From: Haliotis asinina
Taxonomy: Eukaryota; Mollusca; Gastropoda; Lepetellida; Haliotidae
Direction: 5' to 3'
NCBI RefSeq assembly: GCF_037392515.1
Contig: NC_090283.1
Span: 24,740,249-24,804,248 of the forward strand
Length of the DNA: 64,000 nucleotides
The notes below the pieces were generated by a model that had not been told where the DNA came from, did no database searches, and was given only the letters and a program-made list of their open reading frames with translations. Of this stretch, positions 1 through 64,000 are shown piece by piece; the stretch's first letter is position 1; the number at the start of each line of letters is the position of its first letter. The position numbers and the translations under genes were made by a program.

Positions 1-262
1 TGACCCTTGAAGGTCCCGGGGTAGAATAGGCCTTCAGCAACCCATGCTTGCCATAAAAGGCGACTCAGCTTGTCGTAAGAGGCGACTAACGGGATCGGGT
101 GACTTGGTTGACACATGTCATCGGTTCCCAATTGCTCCGATCGATGCTCATGTTGTTGGTCACTGGATTGTCTGGTCCAGATTCGATTATTTACAGACCG
201 ACGCCATATAGCTGGAGTATTGCTGAGTGCGGCGAAAAACTAAAACTCACTCACTCACTCAC
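1..262 (+). repeat. SINE-A copy (abalone-type, CTCA tail)
   Basis: This is a near full-length copy of the commonest repeat in the window, called SINE-A here. Its order is a head with AACCCATGCTTG, then GGCGACTAACGGGATCGGGT, GACACATGTCATCGGTTCCC, a GGATTGTCTGGTCCAGA block, GCCATATAGCTGG, a GAGTGCGGCG tail, and (CTCA)n. I see no clear pol III B box in the head. The CTCA tail runs into a CATA microsatellite, so the tail probably seeded that tract. SINE status rests on copy number, the simple-repeat tail and the target duplication seen at the copy near 62.2 kb. Confidence 0.8.
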
Positions 263-378
263 ATACATACATACATACATACATACATACATACATACAT
301 ACATACATACATACATACATACATACACACACACACATCATACATACATACATGTACATACATGCAAAGCTACCTATC
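243..378. repeat. (CATA)n/(CACA)n microsatellite
   Basis: A tetranucleotide tract of about 100 bp continues directly from the SINE tail, with short CA and CAGA patches at its right end. Open frames across it (Thr/His/Tyr/Ile repeats) are repeat artefacts. Confidence 0.9.
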
Positions 379-962
379 TACATACATGCATACAGACAGA
401 CAGACGAACTGTGTGTGCTCAAAACAGCCATCAGTTCATAATACCTGCACATTCATCGCACAATTTACAGATACTTATTAGTAGCAAGACAAAGACGGGT
501 AATACTTCAATACAGATAAACCAATACATAAAACAATCTAATACAGCAATGCATAACAAAACATTTCTTCTACAAACATACTCACTGATGCTAACGGTAA
601 CGCTGTCAACACGATAATGCAAAACCGCACTGAGGCCACACAACCAACCCACGCGTGAGTGTCGGTGATGTTGCAAACGCCGGATGTTGATGCTAACAGC
701 AACGTAAAATCAGGCTGGCCTCGTGACGGGTTTTCCAGTAAACACCCATACCAATGATTTCCTTAATCATATTTCATAACAAACTGCAATCAACCCCACT
801 ATAAGGAGAAACCTGTGAAGTAAATGTGAAGTCAGCAGATTTACCAGGGAAATTTTAAGTAGCTGGAAATAGTGGAGAGACGGGAAGGTGACTTGCGTAA
901 ACTTGTTGTGTGCGGAAGCGACACTATGGCTTCATGATGATGGTGATATTTCAAATATATAT
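379..962. other. No gene seen
   Basis: Unique-looking AT-moderate DNA without a recognisable domain, splice-bounded exon or RNA gene on either strand. Short open frames here have no supporting composition. Confidence 0.5.
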
Positions 963-1365
963 GCTGTTTAACGCCGCATTCAGCAATACTCCAGCCATCT
1001 AGGTACTTAAATGAGTTTAGTTTTTCGTCGTTTTTTATCATAGGTATATCGCGAGGTGGGACACCAGAAATGGGCTTGACACATTGTGAGGGGAAACGAA
1101 ACCGGACCTTCGATGTGACGAGCGAAAGCCCTAACCAACCACCGCAGCCCGTAAATAATTGATTCTGGGCCAGACATTCCAGTGATCAACAACATCAGCA
1201 TCGATATACGCAAAGGGGATGCAATCACATGGTGGCTACTCGATCCCCTTGTCCGCCTGTTATAAGCATGGGTTGCGAGAGACGCTTGATACCTGGAAGA
1301 TATTGTTGTAAAGAAATTGAGCGGCACATTGAAATATTGCTGAAAGTCACTCACTCGTCTGTTCA
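963..1365 (-). repeat. Mosaic of SINE-A and SINE-B pieces
   Basis: Three pieces adjoin on the minus strand. A SINE-A tail (ACGCCGCATTCAGCAATA) lies at about 963-1005. A SINE-B piece follows at about 1045-1125, with ACCAGAAATGGGCTTGACAC and GTGACGAGCGAAAGCC. SINE-A middle and head sequence lies at 1140-1290. A tail-like piece in plus orientation follows at about 1321-1362. This looks like nested insertion followed by decay. Confidence 0.6.
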
Positions 1366-2098
1366 CGCTACGCACATGCAATTATTCTGTTTCATTCCGA
1401 TTGGCTGAATATATCGTTGAGTGAGTGAGTTTGGGCTCACGCCTTCCCGCCATTCCTGTATTGTACAATATGAGGAATAAAAAACAAATGATCCTATTTC
1501 TTAAACAGTTTGGAAAAAGTATGTTAAATAACATATCTGGTGCAAGAAATTGTGTTTTAATCATAGAAGATATTAGTTGTAAAACAGAATAATATTACAA
1601 TGTGTATGAAGCTATCAGTTACCACCCGCTCACTGTTGTCTTTCGCTCTAACAGAATATAAAAGTAGGCCCCATGATGGACTTGCAGCACCGATTCCATC
1701 GATTAGGAAGGAATACACACGGTTTGTTCAAAATAGCCTCTGTTCGCCAAGCAGAAAATGGGTACCCGGCAGTATAGGCCACTTGAGCATTAATCACCTT
1801 CTAGAGTCTCACAGGCATCTTGGGTTATCCCGGGTAATAATAATCAGATTGTCCGGTCTGAACACGACACGATGCCTGGAATGGCGCGTTCTATACTCTG
1901 CATATAAAACAAATAATCAGATGAACTTAATTCCAAGAATTCCTCCGATCATGACGTAACCGTTTAATAACACTGCAGTTTTCCTCACATGCATTCCGCA
2001 TACATTCACGACATACCGAATGTAGATAGGTTATCTCGGAGCAGTTCTGCATACTGCGAAATATGGCTTTGCTGGTGCTTGGAGATACCCTCCATTTT
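1366..2098. other. No gene seen
   Basis: A 119-codon open frame at 1600-1959 shows no recognisable domain, signal peptide or splice context, and I do not call it. Otherwise unique sequence. Confidence 0.4.
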
Positions 2099-2192
2099 TT
2101 GTTGTTGTTTAACGCCCCACTCAAAATTATTCCAGATATATGTCGGCGATCTGTAAATAATCGAGTCTGGATCAGGCAACCTAAGCTATAGT
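2099..2192 (-). repeat. SINE-A fragment
   Basis: Tail-proximal part only: GTTTAACGCCCCACTCAAAA, then GGCGATCTGTAAATAATCGA and GTCTGGATCAGGCAA. The head half is missing. Confidence 0.7.
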
Positions 2193-2968
2193 CATATAAA
2201 AGAAAGAAAATGAAACGCACACGTGTTTTCTGCATTTCATGTCAATATAATATCATTTTGACAGCAGGCGACATTAAGATAATTCCCATGTTTGAATCCA
2301 TGATTATGTCGTGATTGTTGTGTTCTAGTATATTGCTGCAAACACATCCCAAAATGTTGTTTGTACGCGCTTGTCATAAAAAATGAAATGACAAATTAAA
2401 AATACAAGCAGAAAGCGAATTCCATGTAATGCACGTGCAGTGAATCCGAAATATGACATCGACTATAAAAGGCCAAAACAAATCTGTCATTTCTTTACGA
2501 AATTTACAACGTAAATGAAGATAACAAATGTCAAGACTGAATGCTACTGATCGAGCTATCGCAATTGGACGTTTGGAATCAGGCCAGTCTCAGTCTGCCG
2601 TTGCAAGACATTTCAGCGAACATCACAGCAACATAACCCGATCGTAGCATGATTCACCCGTCTGTTTGTCCGTTTTCTCTATCACCGTTTTGCTATAGCA
2701 ACGGACACTGCATGACAGGTGTTTGGGTTTAGGCGAATTTCCTCCATCCATGTTAAAGCTTAATCGAGTTATTTACACCTAAATACATTTAATACTTTTC
2801 CTTATTTTTTTAAAGAATTTAGTTACTCGTACGTGTGAAGAATACCTCGTGTGGACAAGTTGAAGAAAAAAGTCTCGTTTTGAACAGTTTTAAATATTAC
2901 ACGTTTCGTAATTGTGTACTGACAACACCGACCCCACGACGCTCTGGGCAGGATACTTGCAAACCGAG
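2193..2968. other. No gene seen
   Basis: AT-rich unique DNA. At 2525-2650 a stretch (TCAAGACTGAATGCTACTGA, then GAATCAGGCCAGTCTCAGTC) can be read as a helix-turn-helix-like start of a Tc1-type transposase, but it is too short to call. Confidence 0.3.
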
Positions 2969-3212
2969 GAGTGAGTTTTAGTTTTACGCCGCACTCAGCA
3001 ATATTCTAGCCATATGGCGGCGGTCTGTAAATAATCGAGCCAAGACCAGGCAATCCAGTGATCAACAGCATGAGCACCGATCTGAGCAACTGGGAACCGT
3101 GTGATATGTGTCAGCGAGTTCTACCACTCGATCCCGTTAGTCGCCTCTTACGACAACCATAATCGTCTTTTTGCAGCATGGGTTGCTGAAGGTCGATTCT
3201 ACCTTCACGGGC
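2969..3212 (-). repeat. SINE-A copy, near full length
   Basis: It starts with GTGAGTTTTAGTTTTACGCC and ends at CCTTCACGGGCC, so the tail and head ends are both present. One internal segment is diverged, with TCAGCGAGTTCTACC in place of the usual CAAGTCAGCGAGCCTGACC. Confidence 0.8.
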
Positions 3213-3600
3213 CACAAAACATTTGAATTATAAAATCCCTTCGATAAGGTAGAGTAAGCAACATTCTAAACATGACAACAAGGAAAGTACCTGGACACTG
3301 TTTTACTGTAAGCCCGATATTTTGCAAAGCTTTGTATTTAAATAGTATTGAGGGCTTACCCAACGTTTTAGCAACAATCATGTGTAAGCCCGGGCTTTCT
3401 TCATAATGGAAGCTACGCCCCTGATAAATCAATATAGAAACGGGCATGGGGAACTTTTGATATCTAGACAAACACCATCCTTTCACCGATTGTAGTCAAG
3501 TTTAGTCAAACCTGAAAAACGTAGTATGAAGTAGTTTATCATATACACTTCGTCAACCCCCATGCAGGGGGGAAATTTCGGATCAAATCACTACGATTAT
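3213..3600. other. No gene seen
   Basis: Unique DNA between two SINE-A copies of opposite orientation. A 93-codon minus-strand frame at 3205-3486 has no family resemblance I can recognise. Confidence 0.4.
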
Positions 3601-3863
3601 GTCCCCTGAAGGTCCGGGGTAGAATAGGCCTTCAGCAACCCATGCTTGCCATGAAAGGCAACTATCGTAAGAGGCGACTGACGGGATCGGGTGGTCAGGC
3701 TCGCTGACTTGGTTGACACATGTCATCGGTTCCCAGCTGTGCCGATCGATGCTCATGTTGTTGGTCACTGGATTGTCTGGTCCAGACTCGATTATTTACA
3801 GACCGCCGCCACATAGCTGGAATATTGCTGAGTGCGGCGTAAAACTAAACTCACTCACTCACT
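3601..3863 (+). repeat. SINE-A copy, full length
   Basis: One of the best preserved copies. It runs from CCTGAAGGTCCGGGGTAGAA through GGCGACTGACGGGATCGGGT to GTAAAACTAAACTCACTCAC. With the minus copy at 2969-3212 it makes a large inverted pair about 390 bp apart. Confidence 0.85.
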
Positions 3864-4594
3864 GCGAATGTGGCTATTGAATCACTAACAGCAGTTTGAG
3901 GTTTTGTAATGGAGGCCGGTTGTGTCGGGTAACCTCCTTGTGTCGCACATTAATGGCTGTGGATATTCCATCATTTTGCTCGATGCACGGAGAAGTCCGG
4001 CTGACCTATAATACTTGCAAACGGGTTATACTAATTGTACAAACAAAACTTCCTGGTTAATTCTGTTCCCGTTTATGTTCTTTTGAACTGTGGGAAGTGA
4101 TACATGATTCTGAATCCCGTCATTCAATCTATGTTCCGAGTCAGAATACCTAGGACTGGGTTTCCGATTCCGGGTTCATTTCAAGGAAGGTAATAATTGT
4201 GCATGTGTGAAATAGAGCATCAATTAAAAAGTGAAATTCGAAAGGACCTGATGTAACTGACAATCCCTGTTACGAAAAACATGCTTATTCATGTTAAGTA
4301 AGGTATTACAGCGTATTCTTATGTAAGGTTTTCCCAGTAATGACAAACCGGAAGTGGTGGACCAAATCATCGCCCGGATACACAACTATTGACATGATGT
4401 CAGACGGGACTCTGGACACTATGTCGATGTACAAACGTACACCGATATTATGTTCCGAAAGTGGACAAACGACGACATTTAGTTGGTACCAAATACACGA
4501 GGGGTTCGACAAATTGAAAGGAAACAGAAAGTACATTATGTGGAGGCACCCCATTGCTGTCTACAACAGAAAACGATTACTTTGAAGGAATATG
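3864..4594. other. No gene seen
   Basis: Unique sequence. Overlapping open frames of about 80 codons on both strands at 4306-4585 mirror each other and show no known domain. Confidence 0.4.
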
Positions 4595-5115
4595 GCAACA
4601 TATCAGCTCTCTCTCGGAACTATGGCAACATATTAAGACCCGTGGTAACACATCGGCGCTGTTGTAATATGTCGGCACCGTGGTAACACATCTACACACC
4701 TGGTAACATATCAACACACCTGGTAACATATCTGTCGGCGCTGTGGTAACATATCAACACATTTGGTAACATATCTTTCGGCGCTGTCATAACATATAAG
4801 TACCTCTGGTAACATATCGCCTCTCAGCACTGTGGTAACATATCAACACACCTAGTAACATATCGACTCTATCGGCACTGAAGTAACATATTAACACACC
4901 CTTTAACATATCGGTTCCCTCGGCATTGTGATAACAAATCAACACAGTTGGTAACATATCGACTCTCTCTGCACTGTGGTAACAAATCCACACACCTAGT
5001 AACATATCGACTCTCAGCACTGTGGTAATATATCAACACACCTAGTAACATATCGGCACTGTGGTAACAAATCAACACACCTGGTAACATATCGGCACTG
5101 TGGTAACATATCGGT
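4595..5115. repeat. Minisatellite with TGGTAACATATC core
   Basis: About 520 bp of imperfect tandem units built from TGGTAACATATC followed by either AACACACC or a CGGCACTG-type variant. The spacing is variable (roughly 20-60 bp higher-order units). It opens frames on the minus strand (repeating MLxGVLICYHSAE) that are repeat artefacts. Confidence 0.85.
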
Positions 5116-5967
5116 TTCTCAAAATATACGTAACTCCATATTCTTTTGACGGCCCATGATTGATCTCACTAGTGACATAAAACTCGCAACAAGCGACTAC
5201 TATGAACGGAATATCACCTGCTTTAGCAGATTTAACGTTGTTCCCACCGCAGCATAATTTACTGTTATACACGCCCATGCACGCTCTCTAGCAAGAATCA
5301 AGCTTCGGGGCACGCTGACCACGGGATTGATACATGTTTCACAGTACAGAGCGTACCAGGTATCGGGAAACTGGTCCTACCAAATAACTGTTGATATACT
5401 ACAGACAAAAAGGATGGAAACATCCTAAAATTAAAACAGCGAAAAACAAGGTACTGAAGCACAGCAACACAATGTTTGATTCAAACGACCAAACACAACA
5501 TTCTGGGGAAATCATACAGACAAATTTTTGTCAGGTCCGAAACTTAAAAACTCTTTCTGCCTCTTTGAGGGTTCCTCTGCATGATTTGTTTTGAAACGTT
5601 TAATCGGTTAGATAATTCAAGAAACGAAAGAGGTTTGTGATTGGCACACTCAACTTCCAAGCGTAGACACCTGATTGGATAAAAAGCCAGCGAAGGCAGG
5701 TAACAAAATTGTCGGGCCGAGCCGTGGATGCATAAAGGGTAGAGCGGAGATTTATCGGAACTTATACTCTGGGGATATCGGTAATGCATGGTTACAAACA
5801 CCAGCACACACACAGCTATCTTTGTTCATTAACAGTCATGCCTATCCGTGATTATGAGTCAGATGGAGTGCTATAGTCTCTATGAGGAAACCACTGTTTC
5901 TGGTATTAAACCTCCCAGTAATAATGATGAATCTTTCAAAAGTTCATTATCTTCATCCTTTTTTACT
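5116..5967. other. No gene seen
   Basis: Unique sequence without a recognisable gene, ending at a SINE-B copy. Confidence 0.4.
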
Positions 5968-6116
5968 TTTGGGCGCTGGGAAGCTTAGTGGTTAAAGCGT
6001 TCGCTCATCACTTCGACCTGGTTCGAATCCTCACATAGGTGCAATGTGCGGTGTCCCCCGCCGAGATATTGCTGTAAAATCGCTAAGAGCGGCATAAAAA
6101 CATAGTCACTCACTGT
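5968..6116 (+). repeat. SINE-B copy (tRNA-headed)
   Basis: It carries a pol III A-box-like AAGCTTAGTGG and a B-box-like GGTTCGAATCC, then a GTGTCCCCCGCCGAGATATT body and an AAGAGCGGCATAAAA tail ending in CTCACT. SINE-B shares its tail with SINE-A but has a tRNA-like head. Confidence 0.8.
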
Positions 6117-6385
6117 TGGACTTTCCTTCTACATCAGGCTGACACAGACTGAGGGAAATCTGAAATAATTTCTTCAGACATCGTTTACGGCGCTTTCAGC
6201 CCAGCCATGTCACAGCCGTGCAAGACGAATGTAATAGGTATAACTGACTCCATTAGACTGTGCCAGACAACTGTGAGTGTGTATAAAATGTCACTCGAGT
6301 CCAGACAATAGGATTTTAACGATTCTCCTTTTCCTGAAAATGTTTGAATAATTCATCGTACTTCAGTCTGTTGAAACAGATGGTC

Positions 6386-6472
6386 AGTGAGTGAGTGAGT
6401 GAGTGAGTGAGTGAGTGAGTTTAATTTGCTCTCAGCTATATTACAGTCATTTGGCAGCGGTTTGTAAATACT
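6386..6472 (-). repeat. SINE-A tail fragment with (GTGA)n
   Basis: An expanded GTGA tract of about 36 bp is followed by GTTTAATTTGCTCTCAGCTA and GGCAGCGGTTTGTAAATA. Truncated; the head half is absent. Confidence 0.65.
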
Positions 6473-7110
6473 ATACTCTTAAAAAATCTAGGGAGACTGT
6501 ACTTTCAATGCACGACTGTAGAAATTGGGGGATATATGGGATTGAATCAATGTCGATACAATAATAATGGATGTTTTGAGAATGCATCACCACATGGATT
6601 TCATTCAAAGCAAAGCTGTTCGTCCAGTTATCCCCCTTGTTAGGTGACTGGAGTATGCCATGAAAATTTCAGGCTTACAATTTTTACAGTCAGTAGTGAG
6701 TGATCTCACCCTGAAAACCCTGACCATGCACAGATGCAAGTGCTCTATGGTCTACAGTGAGTTATCGACCTGCCTGAAAAACGTCAAGATTCATAGTAAC
6801 ACCCCATGCACGTGTAGGAGGCTCTCAGGTTTTGCACGTGCTTTCCATGCATTGTGTTTGCGTGTGGTGATAACGTGAAATGATGCTGCATACACAAGAT
6901 GAACGTCATTGTAACGTTCTTCAACGGGTTTTCCTTCTACCTGACTTCAAAGTTCAGGTTCCCCAATGTGTTTTGAAGAGTATATATTCTGAACCAGACA
7001 ATCCAGCGTTCAACAGCAGAAATAGTTACGTAATGGCTCGAGTGTACAGGTTGGAGAAATGGGTCTTGTTTTGAAAAATTCTGAATTTCACATCGTGTAA
7101 ATTTCGCAAG
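6473..7110. other. Unique DNA with a faint SINE-A trace
   Basis: ACCAGACAATCCAGCGTTCA near 6995-7014 resembles the middle of SINE-A, and the following copy at 7111-7210 may be the rest of the same decayed insertion. No gene seen. Confidence 0.35.
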
Positions 7111-7210
7111 GCTCAACCACGTCAGTGAACCTAACCACCCGATACCGTGAGTCGCCTCTCGAGAAAAACATTGGTTGCTGAAGAGCAATTCTAAACCGGA
7201 TCTTCACGGG
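7111..7210 (-). repeat. SINE-A head fragment
   Basis: Contains CTAACCACCCGATACCGTGA, GTCGCCTCTCGAG, GGTTGCTGAAGAG and a TCTTCACGGG end. Tail half lost or represented by the trace just to the left. Confidence 0.65.
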
Positions 7211-7461
7211 ATTGAAACTACTTGGCACATAAGATTTATAATATTTATAATATTTATGTAATTAAATATAAAGCTGATAGTTAGAAAATATATCTTGTGA
7301 CCCGGGGAAATTAAATATTCCAAATATAGATATGAGATATGTTGACAATAATCAGAAATTTTAACCGTATTTAGCTCGTGGAGTACAATGATCAAGATTG
7401 GTCTGACCACGATTGGTCTTTAGCCTTTAGGTTATCTTGCCTGTAATAAATGCTCTTTTCA

Positions 7462-7582
7462 TTATACCTACCTACCTACCTTACCTACCTACCTACCTTA
7501 CCTACCTACCTACCTACCTTACCTACCTACCTACCTACCTACCTACCTACCTTACCTACCTACCTACCTACCTACCTACCTA

Positions 7583-7657
<75 letters not shown>

Positions 7658-7718
7658 ACCTACCTACCTACCTTACCTACCCACCCACCCACCTACCTAC
7701 CTACCTACCTACCTACAG
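7462..7718. repeat. (CCTA)n/(CCTG)n microsatellite
   Basis: About 255 bp of pure tetranucleotide in three blocks: CCTA with occasional CTTA interruptions, a long CCTG block, and CCTA again with a CCCA patch. This block order suggests expansion of a single CCTG variant inside an older CCTA tract. Confidence 0.95.
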
Positions 7719-7809
7719 TCAAGTATGTTTTTATGATCATCACTAAGGCTTCTAACTGTCCGGCAAGTGCATCCTCGTGAAACAAATCCCGCGCAATTCT
7801 GCCTCAGCT
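7719..7809. other. Short spacer
   Basis: Unique spacer between two tandem-repeat arrays; nothing recognised. Confidence 0.4.
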
Positions 7810-8935
7810 AATCCTCACTTCCTCTACAATGATAACATCCACCATCCCTACCCAACAAAACCCCTACAACAAAATGTACATGGATCCAACCACCCCACCC
7901 CACAACAAAACTTTCATTGATCTAACAACCAGATCCTACAACAAATGTATCACTGGTCCAACCACCCCACTCCACAACAGAATTCTCACTGATCCAACCA
8001 CAAAATCCTACAACAGAATTCTCACTGATCCAACCACATTACTCCACAACAGAATTCTCACAGATCCAGCCACTCTGTCCTACAACAGAATTCACATTGA
8101 TCCAACCATCCTACAACTACATTCTCACAGATCCAACCACGAGATCCTACAACAAATTTCTCACTAATCCAACCATCCTTTCCCCATAATTCTCACAGAC
8201 CCAACTACCCCCTCTCACAACAAAATTCTCACTGACCCAACCACCCCATCCCAGAACAAAATACTCACAGATCTAATCACCCGATCCTACAACAAATTTC
8301 TCACTAATCCAACCATCCTTTCCCACAACAAAATCCTAACAGATCCAACCACCGCCTCTCACAACAACATTCCCACTGATCTAACCACCCCACAACAAAA
8401 TTCTCACTGATCCAACCACCCTTCTCCACAACAAAAGTCTCACTGATCCAACCACCCTCTCTCACAACAAAATTTCCACTGGTCCAACCATCCCACTCCA
8501 CAACAACATCATCAAAGATCCAACCACCCTCTCTCACAACAAAATTCTCACTGATCCAACCACACCACAACAAAGTCCTCACAGATCCAACCACCCCACA
8601 ACAAAATTCTCACAGATCCAACCACCCGATCCTACAACAAAATTCACACTAGTCCAACCACCCCACAACAAGATTCTCACTGATCCAACCACCCTACAAC
8701 AATACAATTTATTCTCACAGATCAAACCAACCCATACTAAAATCCTCACAGATTCAACCACCCCACAACAAAATCCTCACATATTCAACCACCCCACAAC
8801 AAAATTCTCACAGATCAAACCACCCCATAACAAAATCCTCACAGATCCAACCACCCGATCCTACAACTAAATTCTCACAGATCCAAGTACCCCACGACAC
8901 AACAAAATTCTTAAAGATCCAAGCACCCTATCTGA
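7810..8935. repeat. Minisatellite, 31-39 bp units
   Basis: About 1.1 kb of imperfect units made from ACAACAAAATTCTCACTGAT and CCAACCACCCC, some with an added GATCCT spacer. Unit length varies between about 31 and 39 bp, so no long frame is kept. Minus-strand frames read as Trp/Gly/Val-rich repeats and are artefacts. Confidence 0.9.
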
Positions 8936-9318
8936 CGAAAACGAAATGAACACTGATGCTACCACTCAACCAAACAATAAAAATTACGCTGATGCACCCA
9001 TTCTACCCAATAACACAATATGCACTTAATCACCTACTGTATCCAACAACACACGGCAAAAACTTGAACCTTGGCAGGTTTGCTCACCGATGAAAACCAA
9101 CTGATCCCTATAGCTATTGTTCCTTAAGTCCTACCCGACCAACTATTCAGCGACAACCACAGAATCCAAACTCGCACCTCGCTCCTCCCTGAGAGTACGT
9201 AATGCAGGACATCGCCAGGAGGTAATGACACAACGTCTGTTGCAGAATACATTACCTGACAAACGCATATCGAGACAGGGCAGCGAGGACGACAAGGATG
9301 ACTCAAAATAGCCTTTAC
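8936..9318. other. No gene seen
   Basis: Unique sequence to the right of the minisatellite. It may be intron of the candidate minus-strand exon that follows. Confidence 0.3.
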
Positions 9319-9444
9319 CTTAGATAATGGTGACGATGGACGGTCTGTGTCTTCGCTGGACAACACCGGGTACTCCTCACTAGCCTCGGCCCCAACCTCC
9401 ATCTGAGACTGGTGCAGCATCGGTTGCAGATTTTGGGTCGAGTT
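9319..9444 (-). CDS. Candidate orphan coding exon, unknown protein
   Basis: On the minus strand a 126-nt block (exactly 42 codons) is bounded by an acceptor-like tract (GGCATTTTCTCGATTACGAG, ending at 9445) and a donor TCTAAG|GTAAAG at 9319/9318. The reading frame is open and rich in Glu, Ser, Gln and Pro (for example EEYPVLSSEDTDRPSSPLSK), like a disordered cytoplasmic segment. I recognise no domain. No partner exon is visible nearby, so it would belong to a gene with large introns. It could equally be a chance open frame; phase 0-0 symmetry and good junctions are the only support. Confidence 0.3.
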
Positions 9445-9529
9445 CTCGTAATCGAGAAAATGCCAGACAAGTTATTGTGGCACAGCGTCCGCGTTCGTCA
9501 GTGATGCTAATGGAGGAATTGGTTGTGTT

Positions 9530-9925
9530 TGTTTGGTGTTAAACGCGCACTCTGCGATATTCCAGTTTCATGGTGGCGGTCTGTAAAGGAACGTTTCGAC
9601 TTTTCCAGGTTATTCTCCCACTTTTCCAGGTGTAAATCGACGGTCTGTAAATAATCGAGTCTGACAATCCAGTGATCAACAGCAAAATCATCGATCTAAC
9701 TCGGATACGAGTCAGGGAGTGGGTTGAGTTACGCCGCGTTTGGCGGGGGCACCAGAAATGGGCTTCACACATTGTACTCATGTGGGGTATCGAACCCGGG
9801 CCTTCAGCGTGACGAGCGAACGCTTTAACCACAAGGCTACCCCACTGTCCAAACTGGGATACGATGACGTGTCAACCAAGTCAGTGTGCCTGACCACCCG
9901 ATTCAGTTAGTCTCTCTCGTTAGCG
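9530..9925 (-). repeat. SINE-A interrupted by SINE-B
   Basis: A minus-strand SINE-A (GTCTGTAAATAATCGAGTCT, then ATCAACAGCA) is split by a minus-strand SINE-B at about 9718-9848. The SINE-B part has the reverse B box GGTATCGAACCCG and the reverse A-box region CTTTAACCACAAGGCTACCC. The SINE-A sequence on the two sides repeats GGATACGA (9702-9709 and 9858-9865), which fits a short target duplication. SINE-A then resumes with ACGTGTCAACCAAGTCAGTG. Confidence 0.75.
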
Positions 9926-10159
9926 ATCTGTTTTATCTCGTATCGCTATTTTGTAGGTTATTTTGTTTTTCTTCAGCGAGTTTTTACAAATATATGCGAT
10001 AATGTAGTTATTTAGCTGTTCTCAGACAAAGTGATTTTATATTTTTATAAAAAGGTAAATATTTAGGCATACAGGAGTCTCGTTACGATATGGCTGAAAC
10101 ATTGCCGATTTCAGTTTATATTTTAAGTCTCTTTCTCAAGTTGTATATCACTTTAAGTT

Positions 10160-10330
10160 CTGGTCTAGGCTCGATTATCAGCAGACCGTCGCCGTATAAC
10201 TGGAATAGCGCTGAGCGCGAGGTTGAACAAGCAAGTAAACAAACATGATGTCAATCACTGGACTGTCTGGTCCAGACTGGATTATTTACAGACCACCGCC
10301 ATACAGCTGGGTGCGGCTATAAACAAACAT
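10160..10330 (+). repeat. SINE-A tail fragments
   Basis: Two adjoining plus-strand pieces. One is TCTAGGCTCGATTATC with CGCCGTATAACTGGAATA. The other, from 10253, is TCACTGGACTGTCTGGTCCA with CGCCATACAGCTGG. Both lack heads. Confidence 0.6.
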
Positions 10331-10469
10331 GGCAATAAATGTGAAGTGTTCATGAAGGAAGCTATGTTGATATACACTGTAAACAAAAAATCATGGGAAC
10401 ACCCTTAAATTTGATAGTCAGATATAAACTTAAATGTCATGGGGTAATTTATACACTAAGAGTGAATAA

Positions 10470-10585
10470 GCGAGTGACTTTAGTTTTACGCCGCACTCAG
10501 CAATATTCCAGCTATATGGCGGCGGTCTGAAAATAATCGAGTCTCGACCAGACAATCCAGTGATCAACAGCATGAGCATCGACGA
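10470..10585 (-). repeat. SINE-A tail half
   Basis: AGTTTTACGCCGCACTCAGC through GGCGGCGGTCTG to AGTGATCAACAGCATGAGCA, then the match ends. Well preserved but 5' truncated, as expected for target-primed reverse transcription. Confidence 0.8.
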
Positions 10586-10874
10586 CTATCGTTTTTTGTC
10601 CGGTATGGTGAATTCAACTTTTTGTGTGAGTAATGGGCACTTTATACTACATGTCAGAACATACAGTGAAGCAACTGATTCAATACTCCTTGAGTTTGAG
10701 AGATGAAACATTGTTAAAAAAGCGAAAAGGAAGGGTGCTGAAACACCATACTTGACTCTAAGGCTCAGACACAACAGCCTAGTGCATGCGAAAGACAAGA
10801 TTTTTCATAAAGAGTCCATTAAACACACAAAAAGTTGCATTTCCTTAGAGTATTTAATTCCCTCAACACGTTTT

Positions 10875-10875
<1 letters not shown>

Positions 10876-10924
<49 letters not shown>

Positions 10925-10970
10925 TGCATACATATATATAATATATATATAATAATATATATATGATTAT
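10876..10970. repeat. (CA)n then (TA)n microsatellite
   Basis: About 22 CA dinucleotides, then an AT/TATA-rich tract. His/Thr and Cys/Val frames across it are artefacts. Confidence 0.95.
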
Positions 10971-11640
10971 TAAATTTTAGGGGGTTCAAATACATTTTCT
11001 TTGTAGCATAAAAGTTCAAGAAATATCCTGTCATCATAGCAATTCCGAGTTCGTACATCCGGTTTTAGTACAATGTCTACGAGTATTTAGCGGAAAGGGG
11101 AGGCGACAACTATCCATATCGCCGCCATGGTGGAACACTGCGGCTTGCCAAAATCTATTTATAAGTTTTCTCGGGGAATGGGTTTTCCCGAAAAAGGTTG
11201 CCAAAGGTCACCTGCCAGGGGGCTGACTCTCGCGTACGTCGCCTTGCGGCGAACATATCTCTATTGCCGTAAACGTGATTTCTCTGGAATGACAGTTTTA
11301 GGGAATCGTATTCATTCTAGATGTGTGGGTCAAAGCAAATATACATGTTCTCTGCTCGAAACGTAACAGTCTGATATTTCTGAATCTGAATACAAAATGT
11401 GCCTTACTGACAGCATGTCGTTATTTATGTGAAGTCTGGTGGTCCTTGTGAAGCAGACGTCAGGAAATATGTGAAAATATGCCACGCGCAATGAACGCAG
11501 GGTCATGTACTATAGCATGTTAGCCTACATTTTAATTAATCTAACTGAATCAATGATATGTACTTTTCTTACGTACGTGTTCACACGGATTACGGGTATG
11601 GGGTAGTTTTCAGAGAATAACTCCTTGTCGTTTCTGACAG
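10971..11640. other. No gene supported
   Basis: A 79-codon frame at 11127-11366 starts in a textbook initiation context (GCCGCCATGG), but the product has no recognisable domain and no splice partner. I leave it uncalled and list it under rejected items. Confidence 0.35.
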
Positions 11641-11866
11641 TGAAGGTCCAGGTTAGAACTGGTTTTCAGCAACCCACGCTTGTCGTAAAAGGCGACTAAC
11701 GGGATGGGGTTCTCAGGCACGCCGACTTGGTTGACACATGTCATCGTATCTCAGTTACGTAGATCGATGCTCATGCTGTTGATCACTGGATTGTATGGCA
11801 TATACTCGATTGTTTTACAGATCGCGGTCTTTGAGATGTAATATTGCTGAGTGTGGTATCAAACAA
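11641..11866 (+). repeat. SINE-A copy
   Basis: TGAAGGTCCAGGTTAGAACT head, AAAAGGCGACTAACGGGAT, CATGCTGTTGATCACTGGAT, then a diverged tail TAATATTGCTGAGTGTGG without CTCA repeats. Confidence 0.8.
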
Positions 11867-11954
11867 ACTACCAACAATAGTTTCTATCAGTGCGACTCTT
11901 TCAGCCATGTTATGAAAGCAGCCAAAAGTGTTCACTCGCATCAGTGCGACAGTA

Positions 11955-12072
11955 TAGGGTAGTCAAGTGGTTAAAGCGTCGGCTCGTCACACCGAAGACC
12001 CGTGTTCGATTCCTCATCACGATGTGTGAAGCCCATTTCTAGGGGACCCACCGTGACGTTACCGCCCATACA
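11955..12072 (+). repeat. SINE-B head copy
   Basis: AGGGTAGTCAAGTGGTTAAA carries the A-box region and GTGTTCGATTCCTCA the B box. The stem-loop between them (GTCGGCTCGTCACACCGA) resembles a tRNA-Asp anticodon arm with loop GUC. The match ends in the GAAGCCCATTTCTAGGG body. Confidence 0.75.
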
Positions 12073-12448
12073 TCGGTATAATAATGGTCTCTGCTCTCAC
12101 TGTGTACAATTGAAAGTGCAGTTGATACGCCTGAGGCTATATCACTGATAACTTGTTCTCCTTAATTCAACACACAATCCGGAAAATCTCATCACGCGGA
12201 TTTCATAACAGCTCTTGCGTAATTCCCTAGCTCGTTATTCCACGTGAACGTGGATGTTAGTTTCAGTTTACATAATTAATTAACACAAGTGACATGACTG
12301 ATAGTGAACATGTCAGGACATATGAGGATGGGTTAATAGGTTAGGGTCAAAGTTGGCCGTGGGGTTAGGGAAGGGATGGGGATGGAGGGGGTGAGGGTTT
12401 GCACGCACATGTTGCTATCGTACCTGTGACAGCGGAATGACAATGTTA
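12073..12448. other. No gene seen
   Basis: Unique DNA with a purine-rich G-run patch at about 12,330-12,400 (GGGATGGGGATGGAGGGGG). Nothing else recognised. Confidence 0.4.
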
Positions 12449-12611
12449 TAAGAGGCGATCTGGTGATCAGGCTCGCTGATTTGTTTGACACATATTACCC
12501 TATCCCAGTTGCGTAGAACAATCCTCATGCTGTTGATCACTGGATTGTTTGGTTCAGACTCCATTATTTACGATTATTCATATGGTCTGATTATTGAGAT
12601 AGAGCGACGTT
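12449..12611 (+). repeat. SINE-A fragment, diverged
   Basis: TAAGAGGCGATCTGGTGATC, CAGGCTCGCTGATTTG, CTGTTGATCACTGGATTGTT; decayed tail GAGATAGAGCGACGTTAAAC. Confidence 0.7.
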
Positions 12612-12663
12612 AAACAAGAAACAAATACAACTGTTTGTTAACTCGAAGCCTTGTATTTTGAAG

Positions 12664-12850
12664 GAGTGAGTTTAGTTTTACGCCGTTAAACACACAAGTG
12701 CACATTACTTTGGGGGGGGGGGGTAATTTGTTGTTAAAGTCTGTTCCAACCACGATGCCATGTGTCAACAAGGGCAACGAACATGACATCCCAGTCCCGT
12801 TATACGCTTGTTATAACAAGCATGGGGTGAAGATCCGTTCTTTCCCGGAG
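12664..12850 (-). repeat. Decayed SINE-A with poly-G tract
   Basis: Starts GAGTGAGTTTAGTTTTACGC, is interrupted by a run of ten or more G near 12,712-12,722, and resumes with CCATGTGTCAACAAGG and ACAAGCATGGGGTGAAGATC. Strongly diverged. Confidence 0.55.
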
Positions 12851-13269
12851 CATTATGGGCCGTGCCACTAATTGGAGTGAAGTTCGATGACAATGACAGC
12901 ATACACCTGGCTGCACTTAGAGCGTGTGTGTGAAATATGATTCATGCTGGTAATCTATAACCCCCACGCTATGACAGTCATGTTATATTCACTAAAACAG
13001 ATCGTGTTCTAGCAAGTTCCAAAATCATTTGGATAAAAAGTCATTTATGATTACAAGAAAAATATATAAGGACGTAGGTTTACATCGTTTTTCAGTCTAT
13101 TACGGAAGACGTTATCAATGTTTTCATTAATAAGTGAGTGTGTTAAGGATTTACGTCACACCAGCAGCATTTCAAACATATAGTGACTGTATCAAGTTAT
13201 AGACATATTTATCATTATAATGAAGATGAAAATATTAATGAACAAAAAAGATTCCATCTTTGTTGATCA
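12851..13269. other. No gene seen
   Basis: AT-rich unique DNA. Confidence 0.4.
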
Positions 13270-13480
13270 ATACTATACAGGTAATTGCGCATGCGGATGG
13301 CGCAGCACAGATCTCAACCCAGTCAAGAATTCTGGGACATCATCCGGGTGGTCTCGGTGGAAAAATCACCAGCAAAAGCAACCACCAGTCCTGGCGAATT
13401 AATTGCTCTCGATCAGTGTCCCGTTACGTGTACGGCACACAGCTGGCATCTGCGAAGAAAGACGTCAACTCGGAATAGAA
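13270..13480 (+). pseudogene. Possible Tc1-type transposase C-terminal remnant
   Basis: Two overlapping frames show pieces resembling the third catalytic block of Tc1 transposases. STDLNPV is read in one frame (family consensus SPDLNPIE). EFWDIIR and SPGELIALDQ are read in the next (consensus LWD, then an LxxLxxAL helix). A frame change lies between the blocks. No terminal repeats were found. The match is short, so this is tentative; a chance resemblance is possible. Confidence 0.3.
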
Positions 13481-15334
13481 GTTCCCCGTCTTGGCTAATG
13501 CATGTACGCATACTCCTCGCGTGCTGCAGACAGCGTGAATCATAAACAGTCAGAACACGGAAGCAACTCAGTATCGGTTCATTGCCGGCTCAGTACCAAG
13601 AGACGTCTGACTGATTGAATAATCAAGGTCTGATAAGTGACCTTAACTGTCATAGCAAAGCACCTTCAATATAAGCAAGAATTACATTGTCAACTTCATG
13701 GAGAACGTATAGTATTCCTGGAACATAATAGTCCAGCCAGTGAGGGGTCAGTCTGAGATTTCACCATATGACTTACATTTACATATTATTTTGTAATGCA
13801 GTAAATACCAAGCCGCATTATTAAGCCGATTACACACTGTTCAGTTCGCAGAAATATATGTTAATGACACTGAGACATCAAAACACCAATTATAAAAAAT
13901 GACCCCTTCATACATTGTTTCGAGGTGAGTGTGATTTAGTAACTAAACACTCGATGCCATAGAAATGGTGTCCTTTTAAGGGCGAGGCCCAGTTTGTGTT
14001 GGTGTGATACTTTATGAAACGAAATACAAAACATCTAACCTGTATGAGGTTTTCATCAAGCGGACTGGAACGGACTGACTGCATCCGTCTCCTCAATGTA
14101 ACGTTTGTATATGAAATCACATGATATCCGAAATGTCACATGTATGACGATCACCTGTCTGCCCATTTTTCGTGTGAGCGCAGCGCTAAATGGTTTATTT
14201 CTGAGTCATCTAACGGCTAAACCGTATGTTTACACTGTATATGGAATATAACAATATGACAATACTTGTTTTAAACGTGTCGGTCTTAATCCGTACACGG
14301 AGTGTGTATAATATATCACACATTTAGTATTACGCTCGTGTTATACAATACCTACCCATTTTTCAAAGGTAGCTACCTCAAAGTTCTGAGTTATCTAAAA
14401 CCTACACCAAATGTTCATATCACACAGTCAGTACTATGCACGTGTTATACAATACCTACCCATCTTTCAAACGTGATTTTCTCAAGTAGGTGTATTTTCC
14501 TTCTCGTCGAGAAAGGACTCGCCATTGAATCTTAAACTGTCACTTCAGCTGGCACTTCAAAATTCACTTCGACCTTGAAACCGACCTGTCATCATGCGAG
14601 GATTGTTTCAAAATATTGCACACATTAATCCTTTACTATTCCCAGGCGTTGAACCCAAACATGTCTTAGTTCACGTAGTGACCTTTTAAAAAGGTGAAAA
14701 AAACCCAATTGGATCTCTGCAACAGTCGGATCCTGAATGGGTTGGCCGGGCTCTTTCTGGAAATTGTTTCTTCTTGGAAAAGTATTTTTGCATCCGAACA
14801 AAAAATGGCGGATATTATTCTTCTGTGGATATCGAAGACGGGCAGCTTTGTTAGGAGTCGTTTCAAAAATGTTTTACTCCTGCGAAGGTTATTCTTTAAA
14901 CCTCGCAACTGTTACGTGTATGTTCAACGCATTCCGAAGAAACGCGAGACGAGCTTTGGATTTTGGACTTTGGATTCACTTCATTATACAGCAAATCTAT
15001 GAATTTAATACTTCCGCAGTCTTGTCCGCTTGAATAAATGTCTAGCAGTGCATGTTTCACTTAAACATTAGAACAATTCATTACGGGTGAAGATAGGGAA
15101 AATACAAGCATTTTCTCTTAGCATTATAAAGAGGTACTTAGTTATCATGGCTGGTCCCGCTGTGACGAATTAAGAGAAATTGTCCCTCTCGAATAAAAGT
15201 GTCATAGATAAAGTACAATGCGACACAGTGCAACTCCATGATTAGATTGTTTGGTTTTGCCTTGCTCTTGTGACATTTGAATTTGTTATCGACGTTAGTG
15301 GTTGTTGGGGATTTGTGAAATTACTTCACGTAAA
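13481..15334. other. No gene supported
   Basis: Unique DNA. Two overlapping plus-strand frames at 14,694-15,033 (102 and 98 codons) are open, but neither shows a known domain or convincing exon junctions. Confidence 0.35.
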
Positions 15335-15548
15335 CAAGGGGCGGTGAGGTAGACTAACCACTAGCTAGTGGTTAAAGCGCACAATTCTTGTGGTATTGCT
15401 GGAATATTGCTAAGAGCGGCATAAAACTAAACTCAATCATTCACGTAAATAACGTCATATTTCCGGTAACGTTTATAACGGACCGGTGACTGAATTTAGT
15501 TTTACGCAGCACATAGCAATGTCCCAGCGGCATAAAACTAAACTCAAT
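15335..15548 (+). repeat. SINE-B fragment plus duplicated tail pieces
   Basis: CTAGCTAGTGGTTAAAGCGC is an A-box-like SINE-B head. It is joined directly to the tail TGGAATATTGCTAAGAGCGG, so the body is deleted. The stretch GCATAAAACTAAACTCAATC with its flank ATTCACGTAAATAACGT occurs twice, at about 15,419 and 15,532. It encloses a minus-strand SINE-A tail bit (TTTAGTTTTACGCAGCAC). Confidence 0.6.
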
Positions 15549-15671
15549 CATTCACGTAAATAACGTAATATTTCAAACATGTAACATCGCACCCCGCTAG
15601 ACCCCCATGTACATAACAGTCTGCACCTGGCGGACAGGTGACTGAAAGCATGCCAGTGCAATCATCACCTA

Positions 15672-15968
15672 ATTAACGGCGAGTGAGTGAATTTAGTTTT
15701 ACGCCGCACTTAGCAATATCCCAGCTACATGGCTAAGGTCTGTAAATAATCGAGTCGGGACCAGACAATCCAGTGATCAACAACATGAACATGTGTCAAC
15801 CAAGTCAAGCAACCCATGCCTGTCGTAAGGTACTACTAACGGGATCGGGTGGTTAGGCTCACTGACACACTGATCGTATCCCAATTGCTTATATCGATGT
15901 TCGTGACATGTTAATCATTAGATTGTTTGGTCCAGGCTCGATTATATAATTTACAGACTGACGCCACA
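15672..15968. repeat. Palindromic SINE-A (minus half joined to plus half)
   Basis: The left part (15,680-15,790) is a minus-strand SINE-A tail half, TTTAGTTTTACGCCGCACTT to GATCAACAACATGAACATG. The right part (15,800-15,968) is a plus-strand SINE-A, GCAACCCATGCCTGTCGTAA to GATTATATAATTTACAGACT. Joined around ACATGTGTCAACCAAGTCAA, they form a large imperfect snap-back. Confidence 0.7.
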
Positions 15969-16153
15969 GAATATTGATGATGCACTTCGGTAGTTATACT
16001 ACCTAAACTGCAAGGAAGTCGGTAATAATGACAGATACACATAGAAAAACAACAACAGAGGTACAATTGTGTTAATATGGTCTTTACTTGCCTTTGCAAA
16101 TTGTTTAAAACGCCCGTAAAATATTTATTCACGACAGAGGTGGATCACGGTGA

Positions 16154-16357
16154 ACATTAGACTAACAACTAGTCTCTGAAATGAACATATTTTACTGAAA
16201 AAACGTTCATAGTGAAAAAAATAATATAATGAAATGGAGCCCTGAGACTCTCTTCATTTTCAGAAGCTAAGGAAGTCTAGACTTGCCACGTTTGACTTAC
16301 GCTTGACTTGCGTGGGCTTTCTTGGATATATATACTTCAGGGTCTGTACGACAGACT
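16154..16357 (+). repeat. Dispersed repeat D1, copy 1
   Basis: This 200-bp block recurs in reverse orientation at 42,192-42,372 with high identity. Shared parts include GAAATGAACATATTTTACTG, GAAAAAACGTTCATAGTGAA, TGGAGCCCTGAGACT and CTTCAGGGTCTGTACGACAG. Copy 1 has an extra segment of about 20 bp (ACGTTTGACTTACGCTTG). Short inverted ends (AGACTA/TAGTCT) suggest a MITE. Unclassified. Confidence 0.7.
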
Positions 16358-17110
16358 AGGGTGAACATGCGTTTCATAGCCTCCTTCTCGCATGCACATG
16401 CGCAATGAGGCGGTCAAAAGGATGGCGACATTGATTTCGTTCTCTTCAGACCTGTCTTGAAAAGTATGTTTGTAAATATTGGCATGTTGAGTACTCCGTG
16501 GATTCGTTAGTCGCCTCGTTCAACAATTCACTGCGCGATCTTCTCAGGTGAAAAACCCATACCTGTCGCCTAAGAAACATACAACTGCGGACATAGCGGA
16601 CCGTCCAAGATGGTGATAAAAACTCCTGTCCGGTTGATTTCGTGGACTGAATACCGAGAAATGGACACGAGAGGAGATAGAATGCAGCTATATGACTTAT
16701 CCCACCGGGTACCCATCTTCTGCTGCGTGTATAGAGACAAGTTTATACAAACTCTGTTGTCTAGGGTGATACCACATGAATGACGTGCTTCGTCAGTTTC
16801 GTCCTGGAAACTCTCACGAGTCAAGCTGCCAAACATGGATACCCATCTAAAACGTCTCCGCACCGTTCATTAATTTCAACCGAGTCTGTACACGGGACCA
16901 CGCATCATCGCATAATTATTAGCTGTTTGCTTCCAGAGTGCAAATCAGCTCTCTTTACATTATGAGAGACAACAGATGTATAACATTACTACAGTAGGAG
17001 CGTCATGTCTGGTAATCAGATTCAAAACTCGTGACATCTCGTGATGTAGGTTATGTAGATAAAACGGTTGAACACGGATGTATGTGAAACCCTGTTCACC
17101 ACCACGCCCA
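16358..17110. other. 5' flank of the first C1q gene
   Basis: No TATA box or other core promoter element could be placed with confidence. Open frames on both strands at 16,570-16,965 mirror each other and have no recognisable domain. Confidence 0.35.
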
Positions 17111-17595
17111 ATGAATGTGGCAGTTCTGTTTCTTTGCCTTTTGCAGAGTAGGTCTGTGTGGGGACTTATCATGCCCACGACGAAACCGAATGCTGCCGCT
17201 GATCTCGCCAGTCTTTCAAATCTCGTCACTCAGCTTCAGCAGACTGTGACTGCTCTTCAAGCCAGCAATACCCATGCAGCTGCGGACATAACGTCACTGA
17301 AAAAACAGGTAGCATCCCTCAAGCTTGGTAGGTTAATACTTAGTTGACAGAGAGGTAGAGAGAGAGGGAGAGAGTTAGAAAGAGAGAGAGAGAGGTAGAG
17401 AGAGAGAGAGGTTAATACTTAGTTCAGAGAGGGGGGCAGCACAAAGAGACAGATACAGAGAGACCAGGAGAGAGAGATGCACCCAAAGAAGGAGGGAGAG
17501 GGGATAGAGAAACACAGAGGGACAGTGATAGAGAGACATGGAGAGAGACAGAGATACACACAGAGACACGGAGAGAGAGAAAGAAACAGAGACAG

Positions 17596-17629
<34 letters not shown>

Positions 17630-18445
17630 GTTGAGGTTGTCAGTTTAGTTTTACGCGCCACTATATTCCAGCTATGTGGCGGCAGTGTGTTAGTTTACCA
17701 ACATCTCCAAAATATGTCACAGAGCAGGCGGCCTGGCAGCTCAGGCTCGCAGATTCATGTCATCGCAACCCAGATACGTAGATGGATACTCATGCTGTTG
17801 ATCACGGGTTTATCTGGCCCAGACTCGATCATTTAGCTAGCTGGAATATTTGTGAATAAAAAGATATAGGTCGAGATTGTAGAACCGACTGTGCTCTTGG
17901 CAGTGGTTTCTTGTAGATAAGCCTTCATTACCCTCATTCAATTCAGAAGGTACTGACAACCGTTTTGGGTTATCTAAGTCCATATACATGGAAATAAAGC
18001 AAAGGAATTTCATATGTGTAGGTTACCATATATAGTCTTTGTGTTTTGTACAGCATCGAAGACCGTGTCATTTCACGTGTGGAGGCCATCAGGAGACGCT
18101 CGAACCAGCAATGCTGAATATGCTCCCCTGACATTCAACCGTATGGACATCAACGCTGGATCTGGCTACAACATAACCGCCGGCACCTTCACTGCACCAG
18201 TGTCCGGAACTTACTTGTTCTATCTGGAAGTGGACGTGTTTAAGAAGAATGCTGACATGTTCATCTTCATGAAGAAGTCGGGAGGAGTGTTCAAGTCCGC
18301 CGGGTTCCAGGAAGCGGGTGTTGCTGCTGTAGCTGTGCGCCATCTTGACAAAGGGGAGGAGGTTGGGGTGGTACCGGAGCAATCAAGTTATTACTATACT
18401 ACACCTGCTCAAATCTTCGGCGGGGTATTGTTGTCCGCGGACTGA
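17111..18445 (+). CDS. Secreted C1q-domain-containing protein, two exons
   Basis: Exon 1 is 17111-17327 and exon 2 is 18054-18445. The donor is CTTG|GTAGGT and the acceptor TTGTGTTTTGTACAG|CA. The join is phase 1 and gives 202 aa. Residues 1-18 form a signal peptide (MNVAVLFLCLLQSRSVWG). A short heptad-rich coiled coil follows (about 30-72). The C1q domain runs from VSFHV (about 77) to the C-terminal GGVLLSAD, with the family signatures AGSGYN, FTAPVSGTY and FKKNADMFIFMKK. C1q-domain proteins form trimers through the jelly-roll domain. In molluscs they act as secreted lectin-like recognition proteins of innate immunity; that role is inferred from the family. It is a tandem paralogue of the gene at 29.3 kb, sharing the LIMPxTKPN motif, the exon plan and the intron phase, but with a much shorter stem. 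The intron carries a GA-rich microsatellite and SINE pieces. ATG 17111 is chosen because it opens the signal peptide. Confidence 0.88.
17345..17632. repeat. GA/GAGAC-rich microsatellite in intron
   Basis: About 290 bp of imperfect GAGA, GACA and CACA repeats beginning just inside the first C1q gene intron. Two sub-blocks each start with the copied phrase GTTAATACTTAGTT (17,331 and 17,411), so a local duplication preceded expansion. Confidence 0.9.
17638..17852. repeat. Head-to-head SINE-A fragments in intron
   Basis: A minus-strand tail piece (TCAGTTTAGTTTTACGCGCC, GCTATGTGGCGGCAGTGTG) is followed by a plus-strand piece (GGCTCGCAGATTCATGTCAT, CATGCTGTTGATCACGGGTT). This is the same minus-then-plus arrangement as at 15.7 kb. 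Confidence 0.65.
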
Positions 18446-19704
18446 TAACTGACGTATTCACATTGTACATCAACTTGGATCATTGTATAAACTCAAATAT
18501 CCTTCACGTTGTTCACTGGTCACGAGGGGGACATGGGTCGATATACAGTCAATGTTTCTTTCTCTGGCCTGAACACCTCGGGTACAAATCTCTTTGTAAT
18601 CATCGCTAGATTTTGCAGACAACAGGAAAAAACAAATTTAGAGTTATCTCCCTGTCACCGATTTGAATGCGCAATGTGTCGGTGATTTCCATAGATCATA
18701 CGTGATTCGATGTTATTCGAGATTAATATAATTTCAACAACGAAGTACGAAATGAGTTCGGCATTCTTAGCGGGGTACATAGAAAATGTTACTCGCGTGT
18801 GAGCAGGGTACAATAGTAGTAGAAGAGTGCTCAGCCAATCGGAAAATGACACGTGTGAATCAAGTTAAATATAGTATATTTTCCTTGATGTTGTGTATCA
18901 CTTGCTTGATAACGATGTTTGCATCTACACCGAAATATCCCATCCATTTCAATAAAAAATGTCTGTCCATAAAAAGAGCGTTCCTGTACATCATACCAGC
19001 TTCTATACCATTGAAAGAAGTGAGGGATATTGGATTTACAGACTGACAAAACGCAAAAATGAAGCAAACGAGGAAACAGGTGATGAAGAAAAATTAAGGG
19101 AAAATGACAATTTATGCCATTCCTTTGTAGATGTTTCGTCTCTATGGATACATGTTACTTTTTCGCAAATACATTGGCGCTGGCAAGTGGTATGCTCGCA
19201 AAATGGAATAACCCCTACTTTTTAATGGTGCATGTGAGAGTCGAAGAAGAAAACTCTATACCAACCACAACACTCTATTGACCGTTTTGATTATAGAGAC
19301 ATATTTAGAGTGCAACATAAATTTACACGTCAAGGTGAAAAGAGTCAACTGGAAAAGACTGACAGCCAAACCATCATCCCTCCATACAGTTTAAACGTTA
19401 ACGTTAGTAAAACACGTTAGAACCTACTGAACGCAGTAAACAAAATTCTATTCAAATACAAATCCTGATTCTCTTTGATTCGCATTATACCACTATCCTG
19501 TTGAGTTGCTCCTAATTGGGACAGAGTCAGCTTAAATTCTACTGTGCAGAGGGTATTATCATTGCTATAGGATATTTATTTAGCGCACATATCCCGGTAG
19601 CTTAGTACATGCTCAAGGCGCGGGCATTTTCATTCAAAGAATGTCGATCTCAGACGGCATATCGTATTATCAATCTCAACTCCACGGGGACCATACAACT
19701 CTTG
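18446..19704. other. 3' flank of C1q gene; no further gene
   Basis: An AATAAA lies at about 18,951, over 500 bp past the stop, and could serve the C1q gene, but this is uncertain. GAGTTATCTCCCT at about 18,640 matches a motif seen in several repeats of this window. Short frames on both strands are not supported. Confidence 0.35.
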
Positions 19705-20615
19705 CAGCCACTAGGCTGTTTACTCTTTGGTGTTTACTCTTTACACACGTAGCCTTGGTGAGCTGATCAACCAGCATTCTGTAAACCACCACTGCTATGC
19801 GGATGACACACAGCCTCTGAGATCATTTTTACTTAATCAGTCCAAAACACAGATAGCTCATGTTTCAGAGTGCATTTCTGATGTGAAATCCTTGATGTCA
19901 ATCAATAAGCTAAAATTGAATGACAACAAAACTAATATCTTGCTGACCGGGTCAACCATGAATCAGGCCAAGGTTAAGGTGGACTCGATCAAGATTGGTA
20001 AAACAGTAAAAAATATTGTGGTCATCATGAACTCAAACCTCTCTATGGAGGGCCATGTAAATACCGTATGTCACATGAGAACATTGCCAACATCCGCCAC
20101 CTGTTGACATGTGATGTGTTATGCCATTTGGCCAGATCCACTATCCTCTCACGGGTAGACTACTGTAACAGTCTACTGGGTAATGTACGTCAGGATCTTG
20201 TCACTAAATTACAGCGCATTCAGAATGCAGCTGCTCGTACCATCACCAGAAGCGGGAAGCGGTCACACATCACACCAGTCCTTGTCAAACTACACTGGCT
20301 GCCGATCAAAGCAAGGATCGAATATAAGATCCTGTGCATCACATACCGCTGCATAAATGGTTCGGCTCCATCTTACCTGTCCAACCTTGTAAAAGAGTAT
20401 GTTCCATCTCGCTGTCTCGGATCAGCCAACAACTCAGTGCTCAAAATTCCCACTGCCAAACTGAAAACCTTTGGGCACAGAAGCTTCTCGTTCACATCCG
20501 CCTTTCTCTGGAATGATCTGACCGTCTTTATTAAAAACACTGAAACACTATCTACCTTCCAGTCAAAGCTGAAAACTTTCCTCTTCCAAAAATATTACCC
20601 TGATGTCTAGACTAG
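19705..20615 (+). pseudogene. CR1-like LINE, 5'-truncated, broken RT C-terminal half
   Basis: The sequence encodes the end of a non-LTR reverse transcriptase. It shows LFTLYTRSLGEL, the catalytic CYADDTQ, NKLKLNDNKTNILL, then ARSTILSRVDYCNSLLG, LQRIQNAAAR, HWLPIKARIEYKIL, and a C-terminal FLWNDL...F...LKTFLF. This order is typical of CR1/jockey-type LINEs. The first frame (to about 20,107) and second frame (from about 20,068) are different, so one frameshift or small deletion lies near 20,070. The left end shows a local duplication of TTTACTCTTT. No endonuclease or ORF1 is present. Inactive copy. Confidence 0.8.
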
Positions 20616-20970
20616 CTGTCTTATCACAAGCGCCGCGAGCAATCACTTTATTATGGCTTCCTCAATCTTACGAGGTACCTACTCACAGCTGGGTGGACTG
20701 GGACACATAGTCACAGCACTTTGTCCAAGTTTACTGCACGTTGCTGTACCCGCAACTATGTGTTTGCACGCATTCATATGACCACCATCTGGTCATATAC
20801 CAACGGATTCATGGGTTGTTATAAGTGTACAGGGTTGTGTACTGTACACTAGGGATTGTGACAACATGGAAACAGTTTGCACACAAAGCTGACTCCAAAG
20901 TCACCAGTCACAGGTGGGCTCTATCCCAACACCTCAATCTCCATGTTGCGTTTCCAGGAAATGAAATATA
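20616..20970. other. LINE 3' flank, nothing else seen
   Basis: Probably includes the 3' untranslated part of the CR1-like copy; I could not define the exact end. No CTCA tail is present, so this is not an obvious partner for the SINEs. Confidence 0.3.
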
Positions 20971-21486
20971 CATGCCAAAAATATTCGGACACTTGTAATT
21001 TCCATAGACTTACATGCTAGTTTAGTGTTGCATAAATAAATTTCATGAATTTAATTTTCATGAGATCCAAGTCAAATTTTGCACATTAGTGAGGAATCAT
21101 CTTACCTACAATCAAATATTTTCTGTATAATTTTCTATTGCTTATTTATCGAATGGCACCAATTTAATCAACATGTGTGCAGTGCCGTGAACTATTTCAA
21201 CATGGCGGCCTATGTGATTGTGCGTTGTGGAACCATATATATAATCATTTATTCCTCCATGGTGAAGAGAACAGAAAGAAAACAGTACTTATGTACTTAA
21301 GTTAGAATTTTCATACACATTTGAGCTAATCTCGCGTTTGAATTTAATCAGTCAAAGACACGAGTGACATTGAGTCACTGGAACACAGCTTTGTACATCA
21401 TGCAGATGTATTTTACACACAGAGTTGTAAACTCAGTCAGGTCCTCTTTGATTAGGGGAAAGTCGGTTGTACATGACAGCAAGCAC

Positions 21487-23694
21487 TCAGTCAGTTCCGT
21501 TGGGTTCATGCTGTGAACTGTGAACTTTTATGCTGAACTCGATTGGTTCGACATTGATTAGGCCTAACCACAGTTCGTCCCGAGTTGCCTCTGTGTATCC
21601 ACATACAACTACGGCTTGAGTGAGGGGGTCATCATGCATCAAACCATACCGATGACACAACCTTGTTTCACACAAGTCTATCACTGTCGCGCAAGCTTTG
21701 ATAACAAAGTTAGCTTGCTGTGATGCTTCAAGCAATGACACTGTCCATGCAGGATGGACTTCAAGCCGGCGATGTATCCGCTGGAACTTGTGAAGGCCAC
21801 TGTCATCTGCCAGCCGACGGTTCCACTGTGCCACATGATACTCTCTGACTGACGTCTTCACTATTCTCCTCCACTTCAAACGCCCCAAGAAGCATCCTGA
21901 TTCTAGGATTTTTTCCAAGTGACAATAGAATAGGTATTTCTTGAGCACCCTGACTACATCAGGCACATATCCGACGGATGACGATGAGACGTTGTGTAAG
22001 TAGCACATCAACCGGGATACGAACAGTTTGTGAGGGAGATATTTGTGGTTCATGTTCAAGAGACCACCCAGGAAACACAACTTCCGCTGATCTATAACTG
22101 CCTCTAGGGGCAACACTCCAAGGAGTCCAAGACAACTATCAGTTCGAGTGGTACGAGGTAGGTCTTGGATTGACTTAATGACGTGTCTGTAAGATCTTTC
22201 CAGCATTAAGACCTCAACTTTGGAAAGGTTAGTCCACAACTCCGACCCCTACAGAGCTTTGGGAAGAAACACACGGCTTACAACTGTCAAGCTGATGATT
22301 GGGTTTGTAAATCGTGGGTGAAACCCACAAGCTGTCAGTGATCTCACGCCGGACCGCAAGGAAATGGCAGCTCGCGTCACATGCTCTATGCTTGACATGC
22401 TACTTGACAAGACTATTCCAACATGACGGATTGTATCCTTCCATGGGAGAGGTTGGTCATACAACTTAACTTCAACCTGCTTTAGTTGTTGAGATCTCGG
22501 TCGGTATGGAAAAGTCACTATTTCACTCTTGGCGGTTGACAGTACATATCTCCAGTCGTTGCTGTATTCCTCCGAAATCCTCACCATCTCTCTAAGGGCA
22601 GAAACCCTTGATGAAATGAGTGCCATATCATCTGCCTGAGTGGGAGAGCACACACTTAAGTCCATCACAGCAGCACCAAGGTTCGACTGAGAGAGTTTCT
22701 GGAGTAGGGAGTTTATGTACAGCAGATACAACTTCCCTGACAGCACGCCTCCTTGCCTGATGCCCTGCATCATGGGGATGGGCCTAGAATACATTGAGTC
22801 AAGGAACACTTGACACCTCATTCCAGTGTACATGTCGTCAAGAACAGTCCACAAGGAACCTTTGATTCCACTCTCGAATAACTTATATTTCAAACCATTG
22901 TGCCATACTGTGTCAAAGGCCTTTGATGTATCCAGGAACACAACGTGGATATCTTCCTTTCGCTCGTGGTAATGGTGTATCGTCTCTTGCAGGTTGAAGG
23001 ATGTGTGAAGGGCAGATAACTGAGATTGATATGCCATTTGCTGTGGGTGAGGAAAGGTGTCAGTTTGATTTAGACCGTCCAGTCGAGACAGGAGCACCAT
23101 CTCAAACACTTTGGACAACACAGGGGAGAGTGATATGCGCCGGTAAGAGTTCGGACCTTTCTTTGATTTATTACCACCTTTGTACAGAGGTACCAGGATG
23201 CTCTCACGCCAAGCTGTCGGGATATGTCCAGATTCAAGAATGATGCTATAGAGAGTTGCCAAGTGAAACATCAGGGTTCTGCCACCATAATTTAGGTGTT
23301 CGTATACGATCTTGTCAGCACCACCAGCTTTATTGTTTTTCAGCTTGGTACAGCACTCAGTGACTTCCAACTCTGTGAATTTCATTGGTTGTGGTACACG
23401 TTCTTCCTTGCATTTAACACGGATCTCCTCAACTAGGGATTCTATCTGCTTACAGAAGGAAGAATTAAAATTGTCTCGGTCTTTGGCAGTATATACATCC
23501 TGAAAATGGCTAGCCCAAGCATCAAATATGGCTTCTGGATCACTGTGCACTGTCCCTTGATACCGTATCGGGGAAAGTGTTGACTTGTGCCCCCCTCTGA
23601 TTGACCGCACACGATTCCAAAAGGTTCGGATATCAAGGTCATGGGCTTGTTCGAGTTCTCGGAAAGTCTGTGAGATGTGGTTGTCACTTGTCAC
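21487..23694 (-). pseudogene. Non-LTR retrotransposon reverse transcriptase, one stop, 5'-truncated
   Basis: A single minus-strand frame of about 735 codons is interrupted by one TAG at 22249-22251. The upstream part carries the RT domain: LKNNKAGGADKI, IPTAWRESILVPLYKG, SYRRISLSPVLSKVFE, VFLDTSKAFDTVW, GIRQGG and the active site as QADDMALIS. The first residue of the usual YADD box is Gln, which is unusual; the two catalytic Asp are kept. The C-terminal 250 residues resemble the region after RT in molluscan LINEs (PLEAVIDQRKLCFLGGLL). No endonuclease domain is present; the copy stops at 23,694 next to a 54-bp CR1-like scrap. Clade not assigned. I see no RNase H. Confidence 0.85.
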
Positions 23695-23696
23695 TT

Positions 23697-23750
23697 ACAC
23701 ACATAGCCTTGGTGAGCTGATCAACCAGCATTCTGTAAACCACCACTGGT
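23697..23750 (+). repeat. Scrap of the CR1-like LINE (direct repeat)
   Basis: ACACATAGCCTTGGTGAGCT onward to TGTAAACCACCACTG matches 19,742-19,795 almost base for base (54 bp) and encodes the same YTxSLGELINQHSVNHH. It abuts the 5' end of the minus-strand LINE. Either template switching during LINE insertion or a second truncated CR1 copy would explain it. Confidence 0.75.
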
Positions 23751-24877
23751 AAACACATATAAGATGATCCACAACCTGACAAATGACCCCAATTTTCATA
23801 CTTGGGAACGCCCCACAGAACGATCCACTTGAAACAAGAGGGAGACAGGTTGTCTGATAAATATCGAGAAGTTCATTTTCCCTGTGCGGTTCACGTATGA
23901 ATTGTTATAGCACACTCGATTTGGGAACAGGTACAATCCCAACGAATTGAATCAACACAATATACTGAGAAAATATGTTTAGGACCACCGATCCATTTCA
24001 CGAAGCAAATGACATTTTCCTGGGTTTTTTTTAACAAAATTGTTGAATATCTAAAATGCTTGTCAATGCCCCAATCATCTATTTGTCTTCGTCTTAACTA
24101 AAGGTTAGCGTGGAATATCAATATCTTATGCCTGAAATTGCAGTCTTATCATTCTATGGAATATGCGGTGTTGTTTTAATGGGTAAAGTTCACTTTTCGT
24201 CTCCTAAATATTAAATAGATAATAACTACATATAGTTAATTGTGTTTCATTTAACTTTTTAATATGTTAAAAGTTATCTGTTACTGAATGGTGGTGGCTA
24301 AATCAGAGTAGCAAGGGGGAAATATTTTTATCCCACAATTTTGTTCCTATTTCTCTGTACGGGTTGATTTTCGTCCATAATTCCGCTGGCGGGACTGGTG
24401 TTACACAGTAGCGAGACAGGTGTTAATCAGTAGCGGTGTTGATTTCATGTCACGGTTAGCATGTATTGCACGTGCGTAATCGTCAAGCTACCTGTAGCAG
24501 CCAAGTGTACTCGTCCAATTCGTTGTACCGCCTCTCTTGTCACAAATGCGTTTAGTGCGCAGGATCATCTAATATGTGTCTAGCAGTAAGTTGATAAATG
24601 TGACGTCATTAGTTAAATAGTGGTCGGAAAACTGAACTGAAATTATGAACTCAGAGCAGAGATGATTTCAGATCTGCTTAGTCAAACTTTACAAAGATCC
24701 ACCCTAAATATACTTATAAAATTATTTATACTACACTGAAATAACATGTAAGTCTATGGAATTTACATCAAGTGTCCGATTACTTTTTGCACTACTCATA
24801 GTTGTGGACGGTTCGTCACGCATGAGTGCACCAGGAACAATGGATCAATTAGCATTCTTATTTTCGCACCATTAAAT

Positions 24878-24925
24878 ACTTGTGAGTGCGGCGTAAAACT
24901 AAACTCACTCATACACTCACTCACT
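24878..24925 (+). repeat. SINE tail scrap
   Basis: GTGAGTGCGGCGTAAAACTA followed by CTCACTCATACACTCACTCA; only the shared 3' tail survives. Confidence 0.7.
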
Positions 24926-25069
24926 AAAGATTAATGTTGCTAAGCTACCATATGATTTATTCCTAACAAAAGCAAGTGCATGTTAAGATTACATATGAAA
25001 TTACAAACTTCGAATGAATTAATGCAATGTTGTATTAAATCGACTCTCGCGCCCTCTACCGACCGATCG

Positions 25070-25605
25070 GTATTTCAAGCGAATAAACAGTGAACCGGCA
25101 GTGAAGCAGAAGGACCTTGCGGAAAAGTACAAAATAAGCAAACAGACAGTCTCGGACATTCTAAGAAGACGGGAATATTACCGCGAGCAGTTCGAAACAA
25201 ATGTCAATGGCGACTCTAAAAGACGACACAAAGGGAAGTTTGACGAGATCAGCGTAATGCTACACGACTTGTTTTCCCGTGTGGGAAGCAAGAATATGCC
25301 ACTTTCTGGGCCAATTCTGAAAGAAAAGGCGCTTCAGTTTTCTATGGAACTTGGTGTTAGCGACCATGCTGTCAATTGAACCATTGAATAAATACATTAA
25401 TCTATACAGTACATGTTTACTTGTTCATTTGTTCATTTATTCATTACTAACGATTTGGTTGTGTCTTTCACCATCAAAGTACCGTGCATGCGTATCTCCT
25501 GATCAAGGGAGCTAACTCTTGACTTCCACCTGTGCAATTCGGACACCTCGTAATTCGGACACAAAAGGCGGTCCCAGTCGAGTCCGAATTAGACAGCTTC
25601 CACTG
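25070..25605 (+). mobile_element. Tigger/pogo (CENP-B-like) transposon remnant with right end
   Basis: Codons from 25,083 to 25,378 encode KQKDLAEKYKISKQTVSDIL, a psq-type helix-turn-helix. They continue into SGPILKEKALQFSMELGV, the start of a CENP-B-type DNA-binding domain (family pattern vPvSGPlL..kA..fa). The frame then stops, and the DDE catalytic domain is missing. The right terminus is recognisable. Read on the minus strand, CAGTGGAAGCTGTCTAATTC begins directly after a TA (25,606-25,607), and ATTCGGACAC-like subrepeats lie inside it. Pogo/Tigger elements use TA target sites. The left end was not found. Dead internal-deletion derivative. Confidence 0.65.
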
Positions 25606-26082
25606 TAGTCCAATGTATTGTCGAAAAAAGCGTGCCATTGTATCTAGACAGAACCGGATCCCGACCACTAAGAATTCTCATCTCTATGGCATTCGTACGC
25701 TTATGGTGAACCATATTGTAAACCAATAGTGAGTGTTTTCTGAAATCTGACTGGTTAATTAACCTTGTCGAATAGTGTTCGACATCCCTGAAAATGACGG
25801 CCTAATACCCGCGCATTAATACGTTGGCACCACTTTCGTTGATTGAATTTGAACTCGATTTCTGTGTGGGTTTTTTATTCAATCTTTGAAGATGACTGTC
25901 TTTGGAAGAATTATTCAAAGATTACGGTGAGTGCAATCAAATGCAAATAATCATACTACGTGATCAGAGAAAAATAGAATCGGTTTTAAACTAAATTTGC
26001 GGGTGTTGAATTAAGCTAAAACCCGGGAAATTCACAAACGTAACTGTTTATCTTGTAAGAGTTGCGACACACCGTAACGTTA
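25606..26082. other. No gene seen
   Basis: Unique AT-rich sequence. Confidence 0.4.
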
Positions 26083-26371
26083 CGAGTGAGTGAGTGAGTG
26101 AATGAGTGATTGAATGAGTGAGTGAGTTTAGTTTAGCTATTCCAGCTATATGGCGGCAGTCTGTAAATAATCGAGTCTGGGCCAGACAATCCAGTCATCA
26201 ACAACATGAGCATCGATCTGCGCAATTGGGAGCCGATGGCATGTGTCAACCAAGTCAACGAGCCTGACCACCCGATCCCGTTAGTCGCCTCTTACGACAA
26301 GCATAGTCGCCTTTTATGGCAAGCATAGGACGCTGAAGGCCTTTTCTACCCCGGCAACCTTCACGGGTCAG
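26083..26371 (-). repeat. SINE-A copy, full length
   Basis: GAGTGAGTGAGTGAATGAGT tail through GTCTGTAAATAATCGAGTCT and GTTAGTCGCCTCTTACGACA to an ACCTTCACGGGTC head. GTAACGTTACGA flanks both sides (26,071-26,082 CCGTAACGTTACGAG; 26,371-26,383 AGTAACGTTACGAA). GTAACGTTACGA is therefore a good 12-bp target-site duplication candidate. Confidence 0.85.
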
Positions 26372-26427
26372 TAACGTTACGAACCTGGGCACGACAGTCA
26401 TAGCAGTCTGAACAAAATGAACCAGGA

Positions 26428-26518
26428 TTCAAACCTTAGTTTTCGTAAACACTAAAGATCGAAACCGGGTGTTCGGCGTGACGAGCCAACGCTTTAACTA
26501 CTGGGCTATCCTACAGAG
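26428..26518 (-). repeat. SINE-B head copy
   Basis: Reverse B-box region GATCGAAACCGGGTG, then GGCGTGACGAGCCAACGCTT and a reverse A-box ACTACTGGGCTA. Confidence 0.7.
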
Positions 26519-27299
26519 CCCTGTAGGTTTGAACTCACGTTGGCGATCAAGAGTGCTCTAATTATGTATAGCAGCCATAGGTTGTCCTGTCAGCCACCTG
26601 ATCTAGAAAGAACCTGCTTAACAAAGTTATGTGAACATTTTGCATTACAGCTTAAGCTGGGCTTCCTAGGGTCAAGAACATATATACATACGTCAGTACA
26701 TACATCAGTATATGTCAGTAGCTAGATCAACACATGGCTGTTTCACATGTACAGCTACAACAGATCCTGTTTGTATGTCTGTCCAGAAGGGAAACCATTT
26801 ATCTACCACTGTCACGAAAACACCATGTGTGCCAGTTCGTATGACGACCTAAAGAAAGGCTATATGTCTGTCTGCTTCTTGAGTTAAAGAGCCACCGATC
26901 TTAAAGGAAGTGGTGTGTGACATTCTTATTACACAGAAACATGTGTAAAGTTTATTATTTACCGATTAATACGCACACTATCTCAGGTTACTTCACTCCC
27001 TTTGTAATAAACAAGCATTTTGTGTTCATCATTTTGACTTGTCTTCAAATCCACAAAAGTAGTGTACATTTATCGTTCCTGAATAATTTCATTTAATGCT
27101 CACTGCTCAATAGAAAGACATTTCCTTGTGGCCTCGTGGTAGTGTATTCTAGGACGATTCTGTCCATGGTTCTTTGTTTCTAGACTGTGCAGACATGAGT
27201 GTGTATCAAACAAAGTGCTTTGGCAATTGGCGCAGGTGCGGCGTTTCAAGAGAAGGCTGTCTGACCAGACATCGAGTTACCCGCAAAGATGCAGGTTAG
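26519..27299. other. No gene seen
   Basis: Unique DNA. No supported open frame. Confidence 0.4.
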
Positions 27300-27460
27300 A
27301 ACTGCAAACCATGCTTGTTGTAAGAGTCGACTAACAGGATCGGGTCATCTGGCTTGCTGACTTGGTTGACACATGTCATCGGTTCCCAGTTGCGCAGATC
27401 GATGCTCATCATACTGATCACAGGATTGGCTGGTCCAAACTCTATTCCGTGTATTTATGG
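27300..27460 (+). repeat. SINE-A copy without tail
   Basis: AACCATGCTTGTTGTAAGAG, GTCGACTAACAGGATCGGGT, GACACATGTCATCGGTTCCC, GATCACAGGATTGGCTGGTC; the CTCA tail end is lost. Confidence 0.7.
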
Positions 27461-28192
27461 ACTACCATATAGGCAGAATTTAACTTCGCAACACTTTTAC
27501 ATGTATAGTAGACAAGTGTGTCATTTGTTAGACCATACCCACAAATGCACTGACATACATACATCACTAACAATGTCCTCGAGTGTGAGAAAAGTGACTT
27601 ATTAAGCACCTTTCACAGCATAACAATCTCGCCACATTCGCGGCTAAGGAGCAGACACTGTCCCAGTGTTAGAGCTAATATGCCAAGCTTAATCAGGGCA
27701 TGTGCATATAGAGATGCAAGTTTTTAACATACGGAGAGAGTCCTGAGACAGCCTGGTGCAAGGTGGGTGAATTTCATTGAACGTATGCATATCTTGACGT
27801 TGTTGCATAGCGTTTCTCAACTTCACATTTTCAGATCTACACAAAGCTTACTGCACCATGCTTTTCGATACAATTTTACACGGAAATTCTTCACATAAAT
27901 GTGTCTAGCACGTCTGATAACACTTGGCTACATTTAATATGGATCTGGTACTATGTGTGAGAGCGGTGACACATGGGGACAATATCAGATAGAAGATCAA
28001 CTTCACAGTGGATGTGCTGTCAGTCCCGGAAGAGAGCAACATTTTGTCTGCTCTGTCCATCAGTGTCTATAATCCTAGGACCTGGATTTGAATAGTTGCA
28101 GAGGATCTCTCATAAAGGTTCTGGGCTTGTGGATTTCTTGGCTGCTATCAATCAGAGTTCACATCCATAGAAAGCAGCAAGAAAAGAGTTTC
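27461..28192. other. No gene seen
   Basis: Unique sequence without supported frames. Confidence 0.35.
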
Positions 28193-28482
28193 TCATCTTG
28201 ACCGAGATGTTTCTGGCAACAGTGGGGAGATAAATGAGGTGCTTTGTCCAGTCACTTCATGTTGGTGGATGTAGTGGCATCCGATATACAATATTGCTTC
28301 TTGCATCCTTTCCAGTTCTTCTTCGTTGGGTGAGGCTTTCTTGTCAAACGTTCTTAATGCTCCATCCTGCGGAGAGAACGTATCCGAATTGCTTTCCTGG
28401 GTGACTAGCTCACATTCTAGATTCTGTTTTGGTGCCTGGATATTTGGAACTTCTGTAATCCTTGAATTCAATGGTGTTTCCC
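28193..28482 (-). CDS. Hypothetical terminal exon, unknown product
   Basis: A minus-strand open frame is preceded by an acceptor-like tract (TTGTTGTTTTGTCACCTAG) at 28,483 and closes with TGA at 28193-28195, about 95 codons. The product is polar (QESNSDTFSPQDGALRTFDK), includes a short helix-like EEELERMQEAILYIG and has a Ser-rich end. I recognise no family. It could be the last exon of a host gene with an upstream exon to the right, or a chance frame. No partner exon was found. Confidence 0.25.
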
Positions 28483-29297
28483 TAGGTGACAAAACAACAA
28501 AATCCAGTGAAAGTCCAGTGACGTGCAGGCCATGTGAGTAACTACGTGTACAAAACTTTTAGTGATCCCAAGAAGGCATGCCAAAGTGGCCCTTCTCATC
28601 TCCAGTGGGATCCTCCCTATTCTGGTCTATGTCGGTTAGGGATGACGTGCGAAGATGCCTCCTCTTCCTTGGTCAGTTATCAAACGTGTTCTTCGTGTCC
28701 CTGAAGGCCTCATTTGAGATGCAGGACTGATATTTGAAAACACCTCCAGCACAGGGCTGCGACACACTACGCTGGAGCAGGATGAAAAAGAACGTCACGC
28801 AGTACCTTAAAAATCATTACAATGTTCCAGAGTATTAGTCTCGTAAATCGTAAAATCTTTTTTCCAAAGTAACCGGTACAATTCATGATGCCAAGACAAT
28901 TTTTTTCAAAAGTGTAGTTTTGTCAGAAAGTCCATATATGTTTTAGTCGGCTAAGTCATCGTTTGTATCTATATTTTCTCATTCTGAACGACGCTTCCCG
29001 TTGTTACCAAAAATGCCCGCGGCTACAACAGTCCTTGTAGATTTATCAACACATTCTATGGAGAAATAAGCTATTTTATCCAGGATGTTCATTTGCACAT
29101 TTGACCTTCTAGATACCGCCCGAGAAAGCAGATGTGAGACTTACCAGAAGACGTGTTACTTAGGAGTGTCTTTTCTGATAGTCACACTCAAATCTGATCA
29201 GTCACGTCGTCAAGGCTAGTATTAGCGTTGCGCGTCTAAAGATAATAGCACTGAAATCATCTCACAGAGACGAAACGTTTTTCAACATACATGCAAA
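28483..29297. other. 5' flank of second C1q gene
   Basis: Unique DNA; no TATA box or other core promoter motif could be fixed. One plus-strand stretch (28,620-28,720) stays open for about 30 codons but has no family resemblance. Confidence 0.3.
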
Positions 29298-30793
29298 ATG
29301 TTCGTGGCAGTTCTATTGCATTGCATTTTATTAAGCGGTTCTGTCTTTGGCCTCATCATGCCATTGACAAAACCAAACGGTAGCGCTGATCTGACCAGCC
29401 TCTTAAGTCATGTAACTCTTCTTGAGCAGACGATTGCGAACCTTCAGAAAGACGTCCAGGCCAACAAAGTTCAGGCAGCCGAAGTGGCATCCTTGAAGAC
29501 AGAAGTGCAGCTGTTATCAAATGAACTCGCCGTGGTGAAAGCAGAACTGAATGACATAAAACAGAGCAAAGGTAATTCCAACACACCAACTTCTGCAGAT
29601 CTGCAAGTGACACAGAGGAACCTAAGTCAACTGACAGCGGAACTCCAGTCAACTAAGGCGTTAGCACAGAGTACATCAAAACAACTGGAAACACTAAGGA
29701 TGGAGATAAACTCGACTTCTGCAGAGATGCAAGTGACACGGAGGACCCTCAGCATTATCAGCACGGAAGTTACAACCTTGGGGAGTGACCTACACGTTGT
29801 ACAGAACCAGTCCCTGGACAACAAGCAATTACTAGCAATGCTTGGTAAAGTAGAATGAATCATACTGTTTGTTTGTATATAGAAATATTTATCTTTCAAT
29901 GTTAATCCTTCTTAGAAATGGTCTTCAGCATCATATGCATGTTGTACGAGGTCACTAACGGGTCAAGTGGTCAGAAGAGTGAAGAGTTAGGGATGTTATA
30001 GCAGTGGGCGGAGGCTGCTCCAGATAATAATCACATGACATGATCGATTGTTGATACCTGTGTGATTTGCTTGAGGACTGTTCGCCAGAATCTTGAAGAT
30101 GAGCGCACTTGTTAAGGTTATACGACCATAGATACAAGAACTACCAAATGAGTCATTAATGAGTTAGAATTGGTCTTCAGCACCTCATGCTTGTAAGAGG
30201 CGACTAACGGAATCGGGTGATCAGACTAGGTTGCCATGTCATCGTATACCATTTGCGTACATCGATGCACATGCTGTTGATCACTGGATTGTCTAGTCTA
30301 GGTTCGGTTATTTACATACCACCGCCATATAGCTGTAATATTGCTGAGTGCGACGTAAAACTAAACTGACTCACTTACTTTTACTTCAGAATCAAAGAGA
30401 AGAACTGTGGCTTTCCAAGCGGACGTCCCACTGCCATCACCTACAAGAGTTACGGAGACAGTGTCATTTAATAACACCATTTACAACGCCGGGTCCGGCT
30501 ACAACAGTACGACAGGGAGGTTCACTGCACCTGTCTCTGGAACTTACATGTTCTGGACGCAGCTAGAACTAGGGGGCAAAAACACTAACATGTACGCCAG
30601 TATAATGGCATCAAGGTTAATTCTTGCAGAAGGAAAGGTGACATTTACAGACCACAATATTGATGACGTGGACGTTTCTGCTGTTGGTGTTACCCATCTG
30701 AACAAGGGGCAGGAGGTATGGGTGGAGATATATTTCTCCCAACATATTTATGCCACTTCGTACTTTGGTGGGGTGTTGTTGTCAGCAGACTGA
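29298..30793 (+). CDS. Secreted C1q-domain protein with long coiled-coil stem, two exons
   Basis: Exon 1 is 29298-29844 and exon 2 is 30390-30793. The donor is CTTG|GTAAAG and the acceptor TACTTTTACTTCAG|AA. The phase 1 join gives 316 aa. Residues 1-18 are a signal peptide (MFVAVLLHCILLSGSVFG). LIMPLTKPNG follows, shared with the paralogue at 17.1 kb. Residues about 32-180 form a long heptad-patterned coiled coil (LLEQTIANLQKDV, VASLKTEVQLLSNELAVVKA), with a twofold internal repeat around SADLQVTQRNLS and SAEMQVTRRTLS. The C1q domain spans about 188-316 (VAFQADV, NAGSGYNSTTGRFTAPVSGT, YFGGVLLSAD). The family forms trimers; a role in innate recognition is inferred. The intron holds a plus-strand SINE-A whose tail lies directly against the acceptor. 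The longer stem than in the paralogue implies stem growth by internal duplication. Confidence 0.9.
30049..30153 (+). repeat. Dispersed repeat D2, copy 1 (in intron)
   Basis: TGTGTGATTTGCTTGAGGAC, CAGAATCTTGAAGATGA and ACGACCATAGATACAAGA recur in the same orientation at 33,154-33,262, at roughly 80 percent identity by eye. Unclassified. Confidence 0.65.
30163..30386 (+). repeat. SINE-A copy abutting a splice acceptor
   Basis: TTAGAATTGGTCTTCAGCAC, TAAGAGGCGACTAACGGAAT, GCTGTTGATCACTGGATTGT, GTAAAACTAAACTGACTCAC. The CTCA-type tail continues as TTACTTTTACTTCAG and supplies the pyrimidine tract of the exon 2 acceptor of the C1q gene. Confidence 0.8.
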
Positions 30794-30844
30794 ACAATCT
30801 TTGGAAACACTAGAAACTAGCTGTACAAGGCGCAACATATGTTA

Positions 30845-31062
30845 TACCCCTGAAGGTTGGAATTGGCCTTCAGCAACCCATGCTTGTCGTAAGATTCGAC
30901 TAACGGGGCAGGGTGGTCACTGACTTGGTTGCCACACGTCGTCGTATCCCAATGCATGGATCGACGTTCATGTTGCTGAGCACTGGATTGTGTGGTCCAG
31001 ACTAGATTACTTACAAGTCGTCACATAGCTGGAATATTGCTGGGTGCGGCGTAAAACAACAA
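30845..31062 (+). repeat. SINE-A copy downstream of C1q gene
   Basis: CCCTGAAGGTTGGAATTGGC head, CTAACGGGGCAGGGTGG, AGCACTGGATTGTGTGGTCC, GGGTGCGGCGTAAAAC tail. It lies only 50 bp past the C1q stop, so it is probably part of the 3' UTR. Confidence 0.8.
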
Positions 31063-31154
31063 TAACATTGTGTTAACCATGTTTATATGTTAAGACTGTG
31101 TTTACCATGTTACGTGTTGAAAACAGAACAATGTGGGGCCTGTGAGGTATAGTC

Positions 31155-31308
31155 CCGAAATAAATAGCTAAAAGGACATGCTAATAAGCATTATTTTTCT
31201 TTGTCCTTGAACATAAGGTGCAGTTTAGTGTTGTAACCTGTGATTGGAATCCGATACATTTAGAAGGAATGATCAAATTTATCCTGCTCCAATGTTGGAT
31301 CACGATGA
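31155..31308 (+). repeat. Dispersed repeat D3, copy 1
   Basis: AAGGACATGCTAATAAGCAT, TCTTTGTCCTTGAACA, GTGATTGGAATCC and ACATTTAGAAGGAAT recur in the same order and orientation at 50,075-50,228, just left of the Tc1 element. Unclassified. An AATAAA at 31,159 could end the C1q transcript. Confidence 0.65.
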
Positions 31309-31989
31309 ACTTCAGCACAGTGGGCACCATCGAATGGCATGGGTTTGAATCCCGTTTCGATTCAACCCTAAGAGTGTTGTAACATTTTCCTTTACCAAGA
31401 AAGCGTAATGCTACCTAACATTTAATACACAGAAAAGTATCATAATGCCTGTGATTTAAAACCAGTGCTTAGTCATTTACACTCATATAATGATTATGCT
31501 TGTTTGTATGATTACCTTCGACGCATCTTCCGACGTCAAGGCGGGGAATATGTGTACCTGTTATTAAACAAATATCAAGTTTCAGAAAATTCTTCTTAGA
31601 GTTCGCTAATCTGGAACGTCAACTGCTTTTGTTGTTGATAAGTACATATGGGGTCTCCTCTACTGGCGACTGTTCCTAGACAAGAGGGTGTTGGTACTCG
31701 GCATGCTACCATAGAGTTCCTGAAAGGCATTTAGAACATGAATACACAAAACCCGGCATGTATTCAAGTATTCAACCATGTCACCAAGGTCTACCGCACG
31801 AGATGGTGGTTGTCATCCATCGAGTCTCAGCCGACTGACTACAAAACATATTTAAGGTATAGCACAAAGGAACGTCAGAGTTCAACTCCTGTTGGAGATA
31901 CATCCTTTCTCAGAATCACAAGACTTCATCCGTTCATGTCAAGTGGCTTGCTAAAAAAGTGACTTCCATATCGTCGTTTGTAAACAATA
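31309..31989. other. No gene seen
   Basis: GGGTTTGAATCCCG at about 31,350 is B-box-like but stands alone. Frames at 31,738-31,962 may be decayed N-terminal transposase sequence belonging to the remnant that follows; too weak to call. Confidence 0.3.
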
Positions 31990-32590
31990 CGGCATGAATA
32001 AGTTGCGTATTAAGCCAGAGGACGTGTCAGTCGGCCGTAGTCATCACCAGAGCACTTGTAAAGCAGAATGTAACGTCACGAAGAAGGGTCCACTGGCTGG
32101 ACGAAAGTCATTTCTTTTGTTCGTGACTGATAGCCAAATGTTTTGCCCTGGAGAATCTCTATCTTTTGCACAGCGGAACTTGGAAGGAGTTCTTTGAGGG
32201 TTTCACATGATCATACACTTGACATCTGTGACGATCAGATTAATGCGGAATGGACAACAATACATCACTGCCGTTCTAGACAGGGCTGCTGTACCATATT
32301 TCGATGATTGTCCCCTGAAAACAATGCTGGGCAACTTCGTTCACATTGCGTGGGGGATATTGCACCTCAAGGGGCGGTAGCATCTCTGTTTCGGCCCTTT
32401 GGAGTCACGATGTACATCCTATTGAACATATTTGGGATATTATGGATCCAGAATACAACAGAGATCTGCCACAAAGTCTTGATGTACTGGAACAAACAAT
32501 CTATCAAAAGTGGAAAGCACACACTCCTACCCAGAGTTCCATGCGGAGAGCCATCACAGTATCTCTGCCACAGGCCAGAAAGATGTGACG
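31990..32590 (+). pseudogene. Tc1-like transposase pseudogene
   Basis: Fragments in several frames follow the order of a Tc1 transposase. FLLFVTDSQ stands for the first catalytic block (consensus vlFtDES). LMRNGQQYITAVLDRAAVPY precedes a decayed QDNARPH block (ENNAGQLRSH). HPIEHIWDIMD is the hallmark third block (consensus NPIEHLWDxxxR), followed by DLPQSLDVLEQTIYQKWKAH. Several frameshifts separate the blocks and catalytic residues are lost in the first two. No terminal repeats identified. Old and inactive. Confidence 0.7.
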
Positions 32591-33153
32591 ATTCCTCACA
32601 TTTTACACAGTCCATTTAAAACTACATATACAATTTCTTAACTTCTTTATTTTTGATGAGTCTACATATCAAATTAAACATCGTTGTTGAAATGGTTTAG
32701 TTTCACTGAGAAACTATCCTAAAACGTGTAACACTATTTCGATTTGCGCATCGATCCTTTGTTTACATGGGTTACACGTGTTGTTATCGAAGCCTAATGG
32801 GAGCAAAGGATGAAGCCGGTTTGAAAAATAAATATGTATTGTCATAAACCCTACTGACGCAGTTGCAGAACATTTTAGTAACAGTGTAATACAATATAAA
32901 AACCACGTCGTATCGCTTCCGTTATAAAATGCCAGTCTCAACTTATTTATGAATATGCGCATTTGTTTACAAATAAGAGAAAAGTCCGGTCACGTGATAT
33001 GCAAATTAGCCCGTGGCAGTGATGTCATCGCAGCGCCGGAGTGTGTGGAACGCATTGCCTCAACGATAGATCGCATATCGCATAGTCCGTGAAGAGGAGG
33101 ATCAGAGATGACATTGCACTTGACGGAAGTTACACTAGCTATTGGCATAATGG
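32591..33153. other. No gene seen
   Basis: AT-rich unique sequence; probably includes the 3' part of the decayed transposon. Confidence 0.35.
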
Positions 33154-33262
33154 ACCATTTAATACTTGTGTGATTTGTTTGAGGATTGTTTCCAAGAATC
33201 TTGAAAATGACTGGGAAAGTTAACGTCATTCGACCATAGATACAAGAGGTAACAAATGAATC
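33154..33262 (+). repeat. Dispersed repeat D2, copy 2
   Basis: TGTGTGATTTGTTTGAGGAT, AAGAATCTTGAAAATGA and TCGACCATAGATACAAGA match the copy in the C1q intron at 30,049-30,153. Confidence 0.65.
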
Positions 33263-33824
33263 ATGTTTGCCATGTCTGTTTCACCCATGCCAATCTAGGT
33301 TAGAATTGAGTTTCTTGAGAGGCATTTAGAAGTCGGTATTCTAGTATACGACAAAATGTTATGGATGTCAACTTCTTCTTTATTGTTTTTTTCACAACGT
33401 TTCTGGGCTATTCCTTGCCCCTTCGTCTGGTGGATGCTAACAGTTAAACAGGATATACATACTAGTAATGTACATGAAGCCAGAGTGGTGATTTTAAGCA
33501 TGTATATACAATTAAAACATGGCAAGTGAAAAGAGAATTAAAATATACAAAAGCTGGCATGGTGTTGTCACAATGGATTATGCAATAGAAGCCAATGTTT
33601 TTGATTGGTGGGGGGTTGGGGTGGGGGGAATGAAAGTGTAACAATATACAAAAGCTAGGATAAGATACTTAGGGTAGGATGATGCTGTAACATTGGATTA
33701 GCAGGTGATTGGTGAAGCGGTTGCGTCTAATTGATTTCCCAGACATTGGTAAATCCCTTGGTCTCTGTTCATATGTGAGACCACGATGTAGGAACATATC
33801 GAATCATCGCAAAGAACAACTCCA
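33263..33824. other. No gene seen
   Basis: ACAATATACAAAAGCTAG-like phrases recur near 33,545 and 33,645, a short local duplication. A G-rich run (GGTTGGGGTGGGGGG) lies at about 33,614. Confidence 0.35.
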
Positions 33825-34545
33825 ATTGTTCCACCTCAAGCATCTGTCATACCTCAAGGACCTAAAACAGCACAGTGAATTGTTCCATCTCAAACAAAAA
33901 TGTCACACCTCATAAACCTAACACTGCACAGTGAATGGTTTCATCTTAAACATCTGTCACACCCCAAGGACCTAACACTACACAGTGAATTGTTCAACCT
34001 CAAACATCTGTCACACCTCAACCTCAAACATCTGTCACACCCCAAGGACCTAACACTACACAGTGAATTGTTCAACCTCAAACATCTGTCACACCTCAAC
34101 CTCAAACATCTGTCACACCCCAAGGACCTAACACTACACAGTGAATTGTTCAACCTCAAACATCTGTCACACCTCAACCTCAAACATCTGTCACATCTCA
34201 AGGACCTAACACTACACAGTGAATTGTTCCACATCAAACTAATGTCATACCTCAAGAACCTAACACTACATGGTGAATTGTTCAACCTCAAACATCTGTC
34301 ACACCTCTAAGACATAACTGCAGAGTAAATTGTTCCACCTTAAACATCTCACACCTCAAGAACCTAACACTGCAGAGTGAATTGTTCCACCTCGAACATC
34401 TGTCACAGCTCAAGGACTAACACTACACAGTGAATTGTTCCACTTCGAACATCTGTCACACCTCAAGGATCTAACACTACACAGTGAATTGTTCCACCTC
34501 AAACATCTGTCACACCTTAAGGACCTAACACTGTTCCAACTCAAC
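33825..34545. repeat. Minisatellite, 54-bp units with 72-bp higher order
   Basis: Units combine CTCAAGGACCTAACACTACA, CAGTGAATTGTTCCACCTC and AAACATCTGTCACAC. Some units carry an extra ACCTCAACCTCAAACATCTG, making about 72 bp. Because both lengths are multiples of three, the plus strand keeps an 18-residue Leu-patterned frame (HLKDLTLHSELFHLKHLS) and stays open for 136 codons. I regard it as a minisatellite, not a protein. Confidence 0.85.
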
Positions 34546-35013
34546 AACTGGGACACCTGAGGTCCCCATTAGTTTGACCTGTTCTGTGCTTCAATCCCTT
34601 GCTGCTCTAGAAGGATGAAAGGTATACAGACCAATGCCACAAAGACATACACCAGATTCCTCCTCATTTTTTTAATATCCATCAAGGCAAAAATGAAACA
34701 ATAAACAGCTCAAAAACAGTCGGATTCAATACAACATCTGTGTATATGAGTAAAAAAGTTATACATGTGCTGAGCACAAATTTGCAAAAACTAGCACAAA
34801 ATACAAAACAATCAACACAGTAGTATAGCAAAACAAAACAATAGCACAATACTGGACCTGTAACAGTTCTTAAGATTACACGTAATTAAACATCCAGTAC
34901 AGAGCTTCTTTGTGAGGAATTTTAGAACTTGCAAAGATGACGTAAACCAGGTTAGGTAGACACTGGATAGTCAACTTCATCTGATGTTTTGGTATTGGCA
35001 CTTGCTAGATAAT
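34546..35013. other. No gene seen
   Basis: A-rich unique DNA to the left of the large inverted-end unit. Confidence 0.4.
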
Positions 35014-36894
35014 CAGTCCGAGACGTAACGTGTACGCGAGACGGCCTATCGTCTCTTGTCCGCGAGACGGTGCGCTCCGCGGTACTAACTGAAGCGCTTC
35101 CCCCTAATTAATTCAATCACCGTGGAACCACCTCGATTGGGTGCGAACACGATGCAGGGTAATTAAAGCGTCCCGTAAAATCCCCAAGGGTGGTGGGGTA
35201 CTTGACAGTCGTGAATGAACAGGTTTTTCGATCTCGGATGCCACGCTTTCGTCATTTGCACTGAACAGATTACAACCTGCAGAATACAAGTTGTTTGTCC
35301 GACAAAATATTTACAATCATCCTAGGTTGATGCATACTTGGCCTCTGTATTTTCGATTTTTTCGGCACGTGAAAACATCGGGAAAGCAGAATACCACGCC
35401 CAAGCCCAAGGTCGGCTGTTTACACATGCCAATTACACAAAAATCAACTCATCGCTCATGAAAAGGTGATTTATTTCATTTGAATGTATTACTGGTGGAA
35501 ATGTCAACGTATTCATCTTGCAGAAAGTTACAGAATATTTTGAAACTAATACGACCCCTACCGCATCTTGCATGAATCAAAACTTTGCCAATTTCGTCAA
35601 GAGTAATCCTGCGAAAACTATTAAATCATTTGCATATTTTTCGGAAGTGACGTACGTCCATTGTGTAACTCCACACAGCACACTGAGAAAAGGGACTCGC
35701 GGTGCCAGCCAAAGCTGACATCTCGTACTGATCAAAATTAGTGTTATACTAAAATACCTGCTTCGATATTTCATTACAGCTCATGGTGTTGACATGTGGA
35801 TATCGTATCTTCCAGAGTACATATCAGTTTATGCCCGCATTAGCCGTGCATGCTGTTTTACAGAACATACAGTCCCTGTAAACGTGCGCGACTGTTTCAG
35901 CCAATCAAATGAAGCGTGAACCCCTCGTATGTGAGGTGTTATCCGAACGAAGTGAGCATGCAGTTTCATCGGTATACACACTATTTTGTAAACACATCTG
36001 AAAAAATGTTATTGATGTATGAAAATTAGGCTATGATGCATATCTCTCTGAATATCTGCACGGGTATGAATCTGCAATACTTCATTGCCCAGACGATTAC
36101 AGCAAACAGATTTGTAGTCTTACCAAACCGAACCAAATGCAAACGTTTCTGAACCTCTTGAAAGAGAAATGATGTTTCTTTTAAGACCACCGTAAATAGA
36201 TGTGCATTGTGTAAAATGACAGAAGTTGGGAAGAAAACAAACTAATTAGATGGTAACTGTTATAAGGTTTCTGGTGAGCCGCTCAAGCGGCTCACTGATC
36301 TCGTGTTTGCTTATTGCAAGTTGAGGATGGTGTTCCTCTGTACGGTCCAGCTTGCGAATGATGACTTGTTGATCATGAAAATGCATATAAGTAACTTGAA
36401 CCTAATTTATGCCTTCGGAAATTGACATGATTTGATAAAGGCATTTAAAAAAAGAAATCACACTTTGTGACATAATTTCGAAATGAAAAAAGTACGAAAA
36501 TACAAATTTAAATAAGGAAACATAACGCCCCCTGCAGGTTGTAATATCTTTCGCCCCCTCTTTCGATCAAACTCCATATGACCTGGCGGATACATTACGC
36601 ATTCGGTAAGATCATGTTAAGTCTACAAATCATCATTTTCTGAAGAATTGTGCATCATGTCGGCGATTTGCGTAACATCCCTCATCCTGGAAGACATCAT
36701 TCCTCCATCCCCTTCAGTGTGCACAGTATATTCAGGTAAGAATGTGTTGTTTCACTTACCCTGTACACATACAGGCAACTTCAATTAGATCGAATACATA
36801 CGTATTTGCATACATACCCTTTCTACAACAAAACTAACAACACACATTACCAGATCTACTTCAGGTAAAAACTGGGACTTTCTTGTTTACACAT

Positions 36895-37545
36895 ATTCTA
36901 TGTATATGCTTGAAACAGAAAAGGTTTTCGTTCCTGGAAGACAGCATGGCCAGTGGAAGACAACCAGCCCCGTGTATAATCCTGCATGCTGCGTTGGACT
37001 GGGAACGGCCAAATGCCCGTTTCCGCCAGGAGTCAGCAGAATGAGGGAACACGCACATTCCTGAGAACATTGCATTATTTGTTATAAAAACGAAAATGTA
37101 TGAAGCTTTCACTGAATGTTTTAGATGTATCACAGTATGTAGTACAGCTATGGTTATGAAACACAGGTACATATTTCAAATACATCAGTGCGGCGAATTG
37201 TGCTTGTCTTGGTTCATCTTTTTGGCCGAATGCAACACAATTAACTTTCATTTGGATTACGCAATTTATTGTATCACACACGTGACACTGGAGTGAAGGC
37301 TGGGCCGAACGCGGCCAGGCATAGTTAATGACTGTAGTTGGGTATCACTGCATATACAGGTGGAGACAGGCAACAGGTGTGATGCAGTACAGCACGTTAC
37401 TTCAGGGTGTGTACATCTAATGAGTTTGCAGACAGTTTACACGGCTATCTGGTGGACACGGGGGGCGATTGTGCAATTTCCTGTTTACGGTGCCTTTGTC
37501 GTTCGAGGTATATTTTATGATAGCTTGAAAACACATAATTAAATG
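36895..37545 (+). repeat. Internal duplication, left copy
   Basis: Diverged direct duplicate of 38,033-38,636 inside the 6.9-kb unit. Shared blocks are CTGGAAGACAGCATGGCCAG, TTTCACTGAATGTTTTA, GCGGCGAATTGT and CACGGCTATCTGGTGGACAC. Two blocks also match as peptides: VFVPGRQHGQWKTT, and AIVQFPVYGAFVVRG. A possible short upstream exon (36,657-36,735, ATG to TTCAG|GTAAGA) would join in phase to the first block through TGAAACAG|AA. That frame then ends at a stop. Gene status unproven. Confidence 0.5.
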
Positions 37546-38032
37546 CTAATTATATGTATTCCGTTTCCTGTTTGTGTTTGATAATCTGTGAAAGGCCACA
37601 GAAATGTTTATTTTGTGGTGACAAATATTCAAGTCGCATGGAGGTGGGCAAAATAGCGTTTTCTTACTTCATTCCGATTGAACTGATCACGTGATAACGA
37701 TCTCTCACGTGATAATGAGATGACATATTTATGAGGAAGAAAGGAATAAAATTGTTCCAGATGATTACAAACTCAAAATATTGTCCATAGCATTACTGAT
37801 CGACGACTTATAAACAGATTTTTATTGCTTAATGTTATAATGCTTTTCAAAGTGTTCTGTTTTGGTATGAAGGAGTTATTCTTGTACTGATTATCTTCGA
37901 AGAGTACTTGAAAGTGCTGTGCGTCGTTGTCAACACTATCATCGGCTTTCCTATCTTTTACTTTGGTAGATGATTTAAACAGTATTCATAGATAAAAACA
38001 ATACATTCAAAGCCAACACAGAAATATATATT

Positions 38033-38636
38033 TTATGTATATGCGTGAAATAGGAAGGGTTTTCCTTCCTGGACGACAGCATGGACAGGGGAAGACAACC
38101 AGACCCAGCTACAGTCCAGCATGTTGGTTTGGACAGCCTTTTCAGCCATCATCTGCAGAATGAAGAAATATGTGTGTACCAGGGAGTTTTGCATTATTTG
38201 TCATTATTACGTAACCTTTCACTGAATGTTTTATATGTATTTAGTATAACTATGGAAGTAGTTATATATTCTCGGACACAGGTGCATGTTCAAAATTCTT
38301 CAGTACGGCGAATTGTATTTGTCCCCTGACAGAATGAAACACAAATAAATTTCACACAGATGATGCAATATCACACACGACACTGTTTTCCAACAATGAT
38401 TAAGCCGGAATGAAGAGGATGCAGTCAGGCGTAGTTTATGACTGCAGTTGATTAGCCCTGAATATACAGGTAGGAGACTGGATACCCATTTATTGGGTTT
38501 GGAGACAGTTGACACGGCTGTCTTGTGGACACTGCCAGCCACTGTGCAGTTTCCTGCTGACGATGCTTTTATCGTCCGTGGTAAACTTAAAAACGCACAA
38601 TTAAATGCTAACTATTTTGTTTGGTGTTGTTAAGCT
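38033..38636 (+). repeat. Internal duplication, right copy
   Basis: Counterpart of 36,895-37,545 with CTGGACGACAGCATGGACAG, TTTCACTGAATGTTTTA, GTACGGCGAATTGT and CACGGCTGTCTTGTGGACAC. Peptide blocks are VFLPGRQHGQGKTT and ATVQFPADDAFIVRG. Both copies place a GT directly after the VRG codons (CGAG|GTATAT and CGTG|GTAAAC). Confidence 0.5.
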
Positions 38637-38797
38637 GGTAAAAGACAGAATCATGTTTATTCAGTTGTGACAAAAATTCAGTTGATATGTAGGTGAGCAA
38701 AATCTGCTCAGGGAAGTGGCATCTTCCGTGTGTAACAGGGATGGCTCGACTGATTTTATTGCTGCAGTTGACTAATAATACAGCTTTGAAACAATGT

Positions 38798-39391
38798 CAG
38801 TCTAAGTAAACTCAGTCTCAATGTTATTCCTTAAACACCACCACTGAGTTTAACAAAACCTAGCAGAAGGTCGCATCAGGCAACCTTTGAGCGACCTATG
38901 ACCGTCCAATCAATAGCGAGACGGTTATATAGATTTAACCAATCAGACAACGGCTACTACTTAGGGGCACAGATCTCTCCACAAACAACAATCCGCAGAA
39001 AATACAGATATTTGACCTGCGATATATACGCTTTGGGGTTTCTGTTTACATGGTGACCATTGGCTAATATTTCTGCAAGATGAGATCCCTTGAATATTGC
39101 CAAAACACTGTTTTCGGAGACAGTTAACTCTGTTGTCATGGTTGTAATGTGCGCCGTGTGAATCACCCAGAAGCGATCATACGCTAAATAACATTCGGAA
39201 TCGTTCGGGTACGAACCTTTTCGAGATAAAAAGTTCAAAAGGTGTGTGCGAATGTCCACTTTCGCGATTTGGAAAGCTGTGTTCTGATTGGTCAGTCCCA
39301 AAGGTTACCTGACGCGACCTCCCATAAGGTTTTGTTAGACTCAGTAATGGAGCGTAAGGAAAAGTACTGAGGCTAAGTTTACTTAGACTGG
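38798..39391. mobile_element. 594-bp MITE with long inverted repeats
   Basis: Arms of about 92 bp at 38,798-38,889 and 39,299-39,391 are inverted copies: CAGTCTAAGTAAACTCAG against CAGTCTAAGTAAACTTAG, then AACAAAACC and AGGTCGC(A/G)TCAGG. A second inner pair (AACCAATCAGACAACGG against GACCAATCAGAACACAG) extends the arms. GAAACAAT lies at 38,788-38,795 and 39,392-39,399. On the left two bases (GT) separate it from the element, so the 8-bp duplication is likely but not exact. Eight bases and a CAG start would suit hAT. No coding capacity. Lies inside the 6.9-kb unit, so it is the younger insertion. Confidence 0.7.
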
Positions 39392-39604
39392 AAACAATAT
39401 ATATGAATACATAAATGTCCGTCTAAATAACTCTTTTTTTTATCACATTCACGTCATCTGTTTAAAAGTGGAGAAATCGCATTTCTATAACATTACGTGT
39501 TGATGACAATGACATAAAACTTAAGGAAATGAGTGGTAATTCCTGCATGCAGTGTGTTCAAGAATACATTTTGCTTAAACTATTAAAGATCATGCAGTCC
39601 TCCG

Positions 39605-41640
39605 AAGTTACTTACCACTTGATGCGACTGAACATATTGAGCACCGGGTCTGCTCCCGTGGCAAAAGGCGTCTCTCGTAGTCGTAACGATCTTGTGGGTA
39701 AGGTTTGAGTGTCTGACGAGCAGTGGGAGGAAAGTAGATGTGTTTCATCGCGATTGTACACCTATGTGCATTCGTGTACACGAACAAGTACTTATACGAG
39801 GTAAATCTGCATGGAACAAGCTTTCAGAAAATATAAAGATCATGTTTGTGTGAAATGTGCACATAGGTGAAAATTGCCGTCAAAAACTGACTACTTTTGT
39901 TCGTGCTTCTGGGAAGCGTCTCTGGTACGCGTAACGAAATTGTGAGGACGCTGTGTGTGTCTGTGACGAGCGGTGGGTGGAAAGTAGATGTGTTTCATCG
40001 CGATTGTACACCTATGTGCATTCGTGTACACGAACAAGTACTTATACGAGGTAAATCTGCATGGAACAAGCTTTCAGAAAATATAAAGATCATGTTTGTG
40101 TGAAATGTGCACATAGGTGAAAATTGCCGTCAAAAACTGACTACTTTTGTTCGTGCTTCTGGGTAGCGTCTCTCGTACGCGTAACGAAATTGTGAGGACG
40201 CTGTGTGTGTCTGTGACGAGCGGTGGGTGGAAAGTAGATGTGTTTCATCGCGATTGTACACCTATGTGCATTCGTGTACACGAACAAGTACTTATACGAG
40301 GTAAATCTGCATGGAACAAGCTTTCAGAAAATATAAAGATCATGTTTGTGTGAAATGTGCACATAGGTGAAAATTGCCGTCAAAAACTGACTACTTTTGT
40401 TCGTGCTTCTGGGTAGCGTCTCTCGTACGCGTAACGAAATTGTGAGGACGCTGTGTGTCTGTGACGAGCGGTGGGTGGAAAGTAGATGTGTTTCATCGCG
40501 ATTGTACACCTATGTGCATTCGTGTACACGAACAAGTACTTATACGAGGTAAATCTGCATGGAACAAGCTTTCAGAAAATATAAAGATCATGTTTGTGTG
40601 AAATGTGCACATAGGTGAAAATTGCCGTCAAAAACTGACTACTTTTGTTCGTGCTTCTGGGTAGCGTCTCTCGTACGCGTAACGAAATTGTGAGGCCGTT
40701 TGTGTGTCTGTGACGAGCGGTGGGTGGAAAGTAGATGTGTTTCATCGCGATTGTACACCTATGTGCATTCGTGTACACGAACAAGTACTTATACGAGGTA
40801 AATCTGCGTGGAATAAGCTTTCAGAAAATATAAAGATCATGTTTGTGTGAAATGTGCACATAGGTGAAAATTGCCGTCAAAAACTGACTACTTTTGTTCG
40901 TGCTTCTGGGTAGCGTCTCTCGTACGCGTAACGAAATTGTGAGGACGCTGTGTGTGTCTGTGACGAGCGGTGGGTGGAAAGTAGATGTGTTTCATCGCGA
41001 TTGTACACCTATGTGCATTCGTGTACACGAACAAGTACTTATACGAGGTAAATCTGCATGGAACAAGCTTTCAGAAAATATAAAGATCATGTTTGTGTGA
41101 AATGTGCACATAGGTGAAAATTGCCGTCAAAAACTGACTACTTTTGTTCGTGCTTCTGGGAAGCGTCTCTGGTACGCGTAACGAAATTGTGAGGACGCTG
41201 TGTGTGTCTGTGACGAGCGGTGGGAGGAAGGTTGGTTTGTTTCAACACGATTGTACACCTATGTGCGTTAATGTACACGAACACGTACATGTACGAGGTA
41301 AATCTGCGTTGAATAAGCTTTCAGAAAATATCGCAAGAAATATTCGCCATGTACATTACGCACGCTTTACACAGTCTCAGACTCACGACGGATGTTTTGA
41401 CTGGGCAATTTAGTCAGGCATCAGTTACCTCCCATTAATGACACGCGAGACGATTCGCGCGGTTTCGAAGAAAGTAAACATGTTTCAACACAATAACAAA
41501 CAGGTGTGCGTTGGTGTGCATCGAAAGCTGCATATATATTATGAATCTACGATAAATGAGCTTTCAGAAAATACTAAATGTAAGTTTCTGAAAATTATGC
41601 ACATAGGTGAAATTCGCAGTTGAATATCGCCAATTTTTGC
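39605..41640. repeat. 250-bp tandem array, about eight units
   Basis: Units start at roughly 39,647, 39,897, 40,147, 40,397, 40,645, 40,894, 41,144 and 41,394, with spacing of 248-250 bp. Units 2 to 6 are nearly identical; the first and the last two are diverged. Each unit contains TCTCGTACGCGTAACGA, related to the subterminal GTACGCGTAACGGGA next to the right inverted end of the host unit. A 68-codon frame opens in most units (TTG start) and is still traceable in the diverged last units. Confidence 0.9.
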
Positions 41641-41914
41641 TCAAATTTTGCACATTTTTGTCACTTTTTGACAATTTAATTTCCTCTTTTTATGTTTTCA
41701 TTCACGTCATCCAATAACTTGACCATCTGTCAATGACTGTAGCAAATTTTGTTTAATTATTTTCACAAATAACAATTTTAGACATGTTTTTGTGTGACAT
41801 GCAGAATTTCTCTCTCTGTGATCAGGGAGTCACGCGTATGAGTGACCCCCTCTCAGGTAGTCACTTGTACGCGTAACGGGAGACCGTCTCGCGTACACGT
41901 TACGTCCTCTACTG
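41641..41914. other. Right subterminal region of the 6.9-kb unit
   Basis: T-rich DNA, then GTCACGCGTATGAGTGACCC and GTCACTTGTACGCGTAACGG before the inverted end. No gene. Confidence 0.5.
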
Positions 41915-41967
41915 ATAATAGTGTTAGTACCTATACCGAAACATCAAAAGAAATTTCAACTTAATGA

Positions 41968-42152
41968 GCCGTTGAATTAGTTTAGTTTTAAGCTGCACTC
42001 AGCAATATTCCAGCTATATGGCGTGGTCTGTAAACAATCAAGTCTGGACCTGACAATTCAGTGATTAGCAGCATGAGGCTCATCACCTTTAGATGCCTCT
42101 TATGACAAGCATGGGTTAGTGAACATCAGTTCTCACCCGGATCTTCACAAAG
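41968..42152 (-). repeat. SINE-A copy, shortened
   Basis: TTAGTTTTAAGCTGCACTCA, CAGCTATATGGCGTGGTCTG, then an internal deletion to GATGCCTCTTATGACAAGCA and a CCCGGATCTTCAC head. Confidence 0.75.
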
Positions 42153-42191
42153 TCTTAAACATAATACCACTCTCAAAAGTTACCAGACCAG

Positions 42192-42372
42192 CTGGAAAGT
42201 AGTCTGTTGTACAGACCCTGAAGTATATATATCCAAGAAAGCCCACGCAAGTCTAGCTTTCCTTAGCTTCAGGAAGAAAGTCTCAGGGCTCCAATTCATT
42301 ATACTATTTTTTTTCACTATGAACGTTTTTTCAGTAAAATATGTTCATTTCAGAGACCAGCTGTTAGTCTAG
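42192..42372 (-). repeat. Dispersed repeat D1, copy 2
   Basis: Reverse-complement counterpart of 16,154-16,357. It has CAGACCCTGAAGTATATATA, GTCTCAGGGCTCCAATTCAT and CAGTAAAATATGTTCATTTC. Confidence 0.7.
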
Positions 42373-42734
42373 CTGGAAAGTTGCCAGTCCAGAATTTTCT
42401 GGATTAAGAAAAGTAATGAGAAGGCAAATAAGAGGAAAGAAACTGGTTCAAGTTTCCAAATCTGTTTCAGTCAAGGCTTTAGTCATTATCCTCAAAGGCG
42501 AGCAACTTTTTAAAACTGACTGTCAGGTAGCAAACAGACCATTCCGGACAGTCGGGCAAGCTGGAGTTTGCAATGCTGACTCATGGTGCAGTAACCATGG
42601 TAACCATATATGAATACACAATGCCGTTAAGAAAGTGGTCAAATGTAACAAGTGTTATATTTGGGATTAACACCACGGAAAGTGCTATCCCAAATCCCAA
42701 ATATAACATAAGTAAGCATATATATAGATTACCC

Positions 42735-42812
42735 ACGTGCATGCATGCACAGGCGCACACGCACCCACATACATACACACATAAACATGCGCACGCATAC
42801 ACACACACAGAT
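42735..42812. repeat. CA-rich imperfect microsatellite
   Basis: GCATGCACAGGCGCACACGC and following CACA/CATA runs; Cys/Val and His/Thr frames across it are artefacts. Confidence 0.8.
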
Positions 42813-44269
42813 TGATATTAGCACAGAAAAACAAAGTTTTTAATGTTGAGAAAGAAACAGAAATTTGGTACATGTGGCTGTTTAGTTCACTTGTATATCG
42901 ATCAATTCCTCTTCAATATTTGCATCACATTATCAAGTCATGAAATACACAGATACACAACAACACACAAATAATATTATCATAACTCTTGGCACAAGAA
43001 AATAGCACATACAGTTTTTAGTAGCACATACAGAAATGGGAAATTCAGTACCGAAAAATTGTCATTTTCAATATGGCTGTCAAATGATGTAAGATGGCTG
43101 CCAAGTTCATTTTAGGATGAGAAATCTCAGAGCAGAGTTTTACAGATTCAAATGTGGGATCAGTGTACAGTCAATTCAGCTTTGTAAGACACAGTTCTAA
43201 TGAATCAGTAGAAAACATAAAGAATACTGACTTCATGTTATTGCCAATAACTCACATTTCACAATGTTCATGGCAGGCAGTAATGTCTGATTAATGGAAA
43301 AAAATGACATACTGATGTGGGTGCTGTGGTGGTATTTTCAAATATCATAAGGGCTAAATTTACCAGATTTTAACTTGAAAAGACTTTTAATTTGCCCCCC
43401 CTCACCTCTCAAAAGTTTTTTTAATTATTAACGATAGACAGGCAAAAAATAACAGGGCTCAAGGTAACAAGGTAACAACCATATAACCATATAAACGTTG
43501 CAGATACGCACCACAGCAAATGGTGTACAGTCTTAGAATCATTTACAGACATATTTATATGAAAAAGTATTGTTTTATTGTTTGTTGACCTTTTTACACC
43601 AGAGTAGTAATGTTGTGGTGCATTTGCCCTTTGAGCATGCATCTTGTGGATGGATGATGTGCTTTCTAAATACTCAACATCATTATTAAATACCGGACAA
43701 AACAAGTTTGGGATATTGCTATTTTTATGACTGAAATTTTATCAGTATGTCAATGAATAAATTCATCATTATTCATAATTTCAAAATTTACAAATATACC
43801 TAACTAGTTTTGTCCAGTATATTATGAAACAAACACAAGGTTACTGAAACTCCATTAAATTCCATTCAGTACTCTAAATGTACTCTTAAGTTTTTCAAGA
43901 ACTCTTGAATTGAAAAAATACAGAGTATGTACTCCTCATGTCGAAAAATTACTGGGAGGAGCCCTGAATTAAGAGCAAAACCATATGCCCTTTTGAACTG
44001 AAGGAGAGTCAGTGAAAGAGTCAGAGCAATAACAAATGCTTTGTATCTTACAAATGTTACATCTACATGTAAGACGTATTGCAGCTGAACTGTAAAACTC
44101 AAAAATTTATAACACTTTTGCTGTTACAACAAAAATCATGAAAAAAATCCTTGGCTTTTCCTCATACCTGGCAAGGGTTGAGTGAAGGTCATTACAGGTA
44201 AAGATATCGCGCGCGATTTCACACATATCTCACCGACAGCCTCGCCAAAAATTAAGTCATGTAAAACAG
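42813..44269. other. No gene seen
   Basis: AT-rich unique DNA. It lies downstream of the minus-strand zinc-finger gene and could include its 3' UTR. A reverse AATAAA (TTTATT) sits near 43,570, but no transcript end can be fixed. Confidence 0.35.
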
Positions 44270-44435
44270 ACCAGGTAGCCAGTGGGGTTGCTTAGGGGCT
44301 AGGGTTTGCTTATCATGCTGAAGTCCCGGGTTCAATTCCCCACAGTGATACAATGTGTGAAGCCCATTTCTGATGCTTTCCCCCTTGTGACATTGCTGGA
44401 ATATTGTTAAAAGAGGTGTAAAACTAAACTTCCAG
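44270..44435 (+). repeat. SINE-B copy, full length
   Basis: GTTGCTTAGGGGCTAGGG head, B box GGTTCAATTCC, body GTGAAGCCCATTTCTGATGC, tail CTGGAATATTGTTAAAAGAG then GTGTAAAACTAAAC. Confidence 0.8.
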
Positions 44436-45256
44436 GAATATACAATGTACTTTGGCAAGGATCTTTGTAATGGCAGTTCTAAAACTGTTAATGCTAGCTC
44501 ACTCACTCACACAAGCTGTAGTTCCACATAGAGTACAACTCCTCTACACAGTATGTTCTAAATTAGTCCAATAAAAAGTTTTGCCTTTTTAACATTATCA
44601 AAGCTGAACACCAGGCAGGGTATGAATCATCTTTTAATGCCTTTTTGGTATAACAAGGTATGCTCTATCAGAGGTGCCAACACAAATTGGTGCAAATCAA
44701 AATCTAAGCTCCTGGAGACAGAGAAAATTAGGAATTTTCCCTACAAATTAGGGGTAAATTGTTGCACTCAAGGAGCAAAACTTTTCAATGGAAACCGCTT
44801 TACAGTTCTTGGCAACTGTGTTTGCATTTGTGTTAAGTGAATAAAATAAAATAAACAGGGCATAGAATTTATCAGTCAGCCTGACTGATATCAGTCAAAT
44901 TGTAAGTAACTGTAAGTCAAATTGTAATTGTAAGGCTATCCATATGTTTGTTATACGTGTATTATTTTGAAAAAAAAAGACTTACTTAACAACGTTCACC
45001 TTAACCATCACTAATGCAACAGGTCTCTGAGACAGAAATATAGAAACAGGTGATTATCAAACAAAATCAGCAAACATTTTTTGGGTTTCTGGTGATTTCT
45101 GGAATATTACTGGAATCTAGCAAGAGATTGTTTTATCACTTTACTCTTATTGGGAAGTTCCTGATGCTTTTACCACCAGGGTACCCTATTAGAGGTCAAT
45201 TAAAGAAGAAGATCTGAGGATTAGTTGAAAGCTAGATGCCTGAATGTCTTACATCA
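44436..45256. other. No gene seen
   Basis: Unique DNA; likely 3' flank of the zinc-finger gene. Confidence 0.35.
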
Positions 45257-45412
45257 AGTGAGTAAGCGAGTAAGTTGATGCCACTTTTACTAGTTTTAGC
45301 TAAATTCCAGCAATATCACAGTAAAGAACACCAGAAATGGGCATAACACACTGCACCCAGGCGGGGAATTGAACCACCACTTTGGCGAATACTTTACCCT
45401 CAAGGAAATTCC
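45257..45412 (-). repeat. SINE-B copy
   Basis: AGTGAGTAAGCGAGTAAG tail, AATTCCAGCAATATCACAG, ACCAGAAATGGGCATAACAC, reverse B box GGAATTGAACC. It ends 52 bp before the stop codon of the zinc-finger gene and so may be part of that 3' UTR. Confidence 0.75.
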
Positions 45413-45463
45413 CCGCTTATCTCAAAATGATTACAGAACAGGAACCTGTTATTATTGCTAAAC

Positions 45464-47968
45464 TCAACCAATACCAGGAGCGGTGAAGGTGTTCGGGGCA
45501 TACTGCTGGAAGGGGATGTTCATTATTGTTGGTGTGTGTCCAGAAATGGGACACCTTGGCGGAAACTGGGGACCAGAGTCATTTAACCTTGACCTTTCCT
45601 GATCATCAACTCCATGGCTGCATGTAACACTGTTCCTATCACCTTGGCTGCCGTTGGAACTCATGTCCACAGATCTAAAGCTCCTGACATCCACAGACCT
45701 GTCACTAACATCATGCCTGATATCAACAGACTTGTGACCATCCAAAAGTTTGCTAAATACAGGCCCAGAACCACCACCTGCCCTGATGTCCACAGACCTG
45801 TCACTAACATCATGCCTGATATCCACAGACTTGTGACCATCCAAAAGTTTGCTAAATACAGGCCCAGAACCGCCACCTGCCCTGATGTCCACAGACCTGT
45901 CACTAACATCATGCCTGATATCCACAGACTTGTGACCATCCAAAAGTTTGCTAAATACAGGCCCAGAACCACCACCTGCCCTGATGTCCACAGACCTGTC
46001 ACTAACATCATGCCTGATATCCACAGACTTGTGACCATCCAAAAGTTTGCTAAATACAGGCCCAGAACCACCACCTGCCCTGATGTCCCCAGACCTGTGA
46101 CAACCATCAGCACTATTGTCCAAAGATCTAGGACTAGCCAGAAGTTTTCTACTTACAGACTTGCAACTATTGGAACCCATATCAAGAGGTCCATGCTCAT
46201 TGTAATCCAAAGAACCATCAGTGTGAACAGAACAAATGGTTAAACATCCATCACCATGTTCAGATTTATTGCCTGTCAATTCGTGGCTATCATCAGCACC
46301 ATCATCAATATTTCTATGGCTGTTGCTATGACTACCAGACTTTCCTTCCTTATGGTCAGTTGAACTGAGATGCGTTAACCCTTCCCTCTTACCATCAGAT
46401 GCAGCACATCTCTGGATGTCAAGTTTGCCATCAGGATCACCAGAAAATGGCAAGGAATTTTTTTTCTTAGAATCCTTTTTCTTAACATTCTCGTCTTTCA
46501 TCTTGCCAATCATCTTCATCACTGTATTAGGATCTGCGGTGGATGTTTCTTGCTTTGACAGTGATCTCACTGTGAACATCTTATTATAATGAGCTTCAAG
46601 ATGTCGAGCCAGAGTGCAAGAGACGTTGAACCTCTTCCCACACAATTGGCAAGAATACGGCTTCTCTCCAGTGTGTATTCGCTTGTGATTGGCTAGCTGG
46701 TTGTATTGCACAAAGGACTTATTGCAAACATCACAAACATAGGGCTTCTCTCCTGTGTGAATACGCCGATGACGAACAAGAGAAGAACGGAGAGAAAATC
46801 TTTTCCCACAAACATCACACATGTATGGTTTCTCTCCCGTGTGGGTTCGCTCATGTGTCACACGCTGACTTAACTCTGTGAATGATTTTTCACAGAATCG
46901 ACACTGGTAGGGTTTGATACCCGCATGTATTCGCTTATGATTGTTGAAAGAATTCGGTGCGTTAAACTTTTTGCCACAAATGTCACACTGATATGGTTTT
47001 TCTCCAGTATGTGTGCGAACATGTTTTACAAGGGAGCATTTCGTTGCAACAATCTTACCACAAATTTCGCACTTAAAGATCTGAGGCTCATTCAATTTTC
47101 CTCTTTGCTTTTTGTGTCCATTTTTCACTACACTTTTCAACATATTGGTGCCTTTTTCCTCCTTAAAGTCAAGGCGTAACTTAACACCAGCTAAATCTTC
47201 CTGCAACACTCTTTCATTATGTGGAACCTTCTTTGGGGTTGTTGATTTTCGTTTTCTTTCACCTTTCCCTCTTTTCATGCCTTTTCTGGAAGACCTTTTA
47301 GCAACTGTTGACTTTGATTTCTTCCTCCCTGTCTGAAGCTCATAATCTGAGTCTTGCTCTTTATTTTCTTCCTCTGACACAACAGTATTCCATAAATTCC
47401 ATTCAAAATCTTCATCACTTTCGTCATGGAATGCTTCAATCTTTTTTTTCTTTCGAGTTTTTGATTTCATTGATAGTTTGATTTTTACAACATTTTTCCT
47501 CATCTGTCCCTCCTGTGCTGAATTTGTTTCAACAAGCTCAACATCAGAGTCAAGTTCTTTCTTGATTTTTATTTCTGGATCATACATTTCTAGATCCTGA
47601 TTCCGATTTTTAACATTACTGTTTTCTACAAAACCAGATCTTGGGACTGATTTTGACTCGCTGGATGGTTTCTCCATCTTGTTTTTCAATTTTGAGTACA
47701 TTTTTTTCAACTTTGCATATTTCTGTTGTAATTCATGCTGTTCGGGGTGAGAAAAGCTGCTGCTTTTGAGAGAATCTTCAATAGAGTCGTCCAAGTCTGA
47801 CAGATCAGACATTCCAGACAGATCGTCATCCAAGATGTCTGACACATCAGACAGCAATGGACTCCCTTCGTTGTCCACATCAACACTGCTGGGTGTTAAA
47901 GGCGTCATTCTGAGAAAACAGTCTGGGTAAGGGTCAGCACTTTCTGTTTTGATGGGAGATTCATTCAT
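45464..47968 (-). CDS. C2H2 zinc-finger protein, six fingers, main coding exon
   Basis: The frame from ATG 47,968 to TGA 45,464 gives 834 aa. The ATG follows 11 nt after a strong acceptor (TATTATATTTCAG, intron to 47,980), so a non-coding 5' exon lies further right. Residues about 38-67 are acidic ([20 protein letters not shown]). Residues 78-100 are coiled-coil-like, and 215-248 are very basic (likely nuclear import). Six contiguous C2H2 fingers span about 300-460 (DNA 46,589-47,071), joined by THTGEKPY-type linkers (one variant, IHAGIKPY). The rest is Ser/Asp/Gly-rich, with four near-identical 33-residue repeats ([20 protein letters not shown] core) near the end. Tandem C2H2 arrays bind DNA; a nuclear regulator is inferred. 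No BTB, SCAN, KRAB or ZAD domain is seen. The specific orthologue is not recognised. Confidence 0.9.
45685..46105 (-). repeat. Coding minisatellite, 99-bp units
   Basis: Four tandem 99-bp units (33 codons) differ at only a few bases. Degenerate half-units lie on the N-terminal side ([20 protein letters not shown] resembles [20 protein letters not shown]). The length keeps the zinc-finger frame open. The antisense strand is also open for 209 codons because of the repeat. Confidence 0.92.
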
Positions 47969-48536
47969 CTTCACTTGATCTGAAATATAATAATCCCATA
48001 TGAAAACTGAGAATTCTGTGGTTGTAATACACAAGGGTTAAGTATTTTGGGGCAAGTGACTTTAAGAAAGGAACTTGTTCTGACTCTTTTTCCACATGCC
48101 CTGATATTTATGACATAATCATGATGATATATATAATTATGAAAGAATAAATCAACATGGTATTTCATATTAATGTTTAGTGGACTATTGATTGACAAGT
48201 GATAAATAGCAAAGAAAGATAACTCTACTTTCTTATGATTGTGAAATTTAGAAGCTACATTTTGAGCAGACATGAAATACAATCCAAGTTTATTTGCAGC
48301 TTGAAACTGTAACCAGAAATTATATAGTAGCCAACGGACAACGGATAACCATTATTTGATTGCCTGAAATGGAAACTGACTTGTCCTGGGCATCGGGTAA
48401 TGTAATTTTTGAGCCCCTACATACATGATCATGATGATACATGCAGTAACTGACAGTAATGAAATGGTATAACTTCATGTCATATGGTGTTATAGTTGCT
48501 TAAAACATTCCCTTATTATTGCTTGCTTGGATGGTC
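47969..48536. other. Intron or 5' region of the zinc-finger gene
   Basis: AT-rich. The acceptor at 47,980 shows that intron starts here on the minus strand; the upstream exon could not be located. Confidence 0.4.
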
Positions 48537-48760
48537 AGTTGATTTGATGTTTAATACAGCACTAAGCAATATTCCAGCTACATGATGGTGGTTTGTAAAG
48601 AACTGAGTCTGGACCGGATGATCCAGAGATTAATATCTGGAGCGCCGACACAATGGGATACGATGATGTATCAACCATGTCCGTGAGTCTGACAACCCGA
48701 TCCCGTTAATCATCTCTTACTACAAGCATGGCTTGCTGAAAACCGGGCAGCCTGTATTGA
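48537..48760 (-). repeat. SINE-A copy
   Basis: GTTTAATACAGCACTAAGCA, GTAAAGAACTGAGTCTGGAC, GGGATACGATGATGTATCAA, ACCCGATCCCGTTAATCATC, ACAAGCATGGCTTGCTGAAA. Confidence 0.8.
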
Positions 48761-49434
48761 ATCATAAGTGCATCAAACAAACCAGTGAAGACCTATAATT
48801 TTGTTGCTGTGCACAGCAGGAATATTGAAGCTAATCAACAACTACATTAAAACCAACAAACACAACGTCATACAAAAGACATGAATCTGTTTGGCACATC
48901 TTGGCCCTGGTTTCTTGAAAAAGGTTTTTACTCAAATTCCAAACTGAGTTTGACAGTTTGAAATAGCTGAATTCTAACTTAGTTGCATTTCTAAGAACCA
49001 AAAGCCAAAACAATTCAAGAAACTCTCTACCAAACTAAAGATTGTCTACAAAATTTAAGTTTAATATCACTTTCAGTTTATTCTGAGAAATCCAGTTTCC
49101 TGTGTTTTATTCCAATTTGAGAAAAATCTCTAACTTAAGTGAAAACTCTGACTTAAGTTTGTTTCGAGGAATCGGGAAACTCTGGCTTAAGTTTGTCAAG
49201 AGGGATCGGGGTCTGGTTTATCTGAAGTCAAAGGGAGACAACTCCATCATCTCTGTTGTCAGGTTTCTCATATTCTGTCCCCATACCAAAATACTAAGAC
49301 AGTATGAAGACTCACAGTACTGATAAAGTAACAACATTTGTCTTCATGGCTGATGTATATAGTACTGATATGTTTAACCTCTGAATCACAATACGCTCTA
49401 TGAAGAATGATAAAGAATTGTGAAGATCCTGTTT
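48761..49434. other. No gene seen
   Basis: Unique DNA, with several copies of a short AACTTAAGTTTG-like phrase around 49,050-49,200 (GACTTAAGTTTGT, GGCTTAAGTTTGTC). The motif AAAGGGAGACAACTC lies at about 49,228. Confidence 0.35.
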
Positions 49435-49800
49435 AGAGTTATCTTCAGCAGTCCAGCCTTGATGTAGAAGGTGGGTAATAGGATATGGTGCTCCTACACT
49501 TGCTTGACACATGAGATCACATCCAAAGATACAAAGATTGATGCTCATGTAGCGGCCACAAAATTTCCAAGTCCCGTGCTGGGATTCGAACGACGGACCT
49601 TCCGATCCGAAGTAGGACGCCTTGTCCACATGACCAAAGAGGTTAACCCCGTCAGCAAGCTGACAAGGTAAGGATGTCATCTGTGGGATGACTCCACGCC
49701 CTCCTACACTCATGATGTTGATCATGGAATTATCTGGTGTGAAGACTTGGTTATTTACAGACTGCCGATATCCAGGTGGAATACTACTGAGAGCGGCTGT
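49435..49800 (+). repeat. SINE-A split by a tRNA-Arg-like insert
   Basis: Plus-strand SINE-A runs to AGATTGATGCTCATG (49,551). It resumes at about 49,710 with CATGATGTTGATCATGGAAT, TTATTTACAGACTGCCG and GAATACTACTGAGAGCGGC. The roughly 160-bp insert between them has CTCATG at both borders, which fits a short target duplication. Confidence 0.65.
49571..49642 (-). pseudogene. tRNA-Arg(UCG)-like pseudogene or SINE head
   Basis: On the minus strand, GACAAGGCGTCCTACTTCGG and ATCGGAAGGTCCG follow the D-stem end, anticodon arm (loop CTTCGGA, anticodon TCG) and variable region of tRNA-Arg(UCG). GTTCGAATCCC follows as a good B box. The anticodon stem has four of five pairs. The T stem and acceptor stem do not pair, so it is not a working tRNA. 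It is part of the insert that splits a SINE-A copy, so a third, tRNA-Arg-derived SINE type is likely. Confidence 0.6.
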
Positions 49801-50074
49801 TACCATGCTTTCATGAACAGAATGTCATCTGATATTAGAGTAGTTCTGGGGTTTGTAGGGCATAGGCTAGCCTGTCTCACAGTCCCTGAACCACATTATT
49901 TTATTTTACCCTACTGCCAAGCCATCTCTGCAATGCTATAGCCCTAAATGAAGCAAGTCTAGACTTCCATGGGCTCTGTATATCTGGTCTCCCTGGAGCT
50001 CTTTTTCAATTTTTATGGGTTAGTTTGTAACGATCCAAATCATACATATTCAGAGCATAAGCATTAGTATAGGC

Positions 50075-50228
50075 ACAGGCCTGTAATGAATCACTCGAAG
50101 GACATGCTAATGAGCATTATCAATCTTTGTCCTTGAACAAAAGGTTCAGTATGGTATAGTAAATTGTGATTGGAATCCCCTACATTTAGAAGGAATAATC
50201 ACAATTATCTTGTTCCAGTGTTAGGTCA
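50075..50228 (+). repeat. Dispersed repeat D3, copy 2
   Basis: AAGGACATGCTAATGAGCAT, TCTTTGTCCTTGAACAAAAG, GTGATTGGAATCCC and ACATTTAGAAGGAAT match 31,155-31,308. Confidence 0.65.
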
Positions 50229-50393
50229 AATATACACAGTCTGCTAAACTGCAGGCATAACTGTGTCAGACTGAGGGAACATTCATTTATGGAGATGGAC
50301 ACCTAAGCTTAACTCTGAGAACCTCTCACTGTTCATTACAATAACGACCACTCATAAACATTAGTGTTTGGAAATTTACAAAACTTAGATGTA

Positions 50394-51687
50394 CAGTGTT
50401 CCCAGAAATTATTGAGAAAATCTTTGTTTTTTTTCTAATGATGCTAAGATTGGAAAAAGGGCTTTCACTATGCACTAAGCATACTAAATAAGGGAGACAA
50501 CTCTTGAAGGCTTAGAAGGCAGCTCATTATGTCAAGAGTTATCTCCCTTGTCTGAGCAGACGGTTTCCTGTGTTTACATGGCAGAATTTACAGCAAGAGA
50601 GAAAAGAAAGCCCATTCTAGATGATTTTGAAAGGGGTGAGGCTGATGCTAAAGTGTTAGCTTGTAGACATGGTATTCCTCTGTCTACAGTATACAGAACT
50701 TTGAAGAATATTCAAACAGGAACCGGGATAGAGCACAAAGCAGGGGCAGGTCGGCCTAGGAAATTCAGTGTTGTGGATCGCCGAAGACTTGGGCAGATTG
50801 TGAGTAGGGGCAAATTGAAAAGTGTTGAGAACATCAGAAATGAAATGATTAGCAGAGGAAGTCCTCAGGTATGCAATGAAACAGTTAGGCAGGAATTACA
50901 GAGACTTAATTGGGTGAAAAAACGTGGAATTCGCTCGCCGTTGGTGAAAGATGCACAAAAGGAAAAACGTTTAAACTGGTGTCGGGCTCATGAAAATCAA
51001 GATTGGGATAATGTTTTCTTTTTGGATGAAAGTTCTGTTTGGCTTTTCCCTAATTGTGTGAAAATTTGGACCAAAGATACTGTCAAACCTATCTACCAGC
51101 GACCAAAACATAGCCCGAAGGTTCACATGTGGGGTGGCATATCGGCTCACGGAGTGACGCCATTGTGTGTTTTCATGGGAAACTTGACAAAAGAAAGATA
51201 CGTTGACATTCTAAATGGTCACCTTCTTCCGACAGCACAAACACTGTATGAAGATGATTGGATTTTCCAGCATGATAATGACCCAAAACACACTGCGCGC
51301 TACACAAAACAGTGGTTGTCGGGCGAAAATGTTCAAGTTTTAGACTGGCCCAGTTACAGCCCAGACCTAAACCCAACTGAGAATGTGTGGGGAGTCATGA
51401 AGGACAGAATAAACCAAAAGGGACTGAGAAATATTGAAGATATGAAGGCCGAGGTGGTCCAATATTGGGATACCCTGTCACACGATTACCTACAAACTTT
51501 GATGGGTAGTGTGCCTAGGCGTATTCAGGCGTGCATTGCTGAGCGAGGTCTAACTAAGTACTAAAACAAGACTGAGACTGTAAAAGGATGATGTTTTAAC
51601 ATGTTTATGTAAGTAAAACGCCAGAAGTTAATAAACGTAATGAGTTACATGACGCAACATGATTCTCAATAATTTCTGGGAATACTA
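50394..51687 (+). mobile_element. Tc1-like transposon, apparently complete (1,294 bp)
   Basis: Both ends lie next to TA (50,392-50,393 and 51,688-51,689). The left end reads CAGTGTTCCCAGAAATTATT and the right, reverse-complemented, TAGTATTCCCAGAAATTATT. They match for about 25 bp with two differences. Between them is one uninterrupted DD34E transposase gene, with an AATAAA at 51,630-51,635 before the right end. An 18-bp hairpin (50,490-50,507 with 50,532-50,549) sits just upstream of the gene. The intact frame and near-identical ends point to recent insertion. Confidence 0.9.
50578..51564 (+). CDS. Tc1-family DD34E transposase
   Basis: 328 aa from ATG 50,578 to TAA 51,564; the open frame extends upstream without an ATG. 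It is a cut-and-paste transposase acting on the element's inverted ends. Residues about 3-50 form a helix-turn-helix (AKVLACRHGIPLSTVYRTLK). GRPRKF at 59-64 is the AT-hook-like link typical of Tc1. A second DNA-binding part follows (SVENIRNEM...CNETVRQEL). The catalytic triad is visible: D150 (FFLDESSVW), D233 (FQHDNDPKHT) and E268 (SPDLNPTENVW), with exactly 34 residues between D233 and E268. The glycine block MWGGIS lies between the two Asp. Length is normal for the family (about 330-350). No stop or frameshift is seen, so the enzyme may be functional; activity itself cannot be judged from sequence. Confidence 0.93.
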   Translation: MAEFTAREKRKPILDDFERGEADAKVLACRHGIPLSTVYRTLKNIQTGTGIEHKAGAGRPRKFSVVDRRRLGQIVSRGKLKSVENIRNEMISRGSPQVCNETVRQELQRLNWVKKRGIRSPLVKDAQKEKRLNWCRAHENQDWDNVFFLDESSVWLFPNCVKIWTKDTVKPIYQRPKHSPKVHMWGGISAHGVTPLCVFMGNLTKERYVDILNGHLLPTAQTLYEDDWIFQHDNDPKHTARYTKQWLSGENVQVLDWPSYSPDLNPTENVWGVMKDRINQKGLRNIEDMKAEVVQYWDTLSHDYLQTLMGSVPRRIQACIAERGLTKY

Positions 51688-52099
51688 TAATTTCAAAGTT
51701 CAAGGATTTGAAGTAGAAATGGATGTTTACAAGAGATGTTCTTTACAGCTTGAAGACAGGAAAGGGAGTAGGGAGTCATTAAATATCAAGAACTGCTTGT
51801 ATTAAGTTTGAGCATATAAAATAATTTAGAACTGATAACATAACTTTTGATACTGTTGTAAAAATTGAACAATCATATCTTAATCTTGATCTTATGATTC
51901 TGGATCCAATGACACTGACAGTGGCACTATCAACTTCATCACCATCCATGGACTGATTTGTAAATATAGATTTGTAAGTACTGCAGCTGCTTCTTAACTG
52001 ATTACATACTTGCTGCTACATAAGTTGAACAGTGTCCGATTGTTTGGTTGAGTTTGCCTCTAACAAAAACAATATGTATGCTTGGGTGATGCGAGTGTG
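51688..52099. other. No gene seen
   Basis: Unique AT-rich DNA. Confidence 0.4.
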
Positions 52100-52256
52100 T
52101 CATTGAGTCTGTGTGGTTTTAAGCTTTAAGCAATATTCCAGCAGTATCACTGCTTGGGACACCAGAAATGGACTTCACACACTCTACCCATGTGGGGAAT
52201 CAAACCCAGGTCTTTGGCGTGATGAGCACACGCTTTAACCACTAGGCTAACACACC
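52100..52256 (-). repeat. SINE-B copy
   Basis: AGCAATATTCCAGCAGTATC, ACCAGAAATGGACTTCACAC, reverse B box GGAATCAAACCC, GGCGTGATGAGCACACGCTT and reverse A box CCACTAGGCTA. Confidence 0.8.
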
Positions 52257-53956
52257 ATCATGTGTAATTCTGTAACATACTGCAATATCGTGACATAAAC
52301 CAACACTAAAACAAACATTTATATTTTTATGGTACAGCTTACACGGCAAAATACGAAGTTAGAATTATTCGAAAATAATGCTCTTTACTACCTAAGCTAC
52401 ACAGTTTGGTGCGGATATTCTGTAACCAGGAAATATTCAAACAGTCTCCGTTTCGTTTCAGTAAACGAATACGCGATTTTAACACTGCTTACCACGACCA
52501 ACGACACATGTCACATTACATTATTCACAATAACACTAACTCATAACTCATCTTCATAATCATAATCACAGCACCATTGATTTACGACCCTTGCAGCTCT
52601 GTAAGTGAAAATGAAATTCTTTCGACAGTTACTACCTCTGTTTTAAATGATCCTCATTGATTCAGTTGATCAACATTTTTTAACAGACGCGAGGAGCGAT
52701 TTGATGCGTCTACAACGTCAGAATTCTTTTCACATGACTGCGAAATGTCGTCTGGAGTGCTCCGGCAAATCAAGAGCAGACAACTCTCAATGTTTATAAG
52801 GTTGATACTAAATTGAAAATTTCACCCCGAAACGAAAATTCCATTAACAATGCTGTGTATCACTTGTTAAGGCAAGATCACTTTTATTTCTCGTTTTGCG
52901 GATCCGCCTGCCGTATTTTTTCAAATATAAGAAAAAAACCAATTCCCCGCTGAAAAAATATAATCCTAATGTTTTTATTGGCTAAAAATGTAAATTCACA
53001 AGAAAATACTCTTTAAGTTGTTTTTTTTAGCGATATTCACTTCATAAATTGGCAAAAGTAAAATACTATGAGCATTTAGAAGGAATATTACTTTGATTAG
53101 AAATTGTATTTGTATTTTTTCCCTGCCAGCCTTCAGGTTTTCAGAGGTCAAAAATCCGTAAAACAGAAAATAAAATTGATCTGGCCTGAACAGTGAAAAA
53201 AAACACAGTTTGAAATCGTGTGATTTAACGGAACACTTTGTCGATCTAGCTATTAGGCAAAGAAACAAACCAACGCCAGTCTAAAGCAGTACTAGGCCTT
53301 TAATAATTTGCCTATTGCCTAAATACAGGTGATCGTGAAATCCTCATGATACCGTGTACATTTCCTTTGGACAATAATGACATATCTTATCTTATGTTAA
53401 GTCGGTATGTGTCAATTGATGCAGTTACAATTAATGTACTTTAGACAGCTGTATGGAACAAACTGCTTCATAAATAAAAAATCCTTTCGTAACCAACCAC
53501 TCGTCGCATTTGGAGAGAAGCTTTTCAATGGATTGGTTTGCGATATGATTTCTGGTTCAATTGTCGATGATTTTGTAGTAACTTCTTGTCATCTACGGAA
53601 AGAGTCGACCGTGTTAACGGAGTCTATGTTTGGTTTGATATAAATCCATCTTGTTGTGCCGAGAAATCAAATTATATGGTCAAACACATCTCCGACGAGT
53701 AATACGCCTCAGATCATGAACCATCGATGTTAATGTGTGGCACGGCCATCATGCCACTAAGGGAGATTTTAAAATTCAGATCTTGGCCTCCATGCTTACA
53801 GGGAGAAAATGCCCCCACTCCCTCCTAAAAAACAACCAAACACACAAACAAAACAAACCCTCATCAACAACAACAAAATAATTAATACCCCCTCCCACAA
53901 GAAAAAAAACAAAACAAACGAAACAAAGCTACTTGGTGCTGCACCGCCTGGAATGG
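52257..53956. other. No gene seen in 1.7 kb
   Basis: AT-rich unique DNA. It lies to the right of the zinc-finger gene and could contain its first exon or promoter, but no element could be fixed. An A/C-rich tract lies at 53,818-53,920. Confidence 0.35.
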
Positions 53957-53975
53957 GTATGTATGTATGTATGTA

Positions 53976-54017
<42 letters not shown>

Positions 54018-54150
54018 TGTGTGTATGTATGTATGCATGTGTGTGTGTGTGTGCATCCATGCATGCATGTATCATTGTATGTATGCATCCATATATATAT
54101 GCATGTATTCATGTACGTATGTATATATCCATGTATATATGTATCCATGT
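53957..54150. repeat. (GTAT)n/(GT)n microsatellite
   Basis: GTAT and GT blocks grading into ATGC/ATAT-rich imperfect repeats. Cys/Val/Met-Tyr frames here are artefacts. Confidence 0.92.
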
Positions 54151-54294
54151 ATCTACTTTCAATATAATTCAAATCTCCAGATGTAAATTAACTTAGTCTT
54201 AGTCTTAGAAACATTTAATTATATCTCGGTGACATCGAAGACAGTCAGAACTGACTTGAAATACTGCACATAAATGAGTGAAGTTACTGACGAA
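54151..54294. other. Short unique spacer
   Basis: Between the microsatellite and a SINE copy; nothing recognised. Confidence 0.4.
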
Positions 54295-54482
54295 ACGATT
54301 GTAGAATTGGTCTTCTGCAACCCATGCTTGTCGTAAGAGGCGAGTGATGGGATCGGGTGGTCAGATTCGTAGATCGCGATCGATGTTTATGCTTCGATCC
54401 CTGAATTGTCTGGTTCGATTTTTCACTCAGTGCCGCCACATGATCGGGATATTGTTGAATGCACCTTAAAACTAAACTCACG
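54295..54482 (+). repeat. SINE-A copy, diverged
   Basis: AGAATTGGTCTTCTGCAACC, CATGCTTGTCGTAAGAGGCG, GATGGGATCGGGTGGTCAGA, CTTAAAACTAAACTCAC. Confidence 0.75.
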
Positions 54483-54529
54483 GATCCACTCTATGTCATC
54501 TGAAGCAAAGATCTGACTAGTAATACAAG

Positions 54530-57065
54530 CAATTTGTAATGTAAATCACAAGAGTTTAAACTGTAGTAGGGTCCACTAGGATCTGTGGTGTAGTACACGT
54601 CGACAGGGTCTAAACTGTAGGACAACTCACTTGGATCTGTGTAGTATACGTCACCTGGGTCTAAACTGTAGTGCAACCCACTTGGATCTGTTCTATAGTA
54701 CAATTCTCCGTGGTCTCTGCTGTAGTACAACCCACTAGGACCTGTGTAGTACAGCCTAATCTGTAGTACAAATCACTAGGGTCTAATCTGTAGTGCAAGT
54801 CACTAGGGTCTAATCTGCAGTACAAGGCTCTAGGGTGTAATTTGTGGTACAATTCATTAGGGTGAAATCTGTAGTACAATCCGCTAGGTTGTAATCTGTA
54901 GTACAATCCGTTACGGTGTGGTCTGTAGTACAATGTACTAAGGTCTAAGCTGTAGTCCAAGCCACTAGGGTCTAATCTGTGGTACAAGTCACTAGGTTGT
55001 AATTTGTAGTTCAAGTCGCTGTAGTGTAGTCTGTAGTACAATGTACTAAGGTCTAAGCTGTAGTCCAAGCCACTAGGGTCTAATCTGTGGTACGATCCAT
55101 GGGGGTCTAATCTGTAGTGCAAGCCTTTAAGGTGTAATCTGTAGTACAAGCCTCTAGGGTCTAATCTGTAGTATAATCCACTAGGTTGTAATCTGTAGTA
55201 CAATGCACTAAGGTCTAAGCTGTAGTACAAACCACTAGGGTGTAATCTGTAGTATAAGCCACTACGGTGTGATTAGAGGTAACATTCATCAGGGTGAAAT
55301 TCGTAGTAGAAGGCCGCTAGGGTGTAATCTGTAGTTCAAGGCATTAGAGTGTAGTAGAGAGTAGAGTGTACAAGTCGATGGGGAGTAACCTGTAGTACAA
55401 GCCACAAGGGTCTAATCTGTAGTACATGCCACATGCGTGTACTCTGTAGTACAAGCCACTAGGGTGTAATCTGCAGTACAAGCCACTAGGGAGTAATCTG
55501 TACTACAAGTCACTAGGGTGTAATCTGTACTACAAGGCACTAGGATGTAATCTGTAGCACAAGGCATTAGGGTGTAATCTGTAATTTAAGCCACTGGGGT
55601 GTAGTCTCTAGTACAAGCCACAAGGGTCTAATCTGTAGTACATGCCACTAGGGTGTAATCTGTTGTACAATGCACTAGGGTGTAATCTGTAGTATAAGCC
55701 GCTAGGGTGTAATCTGTAGTACAGGGCACCAGGATGTAATCGTGTAGCACAAGCCACTAGAGTGTAATCTGTAGTACATGCCAGTAGGTTGTAATCTGTA
55801 GTAGAAGCCACTAGGGTGTAATCTATAGTACAAGGCATTAGGGTGTAATCTGTAGTACAAGGCATTAAAGCCTAATCTGTAGTACATGCCACTAGGGTCT
55901 AATCTGTAGTATATGCCACTAGGTTGTAATCTGTAGTACAAGGCATTAGGACATAATCTGTAGTACAAGCCACTAGGGTCTAATCTACAGTACAAGCCTC
56001 TAGGCTGTAATCTGTCGTACAAGGCATTAGGGTATAATCTGTTGTACAAGGCATTGGGGTCTAATCTGTAGTACAAGGCATTAGGGTCTAATCAGTAGTA
56101 CAACCACTAGGGTCTAATCTGTAGTATATGCCACTAGGTTGTAATCTGTAGTACAAGGCATTAGGTCTAATCTGTAGAACAAGCCACTAGGGTATAATCT
56201 GTAGTACATGCCACTAGGATGCAATCTGTAGTACAAGCCTCTAGGGTCTAATCTGTAGTACAAGCCACCAGGTTGTAATCTATAGTAACGGCCGCTAGGG
56301 TGTAATCTGTACTACAAGCCACTAGGGTGTAATCTGTACTACAAGCCACTAGGGTGTAATCTGTAGTACAAGCCACTAGGGTGTAATCTGTAGTACATGC
56401 CACTAGGGTGTAATCTGTAGTACAATGCACTAGGGTCTAATCTGTAGTACACGCCACTAGGGTTTAATCTGTAGTACATGCCACTAGGATGTAATCTGTA
56501 CTACAAGCCACTAGGGTGTAATCTGTACTACAAGCCACTAAGGTGTAATCTGTAGTACAAGCCACTAGGGTGTAATCTGTAGTACATGCCACTAGGGTGT
56601 AATCTGTAGTACAATGCACTAGGGTCTAATCTGTAGTACACGCCACTAGGGTGTAATCTGTAGTACAAGCCACTAGGGTCTAATCTGTAGTACATGCCAG
56701 TAGGTTGTAATCTGTAGAACAAGCCACTAGGATGCAATCTGTAGTGCAAGCCTCGAGGGTCTAATCTGTAGCTCAAGCCACCAGGTTGTAATCTATAGTA
56801 AAAGCCGCTAGGGTGTAATTTGTAGTACAAGCCACAAGGGTGTAATCTGTAGTACATGGCATTAGGTCCTAATCTGTAGTACAAGCCTCTAGGGTGTAAT
56901 CTGAAGTACAAGGCATTAGGGTGTAATCGATAATACAAGACTCTAGGGTGTAGTAGAAGTCACTAGGGTGTAATCTGCAGTACAATTGACTTGGATCTAA
57001 CCTGTAGTACAATTCACTAGGGTCTAAACTGTAGGTAGACGTGACCGGGGGTCTAGCCTGTAGTA
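54530..57065 (-). repeat. 27-bp minisatellite, about 2.5 kb
   Basis: About 90 imperfect 27-bp units (GTAGTACAAGCCACTAGGGT plus GTAATCT). On the minus strand each unit gives nine codons (YYRLHPSGL, YYRLDPSAL and variants). Since 27 is divisible by three, frames stay open up to 189 codons. The array contains occasional indels and at least two higher-order segments: the stretch near 56,330-56,460 is repeated near 56,510-56,640. No start context, splice site or flanking coding sequence supports a gene. Confidence 0.9.
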
Positions 57066-59281
57066 CAAGCCACAATAATCCGATCTCTAAATTAACAATG
57101 GCCCATGGAAAACTATAACAAAAACGTCAATCTGGACAGTCCCAAAACCTTTTATTCCAGAAACATCCTTTCACAATATGTGCATTCATGTCAAACAGCT
57201 CACTGGTATTCTTTTGTAAATATTTATATAGCTGTATAGTTGTGAAGCATAAACATTATAACATATTTATGGACATTGCATGAGATAATGGACGTCGTGG
57301 GAACTGCCTCTCCAGAATCATACATGAAGTGGAATATCCTTCAGTTCACACCTAGTTCACTCAGATATCCAGGACTCGCAGCTCCTCCGTTTTAAAACGA
57401 TGCGTCCACTTTTCAATGTGCCGCTGAGGGCAAATCAAATGCTTTGTTACAAGCTAACCGGAACACGTCACGTGGTGTTTCTAAAAAGGCCGAATCGCCA
57501 GTTCTGATTGGTGACAATAACATATTTGATTGGCGTAAGAGTAAACTGACGTCTCCCAATCGTTAGTCAGCTCTCTTGAGGGACAATAGCAGAAGCGTAG
57601 TGATGACGATGGTTGACTGCAGAGTCAAAACCGGAACATCTGAGATACCTCGGAACTATCCATATTGCTGTTGATACATGCAGATGAAACAGTCAGCAGG
57701 GCTGCTCTCATAGAGAGAAATCAATACCTTCTGTAGATATCAATAACAAGAATGTGACAAAAATACAACAAACATACATCAACTTGTGATAAAATACAGC
57801 TTCATGGAATTTTACGAATTCGACAAAATACATTTCGTCATCGTGATTTGTGCTTCGTGTTTGTCCATACAAACGTAACAATACTGAGGAGCAATACTTC
57901 CCTACCCTTACAGCTGAATACGCTTTGTATAATCGCATCCTGACTTGCTCCAGGATCTGCTGATCGCCGGTTCTAATATCTGACTTTTCCTGATATATTG
58001 TTAAAAACTTCTGTCGGACCCAGACTTGAGCAAGCCTAAAAGATCAATAGCTACAAGAAACGCCTCTAATGAAAAAAAAGCGTCCCCTCACACGAACCCC
58101 CAAATCTCAAATTTTGACAGTAAACTTTACTACAACGATCACGTGTCCAACACGTTAAGCGTGTGTCTCAGTATGACACGCCATTAACGATTATAATGCC
58201 TACAATGCAGACAGAATGCATCCTGGTCAAGTTTCATGACAATATGACAACATGATCAATCTTCAACTTCGTAAGAACTACAGCATTTGACATGCGAATA
58301 ATGAATATTCGTGAGAGCTTTCACGAACTTGCCACATGAAAAAGAGGTATTCATTATTAACAAAAACGTAACAACTCTGAACCTGATTCGATCAACTAAC
58401 ATACTAACTCATCTCCAACACTCAGACTAACAATCACTCTGTGACAACATACAAACATAACACAAACACAACATACAAATATATATGCTCATATATGTAT
58501 ATAAAAGTATCCAAAACATATATCTGCGTAGCTCGCGCAACGGGTAATCATAGATCCATCGGCGCATCTCGTTATGAACTTGTGAAGGGCGTTAGGGGCA
58601 ATAACTCTTCCCATCGGGTGACAATGTTCAGGGTTAACTCAAGTTCACCACACGGTTTCATAATCAATGATCCATATTTCTTTACGCCCTTGGCTTGAAT
58701 ATTCCAGAAAATGTAATTCAGTGTCCGCTTCATTTAAAGCAGGGCTACTTTTTAAGGCATCCACTGATTCACGTCACTGGTGTCCAATGGTGTCTGTTGG
58801 TATGTCACACCGCAGTATGAAATATAAGACAGGTCGATACGGCTTAACGCTCTTCATTAAAATGAAAAAAAAAACACAAAAAAAACCCCCCAAAAACAAA
58901 AACAACAACCCCCCCCCCAAAAAAAACAAACAAAAACAAAACAAACAAAACACCCCTCAATATTTGTTTGTTTGTATCTTGAGATTTAGTCAGATATGTG
59001 ACAGCCGTTCTCTCTTTGACGGGCAACATATACAAATATTCCGTCGACTGACGTGACGTACTAATTGAATACATGAAGGTCACATGACAAAAAGGTGAAG
59101 GCATGAGGCGCTCTATGCACATATTGCGCACATATCACAAGGGCAACACAACGTATCATTTGTGAAGGCATAATGGTCCAGAGAAATATTCCATTCACTG
59201 ACAACATCCAATTGCAGAGAGGCAGGACATCAGCTGAAGGCCACGATGATGGAAGACACGATGTGCTCACAAAATATTTCT
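57066..59281. other. 3' flank of the transporter gene; no other gene
   Basis: Probably includes the 3' UTR of the minus-strand transporter gene. A low-complexity A/C run lies at 58,862-58,950. Its polyadenylation site could not be fixed. Short frames on both strands have no support. Confidence 0.4.
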
Positions 59282-62200
59282 TCATGTCGTTGTTGGTGTT
59301 TCCAGTATTTCCCCAATCTCGGTCTCCGACTTGACGTGGCGACCGTACTCGATGTCCCTCGCGCTCACGCCGTCTCTCATGTACTGATAGCGCTGAACAC
59401 ACGGGATAAAGAACAGCATCAGTCCACTGACGGCGATCATGGCACCGTTCACGTGAAATGATATGTCGTAACTTCCGGTCCAGTCATACATCCAACCTGA
59501 AAAAAAGTCTCAGTTAGAGCATAGCATATGCAGTTGTCCACCTATATTTCATGTAAGTTAGAATTTGAGCATTTCTTCATTTTTATGGAATTTTACTGAA
59601 ATGTTGCGGTAATCTAAGACCAGAATAAAAACACTGACTGTGAAGAAAACAAAATTCCATATATCCGTTATTATTATTCAGTGTTACCGTTTTATAATCC
59701 ACAGAATATAACGAATACAGCTTTACATATCGCCAACGACAAGGGACATAACTCTCACAGGTACACTAGTCACTGGTCACATTGCATGTCTGTTCTCATT
59801 GCTAGTTAAATGTAACTAGGAAATAATTATGGAAGTGCAGTCACATCTGTATATCCTTTGTTCATGGTATGGAGCTGAAATGGACCCTGGCAATCCTAAT
59901 AATAATAGTAATAATAATGATGATGATGGGGCGGTGGGGTAGCCTAGTGGTAAAAGCATTCGCTCGTTACGCCGAGGACCCGGGTTCGATTCCCCACATG
60001 GGTACATTGTGTGAGGCCCATTTTCTGATGTCCCCCGCCGTGATATCGCTGGAATATTGCTAAAAGCGGCGTAAAACCAAACTCACTCACTCACTCACTA
60101 ATAATAATGATAATAATAGCAACAGGCCTACCAGTGTCGAGTTCTTCAGTCAAATAGATATGGTAATGTGATAATCATAACGCCATTGATCAAATTAATC
60201 TCTCTCCAAGTCAATTTCCTCCGCCTTTACATCAAACCTATTATCTATTTGACCTCCAAAATGACCCTTTTACTAACCTGCCAGGGGGGGTCCGATGAAC
60301 GTAGCGGCCCCTTGAAACAACAGCAGGAGGCCGAAGGAGTTGGTCAGGTGGTCCAATCCCAAAAGGTCAACAAGGACGACAGAGGTCAAGGACACGTAAA
60401 CGCCTGTGGACGGAAGAAACACCAGTAGGTAATTGACAAAGAATATGTTGATGAAAGTTAAAGTCCATGCATTGCATTTGTTTGTGCGAATAACTGTCAC
60501 CCTCTTATGTGGGATTAAGGTCACCGACTTACATTGGTCAAGGTCACGAATTATGCAATTTAAACAAAATGTAAGTGATAAAGTAAATTATACTTGTCAA
60601 AATACATGCATCACATCTACATCTAGTTTGTGACCGCAGCCATACAGCTGAAATATTGCTGAGTGAGGTGTAAAAATAAACTCACTCACACTAGTTTGTT
60701 ATTACGAAGGTCACCAGGGTTTGTAGGTCAAGGTCACGAATGACGCCGGCTTGAAACCACAGGTCTAAGCGTTGAACTTACAGATTATGGTGACATTTGA
60801 TATATATATTGATAAGGGGGTGGGCTAGCCTAGTGTTTAAAGCGTTAAATACGTCTAGCCGTGATATTATTAAAAGCGGCGTAAAAGCATACTCATTCAC
60901 TCACTCCAAATCCGATATGGGAGACCATGGGATCAGGAAAATCGTTTAAAGGGACAGGCACAGAGCTACGGTTACCAAAGGTTATTTCGGACTTGCAATT
61001 CTTTAAAGTGAATCCTCCCAAAACCTATATCACACTTTTTGTAAAACACATCCCGCTCCGAATACATATATTATCAGTTTCATGTTACCCGCCTTCCCAG
61101 GAACTTATAATAGATAACCATTCCCCTTTATACCTCTAAACATGTTTTCATTCTATGTACCATTTATCATTCAGACTATTTCCAGGAATCAGACCAAAAA
61201 TCAATCAATCCTGATCCGCATATGACACAGTTAACAGTTTAACAAGGTAAGGTGTCACTGTCACTGTATTCATGTGGATGGTTAGGGCCCCAAACAGGCA
61301 ATGACAGACCCCCAACATGGATAACATAAAAGCGATGGCCATAATCACGGAATCTCTTCCAGCTGATGAATGGTAATGACTGTCTGTAAATGAGGGTCGT
61401 CAGCCCAGGCCTTTTAGAGCAGGAGCCTTGGGACCATTGGAGCAGTTCCGTGACCGTTAAGGCTATTACAGAGCTATAAAAGCTCTTGGTCGTTTGACGC
61501 ATACATCAGGTTACATAAAATAATGACCTTTTCCGCAAGGAGGCTTTGTCGTTATAATCAATCATGCCTTGATAGACTTTGGTTTTTGTATGAGGTAATC
61601 AGTTGCTCTCGAACGTCTCTTCTAAACAGGGTTTGTCGATCCAACATAAGATATGCCTCTTGTTCTCTGTCGCTCGTATGATCTTATAATCGTGATGATG
61701 CGTGTCGTGTTATATCACAGACGCTTGTGTCATTGCGAGGATTAAAGATATTTTCAAAAAGATAATGAACATTTCGAGATGACCCCCGATTTGTACCACA
61801 GTACGATATGTCACAGTGCAATATGTCTAGAAATATTGCACTGTGAAGCTTTTCAAGTCGGGTGTCATCTCAAAATTTCCATATTTTAAAAAAATAAAAG
61901 CCTTTAATCCTAGCAATGACACGAGCGCCTGTGTGTGATACAGGCACTACGTCAGTATCTATCGTGTGACAATGACACTACGTCAGTCTCTACCGTGTAA
62001 TATAGGCACAACGTTGGTGTCTACCGTCTGCAACAGACACTACGATAGTGTCTGCCGTATGATATACTCTACGTTAGTATCTACAATGTGATATAGACAC
62101 TATGTCTCAGGAGTGTATTACACTCTACTTCAGTATCTAGCGTGTAATATAGACAGGTGTAATGTCAGCAACCAATGGTTGTCATAAAAAGGCGACTATG

Positions 62201-64000
62201 CTTGTCGTAAGAGGCGACTAACGGGATCGGGTGGTCAGGATCGCTGACTTGGTTGACACATGTCATCGGTTCCCACTTGTGCAGATCGATGCTCATGTTG
62301 TTGGTCACTGGATTGTCTGGACCAGACTCGACTATTTACAGACCGCCGCCATATAGCTGGAATATTGCTGAGTGCGGTGTAAAACTAAACTCACTCACTC
62401 ACTCACTCACTCTAAGGTGTAATGACTGTCTACGCTACTGTATGACACAATCACCATGTCCGTGACTACCGTATGGTATAACAGCATGTACGTCAATGTC
62501 TAGAGTCCGATGCTATCTCAATCGTGATAACTCCTATGTGTCGTCACAACATGGCAGAGACAGTGCCGATGCGACGTAAAACTTCAGACTGAACTAATGA
62601 AACTGATAAATCCGTCTGTCTGAAACCGATAAGTCCTCTTAGTTGATACCATTGTTAATCTGTGTCCTCATTGTGACCACACATACCCAATGCAATATAT
62701 TATCACAACATCGGATCTGTTCGCTTCCAGCATGCACCAAGCGGGCGGATACAGCGCTTCATAATTAATCATCACTATTACTAGTACTATTATTATTATT
62801 ATCAAGAAAAAAAAATGAATGGCCAGATACTCACCAATGAAGACCCCGAAGCAAGCAGCATATACAATCAACAAGGGATAACTTCCTCCACAGAAAGGAC
62901 TCAGTGCAGTTGCGACGCCGCAGATAGTCAGCGCAGAGTTGTACAGCGCAAGACGGTTCACGCCCTTCCGGTCTGACAGCCAGCCGAAGATGACCCTGCC
63001 GACAGTGTTGGCGATGCCGATAACGGACAACAGAAATGCAGCATTGTGTGTCTCAACTCCTGACTCTATAGCACGATCTGGGAGGTAGATGAAAGGCATG
63101 TTGAATCCAATACTCGTCAAAAAATTTGAAATGGCGAACAGTAGAAACACGAGATTTTTCAGAAGGGAGAAGGACAGCATTTCTTTCATAGCGTCCCGGA
63201 ATTCAGGCGACGGCTTAAACACGCCGCAGCATTTGCCGTTGTCGTCGTCTACGGCCTCGGGGATGGAGGTGATGCTTGCAATGTAGACGTCATGATGAGA
63301 GCGATACATTGGGATGTTCTGCAAGCTTGCGCTGTAAAATATGTCCTTGCGGTATAGCAAACCGGAATTTGCGCCCGCAGACGTCTGCCTGTGGTATCTT
63401 TGGGGGTCAAGGTAGTCAGGAGACCCTACTGGGGAGGCCGACTTTGCTCTTCCGTTTTGAACTCTGTGCAACGCGCCGTCACTACGAGCCAAGTCGGCAA
63501 TTCTGGGAGAGTCAATTGTGCTTCCTTTGGGATTGGCAAGTTCCCTGTTGCTGTTGAAAATGCGGTTCATTTCAATTTCTCTTCCAGGTAGGATCAATCT
63601 GTCGAGATTCGGATTGGGCCTTGGTGAGATGAGAGCCTCGCTTTCATCTTTACCATTCACTTCCGTTTTACTGTCATACTTCCGGCTTTCTTTCTCTTCA
63701 TTTTCTAAAATGTCTTTCGCCTCTTTTTCCAATTTTTCCAGCAGTTCATCTGTCTTTTTCTTGTTTTTATTTTCAAGAGGTCTAAATAAGGCTCCACAAA
63801 CAACAACATTTAGAATCAGTCCAGCTTGGATGAGAATCGTTCCTTTCCAGCCGAATTCGTCGATCAACCATTTTGTAAAAGGTGCAAGAATAAATGTTCC
63901 GAATCCGGATCCACAAACCGCCAAACCGGTTGCAAATGCTCTCTTCTTCTCAAAGTAGTTGGCGACGGAGACAATAGCTGGGAGATATATGAGCCCGAAG
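59282..64000 (-). CDS. SLC16/monocarboxylate-transporter-like protein, last three exons (partial)
   Basis: The exons are >64000-62835, 60403-60278 and 59496-59282. The donors are CATTG|GTGAGT and GGCAG|GTTAGT; the acceptors are CGTCCACAG|GC and TTTTTTTCAG|GT. Both joins are phase 1 and keep one frame for about 502 codons to TGA. The gene continues past the window on its 5' side. Major-facilitator transporter of the plasma membrane, moving monocarboxylates or related solutes (family knowledge). It begins in TM4 ([20 protein letters not shown]), with TM5-6 next ([16 protein letters not shown]). A long charged, Ser-rich cytoplasmic loop of about 180 residues follows, then TM7-10 ([36 protein letters not shown]). 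Exon 2 gives TM11 ([20 protein letters not shown]) and exon 3 TM12 ([20 protein letters not shown]) with a short tail. The TM8 Arg of the MCT1 Asp/Arg pair is kept but the Asp is Asn, as in the MCT9/12/14-type branch, so the substrate is not predictable. Confidence 0.9.
59497..60277 (-). other. Transporter gene intron, with a SINE-B
   Basis: Phase 1 intron between the last two exons. Apart from the SINE-B copy and ATA/ATG trinucleotide runs it looks unique. Confidence 0.75.
59931..60100 (+). repeat. SINE-B copy, best preserved
   Basis: The A box TAGCCTAGTGG and B box GGTTCGATTCC both match the pol III consensus. The tRNA-like head is followed by GTGAGGCCCATTTTCTGATG, CCCCCGCCGTGATATCG, CTGGAATATTGCTAAAAGCG and (CTCA)n. 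TAATAATAATGAT-type sequence occurs on both sides, fitting a target duplication in an ATA-rich site. It is opposite in orientation to the transporter gene. Confidence 0.9.
60628..60690 (+). repeat. SINE-A tail scrap
   Basis: GTGACCGCAGCCATACAGCT, GAAATATTGCTGAGTGAGGT, then CTCACTCACA. Only the 3' end is present. Confidence 0.65.
60818..60905 (+). repeat. SINE-B, body deleted
   Basis: GGGTGGGCTAGCCTAGTGTT head with A box; then CTAGCCGTGATATTATTAAA and GCGGCGTAAAAGCATACTCA tail. The B box and most of the body are missing. Confidence 0.65.
61716..61933. repeat. Foldback element in transporter intron
   Basis: A 218-bp imperfect palindrome. Outer arms pair CACAGACGCTTGTGTCATTG with the reverse complement of CAATGACACGAGCGCCTGTG. 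Middle arms pair GAGATGACCCCCGATTTG with CAAGTCGGGTGTCATCTC. The centre is a perfect 14-bp pair (61,811-61,824 TCACAGTGCAATAT; 61,833-61,846 ATATTGCACTGTGA) around an 8-base loop. MITE-like or capable of forming a long hairpin RNA. Confidence 0.75.
61934..62530. repeat. Degenerate ~31-bp minisatellite split by a SINE
   Basis: Loose units of GTGTGATACAGGCACTACGT, CAGTATCTATC type occupy 61,934-62,154. They appear again after the SINE from 62,415 (GTGTAATGACTGTCTACGCT, then ATGTACGTCAATGTCTAGAG). The SINE-A at 62,165-62,414 interrupts the array. Confidence 0.65.
62165..62414 (+). repeat. SINE-A copy with 10-bp target duplication
   Basis: Runs from TCAGCAACCAATGGTTGTCA to GTAAAACTAAACTCACTCAC and the CTCA tail. 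AGGTGTAATG lies immediately left (62,155-62,164) and right (62,415-62,424), with the tail and a few bases before it. This is the clearest evidence in the window that SINE-A moves by retroposition. Confidence 0.9.

What the first reader, a model, noticed from the sequence alone, without database searches (positions are those of the whole stretch)
35014..41914. A 6.9-kb inverted-end unit with no recognisable transposition genes
Seen: 23 identical inverted bases at the two ends, a CAGT start on both, and ATAAT (or GATAAT) on both flanks. Known: terminal inverted repeats with a fixed-length target duplication mark DNA transposons. Inference: this is one mobile unit of 6.9 kb that carries a duplication, a MITE and a 250-bp array but no enzyme gene. 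A 5-6 bp duplication with CAGT ends fits no common animal superfamily that I can name with confidence, so it may be a new non-autonomous family or a large passenger of a known one.
Basis: partly seen in the sequence, partly recalled or inferred. Interest (0 to 1): 0.7.

Follow-up and report, generated by a model that had tools for sequence, protein, structure and literature searches.

The report
Recently mobile transposon carrying satellite array
The 6.9-kb stretch is one copy of a recently active family of DNA transposons that seems to carry no enzyme gene of its own but a tandem array of very variable size, so it is presumably moved by an enzyme made elsewhere, probably one of the hAT type, which was not found.

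Summary
In the window's genome the 31-bp ends occur 213 times (<=3 mismatches; reversed control 0). Of 199 listed ends, 120 form 60 inverted pairs: 59 left/right, one right/right, no left/left; the 59 are 0.8-13.1 kb long, median 7.6. Exact 5-bp target duplications occur in 18 of 21 copies checked, mostly nTnAn. Two insertions have related empty sites, 74-78% identical. One copy is 99.96% identical to the window's over 6.9 kb: movement was recent. No copy read has a 150-aa frame. The ~250-bp array varies from about 3 to 30 units, also between copies at most 0.16% different in the left part; its motif resembles the core of the ends. Best reading: a large non-autonomous family moved in trans by a hAT5-like transposase. 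Membership is unproven: 0 of 199 ends lie within 20 kb of 134 hAT dimerisation-domain matches, and a relaxed end search stayed below control. Inverted similarity outside the ends is a pre-existing palindrome.

The parts
35014..41914 (.). whole transposon copy, 6901 bp, no recognisable gene
   Evidence: same exact left end in 20 of 20 fetched copies and exact right end in 19 of 20 within 9.5 kb; L010 99.96% identical over the full length
35014..35044 (+). left end (CAGTCCGA + 23-bp core)
   Evidence: 99 genomic matches at <=3 mismatches
41884..41914 (-). right end (CAGTAGAG + the same 23-bp core)
   Evidence: 103 genomic matches at <=3 mismatches
35009..35013 (.). target-site duplication ATAAT, left copy
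41915..41919 (.). target-site duplication ATAAT, right copy
35024..35069 (.). two quasi-palindromic 20-bp sites of the left end (35024-35043 and 35050-35069)
   Evidence: 4 and 7 mismatches to the idealised palindrome
41828..41904 (.). three quasi-palindromic 20-bp sites of the right end (41828, 41859, 41885)
   Evidence: 6, 4 and 4 mismatches to the idealised palindrome
39668..41331 (.). tandem array, period about 250 bp, 6.7 units; seven end-like quasi-palindromes start at 39669, 39917, 40167, 40417, 40665, 40914, 41164
   Evidence: about 3 to 30 units in other copies
36893..37654 (+). first copy of an old internal duplication (64% identity)
38028..38703 (+). second copy of the internal duplication
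38798..39390 (.). nested MITE-like passenger with 92-bp inverted arms (79%), flanks GAAACAATGT / GAAACAATAT
   Evidence: present in 20 of 21 copies compared, absent only in L027
34973..35008 (.). left half of a pre-existing palindromic target, not part of the unit
41920..41955 (.). right half of the same palindromic target, not part of the unit

Best explanation
This is a young, large, non-autonomous cut-and-paste DNA transposon family moved in trans by a transposase that works like those of the hAT superfamily, most likely the hAT5 group (5-bp duplications). Shown: exact ends, 5-bp target duplication with nTnAn preference, recent movement, no long reading frame in the copies read, fixed left/right end polarity, hypervariable internal array. 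Inferred: a hAT5-like enzyme made elsewhere in the genome binds the quasi-palindromic core of the ends, pairs one left with one right end, cuts the unit out and inserts it; the array units carry related sites and gain or lose copies by replication slippage or by template slippage during repair after excision.
For: 40 near-identical places scored for each end, out of 172 and 201 first-look candidates. 213 end matches against control 0. 59 left/right pairs, 1 right/right, 0 left/left; for Hermes (hAT), symmetrised left/left ends are reported inactive in insect cells and of little activity in human cells, right/right without activity (passages of PMC10368747). Exact 5-bp duplication in 17 of 20 copies and in the 13.1-kb copy, 18 of 21. 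Of the 17, T at position 2 in 14 and A at position 4 in 16; the 13.1-kb copy's GTAAC makes it 15 and 17 of 18, which by chance (base frequency 0.295 assumed) has p about 3e-6 and 1e-8; Hermes prefers nTnnnnAn (passages, PMC10368747, PMC2803484). hAT5 = hAT with 5-bp duplications (passage, PMC12730594). Related empty sites for L020 and L027. Quasi-palindromic core at both ends, like the quasi-palindromic STR1-STR2 pair bound by Hermes BED domains. The genome holds many hAT dimerisation-domain matches, several in long open frames.
Against: No enzyme-bearing relative found: 0 of 199 listed ends within 20 kb of 134 PF05699 matches, nearest 45.5 kb; 8 loci with long hAT frames lack the end core; the relaxed pattern gave 3 matches against 11 in its control. 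The ends read CAGTC/CAGTA, whereas the hAT tip consensus as I recall it has G at position 5. That hAT5 elements prefer nTnAn was not seen in any source, and another hAT lineage, Buster, has nnnTAnnn (passage of PMC3517528). Three of 21 copies lack a perfect 5-bp duplication (L016, L018, L022). One right/right pair exists. The array motif is not clearly better conserved than the rest of the unit.
Confidence: 0.6

Rival explanations
1. The family is mobilised by an enzyme of a superfamily not recognised here (or of a known non-hAT one with 5-bp duplications); the likeness to hAT is convergence.
For: No hAT dimerisation-domain match near any of 199 listed ends; no sign of a relative with the same first 17 bp but other sequence inside; the tips do not fully fit the recalled hAT consensus.
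Against: 5-bp duplication and nTnAn rule fit hAT5 / hAT; the asymmetric quasi-palindromic ends resemble Hermes.
Confidence: 0.22
2. Transib-like element (also 5-bp duplications, recalled).
For: Length of the target duplication only.
Against: Ends start CAGT, not CAC(A/G)(A/T)TG as recalled for Transib; duplications are nTnAn, not the GC-rich sites recalled for Transib.
Confidence: 0.05
3. A larger unit whose ends lie at about 34973 and 41955 (80-bp imperfect inverted repeats, 7-bp direct repeat TCAACTT).
For: Inverted similarity of the outer flanks, 0 of 2000 shuffles as good, 14 of 4914 random pairs of window stretches as good; TCAACTT direct repeat.
Against: The other copies stop exactly at 35014 and 41914 in unrelated flanks; 19 of 20 copies have no clear inverted flanks.
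Confidence: 0.01
4. Autonomous element whose transposase is split into small exons and was missed.
For: A 7-kb length is unusual for a non-autonomous element (recalled); the family has moved recently.
Against: No stop-to-stop frame of 150 aa in the window copy and 20 others, one of them read only for its first 9.5 of 9.9 kb; none over 115 aa in the 13.1-kb copy; ten window frames gave no Pfam match above cut-off, best E 0.068; a MITE-like passenger and a variable array fill much of the interior.
Confidence: 0.05

Closest known systems
hAT5 group of hAT transposons (Kapitonov and Jurka 2007, as cited in PMC12730594; passages seen)
   Same: 5-bp target duplication
   Different: no transposase in any copy read; no hAT5 end sequence was available to compare
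Hermes, a hAT element (PMC10368747 and PMC2803484; passages seen)
   Same: T/A rule at the second and the second-last base of the duplication; left and right ends distinct and both needed; quasi-palindromic subterminal sites
   Different: 8-bp duplications; Hermes encodes its own transposase
Tetris foldback element of Drosophila virilis (PMC4079207; abstract and outline seen)
   Same: apparently non-autonomous; carries tandem repeats of about 220 bp that also form kb-size satellite-like arrays
   Different: Tetris repeats lie in its terminal inverted repeats; here one array lies internally, toward the right end
Cg_HINE Helentrons of the Pacific oyster (PMC7492417; abstract and outline seen)
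   Same: non-autonomous elements with a central satellite-like array
   Different: Helentrons are another class; here inverted ends and 5-bp duplications are present

Membership tests
hAT5 (hAT superfamily) | 5-bp target-site duplication | tested here: met
   18 of 21 copies exact; two related empty sites
hAT5 (hAT superfamily) | target preference of the hAT kind (nTn..nAn) | tested here: inconclusive
   nTnAn clearly present, but no source read states that hAT5 has this rule
hAT5 (hAT superfamily) | short inverted ends with hAT tips (YARNG, recalled) | tested here: inconclusive
   CAGTC / CAGTA: first three bases fit, fifth does not
hAT5 (hAT superfamily) | hAT transposase in an element that shares the ends | tested here: not met
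   0 of 199 listed ends within 20 kb of 134 PF05699 matches (150 of 303 candidates were scored); 8 hAT loci without the core. A partial search, so absence is not proven
Transib | 5-bp duplication (recalled) | tested here: met
Transib | CACWRTG tips (recalled) | tested here: not met
   tips are CAGT
Helitron/Helentron with satellite core | no target duplication, no terminal inverted repeats (recalled) | tested here: not met
   both are present
Foldback elements (Tetris-like) | long inverted ends that contain the tandem array | tested here: not met
   inverted ends of 31 bp; array in one place only; the old copy L048 alone has about 480-bp inverted ends, of the right type on both sides

The most novel reading that the evidence does not exclude
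The mobilising enzyme belongs to a transposase group not yet recognised, and the array of end-like quasi-palindromes is a working part of the element (a variable platform that gathers transposase) whose unit number is reset at nearly every move, so that the family scatters satellite arrays over the genome.
Probability: 0.12. Interest if true: 0.75.

Novelty: new variant of a known kind. Interest (0 to 1): 0.42.

Why it matters
A unit of typically 6-9 kb without a recognisable gene that has spread recently is large for a non-autonomous element. Near-identical copies that differ mainly in array length allow a direct measure of how fast a satellite array changes size relative to point mutation and transposition, and of whether units that resemble transposase sites drive satellite growth.

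Tried and rejected
Outer boundaries at 34973/41955 with TCAACTT: rejected by the copies. Coding remnants: ten of the open frames listed against Pfam, nothing above cut-off. Helper by near-identical ends: none near a hAT match. Helper by a relaxed end, CAGTNNNNGACGTAACG followed by three non-family bases: 3 matches against 11 in the control. Eight loci with long hAT frames (L038-L045): no end core. The 13.1-kb copy as a possible autonomous copy: the extra length is array. The right/right pair (L048) as a possible symmetrical helper: an old copy without long frames and without a 5-bp duplication. IMG/VR scan with the 21-bp core: 0. Unit spacings printed came from a best-match regular expression that skips units and are not used. 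A general preference for palindromic targets: not seen. A family search with PF14291 and an empty-site search with the window's own left flank did not complete. Three of the 103 right ends were not listed and so are missing from the pair count; up to 11 of the 213 ends are of neither listed type.
Full report
WHAT WAS CHECKED. The unit 35014-41914 has 23 identical inverted bases (35022-35044 and 41884-41906), CAGT at both tips and ATAAT on both flanks. The inverted similarity runs on outside these ends for 30-40 bp (0 of 2000 shuffles as good, but 14 of 4914 random pairs of window stretches), which at first suggested that the true ends lie further out.

COPIES SETTLE THE BOUNDARIES. The window lies in a 1.14-Gb assembly of 159 contigs. 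No call names the species; repeats in the window look to me like those of abalones, which is recall and was not tested. The first 201 bp of the unit gave 172 candidates, of which 40 were scored, the window's own included: 26 at the maximum score, the other 14 also listed at 100% rounded identity. The last 200 bp gave 201 candidates, 40 scored. All 20 have the exact 31-bp left end, and 19 of 20 an exact 31-bp right end within 9.5 kb; the twentieth (L011) has its right end at 9,893 bp. In the five of the first eight loci that lie in the window's orientation, the left flanks are unrelated right up to position 35014 (the other three were not turned in that script), and the flanks printed for the fetched copies agree.

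TARGET DUPLICATION. 17 of 20 copies (19 fetched plus the window's) have an exact 5-bp duplication; the exceptions are L016 (none), L018 (shifted TTAA) and L022 (one mismatch). The 13.1-kb copy has GTAAC on both sides, making 18 of 21. In the 17, position 2 is T in 14 and position 4 is A in 16; with GTAAC it is 15 and 17 of 18, p about 3e-6 and 1e-8 at an assumed base frequency of 0.295. Two insertions lie in repeated DNA. The joined flanks of L020, with one TSD copy removed, align without gap to other units of the tandem array beside it (five alignments shown, 74-78% identical); those of L027 align across the junction to a related sequence in the flank of L010 (78%, one gap, 13 bases from the joint; a second, weaker match at 73% has ten gaps, two of them a few bases from the duplication). 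These serve as natural empty sites and fit the boundaries. Only the window copy has clear inverted flanks (p 0.0013 against random sites of the window; the next, L023, 0.0497), so the outer palindrome belongs to the target.

GENOME-WIDE ENDS. The end pattern with four free bases has 213 matches at <=3 mismatches over its 27 fixed positions, 0 in the reversed control. Left-type ends: 99; right-type: 103, of which 100 are listed; so at most 11 ends are of neither type at this threshold. Of the 199 listed ends 120 form 60 inverted pairs under 25 kb: 59 left/right, one right/right, no left/left; the 59 are 822 to 13,111 bp long, median 7,599; 79 ends are unpaired. Eight unpaired left ends, seven on C6 and one on C7, share nearly the same left flank (L029-L035, L037), so one older insertion was probably multiplied with its surroundings.

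AGE AND CONTENT. L010 is 99.96% identical to the window copy over 6.9 kb. Over the left 4.4 kb or so the 20 copies compared (window copy included, L027 left out) differ by 0.02-2.6%. These were the best-scoring places, so this is the young end of the family; older copies exist at about 85-94% (the eight above) and 85-93% over the longer matches of L048. No stop-to-stop frame of 150 aa exists in the window copy or the 20 fetched ones (L011 read to 9.5 of 9.9 kb), and none above 115 aa in the 13.1-kb copy. Thus 22 of the 59 left/right pairs, the window's own included, were read, L011 in part; a gene in one of the other 37 is not excluded except for PF05699 matches. Ten window frames matched no Pfam family above cut-off. 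The nested MITE-like piece is in 20 of 21 copies, so it was on board before the family spread.

THE ARRAY. By Tandem Repeats Finder the array has 2.8 to 18.7 units of about 250 bp in the copies read (broken into pieces in L019 and L024), and in the 13.1-kb copy it spans 7.5 kb, about 30 units. The window copy, L010, L011, L015, L020, L021 and L028 differ by at most 0.16% from each other in the left part yet have 6.7, 6.7, 18.7, 10.7, 9.7, 14.7 and 10.7 units. The array thus changes size much faster than the sequence around it changes. Seven array motifs in the window are 20-bp quasi-palindromes akin to the core of the ends; the unit has twelve such sites at <=7 mismatches to an idealised palindrome: two at the left end, seven in the array, three at the right end. 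At that loose threshold the whole window has 16 and shuffled windows have 4-15, so only the closer sites (<=5 mismatches) stand out: ten in the unit, one elsewhere in the window (no shuffle count was made at that threshold). The motif is not clearly better conserved than the rest of the repeat unit (on units picked by that motif), so a function is not shown.

WHAT MOVES IT. 5-bp duplications define the hAT5 group (passage in PMC12730594); Hermes, a hAT element, prefers nTnnnnAn, has distinct ends that cannot freely replace each other, and binds a quasi-palindromic subterminal pair through BED domains (passages of PMC10368747 and PMC2803484). Not all hAT elements share that target rule: Buster has nnnTAnnn (passage of PMC3517528). 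The unit fits in kind. But the enzyme was not found: 134 PF05699 matches (150 of 303 candidates scored), none within 20 kb of 199 ends, nearest 45.5 kb; no end core in eight hAT loci; a relaxed end search below its control. I therefore say that it works like a hAT5 element and do not file it as a member.

NOVELTY. Satellite-like arrays inside non-autonomous elements are known (Tetris, PMC4079207; Cg_HINE Helentrons, PMC7492417; abstracts and outlines). Searches of the paper library for Haliotis transposons, abalone or mollusc hAT elements with satellite DNA, hAT5 and internal tandem repeats in hAT elements showed, in their listings and in the passages read, no description of this family. The library lacks most subscription papers, and Repbase was not available. 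A family with a median length of 7.6 kb, 5-bp duplications and an internal array of end-like sites is a new variant of a known kind.

Noticed in passing
window 38798-39390: Nested MITE-like piece with 92-bp inverted arms (79%) and near-identical 10-bp flanks GAAACAATGT / GAAACAATAT, present in 20 of 21 copies of the host unit.
   Followed up: partly
L029-L035 (C6, 23.7-32.0 Mb) and L037 (C7): Eight left ends share nearly the same left flank: an older insertion probably multiplied inside another repeat, mostly in one 8-Mb stretch of C6.
   Followed up: partly
L048 (C2:40421600-40425050): Old 3.2-kb copy with right-type ends on both sides (about 480 bp inverted, 88%).
   Followed up: partly
window 50488-51561 (+): Open frame of 358 aa that looks like a Tc1/mariner transposase (by eye, no search).
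   Followed up: no
window 21490-23694 (-): Two adjoining frames of 253 and 481 aa that look like the reverse transcriptase of a LINE (by eye, no search).
   Followed up: no
window 54757-57034: Minisatellite of 84 units of 27 bp.
   Followed up: no
L020, around 987-1867: A transposon copy sits beside and within a local minisatellite array, which gives natural empty sites.
   Followed up: yes
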